Origin: Kaistia adipata DSM 17808
Lineage (GTDB): Bacteria; Pseudomonadota; Alphaproteobacteria; Rhizobiales; Kaistiaceae
Direction of reading: 5' to 3'
DNA length: 64,000 nt
Assembly: GCF_000423225.1 (NCBI RefSeq)
Contig: NZ_KE383992.1
Span: 250,971-314,970 of the forward strand
Part shown: positions 1 through 64,000 of the stretch, one piece after another
How positions within the stretch are numbered: position 1 is the first letter of the stretch
Layout of the letters: each line of letters starts with the position of its first letter
Translations under genes and position numbers: made by a program
Notes under the pieces: model-generated
What the model was told of the DNA's origin: nothing
What the model saw: only the letters and a program-made list of their open reading frames with translations
Databases searched by the model: none

Positions 1-1
1 C

Positions 2-958
2 GATCCGGCCGTCACCGAGCCGATCAAGGCGCAGCCGATCGATCCGCCGACCGTGTCGATGACCTTCCTGGTCAATGACAGCCCGCTCGCCGGCACCGAG
101 GGCGACAAGGTCACCAGCCGCATGATCCGCGACCGCCTGCTCAAGGAAGCGGAAGGCAATGTCGCGCTGAAGATCGAGGAATCCTCCGAGAAGGACTCCT
201 TCATCGTGTCGGGCCGCGGCGAACTGCTGCTCGCCATCCTGATCGAGAACATGCGCCGCGAGGGCTACGAGCTCGGCGTCTCGCGTCCGCGCGTCGTGTT
301 CCAGAAGGACCTCTCCGGCGAGACGCTGGAGCCGATCGAGGAAGTCATCATCGACGTCGACGAGGAGCATTCCGGCGTCGTCGTGCAGAAGATGTCGGAG
401 CGCAAGGCCGACCTGATCGAGCTGCGCTCGTCGGGTGGCAACCGCCAGCGCCTCGTCTTCCACGCGCCGACCCGCGGCCTGATCGGCTACCAGGGCGAGC
501 TCCTGACCGACACGCGCGGCACGGCGATCATGAACCGCCTGTTCCACGACTACGCCCCGCACAAGGGCGACATTCCCGGCCGCCGCAACGGCGTGCTGAT
601 CTCGACTGACCAGGGCGAGGCCGTCGCCTTCGCGCTGTGGAACCTCGAGGATCGCGGCCCGATGATGATCGAGCCGGGCTGGAAGGTGTATGGCGGCATG
701 ATCGTCGGCGAGCACACCCGCGACAACGACCTCGAGGTCAACGTGCTCAAGGGCAAGAAGCTCTCCAACGTGCGCGCCGCCGGCAAGGACGAGGCCGTCC
801 GCCTCACCCCGCCGATCCGCATGACGCTGGAGCGCTCACTGTCCTGGATCTCCGACGACGAGCTGGTCGAAGTGACGCCGAAGTCGATCCGCCTGCGCAA
901 GGCGATCCTCGACCCGATCGAGCGCAAGCGCGCCGACCGCTCCGCCAAGGCGAGCTGA
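2..958 (+). CDS. typA: GTPase TypA/BipA, C-terminal part (truncated by window edge)
   Basis: Ribosome-associated translational GTPase used in stress and cold adaptation and ribosome assembly. Only the last 318 residues lie in the window. The reading frame is open from base 2, so the start codon and the GTP-binding G domain are upstream. The visible part begins in the elongation-factor-like domain II, continues through the EF-G domain III and V-like folds (SGRGELLLAILIENMRREG is a typical TypA stretch), and ends in the TypA-specific C-terminal domain with the GLIGYQGELLTDTRGTAIMN segment. The stop codon is TGA at 956-958. No terminator is evident before the next gene. Confidence 0.95.
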   Translation, partial: DPAVTEPIKAQPIDPPTVSMTFLVNDSPLAGTEGDKVTSRMIRDRLLKEAEGNVALKIEESSEKDSFIVSGRGELLLAILIENMRREGYELGVSRPRVVFQKDLSGETLEPIEEVIIDVDEEHSGVVVQKMSERKADLIELRSSGGNRQRLVFHAPTRGLIGYQGELLTDTRGTAIMNRLFHDYAPHKGDIPGRRNGVLISTDQGEAVAFALWNLEDRGPMMIEPGWKVYGGMIVGEHTRDNDLEVNVLKGKKLSNVRAAGKDEAVRLTPPIRMTLERSLSWISDDELVEVTPKSIRLRKAILDPIERKRADRSAKAS

Positions 959-1133
959 GCCCAGGCGAGCGGACCGAGGCGGGCTGAGCCAGGGCGCTCG
1001 GCACGCAACCGTTCCGTGCCGGCGCGTTCCGACGCGCCGGCACGATCCCGTGCCGGCATGCCGCCGCGACTCGTGACACGGGAACGCAAAATCCCCCTTC
1101 CCCGACGCGAAGAGCGGACATATCTTGATCCGC

Positions 1134-1646
1134 ATGAGCACGCTGTCGATCGGTGTCCGTCGAGCAGAAGCGGGTGACGCGGAGGCAATTACCGCGGTGC
1201 ACGACAGTGCTTGGCGACAAGCCTATGACGGGCTGATCCCCGCCCGCGAACTCGGTCGCATGATCACGAGGCGCGGCGAGGCCTGGTGGAGCCGGGCCAT
1301 CCGGCGCGGCACCGGCATCGTCGTCATCGACGTCGGCGGCATGGTGGTCGGCTACGCCACCTTCGGTCCGAACCGGGCGCGCAACCTCGTCCAGCGCGGC
1401 GAGATCTACGAGATCTACATGCGGCCGGAATATCAGGGCGTCGGCCTCGGCACCCGCCTGTTCCTGGCGGCGCGGCGCGAGCTGCTGCGGCACGGCTTCG
1501 ATTCCGCCGTGGTCTGGGCGCTGGCCGACAACGACGCCGCCTGCCGCTTCTACAAGAACGCCGGCGGCCGCAAGGTGGCGCGCGGCAGCGAGCGCTTCGG
1601 CGACAAGACGCTGGCCAAGGTCGCCTTCGCCTTCGCCCGCGGCTGA
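1134..1646 (+). CDS. GNAT family N-acetyltransferase
   Basis: Predicted cytosolic acetyl-CoA-dependent N-acetyltransferase of 170 residues. The acetyl-CoA binding motif A is visible as QGVGLG (about residues 101-106), preceded by the beta-strand [10 protein letters not shown], and the C-terminal [12 protein letters not shown] segment is the usual GNAT helix and strand. The substrate cannot be read from the sequence. I chose ATG 1134; an in-frame TTG at 1125 would add three residues. It stands alone between typA and ppa on the same strand with about 175 bases on its 5' side. Confidence 0.85.
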
Positions 1647-1783
1647 GCTCCCCTCCCCCTCCCGACGACCCTCCAGCCTCCCGCGAAAGCCGCCGTCTTT
1701 GCTGCGCTGCGATAGATTGGCACTTGCGGCCCGGGATGGCGCCTCGTAAAGGGAACCCGCCCATTTCCTATCGAGGTACCGCC

Positions 1784-2314
1784 ATGCGCATCGACGCTGT
1801 TCCGATCGGCAAGAATCCCCCGCACGACATCAACGTCATCATCGAGGTGCCGGTCGGCGGCGAGCCGATCAAGTACGAGATGGACAAGGACGCCGGCGCG
1901 CTCTACGTCGACCGCTTCCTCTACACTCCGATGCGCTATCCCGGCAATTACGGCTTCGTCCCGCACACGCTGTGCGGCGACGGCGACCCGATCGACGTGC
2001 TGATCGCCAACCAGCGCGCCATCGTCCCCGGCGCGATCATGAGCTGCCGCCCGGTCGGCGTTCTGAAGATGCGCGACGAGGGTGGCGAGGACGAGAAGAT
2101 CCTGGCCGTGCCGTCGACCAAGCTGACCCGCCGCTACGAGAAGGTCGAGTCCTACAAGGACCTGCCCGAGATCACGCTGCAGCAGATCGAGCACTTCTTC
2201 CGCCACTACAAGGATCTCGAGAACGGCAAGTGGGTCGAGATCATCGGCTGGGGCGACCGCGAAGAGGCGCAGCAGCTGATCCTCGACGCCATCGAGCGCG
2301 CCAAGAAGGCCTGA
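1784..2314 (+). CDS. ppa: inorganic pyrophosphatase
   Basis: Soluble family I pyrophosphatase that hydrolyses PPi to two phosphates and so drives biosynthetic reactions. The 176 residues match the usual size of the bacterial enzyme. The metal-binding signature DGDPID is at residues 66-71, and the [18 protein letters not shown] region before it is typical. ATG 1784 is preceded by GAGG at 1773-1776, which fixes the start; the open frame continues upstream but has no ribosome site there. The next gene follows after four bases, so the two are probably co-transcribed. Confidence 0.97.
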
Positions 2315-2318
2315 TCCG

Positions 2319-2807
2319 ATGTCGCTCACGCGGCGCGGCGTCGCGCATCTCTTGCTTGCCGCGACGCTCGGCGTGGGCCTCGCATCGACACACACCGGAT
2401 CGTCGGTCGCTTCCGACGATCCGCAGGCCTTCGTCGCCGCCATCTACGATACCTATGCGGATGGCGGTCTCGGCCTGCCGCTCGACGCGGCCGAGACGGT
2501 TCAGCGCCTGTTCGAGCCGCGGCTCGCCGCCATGATCCTCGACGATCATGCGCAGGCGGCCGAGCTCGGCGACGCGCCGAAGCTCGGCGCCGACCCGTTC
2601 GTCGACGCGCAGGACTGGGATCTCGCCGAGATCCGCGTCGCCGTCGAGGCGGTGACGCCGGATCGGGCCGAGGGACATGTCGCCTTCGCCAATTTCGGCG
2701 AGCCGAAGCGCGTCGACCTGGAGCTGGTGCGCGGCGAGGACGGCGACTGGCGGATCCGCGACATCCTCTGGCAGGAAGGTTCCCTGCGCGGCCTCTATAC
2801 GCACTGA
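2319..2807 (+). CDS. small exported protein, DUF3828-like
   Basis: A 162-residue protein with an N-terminal signal peptide (SLTRRGVAHLLLAATLGVGL, cleavage probably near residue 31), so likely periplasmic. The mature part is acidic with an alternating helix and strand pattern ending in GDWRIRDILW, which resembles DUF3828 and NTF2-like exported proteins of Hyphomicrobiales. Function is unknown. It starts four bases after ppa and probably shares its transcript. No catalytic motif is visible. Confidence 0.7.
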   Translation: MSLTRRGVAHLLLAATLGVGLASTHTGSSVASDDPQAFVAAIYDTYADGGLGLPLDAAETVQRLFEPRLAAMILDDHAQAAELGDAPKLGADPFVDAQDWDLAEIRVAVEAVTPDRAEGHVAFANFGEPKRVDLELVRGEDGDWRIRDILWQEGSLRGLYTH

Positions 2808-2824
2808 CGCGCGCGACGCGAGCC

Positions 2825-3142
2825 TCAGTCGTCGGCCAGCGCCGCCAGCCGCGCCGCGAGCGCCGCGACGTCGCCGTCGACGCGCAGGCTCTTCAGCCGC
2901 GCCGTGTGGCCGGAGACCAGCGTGACCGCCGAACGCGGCACGCCGAGCGCCTTGGCGAGCACCCCTTCGAGCGCCGCATTGGCCGCGCCCTTGTCCGGCG
3001 CGGCGCGCACCCGCGCCTGCAGCACCATCCGCCCGTCCGAAAGCGCCACGACGCCATCCAGCGCGTCGCGGCCGCCCTTCGGCGTCAAGCGGAGCTGCAC
3101 GACGACATGGCCCTCGCCGACGCGATAGAAGGCTCCGCTCAA
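2825..3142 (-). CDS. DUF167 family protein (YggU-like)
   Basis: Small cytosolic protein of 105 residues of the DUF167/YggU family, whose biochemical role is unknown. Family signs are LRLTPKGGRDAL near the N terminus and the APDKGAANAALEGVLAKALG core, then VTLVSGHTARLKSLRV. The start is TTG at 3142: it overlaps the TGA of the upstream yggT gene (TTGA), and the protein begins LSGAFYRV, like rhizobial homologues. The yggT-DUF167 gene pair is widely conserved, which supports the call. Confidence 0.85.
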   Translation of the reverse strand: MSGAFYRVGEGHVVVQLRLTPKGGRDALDGVVALSDGRMVLQARVRAAPDKGAANAALEGVLAKALGVPRSAVTLVSGHTARLKSLRVDGDVAALAARLAALADD

Positions 3143-3429
3143 AAGACGTTCGGGTAGACGTAGCGGATGATCACCTGCTGCACGAGGATGATGCCGAGCA
3201 GCAGGATGACGGGCGAGATGTCGATCGCGCCGAGATTCGGCATGAAGGCGCGGATGCGGCGCAGCGCCGGCTCGGTCGCCTGGTACAGGAAGCGGCCGAT
3301 CGAGTTGACGATCTGGTTGCGCGGGTTGACCACGCCGAAGGCAAACAGCCAGCTGAAGATGGCGCTGGCGATCACGACCCACCAATAGAGGTTGAGGGCG
3401 ATCATTACGACGTCGAGGATGGCGCGCAT
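3139..3429 (-). CDS. YggT family membrane protein
   Basis: Integral inner-membrane protein of 96 residues with two hydrophobic segments (about residues 3-30 and 68-90) flanking the family motif NPRNQIVNSIGRFLYQATEP. YggT proteins have been linked to osmotic tolerance, division and ion homeostasis, without a settled mechanism. I chose ATG 3429 (MRAILDVVM), because the longer open frame to 3471 adds a basic, non-hydrophobic extension. It is translationally coupled to the following DUF167 gene through a TTGA overlap. Confidence 0.88.
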   Translation of the reverse strand: MRAILDVVMIALNLYWWVVIASAIFSWLFAFGVVNPRNQIVNSIGRFLYQATEPALRRIRAFMPNLGAIDISPVILLLGIILVQQVIIRYVYPNVF

Positions 3430-3555
3430 GGGGCTCCGGGGACGATCTTGGAGAAATCGGGAGCTTCTCATGTAGCGGCGGCCCCGCCCGGCCGCAACCC
3501 GGCGCGCGACGGCACGCCGCCATCGCCTTGCCGGTTGACAGCGGCGCCGAGCCGC

Positions 3556-3584
3556 TTGACAGGGGTCCGCCTCCCCCTCTAAAT
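3556..3584 (+). promoter_or_regulatory. sigma-70-type promoter for tRNA-Ala
   Basis: TTGACA at 3556-3561 and CTAAAT at 3579-3584 are separated by 17 bases. The -10 element ends 20 bases before the tRNA. A second TTGACA lies at 3535-3540. Position and spacing fit a vegetative promoter driving the tRNA. Confidence 0.65.
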
Positions 3585-3604
3585 GGCCGCCGTCGCGACG
3601 CGAC

Positions 3605-3680
3605 GGGGCCGTAGCTCAGATGGGAGAGCGCTGCAATCGCACTGCAGAGGTCAGGGGTTCGATTCCCCTCGGCTCCACCA
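3605..3680 (+). tRNA. tRNA-Ala (anticodon CGC)
   Basis: A 76-base cloverleaf with an encoded CCA end. The acceptor stem GGGGCCG pairs with CGGCTCC and contains the G3:U70 wobble pair that is the alanine identity element. The anticodon stem CTGCA/TGCAG encloses the loop ATCGCAC, so the anticodon is CGC and reads GCG codons. The T arm GGGGTTCGATTCCCC is intact. It is a single tRNA gene, not part of a cluster. Confidence 0.97.
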
Positions 3681-3850
3681 AATTTCCCAAGCCTGCCATT
3701 CTAAAAAGCCGCCTGCACGCGCCCTTGGCGTCGCGCCCGACCGCCCGCCTCGACGGCGCGCTTGCCGCCGGTCGATCGCAACGGGCTCGGCGCCGGACCC
3801 GACGGCGACGCGGCAGGGCCATCCCTGCCCCGCCGCCGCCCATGGGCCCT

Positions 3851-4459
3851 TCAGGCGCCGGCGACCAGCCGCCTCAGCTTTTCCAGCATGGTGTCGCGCG
3901 CCTCGCCATAGGCGAGCGTGCCGACGAACTGGCCGTCCTGGTCCATCAGATAGACTGAGGCGGTGTGGTCGATGGTGTAGTCGCCGCCCTCGATCGGGAC
4001 GCGCTTGTAGTAGACGCGATAGGCCCTGGTCACCGTCTCGATCTCGGCCTCGGTGCCCGACAGGCCCTGGATGCGGCTGTCGAAGGCCGAAGTGTAGCTG
4101 GCCAATTCCTCCGGCCCGTCACGCCCCCAGTCGACCGAGACGAAGGCGAAGTTCAACTTGTCCGCCTCGGGACCGAGCTCCTTGATAAGCCCGGACAACT
4201 CATAGAGCGTCGTCGGGCAGACCTCGGGGCAGAAGGTGAAGCCGAAGAAGATGGCGGTCGGCTTGCCGAGGAAATCGCGCTCGCTCACCGCCCTGCCGTC
4301 GCTGCGCGTCAGCGCGAAGGGGCCGCCAATACTGGCGGCCCCCGTCACGATCGTTCCGGTCGGCGACTGCCGCGAGCTCACCAGCGCCGCGAAGCCGACC
4401 AGCGCGAGGACGACGGCAAGCGCGCCGCCGGCCAGGAGGCCTATGTGCCGAGGGCGCAT
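3851..4459 (-). CDS. SCO1/SenC family copper chaperone
   Basis: Membrane-anchored thioredoxin-fold protein of 202 residues that delivers copper to, or reduces, the CuA site of cytochrome oxidase on the periplasmic side. One N-terminal transmembrane segment (about 7-27) is followed by the Sco domain. The copper ligands are visible: FCPEVCP with Cys77 and Cys81, and the conserved His165 in YTIDHTASVYL. ATG 4459 shares its A with the stop of the upstream PCuAC gene (TGATG), so translation is coupled. It is the last gene of the copper cluster. Confidence 0.93.
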   Translation of the reverse strand: MRPRHIGLLAGGALAVVLALVGFAALVSSRQSPTGTIVTGAASIGGPFALTRSDGRAVSERDFLGKPTAIFFGFTFCPEVCPTTLYELSGLIKELGPEADKLNFAFVSVDWGRDGPEELASYTSAFDSRIQGLSGTEAEIETVTRAYRVYYKRVPIEGGDYTIDHTASVYLMDQDGQFVGTLAYGEARDTMLEKLRRLVAGA

Positions 4460-5358
4460 CAAGGCTTCCCCCCGTGGCCGCTGTGATTGCCTTCCTCGTC
4501 CATCCGCACGACCCCCTCGAACAGCGAGAACTTCGCCACGACCTTCGGATCGAGCTTGGCCTCGGCAACAGCCAGATCGACCGTCAGCGCCGCCGCATCC
4601 TTCGCGGGCACGCCGGCCTTGATCAGGCTGTCCGCCGACTTCAGCTCGTCGCCGCCGCACAGGACGACGCTCCAGGCCTTGCCCTGGCGCCGGAGAAGGG
4701 CGCGGCCGCCCCGTTCGCCCTGCTCCCAGCCGGCCAGCGCATGGTCGCCCGCGATCAGCACCGGAGCGATGCCGAGGGGTGCTTGCTGGCTGTCCCAGAT
4801 CGACTTCAAGACGTGCTCGATGGCGGCCTCGTCGCCGCCCGCGCCGGCCTGTGCGTGATCCGCCTGGCCGTGCTGCGCGCCATGGCCGCCATGCTCCATC
4901 GCCGGGGCGCCGAGCGGGCCTGCCGAAAGCTCCACCTCGACCGTGCCGGCATGCTCGAAGCGGAGCGTGACGGGGATCTTGGCGCCTTCGCGGATGGGTT
5001 CCTTGAGGTCGATCAGCATCAGGTGGAAGCTGCCCGGCTCGAGCTTGACGGTTTCGCCCGGCGGGAGCGCGACGCCATCGGCGAGCTCGCGCATCTTCAT
5101 GACGCCATCGGTCACCGCCATGGTGTGGATCTCGACGCGACCAGAGGCCGACGAGGCGCCGCCGAGAAGGCGGTCGGCCGTCTTGCCATGGTTGGTGAGG
5201 GTGACATAGCCGCCGCCTGCGCGCGCCGCGGGCGGCGTGGCGCGAGTCCAGGGATGGCCGATTTCGATGTCGCCCGCCTTGTAGTCATGGGCAAAGGCGG
5301 AGGGAGCGGCCAGCAGGACGACGGCCGCGAGAAGACGGGAAATGGTTCGCATGTTCAT
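4459..5358 (-). CDS. PCuAC copper chaperone fused to a copper-uptake-associated C-terminal domain
   Basis: A 299-residue exported protein. A signal peptide (about 1-23, ending AFA) precedes a PCuAC/DUF461 domain (25-145) with the copper-binding His and Met residues in VEIHTM (His78, Met80), Met89 and FHLML (His112, Met114). A His-rich linker (about 153-170) leads to a C-terminal region (175-299) that resembles the copper uptake system-associated proteins of rhizobia, usually a separate polypeptide; that match is from memory. Predicted role: periplasmic Cu(I) carrier passing copper to Sco and cytochrome oxidase. It is coupled to the Sco gene and preceded by a small membrane protein gene. Confidence 0.88.
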   Translation of the reverse strand: MNMRTISRLLAAVVLLAAPSAFAHDYKAGDIEIGHPWTRATPPAARAGGGYVTLTNHGKTADRLLGGASSASGRVEIHTMAVTDGVMKMRELADGVALPPGETVKLEPGSFHLMLIDLKEPIREGAKIPVTLRFEHAGTVEVELSAGPLGAPAMEHGGHGAQHGQADHAQAGAGGDEAAIEHVLKSIWDSQQAPLGIAPVLIAGDHALAGWEQGERGGRALLRRQGKAWSVVLCGGDELKSADSLIKAGVPAKDAAALTVDLAVAEAKLDPKVVAKFSLFEGVVRMDEEGNHSGHGGKP

Positions 5359-5418
5359 TCTCCAAATGCGCGAGAACGGCCGGCGCGCGGAAGGCGCGCC
5401 CAGCCGTGAAATCAGGCG

Positions 5419-5811
5419 TCAGATGGAGATGGCGGGCGGCCCCCGGGCCTCGGGAACCAGCCGGGTTTCGGACGGCGGCCCCCGGACCGTGCCGGCCGGG
5501 CGCCATGTCGCGGGTCGCGCCTCGACCTTGAAGGCGAACACCACCGGGGAGGAAGGCAGCAGCGGGCCGATGGCGCTCGCCGCCTGGCACAGGGTCGAGC
5601 AGCATTCGCGCGCGAGCGCCTTGATGGGATCCTCGTCGCTCGCCCCGCCGAGCGGCGAACAGATGATGAAGCGGGGCCCGGCCTCGGACGCGGCCATCAC
5701 CGTCTGGGCGTAGGCCGAGATCAGTCCCTGGGAAAGCAGCAGATAGACGACGCCGACCGCCAGAAGGGCGGTCTTCAGCTCCTGCCAGATGAGCTTGCGC
5801 ATCGCGTCCAT
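5419..5811 (-). CDS. small membrane protein of the copper cluster, DUF2946-like
   Basis: A 130-residue protein with one N-terminal membrane segment (LLAVGVVYLLLSQGLISAYA) followed by a short periplasmic region with several cysteines (FIICSPLGG, ARECCSTLC) and a Pro/Arg-rich tail. It resembles the DUF2946 proteins often encoded beside copper chaperones, but the match is loose. The CC and CxxxC-like cysteines could bind metal; this is inferred. ATG 5811 or ATG 5802 could be the start. It lies 60 bases upstream of the PCuAC gene on the same strand and probably heads that operon. Confidence 0.6.
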   Translation of the reverse strand: MDAMRKLIWQELKTALLAVGVVYLLLSQGLISAYAQTVMAASEAGPRFIICSPLGGASDEDPIKALARECCSTLCQAASAIGPLLPSSPVVFAFKVEARPATWRPAGTVRGPPSETRLVPEARGPPAISI

Positions 5812-6121
5812 GAATCGCTGATCGCATATGGCCGGCGTCTTGTCACCGCGACACTTCTCCTCCGCAGGATCGCACGACCGGCCCACGCGAAAATCCGGAC
5901 CGCGCGCGGGAGCGCCGCGCGTCCGAACGTCGCCATCGCGTCGACGGAAGCCCCCGGACGCTGGGGCAACCAGGCGGGCCGCCCATCGGCCGCCTCGGGC
6001 GCGGCGGCGGCGGGCTTGCGCAAAATCCGGCGCCGTGGCTTCTGCTCGCGTGTCGTGTCGCCCCGGTCCACGCCGACAGCCTGCCCCCAGACCGCGGACC
6101 GTCCCGTTCCCGACCGCCGCC

Positions 6122-7012
6122 ATGAAGCCATCCGAAGTTTTCGCCTATCTGTTCCTGGCCCTGACCTGGGGCTTCTCCTTCCTCGTCATGCTCAAAGTCG
6201 TGCACGCCTTCGGCTGGATCGGCGCGGTCTCCATCCGCGCGCTGCTGGCGAGCGGCGTGCTGTTCGCCGTCGCGCTGGCGACGCGCCGGCGCCTCTCCTT
6301 CGCCGCCGGCTGGCGCCCCTTCACGATCGTCGGCGCGACCACGGTGGCCGGCCAGCTGGTGGGCCTCTCCTTCGCGACGCCGCTGATCGGAACGGCGATG
6401 GCGGCGATCTGCGTCGCCTCGATCCCGCTGTTCTCGATGGTGATCGGCCGGCTGTGGGGCATGGAGCGGATGAGCGGGCGCAGCGTCGTCGGGCTGCTGC
6501 TCGGCTTCGGCGGCATCGTGCTGCTGGTCGGCTTCCCGGCGGTGCCGGTGACGGCCGGCTTCGTGTTCGGCTGCGCCGCCGCGCTCGCCAGCGCCTTCTG
6601 CGCCGCCTATGGCAGCAACTACGCCAATCGCTACCTGCGCCATACGGGCCCGTTCGAGGTGACGATCGGCTCGTTCCTCACCGGCGGGCTGATGACGCTG
6701 CCGCTGCTCATCCTCGTGCCGGTTCCCGGCGTGCCGCAGCCGGTCGACTATCTCTACCTGCTGCTGCTTGGCGGCCTGATGAGCGCGATCGCCTATGTCA
6801 CCTATTTCTGGCTGCTCGGGCGGATCGGCGCGACCCGCACCATCAGCGTCGAGTTCGTCGTCACCGTCGTCGCCGTGCTGATCGGCGCCGGCCTGCTCGG
6901 CGAGCCGCTGACCGCGATCCAGCTCGTCGGCGCCGCCGTGATCATCGCCGGCTGCGCGCTCGTGCTCGGCCTCGTCCCCCGGCGCTCGGCCGGCGCCGGG
7001 GCGAAGGGCTGA
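6122..7012 (+). CDS. EamA/DMT family transporter
   Basis: Inner-membrane drug/metabolite transporter of 296 residues with ten predicted hydrophobic helices in two EamA repeats. The first begins FAYLFLALTWGFSFLVMLK, the second near residue 150. The substrate is unknown. The start is ATG 6122; the open frame reaches back to 5828, but the upstream part is Arg/Pro-rich and lacks the family N terminus. It is divergent from the copper cluster and has no close co-transcribed partner. Confidence 0.88.
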   Translation: MKPSEVFAYLFLALTWGFSFLVMLKVVHAFGWIGAVSIRALLASGVLFAVALATRRRLSFAAGWRPFTIVGATTVAGQLVGLSFATPLIGTAMAAICVASIPLFSMVIGRLWGMERMSGRSVVGLLLGFGGIVLLVGFPAVPVTAGFVFGCAAALASAFCAAYGSNYANRYLRHTGPFEVTIGSFLTGGLMTLPLLILVPVPGVPQPVDYLYLLLLGGLMSAIAYVTYFWLLGRIGATRTISVEFVVTVVAVLIGAGLLGEPLTAIQLVGAAVIIAGCALVLGLVPRRSAGAGAKG

Positions 7013-7233
7013 CCCGGCCGGCCCCAGCCGGGCCATGCCGGCCGGCCGCCGCTCGCCCGCGACCTATTGCGCGCCACCATGGACGCGCCGACGACGAGGC
7101 ACCATGTTGAGCCCGAAGCCGGGGAGCCAAGGCTGCCGATCGATCAGGACGGCGACCGAAGGCGCCCGCGGTGGTTGAACAAAGCGGTCGGACTGGCCAA
7201 TCTGGCGCCACCGACAGAAACGGAGGGCTCATC

Positions 7234-8664
7234 ATGTCGCACAATCTCCAATTCTACATCGACGGCGCCTGGGTCGACCCGGTGGTGCCGAACGTCCTCG
7301 ACGTGATCGACCCCTCCAGCGAGGAGGCCTTCGCGCAGATCTCGCTCGGCTCGAAGGCCGATGTCGACAAGGCGGTCGCCGCCGCGAAGCGCGCCTTCGA
7401 AACCTACGGCTTCACCAGCCCGGCCGAGCGGCTCGAACTGCTGCGCAAGGTCGTCGACGTCTACAAGAAGCGGAGCCGCGACCTGGCGCTCGCCGTCTCG
7501 CGCGAGATGGGCGCACCGCGCCAGTTCGCCCTCGACAACCAGGTCGGCATCGGCCTCGCGCATCTGGAGAAGATCGTCGCGGTGCTGAAGGACTTCTCGT
7601 TCCAGCACGCCAAGGGCACGTCGATGGTGGTCAAGGAGCCGATCGGCGTCGTCGGGCTGATCACGCCGTGGAACTGGCCCCTGAACCAGATCACCTGCAA
7701 GGTCGGCCCCGCGCTCGCCGCCGGCTGTACCATGGTGCTGAAGCCGAGCGAGATCGCGCCGCTCGACGCCATCATCTTCGCCGAGATCCTCGACGAGGCC
7801 GGCGTGCCGGCCGGCGTGTTCAACCTCGTCAACGGCGACGGCCCGACCGTCGGCGAGGCGCTTTCGAGCCATCCCGACATCGACATGATGTCGTTCACCG
7901 GCTCGACCCGCGCCGGCATCCTGGTGGCGAAGGCGGCGGCCGACACGGTCAAGCGCGTCGCCCAGGAGCTCGGCGGCAAGTCGGCCAACATCCTGTTCCC
8001 GGACGTCGATTTCGCCGTCGCCGTGAAGAAGGGCGTCGCCGGCTGCTTCGGCAATAGCGGCCAGTCCTGCAACGCGCCGACGCGCATGTTCGTGCCGCGC
8101 GACCGCCAGGACGAGGTGATCGGCTATGCCCGCGAGGCGGCGGAGACGTTCGTCGTCGGCCCGGCCGATGCGCCGGAGAGCAAGCTCGGCCCGGTCGTCA
8201 GCCAGGTTCAGTACGACAAGATCCAGGGCCTGATCGAAAGCGGCATCGCCGAAGGCGCGACGCTGGTCACCGGCGGACCCGGCCGCCCGGCCGGCCTCAA
8301 CCGCGGATACTATGTCCGCCCGACCATCTTCGCCGATGTGACCCCGGAGATGCGCATTTCGCGGGAAGAGATCTTCGGGCCGGTGCTGTCGATCCTGCCC
8401 TATGACAACGTCGAGGACGCGGTCCGGATGGCGAACGACACGCCCTATGGCCTCGCGGCCTATGTCCAGTCGGCCGATCTCGAGACGGCGCGGAAGACGG
8501 CGGCGCGGCTGCGCGCCGGCGCGGTCCACATCAACTACCCGGCCTGGGACGCCGGCGTGCCGTTCGGCGGCTACAAGCAGTCCGGCAATGGCCGCGAATA
8601 TGCCGAATATGGGCTGGAGGACTTCCTCGAGACCAAGGCCATCCTCGGCTACGAGGCCGCCTGA
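7234..8664 (+). CDS. NAD(P)-dependent aldehyde dehydrogenase
   Basis: Cytosolic ALDH-superfamily enzyme of 476 residues that oxidises an aldehyde to the acid. The active-site glutamate is in VAQELGGKSAN (Glu245), the catalytic cysteine in GNSGQSCNAPTR (Cys279), and the cofactor loop is FTGSTRAG (221-228). The overall pattern is like the broad-specificity aldehyde dehydrogenases, not a specialised succinate-semialdehyde or methylmalonate enzyme. ATG 7234 follows GGAGGG at a suitable distance. A strong terminator closes the gene, which appears monocistronic. The substrate is not assignable. Confidence 0.92.
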   Translation: MSHNLQFYIDGAWVDPVVPNVLDVIDPSSEEAFAQISLGSKADVDKAVAAAKRAFETYGFTSPAERLELLRKVVDVYKKRSRDLALAVSREMGAPRQFALDNQVGIGLAHLEKIVAVLKDFSFQHAKGTSMVVKEPIGVVGLITPWNWPLNQITCKVGPALAAGCTMVLKPSEIAPLDAIIFAEILDEAGVPAGVFNLVNGDGPTVGEALSSHPDIDMMSFTGSTRAGILVAKAAADTVKRVAQELGGKSANILFPDVDFAVAVKKGVAGCFGNSGQSCNAPTRMFVPRDRQDEVIGYAREAAETFVVGPADAPESKLGPVVSQVQYDKIQGLIESGIAEGATLVTGGPGRPAGLNRGYYVRPTIFADVTPEMRISREEIFGPVLSILPYDNVEDAVRMANDTPYGLAAYVQSADLETARKTAARLRAGAVHINYPAWDAGVPFGGYKQSGNGREYAEYGLEDFLETKAILGYEAA

Positions 8665-8671
8665 ACGAGAA

Positions 8672-8702
8672 GGGGCCGGCTCGCGCCGGCCCCGTCTTTT
8701 TT
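8672..8702 (+). terminator. rho-independent terminator of the aldehyde dehydrogenase gene
   Basis: Perfect 9-bp stem GGGGCCGGC (8672-8680) and GCCGGCCCC (8685-8693) with a TCGC loop, followed by GTC and a run of T residues. It begins 8 bases after the ALDH stop codon. Confidence 0.93.
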
Positions 8703-8711
8703 CCGAGTGGC

Positions 8712-9047
8712 CTAGCTGAGCGTCCGCTGCTGGCTGGCGGCGTGGCGGTCGCCGAGTTCGATCAGGCGCAGGAAATCATCGTCGCCATTGTCGAGGCCGA
8801 GCCGGCGCAGCGTCAGGAACTCGAGCGATTCGGCGATGTTGAGGCCGCGGAAGCATTCCCGCCCGGCGCCATCGATCACCAGCGCCTCGGTCGCCTCGAG
8901 CAGCTCTCGTTCGTCCTCGGTCAGGTCCAGCATCCGGGCGGCCCGGCTGACGGGCGCGCCGGCGCCGGCCGACGAGCGCCGCATGCCGGCATATTCCGCC
9001 CCGGGACGGGATTTGCGGGGGTATTTCGACTTCTTGTCCAGCGGCAT
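8712..9047 (-). CDS. hypothetical protein, 111 residues
   Basis: I do not recognise this protein. It has a basic N terminus (MPLDKKSKYPRKSRPG), a disordered Ala/Gly stretch, and a helical acidic C-terminal half (LTEDERELLEATEALVIDG, then NIAESLEFLTLRRLGLDNGDDD). No signal peptide or membrane segment is visible; it is probably cytosolic. It is convergent with the aldehyde dehydrogenase gene across the terminator, and a 7-bp inverted repeat lies about 70 bases upstream. Coding character (stop near a terminator, biased third positions) supports a real gene. Confidence 0.6.
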   Translation of the reverse strand: MPLDKKSKYPRKSRPGAEYAGMRRSSAGAGAPVSRAARMLDLTEDERELLEATEALVIDGAGRECFRGLNIAESLEFLTLRRLGLDNGDDDFLRLIELGDRHAASQQRTLS

Positions 9048-9115
9048 CGCGGTTGCGCCTTATCGATCATCACTGACGCGATATGGCAGCTCCAGCCGTT
9101 CGCAAACTCACAAAC

Positions 9116-9139
9116 CGATCGTCGCAATTTGAACGATCG
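9116..9139. repeat. inverted repeat upstream of the 111-residue hypothetical gene
   Basis: CGATCGT (9116-9122) and ACGATCG (9133-9139) are perfect 7-bp arms with a 10-bp spacer. It could be an operator in the promoter region of the gene at 8712-9047. No T run follows, so a terminator is unlikely. Confidence 0.4.
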
Positions 9140-9177
9140 CGCACTTTTTCCGGCCGCGCGGCGACGGAAGGAAGGCC

Positions 9178-10263
9178 CTAGTGCCGCGATTCCGACATCA
9201 TCTTGGAGTGCTTCTCGATCGACATCAGCGCACCCGCCTGGCTGAGCAGGTCGTCAAGCGACTGGCTGCTGCCGGCCTTGGCCTGGACGATGCCGACGCT
9301 GACCGACAGCTGGCACTGCGCCGGCGAGAGGCGGTTGAAATAATCGAGCCGGGCCTTGAGGCTGTTGCGCAGCGCCTCGGCGGGCGCCAGCGGCGCCGGC
9401 ACCAGCACGCAGAACTCGTCGCCGCCCATCCGTCCGACCACGTCGGAATGGCGGACACTGTCGCGCAGCACGCTGGCACAATCGGCGATCAGGCTGTCGC
9501 CGACGGCATGGCCGAACGTGTCGTTGACCTTCTTCAGTCCGTCGACGTCGATGATGGCGAGCTGGCAGCCGCGCCCCTTGGCGAGGATCTCCTCGGCCGC
9601 GCGACGAAAACCGCGGCGATTGAGCAGGCCGGTCAGCTCGTCGGTCATCGAGAGCTCCTCGATCGCCGCCTTCGCCTTTTCCAGCTCCTCCGCCCGCAGC
9701 CGGATCCGGTCCTCCAGCTCGGTATGGACGCGGATGTTCTCGATCGCCAGCGACACCGCGTCGGCGAGCCGTCGCAAAAGGCGCAGATCGTCATCCGTGG
9801 GCGCGCCGGGCGCGGCCCAGTAGACGGTAATGGCGCCGATCGGCTCCTGCGCCCGGACCGGCGCGACGGCGAGGCTGCGAACGAAGGTGTGCTCGTAGAA
9901 GGCCGGGTCGATCCGGCTGTCGTCGCGAATGTCGGGAACGAGCAGCGCCTGGCGATTCAGCATGGCCCAGCCGGCGATGCAGTCCTCGAGCGGCACGCGC
10001 GCGCCCTTGAACAGCGGCGCGATCGCCTCCTCGTCGGCATAGCGGCTGAAATCGCCCTCGCGCAGGATGACAGCGGCGCCGTCGCTGCCGGTGATCTGCC
10101 GGGCGGTCGCGCGCGAGACGCGCTGGACCTGCGACATCTCGCGGGCAAAGGCCAGCATCTGCACGGCGGCCAGCAGGATCTCCATGCCGCGAGAATAGCG
10201 CACCGGGTCCTGCGCCACCGTTTCGGCGGCTTCACCCGTCAGTTCCGTCCTTCGCCCGTGCAT
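9178..10263 (-). CDS. diguanylate cyclase with N-terminal GAF domain
   Basis: Cytosolic c-di-GMP synthase of 361 residues. A GAF sensor domain covers about 30-178, a short coiled coil (RIRLRAEELEKAKAAIEEL) connects to a GGDEF domain from about 205. The catalytic motif is intact, GGDEF at 280-284, and the inhibitory I-site RHSD (271-274) sits five residues before it, so the enzyme should be active and product-inhibited. ATG 10263 is chosen; the open frame continues to 10500 but the extra sequence is Arg-rich and not family-like. No transmembrane segment is present. The ligand of the GAF domain is unknown. Confidence 0.9.
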   Translation of the reverse strand: MHGRRTELTGEAAETVAQDPVRYSRGMEILLAAVQMLAFAREMSQVQRVSRATARQITGSDGAAVILREGDFSRYADEEAIAPLFKGARVPLEDCIAGWAMLNRQALLVPDIRDDSRIDPAFYEHTFVRSLAVAPVRAQEPIGAITVYWAAPGAPTDDDLRLLRRLADAVSLAIENIRVHTELEDRIRLRAEELEKAKAAIEELSMTDELTGLLNRRGFRRAAEEILAKGRGCQLAIIDVDGLKKVNDTFGHAVGDSLIADCASVLRDSVRHSDVVGRMGGDEFCVLVPAPLAPAEALRNSLKARLDYFNRLSPAQCQLSVSVGIVQAKAGSSQSLDDLLSQAGALMSIEKHSKMMSESRH

Positions 10264-10367
10264 GTCCACTTTCAGCCGCCTGCCGCGATGATCTCCTCCT
10301 AGCAGATGCCGTACGGTCCGCACAGTCAAACTGTCGCGGGGTCGACGCGGGAAACGGTTTCGGGCGC

Positions 10368-10396
10368 GAAAGAGCGCCGAAGATGGCCTTCGGCGC
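10368..10396 (-). terminator. probable terminator of the SH3-domain gene
   Basis: On the minus strand a 9-bp perfect stem, GCGCCGAAG and CTTCGGCGC (10374-10382 and 10388-10396) with a 5-base loop, is followed by TCTTTC. It starts about 20 bases after the stop codon of the SH3 gene. The T run is short, so efficiency is uncertain. Confidence 0.6.
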
Positions 10397-10417
10397 CCCA
10401 AAATCACGTCATGACCG

Positions 10418-11788
10418 TCAAAGCGCGGCGAGAAAGCGCTTGTAGACGAAGCCGCGCTTGTCGCCGGCGACGACCTCGCACCAGCCCTTGCACTGGACAA
10501 CCTGGACCTCGGCGCCCGGCTTCAGATAACCGACCGTCGGCGCGCCATTGTCCGGGTTGCCGCGCAGCCGGACACCGCTGGTGATGCGCGCCGCGCCAGC
10601 CTGCAGGTCGGCGACCGAGGCGGCCGGACGCGCCGGCTCGGCGGCGACGGCGGCCTCGACCGGCTTGACCTCGACCGGCTTGGCTTGCGCCAGCTTCGGC
10701 GCCGGCTCGGCCGGAGCGACGGCCGCGGGGGCCGGCGTGTTGTCGGCGGTGCTGGCGGCGACAGGCGCGGCGGCGTCGGCCTCGGCCGTTACGGGCGCGG
10801 CCGCCGGCGCGGTTTCGGCAACCGGCGCGGGCATCGCATAGGCGGCACGGACGCTCGGATCGACCGGGGCGGTGCCACCGGCCGAGCCGGCATGCGGCGA
10901 CAGCGTCGCCGGCAACATCAGGTCCGTGCCGCGCAGTTGCGGCGCCTCGACCAGCGCGTCGTCCTTGGCGGCGCGCTCATAGGACTGCTTGGTGGCGACA
11001 GCCTGCGGCGGCGCCTCGGCCGGAAGGACGCTGGCGGTGGTCAGGCCGGCATCGACGTCGGCCGAGGCGGACGGGCCGGAATGGGCCGTCAGCGACTGCA
11101 CCGTGATCAGCGCCCCGCCGGCGACCAGGAGCGTGACGGCGGCGAGGGCGACGAGCGGCCGGTTGAAGGCGATACGGCGCTCCGACCGCGGCTCCTCGAG
11201 CAGGAGGTCCGCGCCGGTCGGCTCGCCCTCGGCGACCTTGAGTTCATCGACGGCGGCCGAAAGCCTCTCGGCCAGCTCGCCCGCCAGGCTCTCCTCCAGC
11301 GCCTTGTCGGCGACCGGCACCGCGACGGGCTGGGGTGCCGGCGCGGCGGCGCGACCGCGCGCCAGGAGCAGCTCGACGGCGAGGCGGTCCGAATGCGGCA
11401 CGTCGGCCTTGCTCTCCGGCGCCGCGGAACCCGGCTCGTCCTGGCCGAGCGGCAGGCGCAGCTGGCCGGGCCGCGCCGGCGGAATCGCCGGGGCCTCGTC
11501 GCCCCAGAAGGGCGCCAGCTGGTTCAGATCGTTCATCAGGGCCGCCTCGAGCTCGGCGGCGAGATCGTCCAGGCGGGCCAGCGACGGCTCCTCGGGCTGC
11601 GCGGCCGGCGTCGCCGGCCGATGCGGCGGAATGCCGATGCTCGGGAAGCGATAGAGGTTTTCGCGGATGGTTTCGTGCGATGCCGGGCTGGCCCCGGTCT
11701 CGGCCGCGTCGCCGTACTGGCTCGCCTCAGCGGAACGGCGCAGGCGCAGCGCGGCGCCGGATTTCACGGAACTGGTCATGGTACTCAT
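10418..11788 (-). CDS. membrane-anchored SH3-domain protein
   Basis: A 456-residue bitopic protein. A 210-residue cytosolic N-terminal region, rich in Ala, Pro and Glu, is followed by one transmembrane segment (about 211-231, PLVALAAVTLLVAGGALITV), a long low-complexity Ala/Pro/Val linker, and a C-terminal bacterial SH3 domain (about 395-456) with SGVRLRGNPDNGAPTVGYLK and CKGWCEVV. This layout suggests a linker spanning the periplasm to present SH3 to peptidoglycan, as in other rhizobial SH3 proteins. ATG 11788 is chosen; a second in-frame ATG is at 11779. It is flanked by gene-free DNA on the 5' side. Confidence 0.8.
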   Translation of the reverse strand: MSTMTSSVKSGAALRLRRSAEASQYGDAAETGASPASHETIRENLYRFPSIGIPPHRPATPAAQPEEPSLARLDDLAAELEAALMNDLNQLAPFWGDEAPAIPPARPGQLRLPLGQDEPGSAAPESKADVPHSDRLAVELLLARGRAAAPAPQPVAVPVADKALEESLAGELAERLSAAVDELKVAEGEPTGADLLLEEPRSERRIAFNRPLVALAAVTLLVAGGALITVQSLTAHSGPSASADVDAGLTTASVLPAEAPPQAVATKQSYERAAKDDALVEAPQLRGTDLMLPATLSPHAGSAGGTAPVDPSVRAAYAMPAPVAETAPAAAPVTAEADAAAPVAASTADNTPAPAAVAPAEPAPKLAQAKPVEVKPVEAAVAAEPARPAASVADLQAGAARITSGVRLRGNPDNGAPTVGYLKPGAEVQVVQCKGWCEVVAGDKRGFVYKRFLAAL

Positions 11789-12121
11789 CTCGACTTTGTT
11801 TCGACACGTAACCCCCGCTGCCGCCAAAACAACTCAGAAAATTGGTTGGTTAACGTTCTCCTTGCACGCCCCGGTTTGCACCGGGCCGGGAACAAGAGGC
11901 CCTTCGCCCTACTCGACCGCGATCGGCATGACGAAAATGCAACATGGAAGAAGAATGCGGCGACTCTTTGCCGACTGCTTCAGGCAGGGACGAACGACAT
12001 CCCGCCGGTGCGACGACTGGTGTTCTGCTTGGCACACCGGATCGCCTCCCGGGAGGCTCCGGCGCCTTGCCGGCTCGCGCTTTCCTCACGCGAGCCGGGC
12101 GCCAGTACGCCCAGAAACGCG
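11789..12121. other. intergenic region without a recognised gene
   Basis: About 330 bases between the SH3 gene and the iron transporter permease gene. The first 60 bases, upstream of the SH3 gene, are less GC-rich and probably hold its promoter. The rest shows no RNA gene or clear hairpin with a T run. Short open frames here have no family features. Confidence 0.5.
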
Positions 12122-13705
12122 CTAGGCGCTCGGGCGCTCCGCGACCGGCCGAAGCGTCCGCAGCGTGAAGACATAGACCGGCAGGCCCGAGATCAGCACC
12201 AGCAGCGCGGCGAAGGGCGCGGCGGCGGCATAGGCGCTGTCATTGGTGTGCGACCAGACCTCGGTGGCGAGCGTCACCACGCCGGTCGGCGCCAGGATCA
12301 GCGTTGCGGTCAGCTCGCGCATCAGCTCCAGCGCCACCAGCGCCAGCGCCGCGCCGAGGCCGGGCGCGAGCGAGGGCAGCGTCACCGTGACGAAGGCGCG
12401 GAACGGGTTGCGGCCGAGCGTGCGCGCCACCTCCTCGATCTCGCGCGGCACCAGTTCGGCCGAGGCGCGGATCGCCGACTGGGCCAGCGGCAGGAACAGA
12501 ATCGCATAGGCCGCGAACAGCACGCTCCGCGTCTGGTAGACCGCGGGCAGCAGCCGGATCGACAGATAGACCAGCGCCAGCGCCACGACGAGGCCGGGCA
12601 GGCCGTGCACGATATAGGGCAGCCGGTCGGCGAAGCGGGCGAACCAGCCGCGGCTGCGCAGCACCAGCAGCACCAAAGGCAGCGCGATCACGGTGGTGAC
12701 CAGCGTGCCCGGCAGCGCCAGCGACAGCGAGCCATAGAGCGCCGGCCCGATCGTCTCGAGGCCGCGCCCGGCCGAGACGCCCTTGGCTAGCCAGTAGAGC
12801 AGCCGTCCGAACGGCACGCCGAGCGCCAGGACGGCGAGGACGACGAAGCCGAGCGTGACGAAGGGCGCCGTCCGGCCCAGCCGCGCCGGAGCGACCCGGC
12901 GGGCCGTGTTGCGGCCGACCCTGGAGAAGCGGACGCCGCGCCGGAGCCACATCTCGCCGAACGCGACGGGCAGGCAGAGCAACATCAGGAGCGCCGACAG
13001 CACGGCGGCCGAGGCGTTGTCGAACTGCAGCTCATACTGCTGGAAAATCGCCGTGGTGAAGGTCTGCACGCGCAACAGCGACAGCGCGCCGAATTCCGAC
13101 AGCATGTGCGCCGCGACCAGCAGCGCGCCGCCGCCGAGCGCCGGCAGCGTGCGCGGCAGGGTCACGTGCCAGAAGGTCGGCCAAGGCCCCTTGCCGAGCG
13201 AGCGCGAGACCTCCTCCATGCCGGGATCCATGCTGCGCAGCGCCGCCGCCACCGGCAGGAAGATCAGCGGGAAGCTCTCCATGGTCAGGATCAGGATGGC
13301 GCCGGGCATGCCCTGGAAGCCGGGCCCAAGCGACTTCCAGGCGAAGCTGGCGACGAAGGCGGGCATGGCGAGCGGCAGGCAGCAGAGCACGCGCCAGAAC
13401 CGCCGCCCCGGCAGGTCGGAGCGCTCCGTGCACCAGGCGACGGCGAAGCCGATCAGCCCGGCGGCAAGGGTGACCGACAGGCAGAGCGTGACGGTGTTGG
13501 ATAGCAGCGTCAGCATGCGGCGGCGGCCGAGCTCGGCCAGGATGCCTTCCCAGCCCGCCCCCCAGGACCGCAGCAGCACATAGACGATCGGCAGCGCGAT
13601 CAGCGCCGTCGGGATCAGGGCGAGCGCCACCAGCAGCCGCGAGACGGGCTGGCCGCCCGCGCCGCGCGCCGACGCGGCCCCCCGATCGCCGGACGCTTCG
13701 CTCAA
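12122..13705 (-). CDS. iron(III) ABC transporter permease, FbpB-like
   Basis: A 527-residue inner-membrane protein with about twelve helices, built from two fused permease domains. Each has an EAA-type loop for the ATPase: MEEVSRSLGKGPWPTFWHV in the first half and IEEVARTLGRNPFRAFVTV in the second. This is the usual design of FbpB/SfuB-type permeases for ferric iron. ATG 13705 overlaps the stop of the substrate-binding protein gene by four bases (ATGA), so the two are coupled. No ATP-binding subunit follows; it must be elsewhere or shared with another transporter. Confidence 0.9.
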   Translation of the reverse strand: MSEASGDRGAASARGAGGQPVSRLLVALALIPTALIALPIVYVLLRSWGAGWEGILAELGRRRMLTLLSNTVTLCLSVTLAAGLIGFAVAWCTERSDLPGRRFWRVLCCLPLAMPAFVASFAWKSLGPGFQGMPGAILILTMESFPLIFLPVAAALRSMDPGMEEVSRSLGKGPWPTFWHVTLPRTLPALGGGALLVAAHMLSEFGALSLLRVQTFTTAIFQQYELQFDNASAAVLSALLMLLCLPVAFGEMWLRRGVRFSRVGRNTARRVAPARLGRTAPFVTLGFVVLAVLALGVPFGRLLYWLAKGVSAGRGLETIGPALYGSLSLALPGTLVTTVIALPLVLLVLRSRGWFARFADRLPYIVHGLPGLVVALALVYLSIRLLPAVYQTRSVLFAAYAILFLPLAQSAIRASAELVPREIEEVARTLGRNPFRAFVTVTLPSLAPGLGAALALVALELMRELTATLILAPTGVVTLATEVWSHTNDSAYAAAAPFAALLVLISGLPVYVFTLRTLRPVAERPSA

Positions 13706-14727
13706 GCGAGGTCCGCCTCGCGCAGAAGCGCCAGCGCCTCGGCGGCGTCGCCGAGATCGGCCGGCGTCACCGGCGCCGGATCGAGCTCGTCGAACGGCTT
13801 CATCGGGAAGGGCGAGACGACGCCCGGCCGCAGCGGATATTCGGCGATGGCGCCGACGATCGCCGCCTGCCCCTCGGCGCTCACCATGAAGGCGACGAAG
13901 CGCTGCGCGGCCGCCGCGTTCTTCGACGTCTTCAACACGCCGGCGCCGGAGACGGTGATCAGCGTGCCGGGATCCCGGTTGCCGATGTGGTGAAGCGCGG
14001 AATTCATAGTGTCGGCGCCGAGTTCCTTCTCGAGCGCGTACCAGTAGTAATTGTTGCTGAGCGCCAGCGCGACGTCGCCGCCCTCGACCGCCTCGACCGC
14101 GGCGGAATCGCTGTTGTAGATCTCGCCGTTCTCGCGCAGGCCCTTGAGCCAGGCGAGCGCCGCGTCGCGCCCCTTCATCAGCGCGACGGCGACGACCTGC
14201 TGCTGGAAGGCGCCGCTGTTCGGCGCGAAGGCGACCTTGCCGGCCCAGTCCGGACCGGCGAAATCGAGCACGCTCTTCGGCAGCGTCGCCGGATCGACCA
14301 TTTCCTTGTTGTAGACGACGACGCGGCAGCGCGCCCCGGCGCCGATCCAGGTGCCGGTCTTTGCCGCATAGGTCGCCGGAATCTGCTTCAGCGTCTCGGC
14401 GTCGAGCGGGGCGAGCAGGCCCTTCGCGTCGATCGCGGCGAGCGACGGGCTCTCCTCCGACCAGAAGACGTCGGCCGGCGAGCTGGCGCCCTCCTCGATC
14501 AGCTGGCTGGCGAGCTGGGCACTGTTGCCGTTGCGGGTGACGACGGCGATGCCGGTCGCGGCGGTGAAGGCAGCGACGAGCGCCTCGACGGGCGGGCGGT
14601 GCTGGCCATTGTAAAGCGCCAGCGTCTGCGCCTCGGCCAGAGCAGGCCGCGCCGCGCCGCCGATCAGCGACACGCCGGCCAGGCCGAGGCCGGCCTGCAT
14701 CAGCTGACGCCTCGAGACGTCATACAT
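13702..14727 (-). CDS. iron(III) ABC transporter substrate-binding protein
   Basis: Periplasmic binding protein of 341 residues of the FbpA/FutA family. The N terminus has a Tat-like signal (SRRQLMQAG followed by a hydrophobic stretch, cleavage near ALAEA). The iron-coordinating tyrosine region NNYYWY is present at about residues 223-230, and the VFWSEESPSLAAI segment is typical of the family. It is the first gene of a two-gene operon with the permease and is preceded, four bases before the start codon, by an AT-rich dyad that may control it. Confidence 0.9.
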   Translation of the reverse strand: MYDVSRRQLMQAGLGLAGVSLIGGAARPALAEAQTLALYNGQHRPPVEALVAAFTAATGIAVVTRNGNSAQLASQLIEEGASSPADVFWSEESPSLAAIDAKGLLAPLDAETLKQIPATYAAKTGTWIGAGARCRVVVYNKEMVDPATLPKSVLDFAGPDWAGKVAFAPNSGAFQQQVVAVALMKGRDAALAWLKGLRENGEIYNSDSAAVEAVEGGDVALALSNNYYWYALEKELGADTMNSALHHIGNRDPGTLITVSGAGVLKTSKNAAAAQRFVAFMVSAEGQAAIVGAIAEYPLRPGVVSPFPMKPFDELDPAPVTPADLGDAAEALALLREADLA

Positions 14728-14730
14728 TGG

Positions 14731-14747
14731 AATAACTCTATGTTATT
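14731..14747. promoter_or_regulatory. candidate operator of the iron transporter operon
   Basis: AATAAC (14731-14736) and GTTATT (14742-14747) form perfect 6-bp arms with a TCTAT spacer. The dyad lies just upstream of the substrate-binding protein ATG, within otherwise GC-rich DNA. Because the operon transports iron, a Fur-family or other iron-responsive regulator is plausible, but the site is not a standard Fur box, so the regulator is an inference. Confidence 0.45.
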
Positions 14748-14895
14748 GCAGTCGATTGTTCCCGTACCAATACCCGCGAGCGCGCCCTGTCAACAGCGCG
14801 CGGCGCAACAAGCCTGCCGAAGCGGAAGCGATGGTCACGGGGCGAGGGAGGATCCGGGCCGGCCGGGCGTGACGCGCCGGGCGGGCAAGCGGAGC

Positions 14896-14936
14896 GGAGA
14901 AGGGGGACCGGGGGTCATCGGTTTCGCCCCTTCTCC
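14896..14936. repeat. inverted repeat in the 14.7-15.1 kb gene-free stretch
   Basis: GGAGAAGGGG (14896-14905) and CCCCTTCTCC (14927-14936) are perfect arms separated by 21 bases. No T run follows on either strand, and no gene ends nearby. The rest of the 14728-15146 interval shows no coding sequence. Confidence 0.4.
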
Positions 14937-15100
14937 GTCCGATAGGAGCTGATTACGCAATACCGGAAGATCAGCTTGGCATAGCTGTCGCAAGCTTCCT
15001 GCCAAGCGCGACGCGGGCGCATGCCACCAGATGTGGTTACAATTTTAGTCAAATCCGCCAGATCTGGGATTGGTTAACGGCGGATTCACCATCGCCGCAT

Positions 15101-15132
15101 TGCAATCTGCAACGCGATTCGCAGATTGCAAC
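15101..15132. repeat. perfect 11-bp inverted repeat beside the amidotransferase gene
   Basis: TTGCAATCTGC (15101-15111) and GCAGATTGCAA (15122-15132) are identical inverted arms with a 10-base spacer. It lies 15 bases past the stop of the gene at 15147. It could form a hairpin at the 3' end of that transcript, although there is no T run, or bind a dimeric regulator. Confidence 0.55.
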
Positions 15133-15146
15133 GATTGGCCCGCGGC

Positions 15147-15881
15147 TCAGGCCAGATCGGCGGCGCCCTGGCGCGGCAGGCGCAGCCAGAGGTCGAGGAA
15201 GCCGTCCAGGAACTGCGAGGTCTGCGCGTCGTAGACGGCGCGCCCCTCCATGTGCTGGGCGCGCGACTGGGCCCCCGGCAGCGTGAAGCGGTCGGCGCCG
15301 GTCGTGGTCCAGCGATGCATCATCGCGAGCGTCAGCTCGACATGGAACTGCAGGCCGAAGGCGGCGGGCCCATACTGGAACGCCTGGTTGCGATAGAGCT
15401 GCCCCTCGGCCAGCAGCCGGGCGCCGGCGGGCAGGTCGAAGCCCTCGCCATGCCACTGATAGACCGTCTCGGGCCAGTCGCAGAGCGCCTCGCCATGCTC
15501 GGTGGCGCGCAGGGGATAATAGCCGATCTCGACCAGGCCGTCGTCGCGCGGACCCACCTGGGCGCCGAGCTGGCGCGCCATTAGCTGCGCGCCGAGGCAG
15601 ATGCCGAGCAGCGGCGCCTGCTCGGCCAGCGGCACCGCCATCCAGTCGATCTCGCGGCGGAGATAGTCCTCGTCGTCGTTCGAGCTCATCGGGCCGCCGA
15701 AGACGATGGCGCCGGCATGGCCGGCCAGCGTCTCCGGCAAGGGATCGCCGAATCGCGGCCGGCGAATGTCGAGCGCATGCCCGCGCTCGCGCAGCCGGAG
15801 ACCGACCCGACCGGGCGTGGAATGCTCCTGGTGCAGCACGATCAGGACGGGCAGCTTTTCAGACGGCGACACGATCCGCAT
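15147..15881 (-). CDS. class I glutamine amidotransferase (GMP synthase-like)
   Basis: A 244-residue cytosolic protein with the triad-type GATase fold. The nucleophile is in GICLGAQ (Cys95), and the His and Glu pair is in LQFHVEL (His180, Glu182). The FGGPMSSNDDE segment is typical of stand-alone GMP synthase-like amidotransferases. These hydrolyse glutamine or act on gamma-glutamyl compounds; the actual substrate is not known. There is no synthetase partner beside it. The next gene upstream is about 30 bases away on the same strand and may share its transcript. Confidence 0.85.
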   Translation of the reverse strand: MRIVSPSEKLPVLIVLHQEHSTPGRVGLRLRERGHALDIRRPRFGDPLPETLAGHAGAIVFGGPMSSNDDEDYLRREIDWMAVPLAEQAPLLGICLGAQLMARQLGAQVGPRDDGLVEIGYYPLRATEHGEALCDWPETVYQWHGEGFDLPAGARLLAEGQLYRNQAFQYGPAAFGLQFHVELTLAMMHRWTTTGADRFTLPGAQSRAQHMEGRAVYDAQTSQFLDGFLDLWLRLPRQGAADLA

Positions 15882-15911
15882 TCCTCGATTCCGATGGCGT
15901 CCGGCGGGCGA

Positions 15912-16391
15912 TCAGCCCTCCGACGCCGCCGCGCTCGCCTGGCCGCCGGACTGGACGATCTTCTTCAGCCGCAGCCGGGCGCGGCCGGAGACGCCGAGCA
16001 GGTCGGCCACCCGCCAGATGACATTGTCCTCGAACTCGGTCAGGCGGCCATCGGCATAGACGAGGTCCCACATCATGGCGATGATCTGCTCGCGGTCGAT
16101 CTCGTCGAGCCGGGTCTTCAGCACGCTGGTGAAGCGATAGAAGTCGACCGCCTCCTCGTCCGCCTTGGCGGCGGCGCGGATCAGGTCGTCGGCCGCGTCG
16201 GAATCGAGCCCGTAGCGGCCCTTCAGGAGCCCGTGCAGGCGCTGGCGCTCGCTTTCCGCCACTTCGCCGTCGACGGCGATGACGTGATAGAGCAGCGCCG
16301 CGGCGGCGAGGCGATGATCGTCCTCGCTGAAGCCACGATCGGCGTCGCCGCCCGTCAGCTCGGCGAGAAAATTGCGAAAAGCAGTCAGCAT
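15912..16391 (-). CDS. TerB-like protein
   Basis: A 159-residue all-helical cytosolic protein of the TerB (tellurite resistance B-like) superfamily. The two acidic, metal-binding-like helix turns are visible: AVDGEVAESERQRL in the first half and YADGRLTEFEDNVIWRVADL in the second. Function is unknown; TerB domains are often found near membrane stress or metal response genes. ATG 16391 begins MLTAFRNFLAELTGG. It precedes the amidotransferase gene on the same strand. The open frame upstream of the start is not conserved-looking. Confidence 0.8.
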   Translation of the reverse strand: MLTAFRNFLAELTGGDADRGFSEDDHRLAAAALLYHVIAVDGEVAESERQRLHGLLKGRYGLDSDAADDLIRAAAKADEEAVDFYRFTSVLKTRLDEIDREQIIAMMWDLVYADGRLTEFEDNVIWRVADLLGVSGRARLRLKKIVQSGGQASAAASEG

Positions 16392-16892
16392 CCAGTTCCT
16401 CCGGTCGCCTGTCCGACGACAGATACGGCCGTCATGTGGCATTCGATGCCCCAAGCTGCACGAGAATGCGGCAAGGGTACGAAAGCGTCGCGCGACAAGC
16501 CGACGCCGACGCCAGCGCGGAGTTGCATCCTGCCCCGGAAAAGCCCGATTCGGCCAAAGAAGAAAGTTTCGGCGACGCGCCGGATCCACAATGGATCGCG
16601 CACAAAAATAAACCGCCAGCTGATGAGGCCGGCGGCTGAAACAAAACTAAAGAAGAACAACTCTTTGCCCGAACCAAAAAAAACTCGGGCTCACCATTTC
16701 TAACTACAACTGGGGATCAAAGAACCTTCCAGTACATTCCAAACCGGGCCTCCGATGACAGCCCAATCTCCGTCGGATCAGCATCGAGATGAATCATCCG
16801 CCGCCGACACACGCAGAATATGTGGTTCCCCGGCGGGACGCAAGCGCGTTTTGCCCTCGCGGCGCCACATTCGCAAAATGCGTTGCCAAATG
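16392..16892. other. gene-free region, partly AT-rich
   Basis: About 500 bases between the TerB-like gene and the infA terminator. The part from 16590 to 16760 is clearly less GC-rich than its surroundings. It has a small inverted repeat, GCCCGA (16667-16672) and TCGGGC (16685-16690), around an A-rich loop. It probably holds the promoter of the TerB-like gene. No convincing coding sequence or known RNA gene was seen. Confidence 0.4.
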
Positions 16893-16925
16893 AAAAAGGC
16901 CGGCGCGATTGCTCGCGCCGGCCTT
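16893..16925 (-). terminator. rho-independent terminator of infA
   Basis: On the minus strand the perfect 13-bp stem AAGGCCGGCGCGA and TCGCGCCGGCCTT (16913-16925 and 16896-16908) has a 4-base loop and is followed by further T residues. It ends the rhlE-cspA-infA transcription unit about 25 bases after the infA stop. Confidence 0.93.
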
Positions 16926-16949
16926 CATCTCATCACCTGGCGTCGGATG

Positions 16950-17228
16950 TCAGCGTCGACGGGCGCCACCGCGGAAAGGCGGCCTTGGTGCCTGCGGAGC
17001 AAGCGGTTCGCCCTTGTGCCGGAAAACCAGCCGCGCACGATCGAGATCGTATGGCGTCATCTCGACGGTTACGCGGTCACCCGCCAGCGTCTTGATCCGG
17101 TTTTTCTTCATCCGACCCGCGGTATAGGCGACGACGACATGCCCGTTCTCGAGTTCCACGCGGAACTTGGCGTCGGGCAGAACCTCGACAACCGTACCCT
17201 CGAATTCGAGCGCTTCTTCCTTCGCCAT
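16950..17228 (-). CDS. infA: translation initiation factor IF-1, extended form
   Basis: A 92-residue protein with the IF-1 S1/OB fold: [18 protein letters not shown], then [24 protein letters not shown] and [14 protein letters not shown]. The usual IF-1 is about 72 residues; here a C-terminal tail of about 20 residues rich in Pro and Arg (ending FRGGARRR) is added. Such longer IF-1 paralogues are common in Hyphomicrobiales. It lies 10 bases after cspA and downstream of an RNA helicase gene, so it is probably the cold-responsive paralogue; the main infA may be elsewhere. A strong terminator follows. Confidence 0.9.
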
Positions 17229-17238
17229 GTGTCTTTCC

Positions 17239-17445
17239 TTACGAGACCTTCAGGTCCGTCGCGGACGTCTTGCCGCGACGATCGGTCTCGAGCTCGTACG
17301 AGATCTTGGCGCCGTCGCGCAGCGTCGACAGACCAGCGCGCTCAACGGCGCTGATGTGCACGAACACGTCCTGACCACCCTGGTCCGGCTGGATAAAGCC
17401 GTAACCCTTGGTCGCATTGAACCACTTCACTGTACCCGTCGCCAT
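17239..17445 (-). CDS. cold-shock protein CspA family
   Basis: A 68-residue cold-shock domain protein that binds single-stranded RNA and DNA as an RNA chaperone. The RNP1-like KGYGFIQPD and RNP2-like DVFVHISA motifs are intact. ATG 17445 begins [10 protein letters not shown], the usual family start; the upstream open frame reads into the helicase region. It lies 53 bases after the rhlE stop and 10 bases before infA. Co-transcription with rhlE is inferred from spacing. Confidence 0.96.
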
Positions 17446-17498
17446 GGAAATCTCCTTCAGTCTGGCGGTAGAGAACTTTGCTAACGACCGTCCCGTCG

Positions 17499-18767
17499 TC
17501 AAGCCGCTCGGCGGCGTTGTTGGCCACGCCACCGATTTTTCTTGCTCTTTTCTTGCATAGGCTGCCCGTCCCGAGCCGGCTTATCGCCCCGATGCGTCTC
17601 CGCAGCGGGTCTCTGAGCCGAAGACGGGGCTTTGAAATTGGTCGCGACCTCGGGGATCGGACGGCGAATCAGCCGCTCGATCGCCTTCAGACGCGCAGCT
17701 TCGCCAGCGTCGAACAGAGAGAGTGCGAGCCCGCTCCGACCAGCGCGGGCCGTACGTCCAATGCGATGGACATACGATTCCGGCTCATCGGGCAGGTCGA
17801 AATTGACCACATGGGTCACGCCGGAGACGTCGATGCCGCGGGCGGCGATGTCGGTCGCGACGAGAACCCGGAGCGTTCCGTTCTTGAAACCCTCCAGCGC
17901 CTTCTGACGGGCGCCCTGTGACTTGTTACCATGGAGAGCGAGCGTTTCGACGCGCGCCTTCTGCAGGTGTTGCGCGACGCGATCCGCGCCGTGCTTGGTG
18001 CGCGTGAAAACGATCACGCGCTCCATCTCCGGATTGGCAAGCAGATCCAGGAGGAAATTGCGTTTCTCGGCCGTCGGCACGCGGTAGAGCCGCTGGTCGA
18101 TGCGTTCGACCGTCACGACTTCCGGCGTCACCTCGACGCGGACCGGATCCTTGAGGATCTTCTGCGACAGCTGCGCCACCTCGGCCGGCATCGTCGCCGA
18201 GAACAGCAGCGACTGACGGTTCGCCGGCAGCCGCGCGATGATCTTCATCACGTCGCGGACAAAGCCCATGTCGAGCATGCGGTCGGCTTCGTCGAGCACC
18301 AGATGGGTGACGCTGTCGAGCTTCACGGCGCCGGCCTGCAGGTGATCGAGCAGGCGGCCCGGCGTGGCGACGAGGATGTCGACGCCCTTCTCGAGCGCCC
18401 GGATCTGCGGCTGATGGCCAACGCCGCCAAAGACGAGCGCATGGCGAACGCCGAGGAACTTCGCGAACTTGCGCAGCTCGGTGTCGATCTGGATGGCGAG
18501 CTCGCGCGTCGGCGCGAGGATGAGCGAACGGGCGGTCTTCGGCGCGAGGCCGTCGGCGCGGCGCGACAGATGCTGCAGGAGCGGCAGGCCGAACGCGGCG
18601 GTCTTGCCGGTTCCGGTCTGCGCGATGCCGAGCATGTCGCGGCCTTCGAGGAGCGCGGGGATGGCCTGCGCCTGGATCGGCGTCGGCTTGGTAATGCCGG
18701 CCACATCAAGCGCACGCACCAACGGTTCGGCAAGTGCCAAAGCCGCGAAATTTGTCAATTGATTCAA
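17499..18767 (-). CDS. rhlE: DEAD-box RNA helicase, RhlE type
   Basis: ATP-dependent RNA helicase of 422 residues that unwinds structured RNA, often needed for ribosome assembly in the cold. Motifs in order: Q motif near residue 31 (PTPIQAQAIP), motif I AQTGTGKT (49-56), motif Ia PTREL, motif II DEAD (159-162), motif III SAT (190-192), and motif VI HRIGRTARAG. The C-terminal tail is basic and polar. The start is TTG 18767: an in-frame TAG lies a few codons upstream, so no ATG is available. It is first in the unit with cspA and infA. Confidence 0.93.
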   Translation of the reverse strand: MNQLTNFAALALAEPLVRALDVAGITKPTPIQAQAIPALLEGRDMLGIAQTGTGKTAAFGLPLLQHLSRRADGLAPKTARSLILAPTRELAIQIDTELRKFAKFLGVRHALVFGGVGHQPQIRALEKGVDILVATPGRLLDHLQAGAVKLDSVTHLVLDEADRMLDMGFVRDVMKIIARLPANRQSLLFSATMPAEVAQLSQKILKDPVRVEVTPEVVTVERIDQRLYRVPTAEKRNFLLDLLANPEMERVIVFTRTKHGADRVAQHLQKARVETLALHGNKSQGARQKALEGFKNGTLRVLVATDIAARGIDVSGVTHVVNFDLPDEPESYVHRIGRTARAGRSGLALSLFDAGEAARLKAIERLIRRPIPEVATNFKAPSSAQRPAAETHRGDKPARDGQPMQEKSKKNRWRGQQRRRAA

Positions 18768-18852
18768 GAAGAAAGCCTAATTGTGCGAATGCTTTCGGCA
18801 TCCGACTTCTAGTCATGACCCACGCGCGAAAGGATCAGAGGACGGGGTCGTG

Positions 18853-18872
18853 TCCTGCTCCCTCTAGCAGGA
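18853..18872 (-). promoter_or_regulatory. hairpin in the rhlE 5' leader
   Basis: TCCTGCT and AGCAGGA form a perfect 7-bp stem around a 6-base loop, about 85-105 bases upstream of the rhlE TTG and downstream of the predicted promoter. On the RNA it would present a purine-rich AGGAG-like stretch partly paired. It may be a structured cold-shock leader; function is inferred. Confidence 0.35.
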
Positions 18873-18927
18873 TAGAGCCACCGAAATCTTCGCGTGGCAC
18901 AGCGCGATCACGATGATCGTCGTCGCG

Positions 18928-18956
18928 TATATGCGGACTCATCGTTAAAAAAGCAA
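18928..18956 (-). promoter_or_regulatory. promoter of rhlE-cspA-infA
   Basis: On the minus strand TTGCTT (18951-18956) and CATATA (18928-18933) are separated by exactly 17 bases. The transcript would start near 18920 and carry a leader of about 155 bases before the rhlE TTG. A long leader fits a cold-shock gene. Confidence 0.55.
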
Positions 18957-19073
18957 ACGAAAAGTCGCATGCCCGTGCGTCGAGGCGCCGAAAACGGCGT
19001 TTTTCTGCCGCGCAGCTTGTCTCTGCCGCACAACTGTGCAGAGTGCCAGTTCCGACATCCCGCATGTGATCCC

Positions 19074-20018
19074 ATGTCCGCATCCAGCCCTACCGTCCCC
19101 GCCCGCCAGCTCTCCAGCTCGGTGCTGGGTATCCTGCTCATGATCCTGGGCATCTTCCTCTACTCCGCCAATGACACGCTCGGGAAATGGCTGACGGCCA
19201 CCTATTCCGTCGGCATGATCATGCTGCTGCGATCGATCGCGGCGATGGTGGTTCTGGGACCGTTCATTCACAAGCATGGCGGCATCGCGACGCTCAAGAA
19301 GGCGCCCCGCCCCGGCCTGCAGCTTCTGCGCGTCGCCGTCACCGTCGGCGAGATCGGCTTCTTCTACTGGTCGGTGTCGCTGCTGCCGCTCGCCGACGTC
19401 ATGACCTACTATCTCGCCGGCCCGATCTACGTGGTGGCGCTCTCGGCGCTGCTGCTGAAGGAAAAGGTCGACGGGCCGCGCTGGGCGGCGGTGATCGCCG
19501 GCTTCATCGGCGTGGTCATCGTGCTGCAGCCCTCCTCCGAGAGCCTCAGCTGGGGCGCGCTGATCGCGATCGGCGGCAGCCTGTTCTTCGCGGCGCTGAT
19601 GATCGTCACCCGCCAGCTGCGCGGCACGCCGGACTCGACCCTCCTCACCTTCTCGACGATGGCGACGCTCGCCGTCGGGGCCGTGCTGGCGCCCTTCACC
19701 TGGACCACGCCGACGCCGCTCGGCCTCGCCGGGCTGGCGCTGATCGGCGTCGTCGCGCTGGTGGCGCAGCTCTGCGTCACCCGTTCGCTGCGGCTGGCGC
19801 CCGCCTCCGTCGTCGTGCCCTACCAGTACACCATGCTGATCTGGGCCGTCGTGTTCGGCTATTTCATCTTCGGCGACACGCCGCGCATCTCGATGCTGAT
19901 CGGCGCCGTCATCATCATCGCCGCCGGCTTCTACATCTTCCTGCGCGAGCAGCGCACGGGATCGCCCAAGCCGGGCGACACCGTCATCGAGGAAGTCGGC
20001 GACAACGTTCCCGGCTAG
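19074..20018 (+). CDS. EamA/DMT family transporter
   Basis: Ten-helix inner-membrane transporter of 314 residues with two EamA repeats. The first begins SSVLGILLMILGIFLYSAND and carries LLPLADVMTYYLAGPIYVV, a typical end of repeat one. Substrate is unknown. I chose ATG 19074 (MSASSPTV); the frame is open back to 18894, but that part overlaps the rhlE promoter and is not family-like. It is divergent from the rhlE unit. The C-terminal tail is charged and cytosolic. Confidence 0.88.
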   Translation: MSASSPTVPARQLSSSVLGILLMILGIFLYSANDTLGKWLTATYSVGMIMLLRSIAAMVVLGPFIHKHGGIATLKKAPRPGLQLLRVAVTVGEIGFFYWSVSLLPLADVMTYYLAGPIYVVALSALLLKEKVDGPRWAAVIAGFIGVVIVLQPSSESLSWGALIAIGGSLFFAALMIVTRQLRGTPDSTLLTFSTMATLAVGAVLAPFTWTTPTPLGLAGLALIGVVALVAQLCVTRSLRLAPASVVVPYQYTMLIWAVVFGYFIFGDTPRISMLIGAVIIIAAGFYIFLREQRTGSPKPGDTVIEEVGDNVPG

Positions 20019-20238
20019 CCCCGCCGCATCGTCGCCCGGCCACGGCGGGCCGGCCTAACACATTGTCCGGTCGCGCTTTCCCGGCGCGCCGGCGCCTCGG
20101 CGGCGCGCATCGCCAGACCGCCCCGATCACGGCTTCGCGAGCGGCCGGCGACGCCACGGCGCCGCCGCAATTTGCGCCGACACAACTTCGGTGGAACGCG
20201 CGTCAGCCCGACGCGCCCGCGACTGCGGATCGGCCGAA

Positions 20239-21384
20239 ATGGGCGTTGCATCGCGCCTCGAAAGTGCTGTCGACGCCCCTTCGCCGCCCCCCTTCGTCGT
20301 GCGCCCCGCCGGGGTCGCCGACCTCGACGGGCTGGTGGCGATCGAGGCGCTCTGCTTCGACACCGACCGCATCGCCCGGCGCAGCTTCCGCAAGCTGGTC
20401 GAGGCGCCGACGGCGGAGATCACCGTCGCGAGCCTGCCGGACGGCGGTATCGTCGGCTACGCGCTGCTGCTGTTCCGGGCCGGCACCGGCATGGCGCGGC
20501 TCTATTCCATCGCCGTCCACCCGGACCTGCGCGGCAGCGGCATCGGCGCCGCGCTGATCGCGGAGGCCGAGGCGGTCGCCTACGCGCGCGACCGCTTCCT
20601 GCTCCGCCTCGAGGTGCGGGAGGACAATGCCGGCGGCATCCGCCTCTACGAGCGGCTCGGCTATCGCCGCATCGGGCGCTATCTCGACTATTACGAGGAC
20701 CACACCGACGCGCTGCGCTTCGAGAAGCGGCTGCGCGGTCCCGCGCAATCGACCGCGGTGCGCTACTACGAGCAGACCACGGATTTCACCTGCGGCCCCT
20801 GCTGCGTGATGATGGCGCTTGGCCATTTCCGACCCGATTACGCGATGGGGCCGGTCGAGGAGATCAAACTCTGGCGCCAGGCGACGACGGTGTTCATGAT
20901 GGCTGGGCTCGGCGGCTGCGACCCGCATGGCCTCGCCGTCTCGGCCGCCCGCAACGGGCTTTCGGCCAGCATCCATGTCAGCCATGAGGGCTCGCTATTC
21001 CTCGAATCCGTGCGCGATCCGGAGAAGCGGCGCGTCATGGCGCTGGCGCAGGAGGATTTCCGCCGCCAGACCGTCGCCTTCGGCATCCCGATCCACCACC
21101 GGCCGATCGCGGTCGCCGAAATCCGCGCCGCCCTCGCCGAGGGCGCGCTCGTCATCGTGCTGATCTCCGCCTACCGGATGTTCGGCAAGAAGGTGCCGCA
21201 CTGGGTTCTTGTCGTCGGCGACGACGGCCGCCACCTGTTCATCCATGACCCCTGGGTCGAGGACCGCAGCCGCGAGACCCACAGCGATGCCGCCAATTTG
21301 CCCATTCCCTATGCCGATTTCGAGCATATGGCGCGCTGGGGCCGCGAGGGCCTGCGCGCCGCCGTCGTGCTCAGACCGAGGTGA
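20239..21384 (+). CDS. GNAT acetyltransferase fused to a C39-like cysteine peptidase
   Basis: A 381-residue two-domain protein. Residues 18-165 form a GNAT domain with the acetyl-CoA motif RGSGIG (98-103) and END-like ending EDNAGGIRLYERLGY. Residues 170-381 form a papain-like peptidase_C39-like domain; the likely triad is visible as Cys185 in DFTCGPCC, His321 in VPHWVLVV, and Asp337 in IHDPW, so it is probably active. Known family: this fusion is found beside RimK-type ligases, and the RimK gene here starts three bases later. Predicted role: making or trimming a modified peptide; unproven. ATG 20239 is chosen; GTG 20191 would add 16 residues. Confidence 0.88.
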   Translation: MGVASRLESAVDAPSPPPFVVRPAGVADLDGLVAIEALCFDTDRIARRSFRKLVEAPTAEITVASLPDGGIVGYALLLFRAGTGMARLYSIAVHPDLRGSGIGAALIAEAEAVAYARDRFLLRLEVREDNAGGIRLYERLGYRRIGRYLDYYEDHTDALRFEKRLRGPAQSTAVRYYEQTTDFTCGPCCVMMALGHFRPDYAMGPVEEIKLWRQATTVFMMAGLGGCDPHGLAVSAARNGLSASIHVSHEGSLFLESVRDPEKRRVMALAQEDFRRQTVAFGIPIHHRPIAVAEIRAALAEGALVIVLISAYRMFGKKVPHWVLVVGDDGRHLFIHDPWVEDRSRETHSDAANLPIPYADFEHMARWGREGLRAAVVLRPR

Positions 21385-21387
21385 AAC

Positions 21388-22848
21388 ATGGCTGACTGGG
21401 TGATCCTGGTCGATAGCGCCCGGGACTTTCCGAACGAAGACACCCCGCACAAGGTCATCACAACCAAGGATTATCTCGCCCGCGCCAGCCTGTTTCGCGG
21501 CTCGCGGCCGAAGATCATCAACCTGTCGCGCTCCTTCGCCTATCAGAGCCGCGGCTACTACGCCTCGCTGCTCGCCGGCGCGCGCGGCCATCGCGTCATC
21601 CCGAGCGTCGAGACGATGATCGACCTCGGCAGCAAGGCGCTCTACGCGCAGGCGCTGCCCGAGCTCGAGGACCAGCTCGCCAAGGTCGGCGCCGCCGGCG
21701 GGAACGGCGCGCTGCCGCCGCGCCTGCTGGTGATGTTCGGCATCGCCGAGGACCACCGCTTCGACCGTTTCGGCCGGCTGCTGTTCGACTGGTTCCGCTG
21801 CCCGGTCCTGGAGGTGACGATCGACAGCGGCACCAGGGCCGAGATCCGCAAGCTCGCGGCCGTGCCGATCCACAAGCTCTCGCCCGACGAGCTCGCCTTC
21901 TTCCACGATGCGCTACATGACCATACGCGGCGCGAATGGCGGTCGAAGAAGGCGACCCGGCCGACGCCGCGCTATTCGCTCGCCGTGCTGCACGACCCGC
22001 AGGAAGCGATGCCGCCCTCCAACCTCGCCTCGTTGCGGTACTGCGCGCGGATCGCCGAGAAGCTCGGCGTCGAGGTCGAGCCGATCACCCGCAAGGACCT
22101 GGCGCGGCTCGCCGAATTCGACGCGCTGTTCATCCGCGAGACGACATCGATCGGCAACCACACATACCGCTTCGCCCGCCGCGCCGTGCAGGAGGGCATG
22201 CCGGTGATCGACGATCCGGTGTCGATGATCCGCTGCACCAACAAGGTCTATCTGCAGGAGCTGATGACCGGGAACGGCATCGCCGTGCCGCCGACCATCA
22301 TCGTCGCCGGCAACCGCGACCTCGAGCGCGCCGCCGACCAGCTCGGCTTTCCGCTCGTGCTGAAGATCCCGGATTCCTCCTTCTCGCGCGGCGTCAAGAA
22401 GGTCGACAACCATCGCGCCCTGAACGAGCTGGCGCATGCCTGGTTCAAGGATACCGATCTGCTGCTGGCGCAGAAATTCATGCCGACCGCGTTCGACTGG
22501 CGCGTCGGCGTGCTCGGCGGCAAGCCGCTCTTCGTCTGCCAGTACACCATGGCGAAGAAGCACTGGCAGATCGTCAAGCACCGCGAGAACGGCAAGGCGC
22601 TCGAAGGCGGACTGCGCTCGATGACCATCGGCCAGGCGCCGCCGGAAGTGATCGACATCGGCCTGCGCGCGGCGCAACTGATCGGCAACGGCCTCTATGG
22701 CGTCGACATCAAGGAGACGGAGGACGGCTTCTTCGTCATCGAGGTCAACGACAACCCCAACATCGAGCACGGCATCGAGGACGCGGCCGAGAAGGACCAG
22801 GTGTGGATCGAGCTGACCCGCTGGTTCGTCAATCGGCTGGAGAGGTAG
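21388..22848 (+). CDS. RimK-type ATP-grasp ligase with RimK-like N-terminal domain
   Basis: A 486-residue protein. The N-terminal half (about 1-190) resembles the RimK-like ATP-grasp N-terminal (RLAN) domain, and residues 200-486 are an ATP-grasp fold of the RimK type. ATP-binding segments visible are FPLVLKIPDSSFSRGVKKV and the metal-binding VIEVNDNPNIEHGIED. RimK relatives join glutamate or other amino acids to a carboxylate of a peptide or protein; the substrate here is unknown. ATG 21388 follows the stop of the GNAT-C39 gene by three bases, so the two are an operon. It is not the ribosomal S6 modifier, which lacks this N-terminal domain. Confidence 0.88.
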   Translation: MADWVILVDSARDFPNEDTPHKVITTKDYLARASLFRGSRPKIINLSRSFAYQSRGYYASLLAGARGHRVIPSVETMIDLGSKALYAQALPELEDQLAKVGAAGGNGALPPRLLVMFGIAEDHRFDRFGRLLFDWFRCPVLEVTIDSGTRAEIRKLAAVPIHKLSPDELAFFHDALHDHTRREWRSKKATRPTPRYSLAVLHDPQEAMPPSNLASLRYCARIAEKLGVEVEPITRKDLARLAEFDALFIRETTSIGNHTYRFARRAVQEGMPVIDDPVSMIRCTNKVYLQELMTGNGIAVPPTIIVAGNRDLERAADQLGFPLVLKIPDSSFSRGVKKVDNHRALNELAHAWFKDTDLLLAQKFMPTAFDWRVGVLGGKPLFVCQYTMAKKHWQIVKHRENGKALEGGLRSMTIGQAPPEVIDIGLRAAQLIGNGLYGVDIKETEDGFFVIEVNDNPNIEHGIEDAAEKDQVWIELTRWFVNRLER

Positions 22849-22902
22849 GAGGAGAGTAGCCTCCACCTCTCCCTGAGGGGACACCCGCGCAACCGCCCTC
22901 AA

Positions 22903-23024
22903 CATGCCGAGGAGGCCCGAGGGCCGCCTCGAAGCACGCAGGGCGGCGGCGCGATATCCCCGCATTGCCCCAACGACGTGCGTCCTTCGAGACGGCTTGC
23001 TACGCAAGCCTGCTCAGGATGATG
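22903..23024. repeat. dispersed repeat family 1, copy A (inverted pair)
   Basis: Two copies of a roughly 40-base unit in opposite orientation: the left one reads catgccgaggaggcccgagg onward to cgaagcacgcag, the right one cgtgcgtccttcgagacggc to ctcaggatgatgg. The right unit contains its own small stem (GGCTTGCTACGCAAGCC). Related pairs are at 54234-54349 and 59040-59160. A damaged start of repeat family 2 lies just before it, at 22863-22880. Confidence 0.8.
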
Positions 23025-23093
23025 GAAGTCGGATCCTGCATGTCTGCCCTGGCGCGAAGCGCAAGAGTCGCCTCAAGGAAACCGATCGCCCGA

Positions 23094-23447
23094 TCAATGA
23101 TCCCAGGCCTGGATGTTGGTCTGGCGGCGGATCTTGCCGTTCGCGAGCTCCAGCATGGCGCTCATATAGACCTTGACCCCGTCCGGATAGGTGCAGGTCT
23201 CGGCGAAGGCGACGTGGCTGCCGTCCATCAGGCCGTCGTCGACATGATGCTTCATGGCGCGGCCACAGACGTCGTCGAGCATGGCGCCGATCGCCTTCTT
23301 GCCCTTGAGCACCAGCGGTTTGCTCGGCGGATGGTCCTGGTCGATCACCCGCATTTCGGCATCGTCGGCATAGAAGGACGTCAACGCCTTGGCGTCGTTG
23401 CCTTCCACTGCCTTGCGGAGACTGGCGAGATTGAGCGCGTTCTGCAT
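23094..23447 (-). CDS. SnoaL/NTF2-like small protein
   Basis: A 117-residue protein with the NTF2/ketosteroid-isomerase-like fold: LASLRKAVEGNDAKALTSFY, then DDAEMRVIDQDHPPSKP and the LELANGKIRRQTNIQAWDH ending, which is a common nuclear transport factor 2-like pattern. Such proteins bind small hydrophobic molecules or act as small enzymes; no function is assigned. ATG 23447 begins MQNALNLASL. It stands alone between a repeat and a small membrane protein gene. Confidence 0.7.
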   Translation of the reverse strand: MQNALNLASLRKAVEGNDAKALTSFYADDAEMRVIDQDHPPSKPLVLKGKKAIGAMLDDVCGRAMKHHVDDGLMDGSHVAFAETCTYPDGVKVYMSAMLELANGKIRRQTNIQAWDH

Positions 23448-23622
23448 CGCATCCTCCCATGTCCGCCCGTCCGCCGGAGAAGCCGGCGGGCCGAGGCTCA
23501 CGGCCGCGTCCAAAAACGCGGCACCACCGGTCAAGTCTATCCGATCGGCGCATGGGGAGGCGGAGCTTCGCCGGCGCCGGCCATCACTTTCGGGCGACCG
23601 GGGCGCGATCGACGGTGAAGCC

Positions 23623-24027
23623 TCAGCGCTTGTCGGCGCGATCGTCCGGCTCGACGACGCGATAGTCGCCGTCGATCGTCGGACCGTCGCCCGCGCGACC
23701 GCCGGGCGGGCCACGGAAGGGGTTGGGCTCGTCGAACGGCGTCGCCGTCTCGTAGGCCGCGCCATAGCTGGGGCCGGGGCCGGCGGCGCCGGGCTGCGCG
23801 CCCGGCGGCATGGCGCGCGCCAGGAGGGCGCGCAGGATGCGGCGGCGGAACAGATAGACGATGGCGAGGACGGGGATCAGCACCAGGGCGATCGAGAACG
23901 ACACCACCAGAGCCGCGAAGACCACGGCGGCGCCGACGACCATCGCTGCGCCAAGCTTCAGCTTGTCCTTCCAGCTGGTCGCGCCACGGGGGCCTGAAAT
24001 CACGTAGGTCCGGTAGGTCGTCATCAT
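23623..24027 (-). CDS. hypothetical small membrane protein
   Basis: A 134-residue protein with a hydrophobic stretch that probably forms two close transmembrane helices (about residues 25-60, AAMVVGAAVVFAALVVSFSI then ALVLIPVLAIVYLF). The C-terminal half is Gly/Pro-rich and disordered (FDEPNPFRGPPGGRAGDGP, ending EPDDRADKR). I do not recognise a family. The start may be ATG 24027 or ATG 24024. It lies between an NTF2-like gene and gnd, all on the minus strand but with gaps of over 170 bases, so it is probably transcribed alone. Confidence 0.6.
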   Translation of the reverse strand: MMTTYRTYVISGPRGATSWKDKLKLGAAMVVGAAVVFAALVVSFSIALVLIPVLAIVYLFRRRILRALLARAMPPGAQPGAAGPGPSYGAAYETATPFDEPNPFRGPPGGRAGDGPTIDGDYRVVEPDDRADKR

Positions 24028-24206
24028 CTCCGCCTGTTCAATCTCGCCGACACCATGTGGGAGCGAGGGATCGATCGTGCAATGCCCGAGCGATCCGCGA
24101 CGGCAGGATCGTGGGCGAATGCGCCCGGATTTGGGCCGACGCGCAACGATGCATTGCGCGCCGGTATCATTTTGTTTCCGCGCGGGCGACCGCGGCGGAA
24201 CCGGCC

Positions 24207-25637
24207 TCAGGCCGGGATTTCGCTGCCGTCCTGGCTCCAGCGGGTGTGGAACTTGCCGGGCTTGTCGAGACGGCCATAGGTGTGGGCGCCGAAATAGTCG
24301 CGCAGGCCCTGCAGCAGGTTGGCCGGGCCGCGGGCGCGGCGCAGGCCGTCATAATAGGCGATCGACGACGAGAAGGCCGGAACCGGGATGCCCTCGGCGA
24401 TGGCGAGGCCGACGACCTTGCGCCAGTTCGCCTCTGCCTTGACCACGGCGTCGCGGAAATAATCCTGCAGCAGCAGGTTGTCGCCGGCGCCGCCCGTCTC
24501 GTAGGCCTCGCGGATGCGGTTCAGGAAGCGGGCGCGGATGATGCAGCCGCCGCGCCAGATCGTGGCGAGGTCGCCGAGCTTCAGGTCCCAGCCGAACTGC
24601 TGCGAGGCGACGGCGAGCTGCTCGAAGCCCTGGGCATAGGCGACGATCTTCGACGCGTAGAGCGCGTCGCGGATGGCGTCGATGTCGGCCTGCGTGATCG
24701 TGCGCTTGGCCGTGGCGGGATGCGGGAAGCGCTTCTCCGCCTCGGCGCGCTGGTTGCGGCGGCCCGAGAGCGCGCGGGCGAACACCGCCTCGGTGATCGA
24801 GGTCAGCGGCACGCCGAGATCGAGCGCCGACTGCGCCGTCCAGCGGCCGGTGCCCTTCTGCTCCGCCTCGTCGACGATCGAATCGACCAGCGGCTTGCCG
24901 GTATGATCGACCTTGCGCAGAACCGCGTCGGTGATCTCGATCAGGTAGGAATTGAGCTCGCCCTTGTTCCACTCGGCGAAGATGTCGGCGATGGCGCCGG
25001 CTTCGAGGCCGTAGACCGTCTTGAACAGGTCGTAGGCCTCGGTGATCAGCTGCATGTCGGCATATTCGATGCCGTTGTGCACCATCTTGACGTAATGACC
25101 GGAACCCTCGGTGCCGATATAGGTGCAGCAGGGCTCGCCATCGACCTGGGCCGCCATCTTGGTGACGATCGGCTCGATGCGCGAATAAGCCTCGCGGGTG
25201 CCGCCCGGCATCATGCTCGGGCCCTCGAGCGCACCTTCCTCGCCACCGGACACACCCATGCCGATGAACTTGATGTCCCGGTCCTTGAGGTAGTGGAAGC
25301 GACGGTTGGTGTCGGTATAGAGCGAGTTGCCGCCATCGATGATGATGTCGCCGACTTCCAGATGCGGCAGCAGCTCCTCGATCACGTCGTCGACCGGCTG
25401 GCCGGCCTTGACCATGATGATGATGGCGCGCGGCTTGGCGATCGAGGCGACGAACTCGGGAATGGTCTTCGACGGCGTGAAGCGGCCTTCGCCGCCATGC
25501 TCGTTGATCAGTTCGTCGGTACGGGCGCCGTTGCGGTTGAACACGGCGACGCCGAAGCCCTTGCGAGCGGCGTTGCGGGCGAGGTTCGCGCCCATCACGG
25601 CGAGACCGAGCACGCCAATATCAGCGAGTTGCTGCAA
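24207..25637 (-). CDS. gnd: 6-phosphogluconate dehydrogenase (decarboxylating)
   Basis: Oxidative pentose phosphate pathway enzyme of 476 residues; it converts 6-phosphogluconate to ribulose 5-phosphate with CO2 release and NADPH formation. The nucleotide-binding GVLGLAVMGANLARN and the substrate motif GSGHYVKMVHNGIEYADMQ are intact, as is GTGRWTAQSALDLG. The start is TTG 25637: in the same frame a TGA stop lies two codons upstream, so no longer N terminus is possible. It is a single gene with a clear intergenic space on both sides. Confidence 0.96.
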   Translation of the reverse strand: MQQLADIGVLGLAVMGANLARNAARKGFGVAVFNRNGARTDELINEHGGEGRFTPSKTIPEFVASIAKPRAIIIMVKAGQPVDDVIEELLPHLEVGDIIIDGGNSLYTDTNRRFHYLKDRDIKFIGMGVSGGEEGALEGPSMMPGGTREAYSRIEPIVTKMAAQVDGEPCCTYIGTEGSGHYVKMVHNGIEYADMQLITEAYDLFKTVYGLEAGAIADIFAEWNKGELNSYLIEITDAVLRKVDHTGKPLVDSIVDEAEQKGTGRWTAQSALDLGVPLTSITEAVFARALSGRRNQRAEAEKRFPHPATAKRTITQADIDAIRDALYASKIVAYAQGFEQLAVASQQFGWDLKLGDLATIWRGGCIIRARFLNRIREAYETGGAGDNLLLQDYFRDAVVKAEANWRKVVGLAIAEGIPVPAFSSSIAYYDGLRRARGPANLLQGLRDYFGAHTYGRLDKPGKFHTRWSQDGSEIPA

Positions 25638-25870
25638 TGTGTTTCATCCCTGATGCGTGTGTGTTGTTGACCGTCGCACTGCTTGTTGCTGGCGAGTATG
25701 ACATCAGCCACGCGGCTTGCGGAAGTAGAACGAGCGCATGACGTATGGACCGTCAGCGGGACGAGGGCAATATGGCGACGCCAAATTGCTACGAACCTCG
25801 AACAATCGCGGCGCTTGCATGCCGACAAAATCCCGCCTCTACTGGGCCGGGACAAGCTGCGGAGAACCCC

Positions 25871-26272
25871 ATGCGCCGTCTGATCCTGATCGCCGCGATG
25901 ATGCTCGCGGGGCTGCCGGCGGCGAAGGCCGCGAATTGCGACAACGCGACCGACCAGGCGACGATGAACGTCTGCGCCGACAAGGCCCTGAAAGCCGCCG
26001 ACGCCGAACTGAACGCCATCTACAAGAAGATCACCCACCGCCTCGCCGACGAGCCCGACACCGGCAAGCAGCTGGTCGCCGCGCAGCGCGCCTGGATCGC
26101 CTTCCGCGACGCGCAATGCACGTTCGCGAGTTCCGCGGTGAGCGGCGGCAGCGCCTATCCGATGGTCCACGCCATGTGCCTGGACGACCTCACGCGGAGC
26201 CGCGTGGCCGATCTCAAGGCCCTCCTCGACTGCGAGGAAGGCGACATGAGCTGCCCGGTGCCGGCCGAGTGA
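25871..26272 (+). CDS. LprI/DUF1311 family exported protein
   Basis: Periplasmic protein of 133 residues of the lysozyme inhibitor LprI N-terminal (DUF1311) family. A signal peptide (about 1-20, ending AKAAN) is followed by the family pattern CDNATDQATMNVCADKALKA, ADAELNAIYKKI, and QRAWIAFRDAQCTFASS, with four conserved cysteines. Family members can inhibit lysozyme; activity here is not shown. ATG 25871 is chosen; upstream open frame lacks a signal. It is convergent with gyrB, ending 24 bases from its stop. Confidence 0.88.
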   Translation: MRRLILIAAMMLAGLPAAKAANCDNATDQATMNVCADKALKAADAELNAIYKKITHRLADEPDTGKQLVAAQRAWIAFRDAQCTFASSAVSGGSAYPMVHAMCLDDLTRSRVADLKALLDCEEGDMSCPVPAE

Positions 26273-26296
26273 CCCGGCCGGCCTGAGGCCACGCGA

Positions 26297-29579
<3,283 letters not shown>

Positions 29580-29588
<9 letters not shown>

Positions 29589-31382
29589 GGCGTGCAGCGC
29601 CTCGAGGAACGCCTCGCCATAGAGGCCGAGCTTGCGCTCGCCGACGCCCTGGACGCCGCGCATCTCGTCGAGCGTCGACGGCATCGCCTCGGCCATCTCG
29701 ATCAGCGTGCGGTCCGGGAACACCATGTAGGCGGGAACGCCCTCGTCGCGGGCGATCTCGCGGCGGAGCGCGCGCAGCTGCTCGAACATCGTCGCCGTCG
29801 CCGCGTCGAGCCCGTCGGCGCGGTCGCTCTCGCTCTTGCGGCTGCGGCGGGCCGGTGCCTCGCGGATCGAGCGCAGCGCGATCTTCTCGTGGCCGAACAG
29901 CACCGCCTCGCCTTCCGGCGTGATGCGGAAGCCGCCATGCTCGGCGCTCGCCTCGGCCAGCGCGCCGGCGGCGAAGAGCTGGCGCACCAGCGTCCGCCAG
30001 GCATGGGCACTGCGGTCGGAGCCGACGCCGAAGGTCTTGATGCGGTCATGCCCCTGGCGCTGCACGGCATCGGTCGCCTCGCCACGCAGCACGTCGACAA
30101 GATGCGACGCGCCATAGCGCTGGCCGGTGCGGACCACGGCGGAAAGCACCTTCTGCGCGTCGATCGTGGCGTCGACCAGCTCGGCGCCGCCCTGGCAGAG
30201 GTCGCAATGGCCGCAGCGGCCCATCTGTTCGCCGAAATAGGCGAGCAGGGCCTGGCGCCGGCAGGTCGCCGATTCCGCGAGATCCGTCATCGCCGCGAGC
30301 CGCTTCATCTCGACCCGGCGCTGCGCCTCGCTGATCGCCTTCTCGTCGATCTGGCGACGGCGGAAGGCCATGTCGTCCAGGCCGTAGAGGGTCAGCGTAT
30401 CCGCCGGCAGCCCATCGCGCCCGGCGCGGCCGATCTCCTGGTAATAGGCCTCGACGCCGCCCGGCATGTCGGCATGGATGACGAAACGCACGTCCGGCTT
30501 GTTGATGCCCATGCCGAAGGCGATGGTCGCCACGACGACGACGCCGTCCTCCTGCAGGAAGATGTCCTGATGCCGTGCCCGGACCTCGGCATCGAGGCCG
30601 GCGTGATAGGGCACCGAACGGATGCCACGGCCCACCAGCCATTCGGAGAGCTTCTCGGTCTTGTCGCGCGACGAGGCATAGATGATGCCGCTGCCGCCCT
30701 TGTGGCGGGCGAGGAAGTCGGCGATCTGCGTGCGCGGCCGGTCCTTCGGCTCGAAACGAAGATGGATGTTGGGCCGGTCGAAGGAGTGGACGACGACGCG
30801 CGGCGGCGCGGGAAAGAGCTGGGCGGCGATGTCGTTGCGGGTCGCCTGGTCGGCGGTCGCCGTCAGCGCCACCACCTGGACGCCGCCAAGCGCCTCGCGC
30901 ACCGAGGCGAGCTGGCGGTATTCGGGGCGGAAATCATGCCCCCATTGCGAGACGCAATGGGCCTCGTCGATCGCCATGCGGCGGACGTCGCAGGCGGCGA
31001 GCAGCGAGACGAGCCCGTCGCCGGCGAGGCGTTCTGGCGAGACGAAGAGCAGCGTGATTTCGCCGGCGCGCAGCCGCCGCAGCGTCTCGCGATTGGCCTC
31101 CTCGCCATTCATCGAATTCAGCGTCGCGGCGGCGACGCCGACATGCTGCATCTGCTGCACCTGGTCGCGCATCAGCGCGATCAGCGGCGAGACGACCAGC
31201 GTCAGCCCGCCGTCGACGATCGCCGGCAGCTGGTAGCACATCGACTTGCCCGAGCCAGTCGGCATCACGGCGAGCACGTGCTCGCCGCGCATCACAGCGG
31301 CGATGACCTCGTCCTGACCGGGTCGGAAATCGTCGTAGCCGAAGACGGATTTGAGCGCGGCGCGGGCGCGCGATAGCGGCAT
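29580..31382 (-). CDS. recQ: ATP-dependent DNA helicase RecQ
   Basis: 3'-5' DNA helicase of 600 residues acting in recombination and replication fork repair. Walker A is in MPTGSGKS, motif II in [20 protein letters not shown], and the RecQ-specific zinc region is visible as [21 protein letters not shown] winged-helix domain follows, then an HRDC domain at about 530-600 (ends [17 protein letters not shown]). ATG 31382. It is monocistronic and its end overlaps the dedA-like gene by nine bases on the opposite strand. Confidence 0.96.
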
Positions 31383-31483
31383 GGGGTATCCGGGACGTGA
31401 TTCGTTCTCAGGCGGATGCTAGCGCCTCGGTCGAGGCGAGGCACGCCCGAAAGGCCGGGCGCGTCGATCCGTCAGGGTTCCGC

Positions 31484-32107
31484 TCAGCGCGTGGCGATCG
31501 CCACCGCGGCGCCGGCCATGACAACGCTGCTGCCGCGATTGACCATCTTCACCGCCTTCGGGCTCGTGATCAGCCGGCGGGCGCGCAAGGTCACACCGAC
31601 ATAGAAGGCGAAGACCAGCCCGACGACCGTCAGCGTGACGGTGGTCAGCTCGAGGAAGGCGAGCGCGTCGATGCGGGTGATGTCGAGGATGGAGGGCAGC
31701 AGCGCCAGATAGAACACCATGGTCTTGGGATTGCCGAGGCAGACGGCTAGGCCGGCGAAGAACAGCTTGACCTGGCTCTCCTTGACCGTGACCGGAGCCA
31801 GATCGGGCGCGGCGACCGGCGCCTTCCACATCTTCCAGGCGATGAAGAGCAGATAGGCGGCGCCGGCATATTTGATCAGCGCGAACACCTCGTGGAAGGT
31901 CTGCGCGACGACGGCGAGGCCGAGGACCGCGAGCGTCAGCCAGACGATGTCGCCGATCGCCATGCCGGCAGTGAACGCGATCGCGCCGGGCCGGCCGCGA
32001 CCGAGCACGCGCGCGACGATGGCGGCGATGCCGGGCCCCGGCGCGACGGCGGCGACCGCCAGCGCGGCGGCGAAAAGCGCGAGGCCCGAAATCGACAGTC
32101 CCGTCAT
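31484..32107 (-). CDS. LysE family amino acid exporter
   Basis: A 207-residue inner-membrane protein with five to six helices, of the LysE/RhtB translocator family that exports amino acids and related compounds. The family signature is near the N terminus (VAPGPGIAAIVARVLGRG), then GDIVWLTLAVLGLAVVA and GNPKTMVFYLALLP. Substrate is not assignable. ATG 32107 overlaps the recF stop by four bases (ATGA), so it is translationally coupled to recF. The pairing of an exporter with a recombination gene looks fortuitous. Confidence 0.88.
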   Translation of the reverse strand: MTGLSISGLALFAAALAVAAVAPGPGIAAIVARVLGRGRPGAIAFTAGMAIGDIVWLTLAVLGLAVVAQTFHEVFALIKYAGAAYLLFIAWKMWKAPVAAPDLAPVTVKESQVKLFFAGLAVCLGNPKTMVFYLALLPSILDITRIDALAFLELTTVTLTVVGLVFAFYVGVTLRARRLITSPKAVKMVNRGSSVVMAGAAVAIATR

Positions 32108-33267
32108 GGTGTGTGTTCCTGAGGGGGCGAGAGCGCGACGCGCCCCGGCGTCACGGTGAAGATCTGCCCCGATTGCGGCAATTCGGCGAAGAGCGCCGGG
32201 TCGGCGCCGGTCATGAAGATCTGGCTGCCGAGACGGTCGAGCGCCTCGAACAGGGCAGCGCGGCGGCGCTGGTCGAGATGGGCGGCGATCTCGTCGAGCA
32301 GCACGATCGGCGCAAGACCGCTCATCCGCGCGACGAGGCGGGCATGCGCCAGCACGATGCCGACCAGAAGCGCCTTCTGCTCGCCGGTCGAGGCGCGGCC
32401 GGCCGGCACGTCCTTCGGGCCGTGGCGGACGACGAGATCGCTCGCCTGCGGGCCGACCAGGGTGCGCCCGGCTGCGCGGTCGCGGGCGCGCCCGTTGCGG
32501 AGCGCGGCGCGGTAGCGATCCTCCGCCTCGACGGCGGGTCCCTCGCCGATCCAGCCCTCGAGGTCGCCCTCCAGCGCCAGCACGGCGAAGGGGAAGGGCG
32601 AAGCGTCGTCGCGCTCCTCGGCGATCAGCCCGGCAAGCCGCTCGGCCGTCTCCTTGCGCGCGGCGGCGACCGCGACGCCGATCTCGGCGATCTCGGCTTC
32701 CAGCCCGTCGAGCCAGGCGCGGTCGGGCGACGGATCCTCGAGCAGGCGATTGCGGCCGCGCACGGCCTTCTCGAAGGCGTTGACGCGGCTGCCATGCGTC
32801 GCGTCGACGGCGAGCACCAGCCGGTCGAGGAAGCGGCGACGATCGCCGGCCGGGCCAGTGAACAGCCCGTCGAGCGCCGGCGTCAGCCAGACGATGCGAA
32901 GATATTCGGCGAAGGCGGCCGCCGACGAGACGGGGGCGCCGTCAATGCGGCAGCGGCGCGATGGCGGCTGGCCGTCGAGCGTCGTGCCGAGCCGGACCGG
33001 GCCGTTGGCGGTGTCGAGGTCGACCGCGACGACGAAGCCACCGCCGCCGCCGATCCGCGCCATGTCGGCGAGATCGGCACGGCGCAGGCCGCGGCCGGGC
33101 GACAGCAGCGAGATCGCCTCGAGCAGGTTGGTCTTGCCGGCGCCATTCTCGCCCGAGAGCGCGACGAGCCGGCCCGAGAACCGCACGTCGAGATGCTCAT
33201 AGGAACGGAAGTCCGCCAGCGTCAGCCGCGTGATGCGCGGCTGACCGACGTCGGGCAAGAGGGTCAC
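32104..33267 (-). CDS. recF: DNA replication/repair protein RecF
   Basis: SMC-like ATPase of 387 residues that helps load RecA at single-strand gaps. Walker A is SGENGAGKTNLLEAISLL, and the C-terminal signature and Walker B follow (GRASTGEQKALLVGIVLAHA and IVLLDEIAAHLDQ). The start is GTG 33267, overlapping the dnaN stop by four bases (GTGA), which sets translational coupling in the order dnaN-recF-lysE. Confidence 0.96.
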   Translation of the reverse strand: MTLLPDVGQPRITRLTLADFRSYEHLDVRFSGRLVALSGENGAGKTNLLEAISLLSPGRGLRRADLADMARIGGGGGFVVAVDLDTANGPVRLGTTLDGQPPSRRCRIDGAPVSSAAAFAEYLRIVWLTPALDGLFTGPAGDRRRFLDRLVLAVDATHGSRVNAFEKAVRGRNRLLEDPSPDRAWLDGLEAEIAEIGVAVAAARKETAERLAGLIAEERDDASPFPFAVLALEGDLEGWIGEGPAVEAEDRYRAALRNGRARDRAAGRTLVGPQASDLVVRHGPKDVPAGRASTGEQKALLVGIVLAHARLVARMSGLAPIVLLDEIAAHLDQRRRAALFEALDRLGSQIFMTGADPALFAELPQSGQIFTVTPGRVALSPPQEHTP

Positions 33268-34385
33268 ACGCGCATCGGCATCAGGACGTAGAGCGCGTCC
33301 TCGTCGCCGTCGTCCTGGATCAAGGTCGGCGAGCCGGGATCGGCCAGCTTGAACACCGCCGTACCGGTCTTGAGCTGGCCGGCGATATCGAGCAGGTAGC
33401 GCGAGTTGAAGCCGATATCGATGGGATCGGCGTGGTAGTCGACGTCGAGCTCTTCCGTCGCCGAACCCGAATCCGGGTTGTTGACGGTGAGCGCCAGCCG
33501 GCCCTCGGAGGAGAGCGACAGCTTGACGGCGCGGCCGCGCTCGCTGGCAATCGTCGAGACGCGGTCGACGGCGTTCGAGAAGGTGCCGCGATCGACCTTC
33601 AGGAGCTTGTCATTGCCCTGCGGGATGACGCGGGCATAGTCCGGGAACGTGCCGTCGATCAGCTTCGAGGTCAGCACGACGCCGCCGAACGAGACGCGGA
33701 TCTTGGTCTCGGAAAGCTCGATCGTCGCCGTCTCCTCGGAATTCTCGAGAAGCTTCTGGATCTCGCCGACCGCCTTGCGCGGCACGATGATGCCCGGCAT
33801 GCCCTCGGAACCGGCCGGCGCGGCAGTCTGCGCCCGGGCCAGACGATGGCCGTCGGTGGCGACGGCGCGCAGCACGACGCGGCCATCGACCGTCGGCGTG
33901 TGCAGGTAGATGCCGTTCAGGTAATAGCGCGTCTCCTCGGTCGAGATCGCGAACTGGGTGCGGTCGATCAGCGTCTTGAAGGCCGAGGCCGGCAGCTCGA
34001 AGCGGATCGGGAACTCGCCGGTGGTCAGGTCCGGGAAATCGGTCTCCGGCAGCATCTGCAGCGCGAAATTCGAGCGGCCGGAGCGGACCGTCAGCGTCTG
34101 GCCGTCGGCCGAGGTCTCGAGCGCCACTTCCGAGCCGTCCGGCAGCTTGCGGACGATGTCGTAGAGCATGTGCGCCGGCACCGTCGTCGCGCCGGGACGG
34201 CCGACATCGGCGGCGATCGTCTCGAGGATCTCGAGGTCGAGATCGGTCGCCTTCAGCGTCAGCTCGGAGCCCGTCGCGCGCAGCAGCACGTTGGAGAGGA
34301 TCGGGATCGTGTTCCGTCGTTCGACCACGCGATGCACGTGGTTGAGGGACTTCAGGAGGTTGGATCGCTCGAGGGTCGCTCTCAT
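33264..34385 (-). CDS. dnaN: DNA polymerase III beta subunit (sliding clamp)
   Basis: Ring-shaped processivity factor of DNA polymerase III, 373 residues in three similar domains. Start [20 protein letters not shown] is the standard family N terminus, so ATG 34385 is preferred over the longer open frame to 34517. The C terminus ends VLMPMRV, typical for a clamp. It lies about 185 bases after dnaA, behind a terminator, and is coupled to recF. It probably has its own promoter in that gap. Confidence 0.97.
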
Positions 34386-34533
34386 GAAACGCAGGAACCT
34401 TGACAGAAAAGCCGCGCGGAGAGCGCGGCGCCGACAGAGGCCGGACGCAATGTCCGGTACGGACCGAGGAAAGTGCAGTGTTCCGGGCCGGAACGCAAGG
34501 CCCCCAAAGCGATGCAACCCGGGCCAGAGACAG

Positions 34534-34560
34534 AAAGGCCGGCGGGTTTCCCCGCCGGCC
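34534..34560 (-). terminator. rho-independent terminator of dnaA
   Basis: On the minus strand a perfect 10-bp stem (GGCCGGCGGG at 34560-34551 and CCCGCCGGCC at 34546-34537) with loop GAAA is followed by TTTCTG. It begins 12 bases past the dnaA stop, so dnaA is separated from dnaN transcriptionally. Confidence 0.9.
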
Positions 34561-34571
34561 AGGCTGACCGA

Positions 34572-36092
34572 CTATTCGTCGATCATGCGCTTCAGCAATT
34601 CGATCTCTTCCGCCAGATGCTGGTCGCCCTGCATCATCTCCTCGACCTTGCGCACGGCGTGCAGCACCGTGGTGTGGTCGCGACCGCCGAAGCGGCGACC
34701 GATCTCCGGCAGCGAGCGCGGCGTCAGCGTCTTCGACAGATACATGGCGATCTGGCGCGGACGGACGATCGTGCGGGTGCGGCGGCTCGACAGCAGATCG
34801 GCCTTCGACACGTTGTAGTGGCGCGAGACGACCTTCTGGATGTCCTCGATCTTGACCCGGCGCGGCTCGGCGGCGCCGACGAGATCGCGCAGCGTGATCT
34901 CGGCCGAGTTCATCGTCACCGGCTGGTTGGTAAACTGCCACTGCGCGACGAGACGGTTCAGCGCGCCTTCCAGGTCGCGGCCATTCGAGACGACCGACTG
35001 GGCGACGTACTCGATCACCGTCTCCGGCACTTCGACGCCGGGGTTCTGCGACTGGGCGATCTGATAGCGGCTCTTCAGGATCTCGCGGCGGAGATCGAGG
35101 TCCGGCGGGGCGATCTCGAAGGCGACGCCGCCGCGGAGCCGCGAGCGGACGCGCTCGTCGAGCGTCTCGAGCTCGGCGGCGGGCCGGTCGGCCGCCACCA
35201 CCACCTGCCGCGCACCGTCGATCAGCGCGTTCAGCATGTGGCAGAACTCCTGCTGCACCGACTTGCCCTGCAGGAACTGCAGGTCGTCGATCAGGAGCAG
35301 GTCGATCTCGCGGAGATTCTCCTTGAAGGCGATCGCCGACTGGTTCTTCAGCGCCGCGACGAAGCGGAACATGAAGTGCTCGGCGGTCAGATAGACGACC
35401 TTGCGGCTCGGATCGGCGCGACGCGCCGCCTGGGCGACGGCGTGCAGCAGATGCGTCTTGCCACGGCCGACGCCGGCATGGAGATAGAGCGGGTTGTAGG
35501 GCGTCGGGCGGCCAGCCGGCGTTTCGGCCACGGCGCGGGCCGCGGCATAGGCGACGCGGTTGGCGCCACCCTCGCAGAAGGTGTCGAAGGTGAAGCGCGG
35601 ATCGACCGGCGAGCCATCACCATCGAGATCGGCGCGGGCGGGCGCGGCGGCAGCGGTGACGACCGGCGCGGCGCTCGCGGCCGGAATGAAGGTCGGCGCG
35701 GGGGCTGCCGGCGCGGCGGCCTGCGGCTTCTCGACCTTGGCGGGGGCACGCGCCCGGACGGCGCCACGGACCACCAGCTCGACGCGACGCAGGCTCTCGA
35801 CCTCGACCGACCAGAGGCCGAGCAGCTTCTCGATGTAGTGCGCCTGGATCCAGGATTTCAGGAAGCGGGTCGGAACGGACAGGTTCACCGAGGCGCCGTC
35901 GGCGCTCTCGAACTCGACGCGGGCGAACCAGCTCGAAAACACGTCTTCGCCCAGCTCGGTCCGCAGGCGCGTCTTGACGCGCTCCCACAGCGCCGCATCC
36001 GCACGCCCGCTCATCGGCTGATCCTCATCGACGGCGATCGCCCGCAGGGCAGAAGCCCCCGATCCAAACTCGCCCGACCTGTCGTCCCGCAT
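34572..36092 (-). CDS. dnaA: chromosomal replication initiator DnaA
   Basis: AAA+ initiator of 506 residues. Domain I (about 27-100, [20 protein letters not shown]), an Ala/Pro-rich domain II, the AAA+ domain with Walker [15 protein letters not shown] and Walker [14 protein letters not shown], and domain IV with the DnaA-box-binding signature [14 protein letters not shown]. Walker A has Arg where Leu is usual. I chose ATG 36092 because GAGAGGGG lies just upstream; the longer frame to 36164 would overlap the rhodanese gene. A rhodanese gene is immediately upstream on the same strand, as in many Hyphomicrobiales. Confidence 0.96.
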
Positions 36093-36123
36093 CTGAGCCC
36101 CTCTCGTGTCGATTGGCATCTGG

Positions 36124-36570
36124 TCATGACTGGACCCATGGCAGTCCCGCGGCTTTCCAGCCATCCACGGAACCGCGATGTCGGCCCTCGTCCAGCGGCC
36201 CTTCGAAGCCGCCGGAAATGTTGAAGCACCGGTCGAAGCCGGCTTCCGCCAGGGCGTTCGCGGCCGCGAGGCTGCGTGCGCCGGACCGGCAGATGAAATA
36301 CAGCGCCGTCTCGCTGCCGACGCCGCGCCGCTCGAGCTCGGCGGCCAGCACGTCAGCGAAGTCGGTATTGACCGCCATCGTCGGATAGCTCTGCCATTCG
36401 ACGAGCAGCGTCTCCTTGCCGATCGCGCTCAGATCGACGATCCCGACATAGGCCCACTCAGCCCGGGTCCGCACGTCGATCAGCATCGACTGCGGTTCAC
36501 TGGACAAACCTTCCCAAGCCTCATCGGCCGAAACGTCGCCGGCATAGCTGCCGGCAGGCGAACGAGACAT
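36124..36570 (-). CDS. rhodanese-like protein
   Basis: Single-domain rhodanese of 148 residues, predicted to carry persulfide sulfur. The active-site loop is CRSGARS with Cys94, preceded by ETALYFI; the N-terminal [15 protein letters not shown] is typical. It ends 31 bases upstream of the dnaA start on the same strand and is often in this place in related genomes; a functional link to replication is not established. Confidence 0.92.
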
Positions 36571-37182
36571 AACGCCCCCTCACGCACATGATCGTCGGAC
36601 CACATGCTATGTAAAACTCAAGTTGATACAGGGTGGTGGAGGTTCTTCCAGAACGCGGAAGCAATCAAAAACGCAAAAGCACTACATATAGAGCAAACTG
36701 AATGTCCGCGATTTCAATGCCGTCTCGCCTCTAGACTCTGGAAGGCGAGAAACGCCCGTTTTAATCAGCGCCGGCTCACCCCTCCGGCAAACGACAACTA
36801 GCGCTGCCGTATCCATGAGGGGGAAAATACACAGCGGGTCGGGGGGTCGCAACGGCGCAAGGCCAAGATTCGCCCTTCCCTGCCGGCCATGTTGTCGCCC
36901 CCACCCCCCGCATCGCCCGGGTGCCCTCGCGAATCCCTTACGAGTCAAAGGGTTCAGAAGGCGGCGCGCGCGACCCGGAATGGTTGCGAAGCGGGCGAAA
37001 AATATTCGGCCGCTCCCCCTTGACTCGATCGGAATCCGACCGAGTCGACAAGACAACTGACCACCGCCAGCTAAGATGTTGATATTGCTATAGAAACGGT
37101 GCGAAGCAGGGATGGCGCGGCGCGCGCCGGATTCAGCTTCGCGGCATTTCTAAGGCCGGACAAACACTTACCCGCATAACAA
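36571..37182. other. gene-free region upstream of the rhodanese-dnaA genes, possible origin region
   Basis: About 610 bases with no convincing gene. The part 36600-36830 is less GC-rich than its surroundings. The promoter of rhodanese-dnaA must lie here. I searched by eye for the DnaA-box consensus TTATCCACA and its complement and found no good match, so I do not call oriC. One 65-codon frame (36604-36801) is discussed in the findings. Confidence 0.45.
37022..37046. repeat. 11-bp dyad in the region upstream of dnaA
   Basis: GACTCGATCGG (37022-37032) and CCGACCGAGTC (37036-37046) are inverted arms with one mismatch and a 3-base spacer. It could bind a dimeric regulator or form a hairpin in the rpsT-dnaA intergenic DNA. 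Confidence 0.45.
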
Positions 37183-37208
37183 AAAAGCCCGGCCGAAGCC
37201 GGGCTTTT
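37183..37208 (-). terminator. rho-independent terminator of rpsT
   Basis: AAAAGCCCGGC (37183-37193) and GCCGGGCTTTT (37198-37208) form an 11-bp stem with a 4-base loop. It has A and T runs on both sides, so it can act in both directions. It ends about 22 bases after the rpsT stop on the minus strand. Confidence 0.93.
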
Positions 37209-37230
37209 GTCAATCCCCAGAATCTCTGCC

Positions 37231-37497
37231 TCAGGCAGAGATCGCCTTCACGCGGGCGGCAAGGCGCGAGACCTTGCGGGAAGCGGTGTTCTTGTGCAGC
37301 ACGCCCTTCTGGGCGGCGCGCATCAGCTCGGGCTGGGCGCTCTTGAGCGCCTCGGCGGCGGCGGCGGCGTTGCCCGAAGCGATCGCCTCTTCGACCTTGC
37401 GGACGTAGGTGCGCATACGGCTGCGGCGCGTGCGGTTGACCTCGGCACGGCGAGCAATCTTGCGGGTCGCCTTCTTGGCGGACGGCGTATTGGCCAT
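37231..37497 (-). CDS. rpsT: 30S ribosomal protein S20
   Basis: Primary binding protein of 16S rRNA, 88 residues. Family pattern: [20 protein letters not shown], a basic helical N terminus, then [20 protein letters not shown] and [27 protein letters not shown] lies just before ATG 37497. It is a single-gene unit with a strong terminator. Confidence 0.98.
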
Positions 37498-37660
37498 GAG
37501 GGGCCTTCCTAAAAAAGCGGTTCGGTGGACTTCCGTGCCTCAGACCCCAAGGGAACCCCAAGGAATTCGGGCTAAACGGAAGGGGCGGCCATGACGCCGC
37601 CCGGTTCATGGGCGGCTTATAGTCGGACGCTCGCGCGCCGTCAATCACGATCCGCCGGAA

Positions 37661-38464
37661 TCAGCGGTTGCGAAATGCCGGCGGACGCTTGTCGAGAAAC
37701 GCCGCCATGCCCTCGCGCGCATCCTCGGTCGCGAACAGCGAATGGAACAGCCGGCGCTCGGTGCGGATGCCCTCGGAGAGCGGGCCCTCGAAGGCGCGGT
37801 TGACCGCCTCCTTGGCCATCAGCACCGAGGGACGCGACAGGCCGGCGATCTTGCCGGCCGCCGCGACAGCCGTCTCCACGAGCTCCGCCGCCGGCACGAC
37901 GCGCGAGACGAGGCCGATCCGCTCGGCCTCCGTCGCGTCGATCATCCGCCCGGTCAGCACCATGTCCATGGTCTTCGCCTTGCCGACGGCGCGCGCCAGG
38001 CGCTGCGTGCCGCCCGCGCCGGGGATCAGGCCGAGCGTGATCTCGGGCTGGGCGAAGCGCGCGTTGTCAGCGGCGATGACAAGATCGCACATCAGGGCGA
38101 GTTCGCAGCCGCCGCCGAGCGCGAAGCCGGAAACCGCCGCGATCACCGGCTTGCGGGTCGCCGCCAGGCGCTCCCAGCGGGCGACGAAATCGTCCAGGAA
38201 CACGTCGACATAGCCGAGCGCCTGCATCTCCTTGATGTCGGCGCCGGCGGCGAAGGCCTTTTCGGAGCCGGTCAGCACGATGGCGCCGATCGCGTCGTCC
38301 GCTTCGAAGGCGTCGAGCGCCGCATTGAGATCGGCGATCAGCTGGCGGCTCAGCGCGTTGAGCGCCTTGGGGCGGTTCAGCCGGATGATGCCGACCCCGC
38401 CATCCGCCTCGACGATCACGGTCTCGTAGGACTGGGACTCGTAGGGCTGGCTCTCAGTCGACAT
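37661..38464 (-). CDS. enoyl-CoA hydratase
   Basis: Cytosolic crotonase-fold enzyme of 267 residues. The two catalytic glutamates are in [11 protein letters not shown] (Glu121) and [17 protein letters not shown] (Glu141), and the oxyanion-hole segment is [11 protein letters not shown], so it should hydrate trans-2-enoyl-CoA in fatty acid beta-oxidation. The N-terminal 13 residues contain a short repeat ([11 protein letters not shown]). ATG 38464. It is close to mutM but on the same strand with about 120 bases between, so co-transcription is uncertain. Confidence 0.93.
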
Positions 38465-38585
38465 GGCAGGCTCCCGGCTTGCGATCCTCGCCCTCCCCTT
38501 GCCGACGCAAATCAGCGGGATGGCTCTGGCGCAGGCCTAGCGGAGGCCGCCCGCACGTTCAAGCGCCACGACCCGGGACCCGGCC

Positions 38586-39455
38586 TCACTTCTGGCAGCG
38601 GGCGCAATAGAAGGTGGAGCGGCCCGACTGCACCTTGCGCTCGATCACGCCCGTGCAGCTCAGGTTCGGACAGGGCTCGCCCTCCCGGTCATAGACGCGA
38701 AACGAATGCTGGAAATAGCCGAGCTCGCCATTCGCCTGGCGATGGTCGCGCAAGGACGAGCCGCCGGCCGCGATCGCCGCGCCGAGCACGTCGCGGATCG
38801 CCGTCGCCAGCCGCTCCGCCGCCTTCGCCGTCAGCGTACCGGCCGCTCGCTCGGGCGACAGGCCGGACATGTGCAGCGCCTCGCAGACATAGATATTGCC
38901 GAGGCCGGCGACGAGGCTCTGGTCGAGCAGCGCCGCCTTCAGCGGCGCCTTCTTCGCCGCGAACAGATCGTGCAGCACCTTGCCGTCAAAGGCGTTGCCG
39001 ACCGGCTCGATGCCGAGCCCGGCGAGATGGCGGGCCGTGGCGATCTCGGCGCGCGGCACCAGATCCATGAAGCCGAAGCGGCGCGGGTCGTTGTAGACGA
39101 CGCGCTTGCCATTGGAGAGATGGAAGACGATGTGGTCATGCGCCAGCGCCTTGCCGCGGGGGTGGTGGAATTCGCCCGGCGTCTCGGGCTCGGCCAGCGG
39201 GCCCTCCTCGATCCGGAACGAGCCGGACATGCCGAGATGCATGATGACGACGGCGCCGTCATCGAGATCGGCGAGCAGATATTTCGCGCGCCGCCCGAGC
39301 CCTTCGATGCGCCGGCCGGTCAGTCGTTCGGCGAAGCGATCGGGAAAGGGAAAACGCAGATCGGGCCGGCGCTGCTCCAGCCTTTCGATCACGGCGCCTT
39401 CCATGGTGGGGGCTAGGCCCTGGCGGACGGTTTCGACCTCGGGAAGCTCTGGCAT
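38586..39455 (-). CDS. mutM: formamidopyrimidine-DNA glycosylase (Fpg)
   Basis: Base excision repair enzyme of 289 residues that removes 8-oxoguanine and other oxidised purines. The N terminus [10 protein letters not shown] carries the catalytic Pro2 and Glu3, LGRRAKYLL the conserved Lys, and the C terminus ends in the zinc finger [20 protein letters not shown] then CARCQK. ATG 39455. It is divergent from ubiE, a common arrangement in this group. Confidence 0.97.
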
Positions 39456-39618
39456 TTAGGCTGCGTCAACTCTGCGGGTGTCGGGGCCGTGGCGCATGGA
39501 AAGCGCTTCGGCTATCAAGGACTTCGTTTTTCCAGATCGGGCGGCGGCGTTGCCGCCATGCGAATGGCCCCGCATTCCGATCGCTGGCTCGTATGCCTAA
39601 TATAAGGAGTGGGACGCG

Positions 39619-40416
39619 ATGGCGACCGAAACTCTGAAGCCGACCGATGCTTCCGACGCAGCGCCCGAGACGGGCCGCGCCTCGTTCGGCTTCCGGGACG
39701 TCGATGTCGATGCCAAACAGGGCATGGTCAACGAGGTGTTCCACAAGGTCGCGTCCCGCTACGACCTGATGAACGACTTCATGTCGGCCGGCCTGCACCG
39801 CGTCTGGAAGGACGCGATGGTGTCCTGGCTGACGCCGCCGCGCAACCGGCCCTTCGAAGTGCTCGACGTCGCCGGCGGCACCGGCGACATCTCGTTCCGC
39901 ATCGTCGAGCGTTCGCATAAGTCCGCCCGCTCGACCGTCTGCGACATCAATGCCTCGATGCTGGAAGTCGGCCGCGAGCGCGCGGCGAAGCGCGGCCTCG
40001 CCGACCACGTCACCTTCGTCGAGGGCAATGCCGAGGAGCTCCCCTTCGAGGACAACCGCTTCGACGCCTATACGATCGCCTTCGGCATCCGCAACGTGCC
40101 GCGCATCGACCAGGCGCTGAAGGAGGCCTACCGCGTGCTGAAGCCGGGCGGCCGCTTCCTCTGCCTCGAATTCTCCGACGTCGACGTGCCCGGTCTCGAC
40201 AAGATCTACGACTTCTATTCGTTCAACCTGATCCCGGCGATGGGCAAGGTGGTGGCCGGCGATTCCGAGAGTTACCGCTATCTCGTCGAATCGATCCGTC
40301 GCTTCCCGCATCAGGAACGCTTCGCCGAGATGATCCGGCAGGCCGGCTTTTCGAAGGTCTCCTATCGCAATCTGACGGGCGGCATCGCCGCCATCCACTC
40401 GGGCTGGAAAATCTGA
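39619..40416 (+). CDS. ubiE: demethylmenaquinone/ubiquinone C-methyltransferase UbiE
   Basis: S-adenosylmethionine-dependent methyltransferase of 265 residues that methylates the ring of ubiquinone (and demethylmenaquinone) precursors. SAM-binding motif I is [13 protein letters not shown]; later [19 protein letters not shown] and [20 protein letters not shown] are typical of UbiE. AAGGAG precedes ATG 39619. It begins the unit ubiE-ubiB-coaBC. Confidence 0.97.
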
Positions 40417-40420
40417 CGCA

Positions 40421-41995
40421 ATGGCGCTCGGCATCGCCGCTCTCTTCCGCCTCGCAGCGGCCGGCTTCGTTCTGGCGCGCGAAGGCGCGTTCAGCCTGGT
40501 CGACATCGACGACGTGCCGCCGCCGGCCCGCCTCGGCGTGCGGCTCGGCCGCCTGCTGGAGCGCCGCTCGGCCGCAGCCGCCGACCGCGGCGAGCGCATC
40601 ACCGCGGCACTGAACAAGCTCGGCCCCTCCTATGTGAAGCTCGGCCAGTTCATGGCGACGCGGCCCGATTTCGTCGGCGAGGACGTCGCCGAGGCGCTCG
40701 GCAGGCTGCGCGACGAGATCGAGCCGTTCGGCGAACAGGCCGCCCGGGTCGTGATCGAGCGCAATCTCGGCAAGCCCGTCGACGCCATCTTCCCGGAGTT
40801 CTCGCCGCCGATCGCCGCCGCCTCGATCGCGCAGGTGCACAAGGCCGAGGTGATCGAGGCCGACGGCACGACCCGCGCCGTCGCGGTCAAGGTGCTGCGC
40901 CCCGGCGTCCGCACACGCTTCCATCGCGACCTCGAGACCTTCTATGCCGGCGCCAATCTGGTCGAGCGGATCGACCCGGCGATGAAGCGGCTGAAGCCGA
41001 TCGCCGTCGTCGACACGCTGGCCCGCTCGGTCTCCATGGAAATGGACCTCCGCCTCGAGGCGGCGGCTCTCTCCGAAATGGCCGAACGGACCCAGGGCGA
41101 CCCCGGGTTTCGTGTGCCGAAAGTTGACTGGTCGCGCACGGCGCGCGACGTGCTGACGCTCGAATGGATCGACGGCGTCAAGCTCTCGGACCCGGCCGGC
41201 ATCGCGGCGGCGGGGCATGATCTCAAGGAAGTCGCCCGGCGGCTGATGCAGGCCTTCCTGCGCCATGCCGTGCGCGACGGCTTCTTCCATGCCGACATGC
41301 ACCAGGGCAATCTCTTCGTCGACGCGGCCGGCGACGTCGTCGCCGTCGATTTCGGCATCATGGGCCGGCTCGGAAGGGCCGAACGCCGCTTCCTCGCCGA
41401 AATCCTCTACGGCTTCATTCGCCGCGACTATCTGCGCATCGCCGAGGTGCACATGGAGGCCGGCTATGTCCCGGCACGCCATGCGCCGGAGGATTTCGCC
41501 CAGGCGCTGCGCGCCATCGGCGAGCCGATCCACGGCCAGCCGGCCAGCGACATCTCGATGGCGAACCTGCTGACGCTTCTCTTCGAGGTGACCGAGCTGT
41601 TCGACATGCAGACGCGGCCGGAGCTCCTGATGCTGCAGAAGACCATGGTCGTCGTCGAGGGTGTCTCCCGCTCGCTCGACCCGGAGTTCGACATGTGGGC
41701 GACCTCGGAACCGGTAGTGCGCGAATGGATCGAGCGCAATCTCGGTCCGGTCGGCAAGATCGAGGAGGCGGCGACCGGTCTCGGCGAGATCGGCCATGCC
41801 GTGACGCGGCTGCCCGTCATGCTGCAGCATGGCGCCCGCATCGCGCAGCAAATGAGCGACGCCACCCGCGACGGCATCACGCTGTCTCCGGAAACGGTCG
41901 AGGCGATCGGCCGGGCCGAGGGACGCGGCAATCGCTGGCTGACGATCGGCGTCTGGCTGGCGGTGATCCTGCTCGCCTGGAATGCGTTCACCTGA
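40421..41995 (+). CDS. ubiB: UbiB family atypical kinase for ubiquinone biosynthesis
   Basis: Membrane-associated protein kinase-like ATPase of 524 residues needed for ubiquinone synthesis. The KxGQ motif is in YVKLGQFMATRPDFVGEDVA, the Ala-rich loop in FSPPIAAASIAQVHKAEV, and the kinase part includes FFHADMHQGNLFVDAAGDVV and VDFGIMGRLG. The C terminus has a hydrophobic anchor (ends IGVWLAVILLAWNAFT). It starts four bases after ubiE. Confidence 0.96.
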   Translation: MALGIAALFRLAAAGFVLAREGAFSLVDIDDVPPPARLGVRLGRLLERRSAAAADRGERITAALNKLGPSYVKLGQFMATRPDFVGEDVAEALGRLRDEIEPFGEQAARVVIERNLGKPVDAIFPEFSPPIAAASIAQVHKAEVIEADGTTRAVAVKVLRPGVRTRFHRDLETFYAGANLVERIDPAMKRLKPIAVVDTLARSVSMEMDLRLEAAALSEMAERTQGDPGFRVPKVDWSRTARDVLTLEWIDGVKLSDPAGIAAAGHDLKEVARRLMQAFLRHAVRDGFFHADMHQGNLFVDAAGDVVAVDFGIMGRLGRAERRFLAEILYGFIRRDYLRIAEVHMEAGYVPARHAPEDFAQALRAIGEPIHGQPASDISMANLLTLLFEVTELFDMQTRPELLMLQKTMVVVEGVSRSLDPEFDMWATSEPVVREWIERNLGPVGKIEEAATGLGEIGHAVTRLPVMLQHGARIAQQMSDATRDGITLSPETVEAIGRAEGRGNRWLTIGVWLAVILLAWNAFT

Positions 41996-42032
41996 CGCGG
42001 CGCCGCCGCGCGGAGAGATAGGGGAGAAGGTC

Positions 42033-43295
42033 ATGGCGGATGTCACGGCGACGCTGGCGGAAAAGCGCATACTGCTGATCATCGCCGGTGGCATCGCCGC
42101 CTATAAGAGCCTCGACCTGATCCGTCGCCTGAAGGAGCGCGGCGCCACCGTGCGCGTCGTGATGACGAAGGGCGCGACCGAGTTCGTCACGCCGCTGGCG
42201 GCCGGCGCGCTCGCCGGCGGCACCGTCTATACCGAGCTGTTCGACCGCGAGGCGGAGCAGGATGTCGGCCATATCCGGCTCGCCCGCGAGGCGGACCTCA
42301 TCGTCGTCGCGCCGGCCACCGCCGATCTGATGGCGAAGATGGCGGGCGGCCATGCCGGCGATCTCGCCGGCGCCGTGCTGCTCGCGACCAACCTGCCCGT
42401 CCTCGTCGCCCCGGCGATGAACCCGGCCATGTGGACGCATCCGGCGACGAAGCGCAACGTGGCGCAGCTCGCCGCCGACGGCATCCGCTTCGTCGGACCC
42501 GAGCGCGGCGAGATGGCCGAGAGCGGCGAGGCCGGCACCGGCCGGATGAGCGATCCGCTCGCCATCGTCGCCGCCGTCGAGGCCATTCTTGGAGCCGACG
42601 CGGCAACAGCCAATGGCGTTCCAGACTCCAGCAAACCATTGATTGGAAAACATGTTCTGGTGACGGCGGGGCCGACGCACGAACCGATCGACCCGGTCCG
42701 CTACATCGCCAACCGCTCCTCCGGCAAGCAGGGTTTTGCCATCGCGGCAGCGGCGGCCGCCGCCGGGGCCCGCGTGACGCTGGTCGCCGGGCCGGTCGGG
42801 CTCGCCGATCCCGACGGCGTCTCGGTCCGCCGGGTCGAGACGGCGCGCGACATGCTGGCGGCCGTCGAGATCGCGCTGCCGGCCGACATCGCCGTCTTCG
42901 CCGCCGCCGTCGCCGACTGGCGCCCGGCGCATGAGGCCGCCTCGAAGCTGAAGAAGGACGGCAGCGGAAATGTGCCGCCGCTCCATGTCACCGAGAACCC
43001 CGACATCCTCGCGACCATCGCCCACCGCAAGGACGGCCGGCCCGGCCTCGTCGTCGGCTTCGCCGCCGAGACGGACGATGTGCTTGAAAACGCAAAGAAA
43101 AAGCTCGGCCGCAAGGGCGCGGACGTCATCGTCGCCAACGACGTCTCGCCCGAGACCGGCGTGATGGGCGGCGCGGCCAACACGGTGCATCTCGTCACTG
43201 CCGGCGGTATCGAGAGCTGGCCCGAGCTGCCGAAGGACGCGGTGGCCCGACGCCTCGTCGACTGGATCGTCGACCGTCTCGCCAAGACCGCCTGA
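42033..43295 (+). CDS. coaBC: bifunctional CoaBC (phosphopantothenoylcysteine synthetase/decarboxylase)
   Basis: Coenzyme A biosynthesis enzyme of 420 residues. The CoaC flavoprotein half (1-180) has AGGIAAYKSLDLIRRL, the active-site His80 in DVGHIRL, and PAMNPAMW; the CoaB half (210-420) has GPTHEPIDPVRYIANRSSGK and FAAAVADWRP. The position of the catalytic Cys in the E. coli enzyme (ACGxxGPGRM) reads MAESGEAGTGRM here, without a Cys. ATG 42033 is chosen; the upstream open frame is not family-like. It lies 37 bases after ubiB. Confidence 0.95.
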   Translation: MADVTATLAEKRILLIIAGGIAAYKSLDLIRRLKERGATVRVVMTKGATEFVTPLAAGALAGGTVYTELFDREAEQDVGHIRLAREADLIVVAPATADLMAKMAGGHAGDLAGAVLLATNLPVLVAPAMNPAMWTHPATKRNVAQLAADGIRFVGPERGEMAESGEAGTGRMSDPLAIVAAVEAILGADAATANGVPDSSKPLIGKHVLVTAGPTHEPIDPVRYIANRSSGKQGFAIAAAAAAAGARVTLVAGPVGLADPDGVSVRRVETARDMLAAVEIALPADIAVFAAAVADWRPAHEAASKLKKDGSGNVPPLHVTENPDILATIAHRKDGRPGLVVGFAAETDDVLENAKKKLGRKGADVIVANDVSPETGVMGGAANTVHLVTAGGIESWPELPKDAVARRLVDWIVDRLAKTA

Positions 43296-43375
43296 CGGGG
43301 AAGGACGGGGCCATACGCACGCTCGCGACACTCTTCCGGTGGCTCGGCCGCCTGCTGCTCTGGCTTGCCATCTCC

Positions 43376-44323
43376 TTGACGGCGGCGCTGGTCGGCCTCG
43401 CCTTCTGGTACCAGCTGCCGCTGCCGGAGATGGGCAGGAAGGTCGCCATCGCCGTCTGGGCGGTCTTCGCGCTCGGCGTTCTTTTCCTCGATATTTCAAT
43501 GCGTTGGTGGATTTCCCGTGCCGCCTATCTGCTGGCGTTGGTCGCCGCTGGGTTCTGGTGGGCCTCGATCCAGCCGAGCTTCGACCATGAATGGGCGCCG
43601 GACGTCGAGCACATCGTCACCGGCGCCCGCGACGGCGACATCGTCACGCTGGAGAACGTCCGCAATTTCGACTGGGTGAGCGAGACCGCGTTCACGCCGC
43701 GCTGGGAGACGCGGACCTACGACCTCTCCAAGGTCGAGACGGTCGACCTGTTCCTCTCCTACTGGTCGGGCCCCGCGATCGCCCACACGCTCGTCTCGTT
43801 CGGCTTCGAGGGTGGCGATCACGTTGTTTTCTCAGCGGAAATCCGCAAGGAGAAGGGCGAGAGCTTCTCCTCGATTGGCGGCTTCTTCAAGGAGTTCGAC
43901 CTGGCGCTGATCGCCGCCGACGAGCGCGACATCATCCGCCTCAGGACCAACATCCGCGGCGAGGACGTCTATCGCTATCCGGTACACATGCCGAAGGCGG
44001 GCATGCGGGAGTTGTTCTGGTCCTATGTCGAGACCGGCAACCGGCTTGCGACCGTGCCGACCTTCTACAACACCGTCACCACCAACTGCACGACGGTGGT
44101 GTTCCGCCTGCTGCGAGCGCTCGATCCGGCGCTGCCCTTCGATTACCGCATCCTGCTGTCGGGCTATCTGCCGAGCTATATCTACCAGAACCAAGGCTTT
44201 GAGACGGGTCTGTCGGAGACGGAGTTCCGACGGCGCGCGGCGATCAGCGCGCTCGGCATAGCCGCCGGCGACAGCCCCGATTTCTCGACCGCCATCCGCG
44301 CCGAAGGCACGCTGCCGCGCTAG
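43376..44323 (+). CDS. DUF4105 membrane protein
   Basis: A 315-residue protein with two or three N-terminal transmembrane helices (VAIAVWAVFALGVLFLDISM and AAYLLALVAAGFWW among them) and a periplasmic DUF4105 domain: AFTPRWETRTYDLSKVETVD then TVTTNCTTVVFRLLRALDP with the conserved Cys. DUF4105 resembles the NlpC/P60 papain-like fold; the function is unknown. No ATG or GTG lies in a good position; TTG 43376 is the only bacterial start, and the open frame carries further hydrophobic sequence upstream from base 43313. Confidence 0.75.
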   Translation: MTAALVGLAFWYQLPLPEMGRKVAIAVWAVFALGVLFLDISMRWWISRAAYLLALVAAGFWWASIQPSFDHEWAPDVEHIVTGARDGDIVTLENVRNFDWVSETAFTPRWETRTYDLSKVETVDLFLSYWSGPAIAHTLVSFGFEGGDHVVFSAEIRKEKGESFSSIGGFFKEFDLALIAADERDIIRLRTNIRGEDVYRYPVHMPKAGMRELFWSYVETGNRLATVPTFYNTVTTNCTTVVFRLLRALDPALPFDYRILLSGYLPSYIYQNQGFETGLSETEFRRRAAISALGIAAGDSPDFSTAIRAEGTLPR

Positions 44324-44361
44324 CCTTCCGGTAACCATTCATTCAGCATGAGGAGCGTGCC

Positions 44362-44838
44362 GTGCCGCACCAGCCGACCATCGAACTGAAGGTGCTCGAC
44401 CCGCGCCTCGCAACGTGGGGCCTGCCCGCCTATCAGAGCGACATGGCGGCGGCGATCGACCTGCGCGCCGCCATCGACGCGCCGCTCCAGATCGAGGCCG
44501 GTTCGCCCGCCGTGCTGGTGCCGAGCGGGCTCGCCCTCTTCATCCGCGATCCGTTCGTGGCGGCCATGATCCTTCCCCGCTCCGGCCTCGGTCACAAGAC
44601 GGGCCTGGTGCTCGGCAATTCGACCGGCCTGATCGACGCCGACTATCTCGGGCCGATCCTGGTCAGCGTCTGGAACCGCAATGCCGAGGGCACGACGCCG
44701 ATCACGATCGAGCCCGGCGACCGCATTGCCCAGATGGTGTTCGTGCCGGTGGTTCGGCCGCGTTTCGACGTGGTGACGGAATTCTCGGCCGAGACGGCGC
44801 GCGGCGCCGGCGGCTTCGGCTCGACGGGCGGCAAGTAG
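44362..44838 (+). CDS. dut: deoxyuridine triphosphatase (dUTPase)
   Basis: Trimeric enzyme of 158 residues that hydrolyses dUTP to dUMP and PPi to keep uracil out of DNA. The five dUTPase motifs are visible: [37 protein letters not shown], the arginine-containing GDRIAQMVF, and the C-terminal GGFGSTG. The start is GTG 44362, preceded by GAGG. It follows the DUF4105 gene by 38 bases and precedes cysK by about 50. Confidence 0.97.
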
Positions 44839-44887
44839 GCATCTAGGCTTCGCGCACAGGGCGCCGGACGAAACAGGGAGACACGGC

Positions 44888-45865
<978 letters not shown>

Positions 45866-46287
45866 ACGCTGCAATCGAGCGACGGCCGCGCTTCGCCCGT
45901 GACGCTGTGCGTCTGGACGAGCAGCGGCCGCACCTCGAGGCTGCCGAACCGCGCCATCGGGCAAGCGCCGGCGATCGCGACGGCCGCCGCCATGTCGTCC
46001 GCCTCGACGATCAGGAAGCCGCCGAGGAATTCCTTCGCCTCGGCATAGGGGCCGTCAGTGACGGTGGTTCGCCCCGCGCGGACGCGCACGATCGCCGCGT
46101 TCTCCGGCGGCTCGAGCGGCCGCGCCAGGATCAGCCGGCCGCTGCGGCGCAGCTCCCAGTCATGCGCGATCGTCTCGTCGGTGAGCCGCGCTTGCTCCTC
46201 CTTCGACAGCGCGGCCATGGCCGCGCCGTCGACATGCACCAGACAGGCATATTGCATCGGAAAACTCCCTGAACGGGGACGATTGCC

Positions 46288-47001
46288 TCAGCGGTATTCG
46301 AGGCTCGGATACCAGTCGGTGCCGCGACCTTCCGGCGTCATGTCGAGCATGGTCCAGAGCGGCATCGTATCCGGCGCGCCGCGCGGGTCCTGGCCGGGAT
46401 CGGCCGTCTCGAAACCCATCTCGGCGGCCCAGAAGTGCCGGATCGTGCCGTCGCGGCGGGTGAAGACGTTGAGGCCGGGGCTGTCGCCGTCGCTCGGATC
46501 GACATAGTCGCGCGTATAGTCGCCGGTGACGTCGGAGAAGAGCTTCAGCGCCTTCCAGCCGCGCTCCTGCTTGAAGGCGACGAGCTTCTCGATCGGCGAG
46601 CGCGCGATCATGACGAAGGCGGCGCGCTGGCCGATATCCTCCGCCTCGCCGTCCCAGGCGCTCATCTGCGAGGTGCACATCGGACACGGCCGCTGGCGCT
46701 GCGGACCATACATGTAGCTGTAGGCGATGAGGGTCTGCTTGTCGCCGAAGAGATCGGCGAGCGTGGCCGGGCCGTTCTCGCCGACGAAGCGATAGTCCTT
46801 CGTGACCGGGCCGCCCGGCGGCAACGCCCGGCGCTGCGCGGCGACCTGCTCGATATGGCGGCGCAGCTCGATCTCGGCCGCGAGCAGCTCGGTGCGCGCC
46901 TTGCGATAGGCGTCGCTCTCGTTCGGCATCCGCGCCCGATTGCGGGCGGCGAGCTCCGCCGCCGGAACCAGATCCGGCGGCGTCATCTGATCATGGGCCA
47001 T
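46288..47001 (-). CDS. DUF899 thioredoxin-like protein
   Basis: A 237-residue protein of the DUF899 family, which has a thioredoxin-like fold. Visible features: YRKARTELLAAEIELRRHIE, the cysteine pair in RQRPCPMCTS, and the C-terminal FTRRDGTIRHFWAAEM. Members are uncharacterised; a redox or detoxification role is possible. ATG 47001 begins MAHDQMTPP. It lies 30 bases upstream of the YciI gene and probably shares a transcript. Confidence 0.85.
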   Translation of the reverse strand: MAHDQMTPPDLVPAAELAARNRARMPNESDAYRKARTELLAAEIELRRHIEQVAAQRRALPPGGPVTKDYRFVGENGPATLADLFGDKQTLIAYSYMYGPQRQRPCPMCTSQMSAWDGEAEDIGQRAAFVMIARSPIEKLVAFKQERGWKALKLFSDVTGDYTRDYVDPSDGDSPGLNVFTRRDGTIRHFWAAEMGFETADPGQDPRGAPDTMPLWTMLDMTPEGRGTDWYPSLEYR

Positions 47002-47131
47002 GGCCTTTTCCCTTCGCTCGGTCCTCGACGACGCGGCGAAAACGCCGCGTCTCCCTGCCTCAACGAATGGCGGCGGCGAAGTTCGACATGCCGCGACGAA
47101 AAAAGTGCGGCGCCACCTCGCCCGAAGCGTT

Positions 47132-48058
47132 CTATTCGGCCCAGCCCGTATCCGTCGTGAAGGCGATGGTCAGCCAGCGATTGTGGCTTTCGTCGCCGAT
47201 CGCATCGCCGATCTCGTCGCGGATCCGGTCCCAGGCCTCCAGCCTTTCGGCCGGGCCGTTCTTCGGCACGATGAAATAGAGCTCGATCTGGCGGGCGCGG
47301 CCGACCCGCGCGACATAGGCGCGATAGCCGAGGAAGCCATGCCGGGCGACCGTCTCCTCGGCCACGGCGTCGACATGCGCCTTCAGCTCCGGCGGCGTCA
47401 GCAACAGCATGTCGGCGACGGCGCGGCGCACGGTGGCGATCGGGATCGGGATGATGACGAGGCTGATGATCGCGAGCACGGCCGGGTCGATATAGGGCGC
47501 GATCCAGTCGAGCGGCGTGCCTTCCACGGCGTAGCCGATCAGGAAGGCGACCAAGAGCGCGGCGCTGATGCCACCCGACATCAGCCACGACTTGATATCG
47601 AGGTCGATGAAATCGGACTGGATCCGCCGGTTCGCCCGCCAGCCGACCAGCGCCATCACGATGCAGGCGAGAAGCGTCGTCGCCGCATAGGCGATGGCAT
47701 AGCCGAATTCGAGCTCGCGGCCGCCGGACTGGATCGAGATGATCGCGTTGATCAGCGCATAGACGGCGACGCTGATCAAAAGCGTGCCGTTCAGCCCCAG
47801 CACGATCGGCTCCAGATGCCAGAAGCCCATGCTGAAACGGTTGCGCAGCTTGCCCGACAGCGCGTCGCTCTCGGCCGAGCGCAGGATCAGGCTGGCGACG
47901 ACGAGCGACAGCGTCGTCATGCCGGCATCGGCGAGCGCATAGAAGCCATCGAACGCGATCGAGAACGAGCCGGACAGGAGCCCGAACACGATGCCGAAGG
48001 CGGCGACCACGAAGGTCGCGGCGATCGAGGTGCGGAGGACGGATCGTTCGCTGAGCAT
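47132..48058 (-). CDS. cation diffusion facilitator family transporter
   Basis: Inner-membrane metal/proton antiporter of 308 residues with six helices and a cytosolic C-terminal domain. Helix II carries GFYALADAGMTTLS, helix V region DLDIKSWLMSGG; these replace the classic HxxxD-type zinc sites only partly, so the metal (Zn, Fe or Mn) is uncertain. The C-terminal domain ends FTTDTGWAE. ATG 48058. It is a single-gene unit between DUF899 and an AI-2E-type transporter. Confidence 0.85.
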   Translation of the reverse strand: MLSERSVLRTSIAATFVVAAFGIVFGLLSGSFSIAFDGFYALADAGMTTLSLVVASLILRSAESDALSGKLRNRFSMGFWHLEPIVLGLNGTLLISVAVYALINAIISIQSGGRELEFGYAIAYAATTLLACIVMALVGWRANRRIQSDFIDLDIKSWLMSGGISAALLVAFLIGYAVEGTPLDWIAPYIDPAVLAIISLVIIPIPIATVRRAVADMLLLTPPELKAHVDAVAEETVARHGFLGYRAYVARVGRARQIELYFIVPKNGPAERLEAWDRIRDEIGDAIGDESHNRWLTIAFTTDTGWAE

Positions 48059-48277
48059 GTCTACCGATCATCGGGCGCCCGTGGCGACCGAGGCCTTTCG
48101 ATTCCTGTTTGGCGGAGTGAACCCCGAACGACGGGAGAAACGCAACCGCTCCGGCAACCAGCCCGAAAACCGGATGCAGGCGCGCCAAGGCGGCGGCCCC
48201 AACGATCGTGAAGTCGGCACGCGCCCCCATCGCCTTCCAGCCGGCGCGCTGCTAGAATTTCTCAGAGGGCTCGCACG

Positions 48278-49384
48278 ATGGATCGGAAGCTTCCGACTTC
48301 AACTGTCTCGCCGCCGCGCCTGAACCTGCTCGACACAGCCCTCCGGATCGGGCTGGTCGCGGCGCTCGCCTATGTCTGCGTCCGGATCCTGCTGCCCTTC
48401 ACGGGCATCCTGCTGTGGTCGATCATCCTCGCCGTGATGCTCTATCCGCTGCATCGGCACCTCGCCAACCAGATGGGCAATCGCAACGCAGCGCTGCTGA
48501 TCGGGCTGGTCGGCGTCGTCGTCGCGCTGGTGCCCATGGTCATCGTCGTGACCTCGCTCGGCTCCTCGCTCGTTACCCTTATCTCCGGCCTGCAGGACCA
48601 CAGCCTAACGCTGCCGCCGCCGCCGCCCCGGCTGGCCGAGGTGCCGCTCGTCGGCGCGAAGCTGAAGGAGTTCTGGACGCTGGTCGCCAGCAACATGCCG
48701 GCGGCGCTGACCAAGTACCGCGAGGTGCTGAGCGCGCCGGCGGCCTGGCTGGTCTCGTTCGCGAGCGGCCTGGCGACGACGGAGCTGTCCTTCGTGCTGT
48801 CCTTCGGCATCGCGGCCGTGCTCGTTGCCTATGGCAAGGGCGCGGCGGCGTTCTCGCAGAGCCTGATGGAGCGCGTCGCCGGCGACGCGGCGCGCGGCGC
48901 GCGACTGATCGCGCTCACCGTCGCCACCATCCGCGGCGTGGCGCTCGGCGTCCTCGGCGTGGCGGTGGTGCAGGCGCTCCTGGTCGGCCTCGGTTTCTTC
49001 GCCATCGGCCTGCCGGCGGCCGGCCTGCTGACGCTGGCGGCGCTTCTGCTCGGCATCGTGCAGGTGCCGGTGACGCTGCTGACGCTGCCCGTCATCCTCT
49101 ACGTCTTCCTGACCGAGCCGCCGACGCCGGCCGTCCTCTTCGCGGTCTGGGCCCTGGTCGCCGGGCTCAGCGACAATGTGCTGAAGCCGATGCTGCTCGG
49201 CCGCGGCCTCGAGGTGCCAATGCCGATCATCCTGATCGGCGTCATCGGCGGCATGCTCGCCGACGGGCTGCTCGGCCTGTTCGTCGGGCCTGTGCTGCTC
49301 GCCGTCGGCTTCGTGCTGATGATGGACTGGCTGCGGCGGCGCCCCGCCGCGAAGGACGGGCCGGGCGCCGGGCCGCCGCCGTGA
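48278..49384 (+). CDS. AI-2E/PerM family transporter
   Basis: An integral inner-membrane protein of 368 residues with about eight helices, of the AI-2E exporter family. Typical segments are LPFTGILLWSIILAVMLYPL near the N terminus and MPIILIGVIGGMLADGLLGL near the C terminus. Family members export autoinducer-2 or ions, but most are untested, so no substrate is claimed. ATG 48278. Its stop overlaps the GTG of a small K+ channel gene, so the two are coupled. Confidence 0.88.
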   Translation: MDRKLPTSTVSPPRLNLLDTALRIGLVAALAYVCVRILLPFTGILLWSIILAVMLYPLHRHLANQMGNRNAALLIGLVGVVVALVPMVIVVTSLGSSLVTLISGLQDHSLTLPPPPPRLAEVPLVGAKLKEFWTLVASNMPAALTKYREVLSAPAAWLVSFASGLATTELSFVLSFGIAAVLVAYGKGAAAFSQSLMERVAGDAARGARLIALTVATIRGVALGVLGVAVVQALLVGLGFFAIGLPAAGLLTLAALLLGIVQVPVTLLTLPVILYVFLTEPPTPAVLFAVWALVAGLSDNVLKPMLLGRGLEVPMPIILIGVIGGMLADGLLGLFVGPVLLAVGFVLMMDWLRRRPAAKDGPGAGPPP

Positions 49385-49821
49385 TCCTCATCGTCTCCTT
49401 CGGCTTCCTCGCCATGGCGGCCTGTCTGGCGCTGCAGGCACTCGCCTCCGTCGTCGCCGTGCGCTACTTCGCCCATGTCGAGAATCGACCGCTCGGGCCG
49501 ACGCCGCGACGGACGGTCTTCATTCAGTTCTCGGTGCTTATGATCGTTCTGATGTTCGGCAACATCGTGCAGATCACGCTCTGGGCGCTGATCTACAGGG
49601 GGCTCGGCGCCTTCGACGAGATGCAGACCGCCTGGTATTTCTCCGGCGTCACCTTCACCTCGCTCGGCTACGGCGATGTCGTGCTGCAGGACCGCACGCG
49701 GCTGCTGGCGCCGCTGCAGGCCGCGAACGGGCTGATGATGTTCGGCATCACGACGGCGATGTTCTTCGCCGCCGTGCAGCGGGCGATCTTCAAATGGCTG
49801 TCCCTCCACGCGCCGAACTGA
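49381..49821 (+). CDS. small two-helix potassium channel protein
   Basis: A 146-residue membrane protein beginning at GTG 49381. It has two to three hydrophobic segments and the potassium channel selectivity filter TSLGYGDV in the usual place between the pore helix (FSGVTFTSLGYGDV) and the last transmembrane helix (LLAPLQAANGLMMFGITTA). It lacks a large cytosolic domain. The GTGA overlap with the AI-2E-type gene suggests coupled translation. A role in ion balance is inferred from the filter. Confidence 0.82.
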   Translation: MILIVSFGFLAMAACLALQALASVVAVRYFAHVENRPLGPTPRRTVFIQFSVLMIVLMFGNIVQITLWALIYRGLGAFDEMQTAWYFSGVTFTSLGYGDVVLQDRTRLLAPLQAANGLMMFGITTAMFFAAVQRAIFKWLSLHAPN

Positions 49822-49837
49822 GCGCGGCCGCCAGCCG

Positions 49838-50626
49838 TCAGGCGAGGAAGCCGCGCAGCAGGACGTAAGTGCCGACGGTGATCACGACGCCGGCGAAGAT
49901 CTGGCCGAGCAGCGCCTTGCGCCCCGAAAGCTTGCGGCCGAGCGCCGCGCCGCCGAGACCGCCGACCAGGCCGCCCAGCACGAAAATCGCCGCCAGGCGC
50001 CAGTCGACCAGCCCGCTCATGGCGTAGCTCGACGCCGTCGCCGCGCCGAAGGCGCTGACGGCGACCAGCGAGGTGCCGATGGCGAAGGCGAGCGGCATGC
50101 CGGTCGCCAGCATCAGACCCGGCACGATCAGAAAGCCGCCTCCAATGCCGAAGAAGCCCGACAGCGCGCCAACCGAAAAGCCGGCGGCGACAAGGCGGGG
50201 CAGAAGCTGGCGGGCGGTGGCGCGCGACAGATGGACATCCGGATCGCCGGCGGCGCCGCGGCGCCGCAACATCACCAGCCCGACCACCACCATCAGCACG
50301 CCGAACAGCATCAGCAGACGCTGGCCGTCGACCGCCTTGGCGAGCTCGGCCCCGGCCAGCGCGCCGACGACGCCGGAAAGCGCGAAGACCGCGCCGCAGC
50401 GCCACTTGACCCGCCCGGAGCGCCAATGCGGCACCAGATTGGCCAGCGCGCTGACGGCGACGGCGACGGTGCCGGTGCCGATCGCCACATGCGGCGAGGC
50501 GACACCGACACCATAGACCAGGAACGGCACGGCGAGGATCGACCCGCCGCCGCCGACCAGGCCGAGAACGAAGCCGACCACCGAGCCGAAACCGGATGCC
50601 AGCAGATCCGAGAACACGATGGTCAT
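49838..50626 (-). CDS. TauE/SafE family sulfite exporter-like protein
   Basis: Inner-membrane protein of 262 residues with about eight helices, of the TauE/SafE family. It has the two repeated family segments GLVGGGGSILAVPFLVYGVG and SGFFGIGGGFLIVPGLMLAT. In BigR-linked clusters these export sulfite or a sulfur compound. It follows the rhodanese gene by 16 bases and is probably the last gene of the bigR unit. Confidence 0.9.
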   Translation of the reverse strand: MTIVFSDLLASGFGSVVGFVLGLVGGGGSILAVPFLVYGVGVASPHVAIGTGTVAVAVSALANLVPHWRSGRVKWRCGAVFALSGVVGALAGAELAKAVDGQRLLMLFGVLMVVVGLVMLRRRGAAGDPDVHLSRATARQLLPRLVAAGFSVGALSGFFGIGGGFLIVPGLMLATGMPLAFAIGTSLVAVSAFGAATASSYAMSGLVDWRLAAIFVLGGLVGGLGGAALGRKLSGRKALLGQIFAGVVITVGTYVLLRGFLA

Positions 50627-50642
50627 GCCTCTCTCCTTCTCG

Positions 50643-51170
50643 TCAGGCCGCCGTCACGGCGGGACGGTTCCACGGCATCCGCCGCAGGATGCGCGCCATG
50701 GCGCAGGTGCCCGTCACGCCAGCGAAGACGAGGCCGGCGCCGACAAAGGCCGACAGGGCATAGAAGGCCGGGTTCACGAAGGTGCCGAGCGCGGCGCCGA
50801 CGAGCACGAGGCTGCCGGCACCGATCTGCACCTGGCGCATCAGCTCGAGCGGCTGGCGCTTGTCGGCGACCACCGGCAGGCCCGCCTTCTTCCAGGCGTC
50901 CAGCCCGCCATCGAGGCGATAGGCCTCGCAGCCGGCCGCCGCCGCAAGGCGAGCTTCATGCGCCGAGGTGCGGGCGCCGGAGCGGCACTGGAAGATGACG
51001 ATGCGGCCGGGCTCGGTATCGAGCGAGGCGCCGAGCGTCGAAAGCGGCCGCGGCCGCGCGCCGGCGATGTGCTCGCGGCGATATTCGTCGGGATCGCGGA
51101 TGTCGACGAGGACGGCGCCGGCGGCGACGAGTTGCTGGGCCCTGGCGGGGGTGATCGGTTGCAGCGACAT
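50643..51170 (-). CDS. rhodanese-DUF2892 membrane protein
   Basis: A 175-residue fusion of a rhodanese domain (about 5-110) and a membrane-embedded DUF2892 part with two helices (GSLVLVGAALGTFVNPAFYA, then SAFVGAGLVFAGVTGTCAMA). The active-site loop is CRSGAR with Cys62, preceded by RIVIFQ. It probably carries or delivers persulfide at the inner membrane. ATG 51170 begins MSLQPITPAR. It lies between bigR and the tauE-like gene. Confidence 0.92.
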   Translation of the reverse strand: MSLQPITPARAQQLVAAGAVLVDIRDPDEYRREHIAGARPRPLSTLGASLDTEPGRIVIFQCRSGARTSAHEARLAAAAGCEAYRLDGGLDAWKKAGLPVVADKRQPLELMRQVQIGAGSLVLVGAALGTFVNPAFYALSAFVGAGLVFAGVTGTCAMARILRRMPWNRPAVTAA

Positions 51171-51217
51171 GATCTTCCTTTGTGGTTCTTCCGAGTTTTC
51201 TTGAGCTACTTCGAGGG

Positions 51218-51556
51218 TCAGCAGGCGACGGGCGGCCGGCAATAGAGCCGGTGCAGCACCGCCATCATTTCCTCGATGCGCGGGTCGGCGATGCGGTACC
51301 AGAGCGTCTGGCCGTCGCGCCGGAAGGTGACGATGTTCTCGTCCCGCATCCTGGCGAGATGCTGCGACAGCGCCGACTGGCTGAGCGCCACCGCATCGGC
51401 CAGCGCGCCGACCGTCATCTCGCCCTGCTCGACCAGCTTGCACAGCATCATCAGCCGCCGCTCGTTGCCGAGCGCGCGCAGCAGCTCGGCGACCTCCGTG
51501 GCCTTGGCCTCGAAGGCGGCGAGATCGAGCGGATCGAGATCCAGGCTGGCGGGCAT
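51218..51556 (-). CDS. bigR: BigR/SqrR-type ArsR family persulfide-sensing repressor
   Basis: A 112-residue winged-helix dimer. Helix-turn-helix region VGALADAVALSQSALSQHLA and a wing TFRRDGQTLWYR. Cys39 in MMLCKLV and Cys106 near the C terminus (LHRLYCRPPVAC) match the two sensor cysteines of BigR/SqrR, which form a disulfide or persulfide bridge and release DNA; an extra Cys112 ends the chain. AAAGGAAA precedes ATG 51556. Its promoter region carries two tandem operator-like palindromes. It is divergent from the persulfide dioxygenase gene. Confidence 0.93.
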   Translation of the reverse strand: MPASLDLDPLDLAAFEAKATEVAELLRALGNERRLMMLCKLVEQGEMTVGALADAVALSQSALSQHLARMRDENIVTFRRDGQTLWYRIADPRIEEMMAVLHRLYCRPPVAC

Positions 51557-51570
51557 CGCGTTTCCTTTGC

Positions 51571-51601
51571 TTTAGTGATTGCTAAATTAGATATCGCTAA
51601 T
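51571..51601. promoter_or_regulatory. two tandem BigR-type operators
   Basis: Site 1: TTTAG (51571-51575) and CTAAA (51582-51586) with a 6-base spacer. Site 2: ATTAG (51586-51590) and CTAAT (51597-51601) with a 6-base spacer. The two share one base and are 15 bp apart center to center. They lie between bigR and the divergent MBL gene, so one set of sites may control both directions. Confidence 0.75.
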
Positions 51602-51636
51602 ATATATGTCAAGCAATCCAACGAAAGGAATTCAGC

Positions 51637-52551
51637 ATGACGACCGAAGCGAACCGGACCGCGCCCGTCATCCGCGCCTTCTTCGACGAGCCGACCAACA
51701 CGATCAGCTATCTCGTCGCCGATCCCATGACCGGCCAGGCGGCGGTGATCGACCCGGTGCTCGACTATGACCATCGCGCCGGCACGGTCGACGTGCGCTC
51801 GGCCGACGCCATCCTCGCCGCGGCGGCGGAGGCGGGCTACGCGATCGTCTGGGCGCTCGAGACCCACGCCCATGCCGACCACCTCTCCGGCGCGCCCTAC
51901 ATCAAGGCGAAGACGGGGGCGAAGATCGGCATCGGCGAGCACATCAAGGCCGTGCAGAAGATCTTCCGGCCGATGTTCAACGCCACCGACCTCAAGACCG
52001 ACGGCAGCGATTTCGACCGGCTCTTCGCCGATGGCGACCGCTTCCCGCTCGGCACGCTGGAATTCTCCGTGATGCACACGCCCGGCCACACGCCGGCCGA
52101 CATCGTCTACCGGATCGGCGACGCCGCCTTTGTCGGCGACACGCTGTTCATGCCGGACTACGGCACGGCGCGGGCCGATTTCCCGGGCGGCGACGCGCGC
52201 ACGCTCTACCGCTCGATCCGCCGCCTGCTTGAGCTGCCGGGCGAGACGAAACTCTTCCTCTGCCACGACTACAAGGCGCCGGGCCGCGACCACTATGCCT
52301 GGGAGACGACGGTCGCCGACCAGCGCGCCGCCAATGTGCATGTCGGCGCCTCGGCAAGCGGCGCCGGCGAGGACGAATTCGTCCTTCTGCGCGAGACGCG
52401 CGACGCGACGCTCGCGGCGCCGGTGCTGCTGCTGCCCTCGATCCAGGTCAACATCCGCGCCGGCCGCTTCCCGGAGGCCGAGGCGAACGGCGTCCGCTAC
52501 CTGAAGATCCCGGTCAGGGCGAAGACGGGGGCGGAGAGCCTTCTCGCCTGA
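51637..52551 (+). CDS. persulfide dioxygenase-like MBL-fold protein (Blh/ETHE1 type)
   Basis: A 304-residue metallo-beta-lactamase-fold iron enzyme that oxidises sulfane sulfur (glutathione persulfide) to sulfite. The metal-binding motif is THAHADH (76-82), with further ligands in the FSVMHTPGHTPADI and the C-terminal LFLCHDYKAPG regions. AAAGGA precedes ATG 51637. It is divergent from bigR and probably induced by persulfide. Its last 38 bases overlap the end of the MocR gene on the opposite strand. Confidence 0.93.
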   Translation: MTTEANRTAPVIRAFFDEPTNTISYLVADPMTGQAAVIDPVLDYDHRAGTVDVRSADAILAAAAEAGYAIVWALETHAHADHLSGAPYIKAKTGAKIGIGEHIKAVQKIFRPMFNATDLKTDGSDFDRLFADGDRFPLGTLEFSVMHTPGHTPADIVYRIGDAAFVGDTLFMPDYGTARADFPGGDARTLYRSIRRLLELPGETKLFLCHDYKAPGRDHYAWETTVADQRAANVHVGASASGAGEDEFVLLRETRDATLAAPVLLLPSIQVNIRAGRFPEAEANGVRYLKIPVRAKTGAESLLA

Positions 52552-53947
52552 GCGGCGCGGCCGCCGCCTGCCGGATCGCCCGCGCCAGCACGGTGAAGAC
52601 GCGGGGATCCGCGCATTGCGCGACGTTGAAGCGCATATAGCTGCCGGCCGTCTGCGAGACGCTGAACACGTTGCCGGGCGCCAACACGACGCCCTCTTCC
52701 AGCGCCGCGCGGGCGACGTCGGCGGCGTCGAGTTGGTCCGGCAGCAGGCACCACAGGAACATGCCGGCCTCGGGCTCGATCCAGGGCCGGAGGCCGAGCG
52801 CGCGGAGCTTTGGCGTCACCTCGGCGAACGCGCGGGCGAGCCGCAGCCGCAGCCCGTCGAGATGCCTGCGATGAGAACCGTCGCGCAGCAGCGCCAGCGT
52901 CAGCTCGGCATTGAGCCTGCCGCCGCCGAAGGTCGTCGCGATCTTCAGATCGGTCAGCGCCTCGATCCAGTCCGGCCGCGCCGCGATGAAGCCGCAGCGC
53001 GCCGAGGCCGACAGCGTCTTCGAGAAGGAGCCGATCTCGACCACCCGCTCCAGCCCGTCGAAGGCGGCGAGGCGCGGCGCCGGCGTCAGCTCGAAATCGG
53101 CGAAGATGTCGTCCTCGACGATGGTGATCCCGTGCTCGTCGGCGAGCTTCAGGATCCGATGCGCCGTGACCGGCGAGAGCGTCGCGCCGGTCGGGTTGTG
53201 GATCGCCGAATTGGTGATGTAGAGCCGCGGCTTCCTTTCCGCGCAGACTTGTCCGAACGCCTCGACATCCGGCCCGTTCGGCGTCATCGGCACGCCGACG
53301 ATGGTCACCCGATGCGCCCGCAACAGCGCCTGGAAATTGAAATAGCAGGGGTCGTCGACCAGCACGACGTCGCCGGGCGAGACCATGAGCCGGCAAATCA
53401 GATCGATGCTCTGCGTGCCGCTCTCGGTAAGCAGGATGGCGTCGGGCGCCGCCTCGACCCCCTTTTCCGCCAGCCGGCGGGCGATCCACTGCCGCAGCGC
53501 CGGCAGGCCGAGCGGCGTGCCGTAGTCGAACAGCGCCGCGCCCTCGGCCCGCGCCAGCCCTCGCAGCGCCCGCCGCATGCCGGCCTCGGGCAGCCAGTCG
53601 GGCGGCAGCCAGCCGCAGCCGGGCTTCAGATCCCCCGTTTCCGCATCGAGCGACTGGCGCGACACCCAGAGCGGATCGATGGCGCGGTCGCGCTTCGGCC
53701 CGATCGCCGCAAGCGACAGCGGCGCCGCGGCGCTCGCGACATAGAAGCCGGAGCCCGGCCGCGCCCGGATCAGCCCCTCCGCCCCCAGCCGCTCATAGGC
53801 CTCGACCACCGTCGCGGCCGAGACCTGCATGGTTTTCGCCAGCGCCCGGATCGACGGCAGCCTGGCGCCGGCCGGCAGGCTGCGGCTCGCCACCCGGCCC
53901 CGGATCGCCGCCATCACCCGCTCGATCCGCGTCCCGCCCGCCTCCAT
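52514..53947 (-). CDS. MocR-type regulator (GntR helix-turn-helix fused to aminotransferase domain)
   Basis: A 477-residue transcription factor. Residues 1-85 are a GntR winged helix (SRSLPAGARLPSIRALAKTM and SAATVVEAYERLGAEGLIRA); residues 100-477 form a PLP-binding aminotransferase-type fold, with the PLP lysine in EIGSFSKTLSASARCG. MocR proteins sense amino-type ligands and often control a divergent transporter gene; here an EamA transporter gene lies divergent about 480 bases away. ATG 53947 is chosen. A perfect 7-bp inverted repeat is 22 bases upstream. Confidence 0.9.
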   Translation of the reverse strand: MEAGGTRIERVMAAIRGRVASRSLPAGARLPSIRALAKTMQVSAATVVEAYERLGAEGLIRARPGSGFYVASAAAPLSLAAIGPKRDRAIDPLWVSRQSLDAETGDLKPGCGWLPPDWLPEAGMRRALRGLARAEGAALFDYGTPLGLPALRQWIARRLAEKGVEAAPDAILLTESGTQSIDLICRLMVSPGDVVLVDDPCYFNFQALLRAHRVTIVGVPMTPNGPDVEAFGQVCAERKPRLYITNSAIHNPTGATLSPVTAHRILKLADEHGITIVEDDIFADFELTPAPRLAAFDGLERVVEIGSFSKTLSASARCGFIAARPDWIEALTDLKIATTFGGGRLNAELTLALLRDGSHRRHLDGLRLRLARAFAEVTPKLRALGLRPWIEPEAGMFLWCLLPDQLDAADVARAALEEGVVLAPGNVFSVSQTAGSYMRFNVAQCADPRVFTVLARAIRQAAAAPLRREGSPPPSSP

Positions 53948-53968
53948 CCGTATCGCTCCCGTGACCGG

Positions 53969-53988
53969 TACAGTTTGGCGCAACTGTA
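53969..53988. promoter_or_regulatory. operator upstream of the MocR gene
   Basis: TACAGTT (53969-53975) and AACTGTA (53982-53988) are perfect arms with a 6-base spacer. The stretch GACCGGTACAGTT is like binding sites described for MocR/GntR regulators. Autoregulation and control of the divergent EamA gene are the likely uses; this is inferred. Confidence 0.65.
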
Positions 53989-54054
53989 TCGCACCGTCTC
54001 TGGCGTGGCGATGGGAAAGGCGGGATAGACGAGGGAACTTGGGATGGCACCCCT

Positions 54055-54184
54055 TCACCTCTCCCTGAGGGAGAGGTCGACGGCCGAAGGCCGGCGGGTG
54101 AGGGTTTAGGGAACTATCCGGAGAGGCCGCAAACCCTCACCCGGCCCTGCCGGGCCGACCTCTCCCTCAGGGAGAGGTAAAGGG
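54055..54184. repeat. dispersed repeat family 2, inverted pair
   Basis: A roughly 55-base unit, beginning CACCTCTCCCTGAGGGAGAG and ending GGGTGAGGGTTT, occurs at 54055-54109 and, inverted, at 54128-54184. Each unit also contains its own hairpin (CCTCTCCCTGAGGGAGAGG). A single copy is at 62632-62690. It lies between the MocR and EamA genes. Confidence 0.85.
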
Positions 54185-54233
54185 CAACCGGGCAGGCGAG
54201 CGAGGGTGGCCGTCCCGCAACGCCCGATTGCCA

Positions 54234-54349
54234 TCATCCTGAGGCGCCCGAGCGGAGCTCGGGCCTCGAAGGACGCACGGCCCCGGGGCACCCGATCGAT
54301 GGCACGACCGCGCCTGCGTGCTTCGAGACGGCTTTGCGGGCCTCCTCAG
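54234..54349. repeat. dispersed repeat family 1, copy B (inverted pair)
   Basis: The left unit reads catcctgaggcgcccgagcg to gaaggacgcacgg and the right one gcgtgcttcgagacggcttt to gcgggcctcctcag. The two halves are inverted copies of the same unit as in copies at 22903-23024 and 59040-59160. It lies directly beside the repeat family 2 pair and just upstream of the EamA gene. Confidence 0.85.
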
Positions 54350-54429
54350 CCTGTTGCGGGCGGCGTTTTGCAGTGGCCGCCTCGGACCCGCCCGCCCCGC
54401 GAGCGCAAGAAAGAAGAGACAGGAAGAAA

Positions 54430-55293
54430 ATGGACAGGACGACGGATGGCTGGCTCTCGGGCTTCATCGGGGTGACGATCTTTTCCGGCTCGCTGCCGGC
54501 AACAAGGCTCGCCGTCGTCGGTTTCGATCCCGTCTTCCTGACGGTCGCGCGCGCCACCATCGCCGGCTTTCTCGCCCTGGTGCTGCTCGCCCTCCTGCGC
54601 GCGCCGCGCCCGGCGAAGGGGGACCTCGTGCCGCTTGCCATTGTCTCGCTCGGCGTCGTCGTCGGCTTCCCGCTCCTGACCGCGCTGGCGCTCCGCCATG
54701 TCACGGCGGCGCATTCGATCGTCTTCGTCGGCCTGCTGCCGCTCGCGACCGCGCTCTTCGGCGTGCTGCGCGGCGGCGAGCGGCCGCGCCCGGCCTTCTG
54801 GCTGTTCTCCGGCCTCGGCAGCGCCGCCGTCGCCGGCTTCGCCCTTTCACAAGGGATTGCAGCGAGCCCCGCCGGCGATCTCCTGATGCTCGGCGCCATC
54901 CTCGTCTGCGGCCTCGGCTATGCCGAGGGCGGGAGGTTGTCCCGCCGGCTCGGCGGCTGGCAGGTGATCTCCTGGGCGCTCGTGCTGTCGCTGCCGCCCA
55001 TGCTCGTCGTCGCCCTCCTCGTCCGCCCCGAAAGCCTCGGCTCGATCGCAACGCCGGCCTGGCTCGGCCTCGCCTATGTCTCGCTGTTCAGCATGCTGAT
55101 CGGCTTCGTCTTCTGGTATCGCGGCCTGGCGCTCGGCGGCATCGCCGCCGTCGGCCAGCTGCAGCTGCTGCAGCCCCTGATGGGCCTGGCGCTCGCCGCC
55201 CTCCTGCTCGGCGAACCGGTCTCGACCAGCATGCTCGCCGCGACGGTCGCCGTCATCGCGTGCGTGTTCGGGGCGAAGCGGTTTGCGGGGTGA
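54430..55293 (+). CDS. EamA/DMT family transporter
   Basis: Ten-helix inner-membrane transporter of 287 residues with two EamA repeats, of the type often controlled by a MocR regulator. The first repeat begins WLSGFIGVTIFSGSLPATRL, the second ends AVGQLQLLQPLMGLALAALL. AGGAAG precedes ATG 54430. Substrate is unknown. The region between it and the MocR gene is filled by two repeat pairs, so its promoter must be close to its start. Confidence 0.88.
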   Translation: MDRTTDGWLSGFIGVTIFSGSLPATRLAVVGFDPVFLTVARATIAGFLALVLLALLRAPRPAKGDLVPLAIVSLGVVVGFPLLTALALRHVTAAHSIVFVGLLPLATALFGVLRGGERPRPAFWLFSGLGSAAVAGFALSQGIAASPAGDLLMLGAILVCGLGYAEGGRLSRRLGGWQVISWALVLSLPPMLVVALLVRPESLGSIATPAWLGLAYVSLFSMLIGFVFWYRGLALGGIAAVGQLQLLQPLMGLALAALLLGEPVSTSMLAATVAVIACVFGAKRFAG

Positions 55294-55324
55294 GGGGGAT
55301 GGAGGCAGTGCGAGCCCCCCAATG

Positions 55325-55373
55325 CAGGGGGTGACGCAGCACAACGCCAATCGACCAATATTAACACCCCCTG
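55325..55373. repeat. 9-bp inverted repeat at the edge of the low-GC insert
   Basis: CAGGGGGTG (55325-55333) and CACCCCCTG (55365-55373) are perfect arms, 31 bases apart. It lies 31 bases after the EamA gene stop. Without a T run it is not a clear terminator. It is near the change from GC-rich to lower-GC DNA and may mark an insertion edge. Confidence 0.4.
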
Positions 55374-55484
55374 ATTGCAGGACTAACAACTACGTGCCAT
55401 CCTAACGACACTAGCAAGTTCGATCGTATTAGCTGGGCGATATTCTTTTCCTACCAGCTCCCGACCTGCGAGGATAACAATCCA

Positions 55485-56468
55485 GTGACGCAATTGCTGT
55501 TCGTAAACGTTGGCTGGATGATTGAATATGCCGGACTCTCCGCAAGCGATCCAACCTTGGGCGGATTTGGGCATTTGAAGCATAGCAACATTGGATACGA
55601 AACCTGGAATTTCGTTCCAAGAAGAGGGAAACTATACGGCTATGTTCCTCGGTCAGCGCGCATCAATCTGGCGCGACTAGGCGGCCTACGATCATCCAAA
55701 TCGATTTCTGGAATTACCGTAGTCTGGCTCGCTCGAAATCCCCGAAACAGGCGTACTTACATCGTCGGCTGGTATCGTGATGCCACTGTGTATCGGGACA
55801 TCGGACACGTACGAATCAAGCGTGAGCGATCAATTGAGGTTGACTATCATATAGAGGCGCCCGCTGATAAGGCCAAGTTGCTCAAAGTTGACGCTCGCGT
55901 ATTCCTCATTCCGACAGCAAAAGAAGAGGGAAATCTAGGACAGAGCCCTATCTGGTACGGGAAAGATGACAATTTCAGAAAAGACGTTGCTGAATACATA
56001 GACAGCGGCGGAAAGCGCTTAGCCTCCAGGGGAGCGCCAAGTCAATCTGACCCGGAGCTCCGTAGGAAGATTGAGAGAGCTGCAATCCAGCACGCCACGG
56101 CATACTTCAAGTCCCCAGACGGAGGGAATCACGCCGTAAGGAGTGTCGAGGCAGACAATCTTGGCTGGGATCTCGAAGCGACTTCTGCCGCCGGCGAGAT
56201 ACTAAAGATTGAAGTTAAGGGGCTATCTGGCTCGGCGCTAATGGTGGAACTTACACCAAACGAATATAACAAGATGAATTCAAAAGAGCACAGATCGAGC
56301 TACATTATATATATTGTCACGACCGCCCTCGAAGATCCATCAGCACACGTATTTCGACATGACCTCGAGAGAAGCACAAATGATAGCCCTGTCTGGATCA
56401 GCGACGACGGACGAGAGCTAGATATTCTCCCTGTGGTTGCCGCGAGACTCTCTGCATCGACACCATAG
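55485..56468 (+). CDS. DUF3883-type protein with predicted nuclease fold
   Basis: A 327-residue protein in DNA of clearly lower GC than its neighbours. Residues 1-145 form a domain with GITVVWLARNPRNRRTYIVG and WYRDATVYRD that looks like a PUA/EVE-type reader (inference). A helical linker leads to a C-terminal DUF3883 region (about 190-327) with Asp229 in GWDLEA and Glu243/Lys245 in KIEVKG, a spacing that suits a PD-(D/E)xK nuclease fold. DUF3883 occurs in restriction and defence proteins. GTG 55485 is the start. No partner gene follows; the next gene is unrelated. Confidence 0.75.
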   Translation: MTQLLFVNVGWMIEYAGLSASDPTLGGFGHLKHSNIGYETWNFVPRRGKLYGYVPRSARINLARLGGLRSSKSISGITVVWLARNPRNRRTYIVGWYRDATVYRDIGHVRIKRERSIEVDYHIEAPADKAKLLKVDARVFLIPTAKEEGNLGQSPIWYGKDDNFRKDVAEYIDSGGKRLASRGAPSQSDPELRRKIERAAIQHATAYFKSPDGGNHAVRSVEADNLGWDLEATSAAGEILKIEVKGLSGSALMVELTPNEYNKMNSKEHRSSYIIYIVTTALEDPSAHVFRHDLERSTNDSPVWISDDGRELDILPVVAARLSASTP

Positions 56469-56635
56469 TCCTCCCCTCCCCTGACGTACGCCCCTCAGAT
56501 TTCGGTTCCGCTCGTCCCGGCTTTGGCTTAGAACAGGCGCGGGCCGGGTGACCGGCGGCTTGCAGACAGCGCAAGCATTTTTCGCAGTTTCAGCGCGGCC
56601 GCGCGCCGCGAACAAAGCCAGGGACGGAGACATCA

Positions 56636-57397
56636 ATGACCAGCGGCGCCATCTATCCGAGCCTCCGGGACCGGACGGTCCTGATCACCGGCGGCGGCAG
56701 CGGGATCGGCGAATCCATCGTCCGCCACTTCGTCGCGCAGGGTTCGAAGGTCGGCTTCCTCGACATCAACGCCGAGGCCTCGGAAGCGCTGGTGAAGGGG
56801 CTTTCCGCCACCGGCACCGTGCATTTCGAGAAATGCGACCTGCGCGACATCGCGGCGCTGCGCCAGGCGATTTCGAATGTGCGGGAAAAACTCGGGCCGA
56901 TCACCATCCTGATCAACAACGCCGCGCACGACCAGCGCCACAAGCTGGAAGACGTGACGCCCGAATATTGGGACGAGCGCTACCAGGTCAACATCCGCCA
57001 CCAGTTCTTCGCGGCGCAGGCCGTGGTCGAGGACATGAAGGCCGCCGGCAAGGGCGCCATCATCAACATGGGCTCGACCTCGTGGATGATCGGCCAGGGC
57101 GGCATGCCGGCCTATACCTCGGCGAAGTCGGCCGTGCAGGGCCTGACGCGAGGCCTGGCCCGCGACCTCGGCCCGTTCAACATCCGCGTCTGCTCGGTCG
57201 TCCCCGGCTGGATCATGACGCAGCGCCAGATCGACCTCTGGCTGACGCCGGAAGCCGAGGCCGACCTGATGAACAAGCAGTGCCTGAAGCGCAAGCTCTA
57301 CCCGGACGACATCGCCAAGCCGGTGCTGTTCTTCGCCTCCGACGAGGCCTCCGGCTGCACCAACCAGAGCTACATCGTCGACGGCGGCTGGGTCTGA
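56636..57397 (+). CDS. short-chain dehydrogenase/reductase
   Basis: NAD(P)-dependent oxidoreductase of 253 residues of the classical SDR family. The nucleotide motif is TGGGSGIG (18-25), the NAAH-type strand ILINNAA, the catalytic Ser in INMGSTSW, and the YTSAKS motif near residue 160. The C terminus CTNQSYIVDGGWV is typical. The substrate is unknown; the sugar and polyol SDR group is possible. ATG 56636 follows GGACGGAGA. It is closed by a strong terminator. Confidence 0.9.
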   Translation: MTSGAIYPSLRDRTVLITGGGSGIGESIVRHFVAQGSKVGFLDINAEASEALVKGLSATGTVHFEKCDLRDIAALRQAISNVREKLGPITILINNAAHDQRHKLEDVTPEYWDERYQVNIRHQFFAAQAVVEDMKAAGKGAIINMGSTSWMIGQGGMPAYTSAKSAVQGLTRGLARDLGPFNIRVCSVVPGWIMTQRQIDLWLTPEAEADLMNKQCLKRKLYPDDIAKPVLFFASDEASGCTNQSYIVDGGWV

Positions 57398-57422
57398 GAC
57401 TTTCGGCCTTCATGCTTTCAAG

Positions 57423-57449
57423 AGCCCCCTCTCCGGAGGGGGCTTTTTT
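57423..57449 (+). terminator. rho-independent terminator of the SDR gene
   Basis: AGCCCCCTC (57423-57431) and GAGGGGGCT (57436-57444) form a 9-bp perfect stem with loop TCCG and are followed by TTTTT. It begins 25 bases after the SDR stop. Confidence 0.93.
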
Positions 57450-57472
57450 GTTGGGCGGCGGGTCGGCGCACG

Positions 57473-57602
57473 CCCTTCCCCCTCCCCCTTGTGGGGAGGG
57501 TCGGGGTGGGGGTACCGGCACCGATCTCTGCCGATGTGCACTTCCTGGAAAACGCGAGGTGGTACCCCCTCCCTAGCCCTCCCCACAAGGGGGAGGGAAC
57601 GA
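57473..57602. repeat. dispersed repeat family 3, inverted pair
   Basis: The left unit, from 57473, reads CCCTCCCCCTTGTGGGGAGG through GGGGGTACC; the right unit (57560-57602) is its inverted copy, GGTACCCCCTCC to CCCCACAAGGGGGAGGG. Unit length is about 40 bases and the two are separated by about 45. It lies between the SDR gene and deoA. Confidence 0.85.
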
Positions 57603-57621
57603 GGCCTTGGCCCCCCGACGA

Positions 57622-58932
<1,311 letters not shown>

Positions 58933-59039
58933 GTTTTTTCCACTCTCTCCCTTGAGCCAGCCATTCGGCCGGCTGCCAATCCCGACGAAGCTTACCTCAC
59001 CTCTCCCGGAAAGAGGCCTTTGCACGGCACCCCGGCCGA

Positions 59040-59160
59040 CATGCTGAGGAGCCCCGAAGGGGCGTCTCGAAGCACGCAGAGCCGTCGTGCCATTCGATGA
59101 ACCGCCCCTAGGCCGTGCGTCCTTCGAGACGCCTTGCTGCGCAAGGCTCCTCAGGATGTT
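59040..59160. repeat. dispersed repeat family 1, copy C (inverted pair)
   Basis: The left unit runs catgctgaggagccccgaag to cgaagcacgcag, the right one gtgcgtccttcgagacgcct to ggctcctcaggatgtt. The right unit has its own short stem (CCTTGCTGCGCAAGG). It is in the 291-base gap between the purine nucleoside phosphorylase gene and deoA. Related to 22903-23024 and 54234-54349. Confidence 0.85.
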
Positions 59161-59223
59161 GGCGGACCGAGCGCTGCATCACCGCGGGGAGAGGTGAAGA
59201 AGGTCCCGCGCCCAAAACGGCTC

Positions 59224-60045
59224 TCAGCCCGCCTGGTCCCTCAGGAACCGGCGGATCAGCTTTTCCAGCTTCTTCGCGCCGACCGGGGCCATGTCCTTGG
59301 TTTCCTGGTGCGACAGCTCGGCCCCGGTCATGCCGGCGCCGAGATTGGTGATGTTGGAGAAGGCGACGACGCGCAGATCGAAGAAGCGCGCCAGGATCGC
59401 CTCCGGCACGGTCGACATGCCGACGGCGTCGGCGCCGAGGATGCGCGCCATGCGGATCTCGGCCGGCGTCTCGAAGGAGGGACCGGAGAACCACATGTAG
59501 ACGCCGCGCGACAGCGGGATACCGGCCGTTTCCGCCAGCCGCTCGAAGGCGGCGCGCCAGCCGAGATCGTAGGCCGTCGTCATGCCGACGAAGCGGGCGT
59601 CGCTCGCCTCGCCGATCAACGGATTGCCGCCGGAGAAATTGATGTGGTCGTCGAGCATCATCAGCGAGCCCGGGCCCATCTCCTCGCGCAGCGATCCGGC
59701 CGCGTTGGTGAGGATGACGCCCTCGCAGCCGAGCGCGGAAAGCATGCCGATGGCGTTGCGCATCACCGCCGCGTCGCCCGCCTCGTAGAAATGCGAGCGG
59801 CCGGAGAAGACCAGGACGTCGACGCCCTCGAGCCAGCCGGCGACCAGCGCGCCGGCATGGGCGGAGACCTTCGACACCGGCAGGCCGGGCAGTTCGGCAT
59901 AGGGGATGACAACCGCGTCCTCGACCGCGTCGGCAAGCGGGCCGAGGCCGGAGCCGAGCACGATGCCGAGGCGGTAGGGCGCGTCGCGCCGCGCCCGGAC
60001 GATCGCCGCCGCGGCGCGGCCGTCGTCGCGCGAGCCGGCCGTCAA
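59224..60045 (-). CDS. purine-nucleoside phosphorylase (trimeric type)
   Basis: A 273-residue phosphorylase for inosine and guanosine of the trimeric family. Features: GSGLGPLADAV, GRSHFYEAGD, TNAAGSLREEMGPGSLMM, and VGMSTVPEA. The start TTG 60045 overlaps the cdd stop (TTGA), and no ATG fits in-frame with the family N terminus, so translation is coupled to cdd. It is the fourth gene of the nucleoside cluster. Confidence 0.93.
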   Translation of the reverse strand: MTAGSRDDGRAAAAIVRARRDAPYRLGIVLGSGLGPLADAVEDAVVIPYAELPGLPVSKVSAHAGALVAGWLEGVDVLVFSGRSHFYEAGDAAVMRNAIGMLSALGCEGVILTNAAGSLREEMGPGSLMMLDDHINFSGGNPLIGEASDARFVGMTTAYDLGWRAAFERLAETAGIPLSRGVYMWFSGPSFETPAEIRMARILGADAVGMSTVPEAILARFFDLRVVAFSNITNLGAGMTGAELSHQETKDMAPVGAKKLEKLIRRFLRDQAG

Positions 60046-60479
60046 AGCCGCTCGTCCCGCGAGAAGCCGGCCGGCAGCAGCTCGGCCATGGTGAAGTCCT
60101 GGCCGGCGCCGGTCGGGTCGGCGCAATGGATCAGCGTCTTCGGATGCGAGAATTCCTTGAGCCGCTGCCGGCAGCCGCCGCAGGGCGTGCAGACGATGCC
60201 GCCATCGACCCGGTCGGCGACGACGACAACGGCGGCGACACGGCGGCCCTCGCCCGGAATGCCGGCGGCGACCATCTGGCCGAGCGCCGAGGTCTCGGCG
60301 CACCAGCCCTCGGGATAGGAGGCGTTCTCGCAGTTGGCGCCGACATAAACCTTGCCGTCCTCGGTCAGGATGGCGGCGCCGACGAAGAACTGCGAATAGG
60401 GCGCGTGCGCGTTGAGGCGGACGGCCTGCGCCCGCTCGAAGAGATCGGCCCGCGTTTCGGCGTCCAGCACGGTGGTCAT
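60042..60479 (-). CDS. cdd: cytidine deaminase
   Basis: Zinc enzyme of 145 residues that converts cytidine and deoxycytidine to uridine and deoxyuridine. The active-site residues are Cys60 and Glu62 in CAETSA, and the other zinc ligands Cys100 and Cys103 in TPCGGCRQ. ATG 60479 lies one base after the nupQ-type permease stop. It is followed by coupled translation of the purine phosphorylase. Confidence 0.96.
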   Translation of the reverse strand: MTTVLDAETRADLFERAQAVRLNAHAPYSQFFVGAAILTEDGKVYVGANCENASYPEGWCAETSALGQMVAAGIPGEGRRVAAVVVVADRVDGGIVCTPCGGCRQRLKEFSHPKTLIHCADPTGAGQDFTMAELLPAGFSRDERL

Positions 60480-60480
60480 C

Positions 60481-61455
60481 TCAGCGCTCCTTCACATAGG
60501 GCACGCCGCCGGCCTTGGGCGGGATCGCCTTGCCGATGAAGCCGGCAAGCAGGACCACCGTCAGGATGTAGGGCAGCGCCTGGATCAGCTGGACCGGCAC
60601 TTCGCCCATGCCGGGGATGATGGTGCCCTGCAGGCGGATCGACGCGGCGTCGAGGAAGCCGAACAGCAGGCAGGTCAGAAGCACGTTGAGCGGCTTCCAC
60701 TTGGCGAAGACGAGGGCGGCGAGCGCGATGTAGCCCTTGCCGGCCGACATCTCGCGGATGAAGCTCGCCGACTGCGCCACCGACAGATAGGTGCCGGCGA
60801 AGCCCGCGAGAATGCCGCAGCAGATCAGCGCGCGGTAGCGCAGCCAGGTAACGGAAATGCCGGCGGTGTCGACGGCGCCCGGATTCTCGCCGACGGCGCG
60901 CACCCGCAGGCCGAAGCGGGTGCGGTAGAGCACCCACCAGGTGAAGGGCACGGCGAGGAAGGCCAGGTAGACGAGGATGTTCTGGCCGGAAATCAGCCCG
61001 GAATAGAGCGGCCCGAGGAAGGGGATCGGCGCGATCTCGGCCGCGAAAGGCAGGGTGATCTCGGTGAAGCGGGCGGAATTGGCGAGCTGCGGCGTGCGAC
61101 CGCCCTGGCCGAACCAGGCATTGCCGAGCAGGATCGTCAGGCCGGAGGCGATGAAGTTGATCGCCACGCCGGAGATGATCTGGTTGCCGCGCTGGGTGAT
61201 CGAGGCGAAGCCATGCACGAGGCTCAGCAGCACGCCGGTGAGGATCGCGGCGAAGAGGCCGAGCCAGGGCGAGCCGGTGACGGTGGCGACCGAGGCGGCC
61301 GAAAAGGCCGAGAACAGCATCTTGCCCTCGAGGCCGATGTCGAAGATGCCGGAGCGCTCGGCATAGAGGCCGGCGAGCGCCGTGAAGATGAGCGGCACCG
61401 ACAGACGCACCGTGGCGGCGAAGATCTGGATCAGATCGGCGAACAGGCTTTCCAT
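60481..61455 (-). CDS. nucleoside ABC transporter permease (NupQ-like)
   Basis: Inner-membrane subunit of 324 residues with about nine helices, of the BmpC/NupQ-type guanosine and nucleoside ABC transporter. Family segments visible include RSGIFDIGLEGKMLFSAFSA and RAVGENPGAVDTAGISV (EAA-like loop). It follows the NupP-like permease by nine bases and precedes cdd by one base, so uptake and salvage are co-expressed. Confidence 0.9.
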   Translation of the reverse strand: MESLFADLIQIFAATVRLSVPLIFTALAGLYAERSGIFDIGLEGKMLFSAFSAASVATVTGSPWLGLFAAILTGVLLSLVHGFASITQRGNQIISGVAINFIASGLTILLGNAWFGQGGRTPQLANSARFTEITLPFAAEIAPIPFLGPLYSGLISGQNILVYLAFLAVPFTWWVLYRTRFGLRVRAVGENPGAVDTAGISVTWLRYRALICCGILAGFAGTYLSVAQSASFIREMSAGKGYIALAALVFAKWKPLNVLLTCLLFGFLDAASIRLQGTIIPGMGEVPVQLIQALPYILTVVLLAGFIGKAIPPKAGGVPYVKER

Positions 61456-61464
61456 GATCGCTCC

Positions 61465-62595
61465 TCAGGCCGCGCCGGCGGCGGAGGCCGTCCGGGATTT
61501 GGGCTTCGCCGCGAAGATCGCGATCAGCGCCGGACGGAACATGTGCTCCAGCGCGCCGGCGAACAGGATCACCAGGCCCTGGATCAGGATGATCACCTCG
61601 CGCGAGATGTTCGGCATGTCGAAGGCGAGCGCGGCGCCGCCCTGATAGAGCACGCCGAACAGGATCGAGGCGATGACGATGCCGACCGGATGCGAGCGGC
61701 CCATCAGCGCCACCGCGATGCCGACAAAGCCGGCGCCGGCCGGGAAGTCGATCTGCAGCTTGCCGGCGTCGCCCATGACCGGGTTCAGCGCCATCATGCC
61801 GGCGAGGCCGCCGGAGATCAGCATGGTGACGACGACCGTCTTCACATAGGGGATGCCGGCATAGACCGCCGCCGTCGCATTGGTGCCCATGGTACGGATC
61901 TCGTAGCCGAAGCGGGTGCGCCAGATCAGCAGCCACACCGCCACCACCGCGACGAGCGCGATCAGGAACGAGACGTTGAAGGGGGCGGCGCCGATGTCGA
62001 GCCCGAACCACTGCATCAGCCAGCCGAGCTTGGGCAGCTGGCCGCCCTCCTCGAAGAGGCGGGTCTGCGGCGACATGTTGCCCGGCGGCTTGATGACGTG
62101 CACCAGCAGATAGACCATCAGGGACGCGGCGATGAAGTTGAACATGATCGTCGTGATGACGATGTGGCTGCCGCGCTTCGCCTGCAGCCAGGCGGGGATC
62201 AGCGCCCACAGCGCGCCGAACGCGAAGGCCGCCGCCGTCGCCACGACGGCGGTCACGTACCAGGGCATGTAGCGGTCGAGCGCCAGCGCGGCGAAGGCCG
62301 CGCCGAGGCCACCGAGATAGATCTGCCCCTCGCCGCCGATGTTGAACAGGCCGCCATGGAAGGCGACCGCGACGGCGAGCCCGGTGAAGATGAAGTTGGT
62401 GGCGTAATAGAGGGTGAAGGCGATGCCCTCGCCATCCCCCAGCGCGCCGACGACGAGGTACTGGACCGCATCGATCGGGTTCTCGCCGATGAACAGAACG
62501 ACGAGGCCGGAAACGGCGAACGCCACGGCGACGTTGAGAAGCGGCAGAAGGCCGTAATTGACCCAGCGCGGCAGGGTTCCAAGGGGGGCGCTCAT
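61465..62595 (-). CDS. nucleoside ABC transporter permease (NupP-like)
   Basis: Inner-membrane permease of 376 residues with about ten helices. The N-terminal helix runs through the LLPLLNVAVAFAVSGLVVLF region, and the family signature GGLFNIGGEGQIYLGGLGAA is present, with an EAA-like loop near TMGTNATAAVYAGI. ATG 62595. It is separated from the upstream ATPase gene by 127 bases that hold a repeat family 2 copy. Confidence 0.9.
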   Translation of the reverse strand: MSAPLGTLPRWVNYGLLPLLNVAVAFAVSGLVVLFIGENPIDAVQYLVVGALGDGEGIAFTLYYATNFIFTGLAVAVAFHGGLFNIGGEGQIYLGGLGAAFAALALDRYMPWYVTAVVATAAAFAFGALWALIPAWLQAKRGSHIVITTIMFNFIAASLMVYLLVHVIKPPGNMSPQTRLFEEGGQLPKLGWLMQWFGLDIGAAPFNVSFLIALVAVVAVWLLIWRTRFGYEIRTMGTNATAAVYAGIPYVKTVVVTMLISGGLAGMMALNPVMGDAGKLQIDFPAGAGFVGIAVALMGRSHPVGIVIASILFGVLYQGGAALAFDMPNISREVIILIQGLVILFAGALEHMFRPALIAIFAAKPKSRTASAAGAA

Positions 62596-62631
62596 GGGTG
62601 CAATCCGTTGAGAGGGCGCATGCCGGGGTCT

Positions 62632-62690
62632 TCCCCTCTCCCCGAGGGAGAGGTCGACGGCGAAGCCGGCGGCTGAGGGTTTCGGGAACT
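62632..62690. repeat. dispersed repeat family 2, single copy
   Basis: A single unit, CCCTCTCCCCGAGGGAGAGG to GGCTGAGGGTTTCGGG, matches the left unit at 54055-54109. It is in the gap between the ABC ATPase and permease genes of the nucleoside cluster. Confidence 0.8.
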
Positions 62691-62722
62691 GGCGGAAAGG
62701 GCGGGAGCCAAGACGATCGCGT

Positions 62723-64000
62723 TCATTCCGCCGCCTCCCTGCCGATGCCGGCCATCATCAGGCCGATCTCCTGCTCGCCGGCATGCGGCGCCGGCTCGCC
62801 GACGATCGTGCCGGCGAACATCACCAGGATGCGGTCCGAGAGCGAGCGGATCTCGTCCAGCTCGACCGAGACGAGCAGGATCGCCTTGCCCTGGTCGCGC
62901 AGCGCGACGAGGCGCTTGTGAATGAACTCGATGGCGCCGATGTCGACGCCGCGCGTCGGCTGGCCGACCAGCAGGCAGGCCGGATCGCGCTCGATCTCGC
63001 GGGCCAGCACGATCTTCTGCTGGTTGCCGCCGGAGAAATTGGCCGTCTTCAGGCGCGGATCGGCGGGGCGGATGTCGTAATCCTCGATCCGCGCCACCGC
63101 GTCCTTGCGGATGGCGTCGATGTCGAGGAACGGCCCCTTCAGATATTTCGGGTCGTCCTGGTAGCCGAGAATGGCGTTCTCATATTCCTCGAAGGCGAGC
63201 ACCAGCCCCATGTGGTGCCGGTCCTCCGGCACATGGGCGAGGCCCTTCTTGCGCAGCTTCGCGGGATCGAGGCGCTCGACCGGCTCGCCATTCAGCAGGA
63301 TGCGGCCGGAAGCGGGCTTGCGGATGCCGGCGATCGCCTCCAGCAGCTCGGACTGGCCGTTGCCGGCGACGCCGGCGATGCCGACGATCTCGCCGGCGCG
63401 CACCTGGAACGAGACATTGTCGACCATGGTGACGCCGCGCGCGTCCTTCACCGTCAGGTTCTCGACCGACAGGATGACCGGGCCGGGCTTGGCCTCGTCC
63501 TTCTCGACGCGCAGCAGCACGCGGCGGCCGACCATCAGCTCGGCCAGCTCCGCCATGGTGGTCTCGGACGTCTTGCGCGTCGCCACCATCTCGCCGCGGC
63601 GCATGACGGAGACGGTGTCGGTGATCGCCATGATCTCGCGCAGCTTGTGCGTGATCAGGATGACGGTCTTACCCTGCGCCTTCAGCTGCGCCAGCATGCG
63701 GAACAGGTGATCGGCCTCGGCCGGGGTCAGCACGCCCGTCGGCTCGTCGAGGATCAGCACCTCGGCGCCGCGATAGAGCGCCTTCAGGATCTCGACCCGC
63801 TGCTGCTTGCCGACGGGGAGATCCTCGATCAGGGCGTCGGGATCGACCTCGAGCCCGTATTCGCGCTCGATGCGGCCAAGTTCGGCCCGGACGGCGGCGA
63901 CGCCGCGCTTCAGCAGCGGGCCGCCCTCGACGCCGAGCATGACGTTCTCGAGCACGGAGAAATTCTCGACCAGCATGAAGTGCTGGTGGACCATGCCGAT
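62723..64000 (-). CDS. nucleoside ABC transporter ATP-binding protein (NupO-like), truncated at the window edge
   Basis: The C-terminal 425 or so residues of a two-domain ATPase. The first domain is cut: its Q-loop IGMVHQHFMLVENFSV is the first visible stretch, with Walker B LILDEPTGVLTP. The second domain is complete, with GNGQSELLEAIAG, signature SGGNQQKIVLAREI, and the relaxed Walker motif GQPTRGVDIGAIEF. The second site has weak ATP-binding residues, as usual in this family. The N terminus with Walker A of domain one is beyond base 64000. Drives the two permeases downstream. Confidence 0.93.
   Translation of the reverse strand: MGMVHQHFMLVENFSVLENVMLGVEGGPLLKRGVAAVRAELGRIEREYGLEVDPDALIEDLPVGKQQRVEILKALYRGAEVLILDEPTGVLTPAEADHLFRMLAQLKAQGKTVILITHKLREIMAITDTVSVMRRGEMVATRKTSETTMAELAELMVGRRVLLRVEKDEAKPGPVILSVENLTVKDARGVTMVDNVSFQVRAGEIVGIAGVAGNGQSELLEAIAGIRKPASGRILLNGEPVERLDPAKLRKKGLAHVPEDRHHMGLVLAFEEYENAILGYQDDPKYLKGPFLDIDAIRKDAVARIEDYDIRPADPRLKTANFSGGNQQKIVLAREIERDPACLLVGQPTRGVDIGAIEFIHKRLVALRDQGKAILLVSVELDEIRSLSDRILVMFAGTIVGEPAPHAGEQEIGLMMAGIGREAAE

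Follow-up and report, generated by a model that had tools for sequence, protein, structure and literature searches.

Two adjacent genes of Kaistia adipata DSM 17808 were analysed in a window of 64,000 nucleotides, by which we mean the whole stretch of DNA under study. The first (20239..21384, + strand) is a GNAT-C39 fusion gene that encodes 381 aa from its ATG and matches PF00583/PF13508 and PF11814. The second (21388..22848, + strand) encodes a 486-aa RLAN-RimK-type ATP-grasp ligase that matches PF14401 and PF08443. The stop codon of the first gene and the start codon of the second are 3 bases apart (TGA AAC ATG). The initial annotation had described a GNAT and a papain-like domain in one protein, followed three bases on by a RimK-type ligase with an extra N-terminal domain. 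Both PF00583 and PF11814 match the first protein, in agreement with this description, and the extra domain of the ligase is RLAN (PF14401).

The longest open frame of the GNAT-C39 gene spans 20191-21384, begins with GTG and encodes 397 aa. Residues from the ATG at 20239 align well with Kaistia defluvii (L098), and those just upstream align partly. This alignment fits a start at ATG 20239 or further upstream. K. defluvii is the nearest named relative among the matches listed. The ligases of the two species are 88% identical and differ by 125 synonymous versus 56 amino-acid-changing codons; the GNAT-C39 genes differ by 83 versus 56. Profile searches of the whole K. adipata genome gave a single match to PF11814 and a single match to PF14401. 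A second gene with a RimK domain is found elsewhere in the genome. An EamA-type transporter gene (18894-20018) lies on the same strand about 220 bp upstream of the pair.

Domains and predicted active sites

The GNAT domain is Ard1/RimI-like, has approximate limits of 20290..20715 (+ strand) and contains E125, Y137 and a Y151-Y152-x-D154 motif. It matches PF00583 with an E-value of 7.6e-15. The NCBIfam RimI model (TIGR01575) covers residues 44-175 of the 397-aa frame at about 71.2-74.0 bits, which is below its cut-off of 86.4. Other GNATs in the genome also match this model, and one of them scores 76.4, slightly above the window GNAT and also below the cut-off. When the predicted structure of the whole GNAT-C39 protein (AlphaFold pLDDT 91.8, pTM 0.87) was searched with Foldseek, the best GNAT matches were Ard1 (E 2.9e-12) and RimI. 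In HMMER alignments, the LEVR and YY-x-D motifs were common to the window GNAT and Ard1 structures. The top matches of a GNAT profile search were named N-terminal or N-alpha-acetyltransferases, with small-molecule acetyltransferases listed too, and the best PDB match to the window sequence alone was phosphinothricin acetyltransferase (E 3.7e-8). Among C39-fused and plain GNATs of the module, E125 is conserved in 165/166, Y137 in 162/166, Y152 in 166/166 and D154 in 163/166. We take E125 and Y137 to be the counterparts of the Glu and Tyr that RimI uses in catalysis. By fold and motifs the domain looks like an N-alpha-type GNAT (Ard1/RimI), which is a resemblance and not an exclusive assignment.

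The DUF3335/C39-like papain domain (20761..21372, + strand) matches PF11814 with an E-value of 1.5e-79 and 266.8 bits (threshold 25) over residues 191-394 of the 397-aa frame. A papain-like site consists of Gln, Cys, His and Asp/Glu. Here, these residues are Q179, C185, H321 and D337, and all four are invariant in an alignment of 46 fusion sequences (A2). Every one of 112 GNAT-fused C39 domains has Q179, C185 and H321 (112/112), with D at position 337 in 102 of them and E in 10. The Cys185-His321-Asp337 triad proposed from the sequence alone is thus correctly placed in the alignment, and misalignment, which had been named as grounds for rejecting it, was not found. As judged from these residues, the active site of the papain-like domain is complete in the K. 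adipata protein, a predicted peptidase. The C39 part was absent from the 50 structural matches listed with the whole fusion protein as the query.

DUF3335 domains were also seen in other settings. One locus (L094:6728-8725) encodes a 665-aa protein with two such domains, and in the second one Gln, Cys and His are replaced by A, S and Y, so it looks inactive by sequence. In six loci (L091-L093 and L095-L097), DUF3335 occurs without a GNAT or RLAN nearby. Within one genus (g41), such a GNAT-less gene adjoins what is presumably a gene for a 2-oxoglutarate dehydrogenase E2-like protein in L096 and L097 and a presumed dihydrolipoamide dehydrogenase-like gene in L091.

The RLAN domain at the N-terminus of the ligase (21466..21909, + strand) aligns to positions 2-149 of the PF14401 profile over residues 27-174 (E 2.1e-39, 135 bits, threshold 25). 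The RimK ATP-grasp domain (22240..22770, + strand) matches PF08443 over residues 285-461 (E 7.3e-10, 39.2 bits, threshold 21). It contains D440, E452 and N454, which are kept in 53/53 ligase sequences (alignment A3) and which we take, by comparison with RimK, to be metal-binding positions. The AlphaFold model of the ligase has a pLDDT of 90.5 and a pTM of 0.60, and its domain arrangement is less sure at this pTM. In Foldseek, the folds closest to that of the ligase were Ddl, LysX, ArgX and RimK. The best-scoring NCBIfam model was LysX (TIGR02144) with 85.4 bits, compared to a cut-off of 275.6, and the RimK family alpha-L-glutamate ligase model (TIGR00768) gave 80.2 bits, compared to 143.4.

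Linkage of the GNAT and the ligase across Pseudomonadota

To follow the pair in other genomes, 173 RLAN loci were read: 33 from a class survey (the window included), 80 named loci and 60 from a phylum survey. The surveys were evenly drawn samples of the class (289 genomes) and the phylum (398 genomes), all within Pseudomonadota. The class survey gave 34 RLAN matches, and 33 of them were read; the one left out was a second, partial match of G205. The phylum survey gave 75 RLAN matches, of which 60 regions were read, 5 were already in the set and 10 were left out; coordinates place DUF3335 beside RLAN in 9 of those 10, and G487 has none. The named loci are the best 80 of at least 583 relatives, lean to close kin and may overlap with surveyed genomes; L141 and L077, for example, lie on contigs of equal length. 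The 173 loci are not mutually independent.

RLAN and DUF3335 occur together far more often than expected. In the class sample, RLAN was found in 33/289 genomes, DUF3335 in 26/289 and both in 21, where chance would give 3.0 (Fisher p 4e-19). The corresponding numbers for the phylum sample were 72/398, 58/398 and 57, compared to 10.5 expected (p 1e-53), and both p-values overstate independence since the genomes are related. DUF3335 without RLAN was seen in 5 of the 26 class genomes and 1 of the 58 phylum genomes.

The GNAT is linked to the ligase even more closely than DUF3335. A GNAT of the module type lies in the same locus as RLAN in 170/173 loci, including 33/33 of the class survey. Two of the three exceptions lie at contig ends, and the third comes from a genome with the GNAT-C39 gene on another contig: in L171 the RLAN match begins at the contig end, L267 has a C39 fragment alone at the contig start, and the genome of L211 (G461) carries the GNAT-C39 gene elsewhere. 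Unlinked genes in other genomes had been named as a reason to abandon the module, and this is not the case. The GNAT is upstream on the same strand in 130 loci (84 with C39), divergent in 31 (20 with C39), downstream on the same strand in 6 (4 with C39) and fused to the ligase in 3; the rest are the C39 fragment (1) and no GNAT (2). In one divergent locus (L239) the GNAT is 1.4 kb from the ligase with another ORF between them.

Some loci are more complex. GNAT-RLAN-RimK single-protein fusions were found in three loci of one genus (L075, L251 and L252), each of which also has a distinct GNAT-C39 gene in convergent orientation at a distance of 41-48 bp. L245 has the ligase, a GNAT and then a GNAT-C39 gene about 1.5 kb on. 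Both GNAT types are therefore present in four loci, and these are not explained by a simple pathway with one GNAT. Three genomes that share a genus (G337, G341 and G416) have two RLAN ligases each, one by a GNAT-C39 and one by a plain GNAT (L215/L217, L210/L216 and L214/L264, respectively). Two loci whose records bear the names of Acidobacteria or Sulfopaludibacter MAGs (L154 and L170) have GNAT-only modules with a ligase 52% identical to that of the window; they resemble Hyphomonadaceae loci and are possibly mis-binned contigs.

No further gene shares this linkage. Among ORFs of at least 60 aa within 5 kb (less at contig ends) in 106 dereplicated loci, no conserved third gene was found, and the commonest other neighbour family occurred in 14/106. 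The EamA transporter was rejected as a conserved partner because its family is near 4/106 loci. Short ORFs of 20-75 aa lying within 1.2 kb were compared for 171 loci; no family of them spans the loci, and the clusters obtained were mostly from Mesorhizobium-type loci. The widest cluster (20/171 loci) was discarded as a chain of low-complexity Ser/Pro/Ala-rich frames in unrelated places and strands. A RimB-like retropepsin was also rejected as a partner: the K. adipata genome has 0 matches to PF05618, and none was seen by eye among the genes near five loci, of which four are gammaproteobacterial. The search across genomes for neighbours and small ORFs proposed in the initial annotation thus gave no widely conserved gene or small-ORF family, and its remark that no carrier peptide gene stands beside the pair holds as far as tested, that is, for small ORFs at 171 loci.

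Presence of the C39 domain and apparent change of GNAT partner

The C39 domain is absent beside the ligase in 59/173 loci. A plain GNAT takes its place by the ligase in 13/33 class, 29/80 named and 17/60 phylum loci, and this plain GNAT usually belongs to the module's own GNAT family. In the class survey, 12/33 RLAN genomes have no DUF3335 match at all. In one genome with a plain GNAT beside the ligase (G293, L241), a DUF3335 gene with a 402-aa frame lies about 2.1 Mb off on the same contig. Because a GNAT is beside the ligase in 170/173 loci and C39 is missing in 59/173, the conserved unit is "GNAT plus ligase", not "GNAT-C39 plus ligase". The module of GNAT-C39 and ligase first proposed for this locus is right in its linkage and wrong in counting C39 as a constant part.

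C39 presence was mapped on a ligase tree of 133 dereplicated rows from the 173 loci and on a GNAT tree of 136 rows and 144 columns, which has weak support and includes the second GNATs of L075, L245, L251 and L252. There were 23 changes on the ligase tree, at least 17 of them forced by well-supported branches, compared to 4 changes on the GNAT tree. Constraining all C39 GNATs to one clade was not rejected (p-AU 0.655, with a likelihood 19 units higher). Since the GNAT tree needs 4 changes and one C39 clade is not rejected, the GNAT-C39 fusion probably arose once. The difference between the two trees suggests that ligases have switched repeatedly between two GNAT lineages, plain and C39-fused, or so it seems from these counts.

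In two pairs of loci, the flanks and ligases match and the GNAT seems to have been replaced. In L134 versus L124, the flanks are mostly 70-85% identical and the ligase start is 84-94% identical, while the GNAT part falls to 62-71%; overall identity is 94% for the ligases and 58% for the GNATs. The GNAT of L134 clusters with two plain GNATs, those of L079 and L086 (support 95). The drop below the flanks and ligase and this grouping point to replacement of the GNAT rather than to a deletion of C39 in L134. In L105 versus L129, flanks and ligase match and the GNATs have no match at the DNA level. True loss of the C39 domain is likely in L250, the sole C39-less GNAT inside the large GNAT-C39 clade (branch support 89). 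At ligase identities of 0.80-0.95, GNAT identity is 0.74 for C39/C39, 0.64 for plain/plain and 0.55 for C39/plain pairs, so faster divergence of plain GNATs may account for part of the replacement signal. Another possible explanation is an ancestor with both GNATs followed by differential loss.

A proposed acetyl-peptide pathway and its alternatives

By curated cut-offs, the pair is outside the NAGGN synthetase, RimK, LysX and RimI families. In NAGGN synthesis, a GNAT and peptide-bond formation cooperate, and an aminopeptidase gene can accompany them, according to a section of PMC8070244. The window pair resembles the NAGGN synthetase Ngg (TIGR03103; operon with AsnO and a glutamyl aminopeptidase) in having a GNAT and amino-acid ligation together, and the GNAT part precedes the ATP-grasp part in the Ngg model as in the window. 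Against TIGR03103 the window GNAT scored 28.6 bits, over the GNAT part only, compared to a cut-off of 569, and the ligase gave no match at E up to 0.001. To our knowledge, Ngg has no RLAN domain, and no AsnO is known at the window pair. In 142 class genomes, TIGR03103 had any match in 111 and a match over the cut-off in 9, and it was not used for co-occurrence.

As stated in part of PMC3872778, the ATP-grasp enzymes RIMKLA/B attach glutamate to acceptors, among them N-acetylaspartate. The likeness of the mammalian NAA/NAAG system to the window pair is that a RimK-type enzyme (RIMKLA/RIMKLB) joins glutamate to an N-acetyl amino acid there. NAT8L also belongs to that pathway, and its genes are separate and unlinked in animals. 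We know of no RLAN domain in the mammalian NAAG pathway. RimK/RimB, as outlined in a portion of PMC12239564, combines a RimK-type ligase with a counteracting protease, whereas the window protease is papain-like, carried on the GNAT and optional. LysX and ArgX, which act with the carrier LysW, are close to the ligase in fold, and LysX gave its top NCBIfam score, but no carrier-like small-ORF family stands beside window-type pairs at the 171 loci. GNAT capping of an ATP-grasp product has been proposed for R2K families (PMC4431377, in part). With NAGGN and NAAG synthesis and R2K capping as chemical precedents, we infer amide formation followed by acetyl capping.

We tentatively propose, at a little under an even chance, that the GNAT and ligase form a complete pathway by themselves, with an N-acetyl-capped amide of amino acids as its product. 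This proposal rests on the near inseparability of GNAT and ligase, the survival of their linkage through rearrangement and the lack of any other conserved neighbour. The RLAN-RimK ligase would use ATP to activate a carboxylate, which would then be joined to an amino acid. The GNAT would place its acetyl group on an alpha-amino group, either that of the finished peptide or that of its first residue. The C39 domain, where carried, could hydrolyse or transfer the amide, recycling or maturing the product as an optional step. The nearness of the GNAT to Ard1/RimI and of the ligase to Ddl, LysX, ArgX and RimK counts for such a pathway; the NAGGN model score and the resemblance of the GNAT to small-molecule acetyltransferases count against it. 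A pathway that builds, acetylates and trims had been suggested from the sequence alone; building and acetylating remain plausible, and trimming is dropped as a constant step and would be optional at most.

The strongest rival to a small-peptide pathway is a protein target, which fits nearly as well because RimK and many Ard1/RimI-type GNATs act on proteins. The ligase would extend a cellular protein by at least one residue, at its C-terminus or on a side chain; the GNAT would cap an alpha-amino group, and C39 would be an optional eraser. Three of the nearest structural relatives of the ligase (RimK, LysX and ArgX) have a protein or carrier protein as their substrate, and Ard1/RimI-type GNATs act on protein N-termini. 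RimB of Pseudomonas can also remove RimK-added glutamates in vitro (PMC12239564, in part). No widely conserved target or carrier gene is found beside the pair, though a target need not adjoin it; the K. adipata genome lacks the retropepsin eraser, and the supposed C39 eraser is missing in 59/173 loci. We regard a protein target as possible but doubtful. We think that a small cytoplasmic acetyl-peptide, similar to NAGGN or NAAG, would be more likely than a modified protein.

The GNAT could also act first by acetylating a free amino acid, and the ligase would then extend the N-acetyl amino acid. NAAG synthesis has this order (PMC3872778, in part), and the GNAT leads in the GNAT-RLAN-RimK fusions. 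However, domain order says nothing about reaction order, and the YY-x-D motif, common to Ard1-type N-terminal acetyltransferases, suits a peptide substrate better, so this order is improbable. Some RiPP sets pair an ATP-grasp ligase with a papain-like peptidase, a combination that the window recalls. A pathway of the RiPP or graspetide kind, whose precursor peptide would have escaped notice, is nevertheless very unlikely, as no small-ORF family spans the 171 loci, though a distant precursor would be possible. The already weakened idea that C39 is the main function, as a peptidase or transpeptidase served by the GNAT and ligase, fits the full conservation of its catalytic residues in GNAT-fused domains and its occurrence without GNAT or RLAN, but is hardly credible when GNAT and ligase persist without it in 59/173 loci and 12/33 class-survey RLAN genomes have no DUF3335 match.

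A literature search of titles and abstract openings gave no experimental work on the pair and no function for the RLAN ligase. DUF3335 proteins are often fused to GNATs (PMC10318531, citing Iyer et al. 2009). These fusions belong to the same protein family as the window protein, and the part of PMC10318531 covered makes no mention of RLAN, an optional C39 or partner change. The DUF3335-GNAT fusion is already on record; possibly new are the definition of the unit, the optional nature of C39 and the exchange of partners. Iyer et al. (2009) may already cover one or more of these three points.

Returning to the acetyl-peptide pathway, a broader reading is that it is undescribed and widespread in Pseudomonadota, and that its RLAN ligase repeatedly swaps a GNAT for a GNAT-protease or the reverse, switching product forms or lifetimes with no other gene. 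This reading is, on balance, unlikely. The RLAN ligase is present in 33/289 class and 72/398 phylum genomes, and in the loci read it nearly always has a GNAT beside it. With GNAT and ligase as the working unit, the biochemical question involves just two enzymes together with acetyl-CoA, ATP and amino acids. The natural pairs with and without C39 offer a way into the role of the protease domain.
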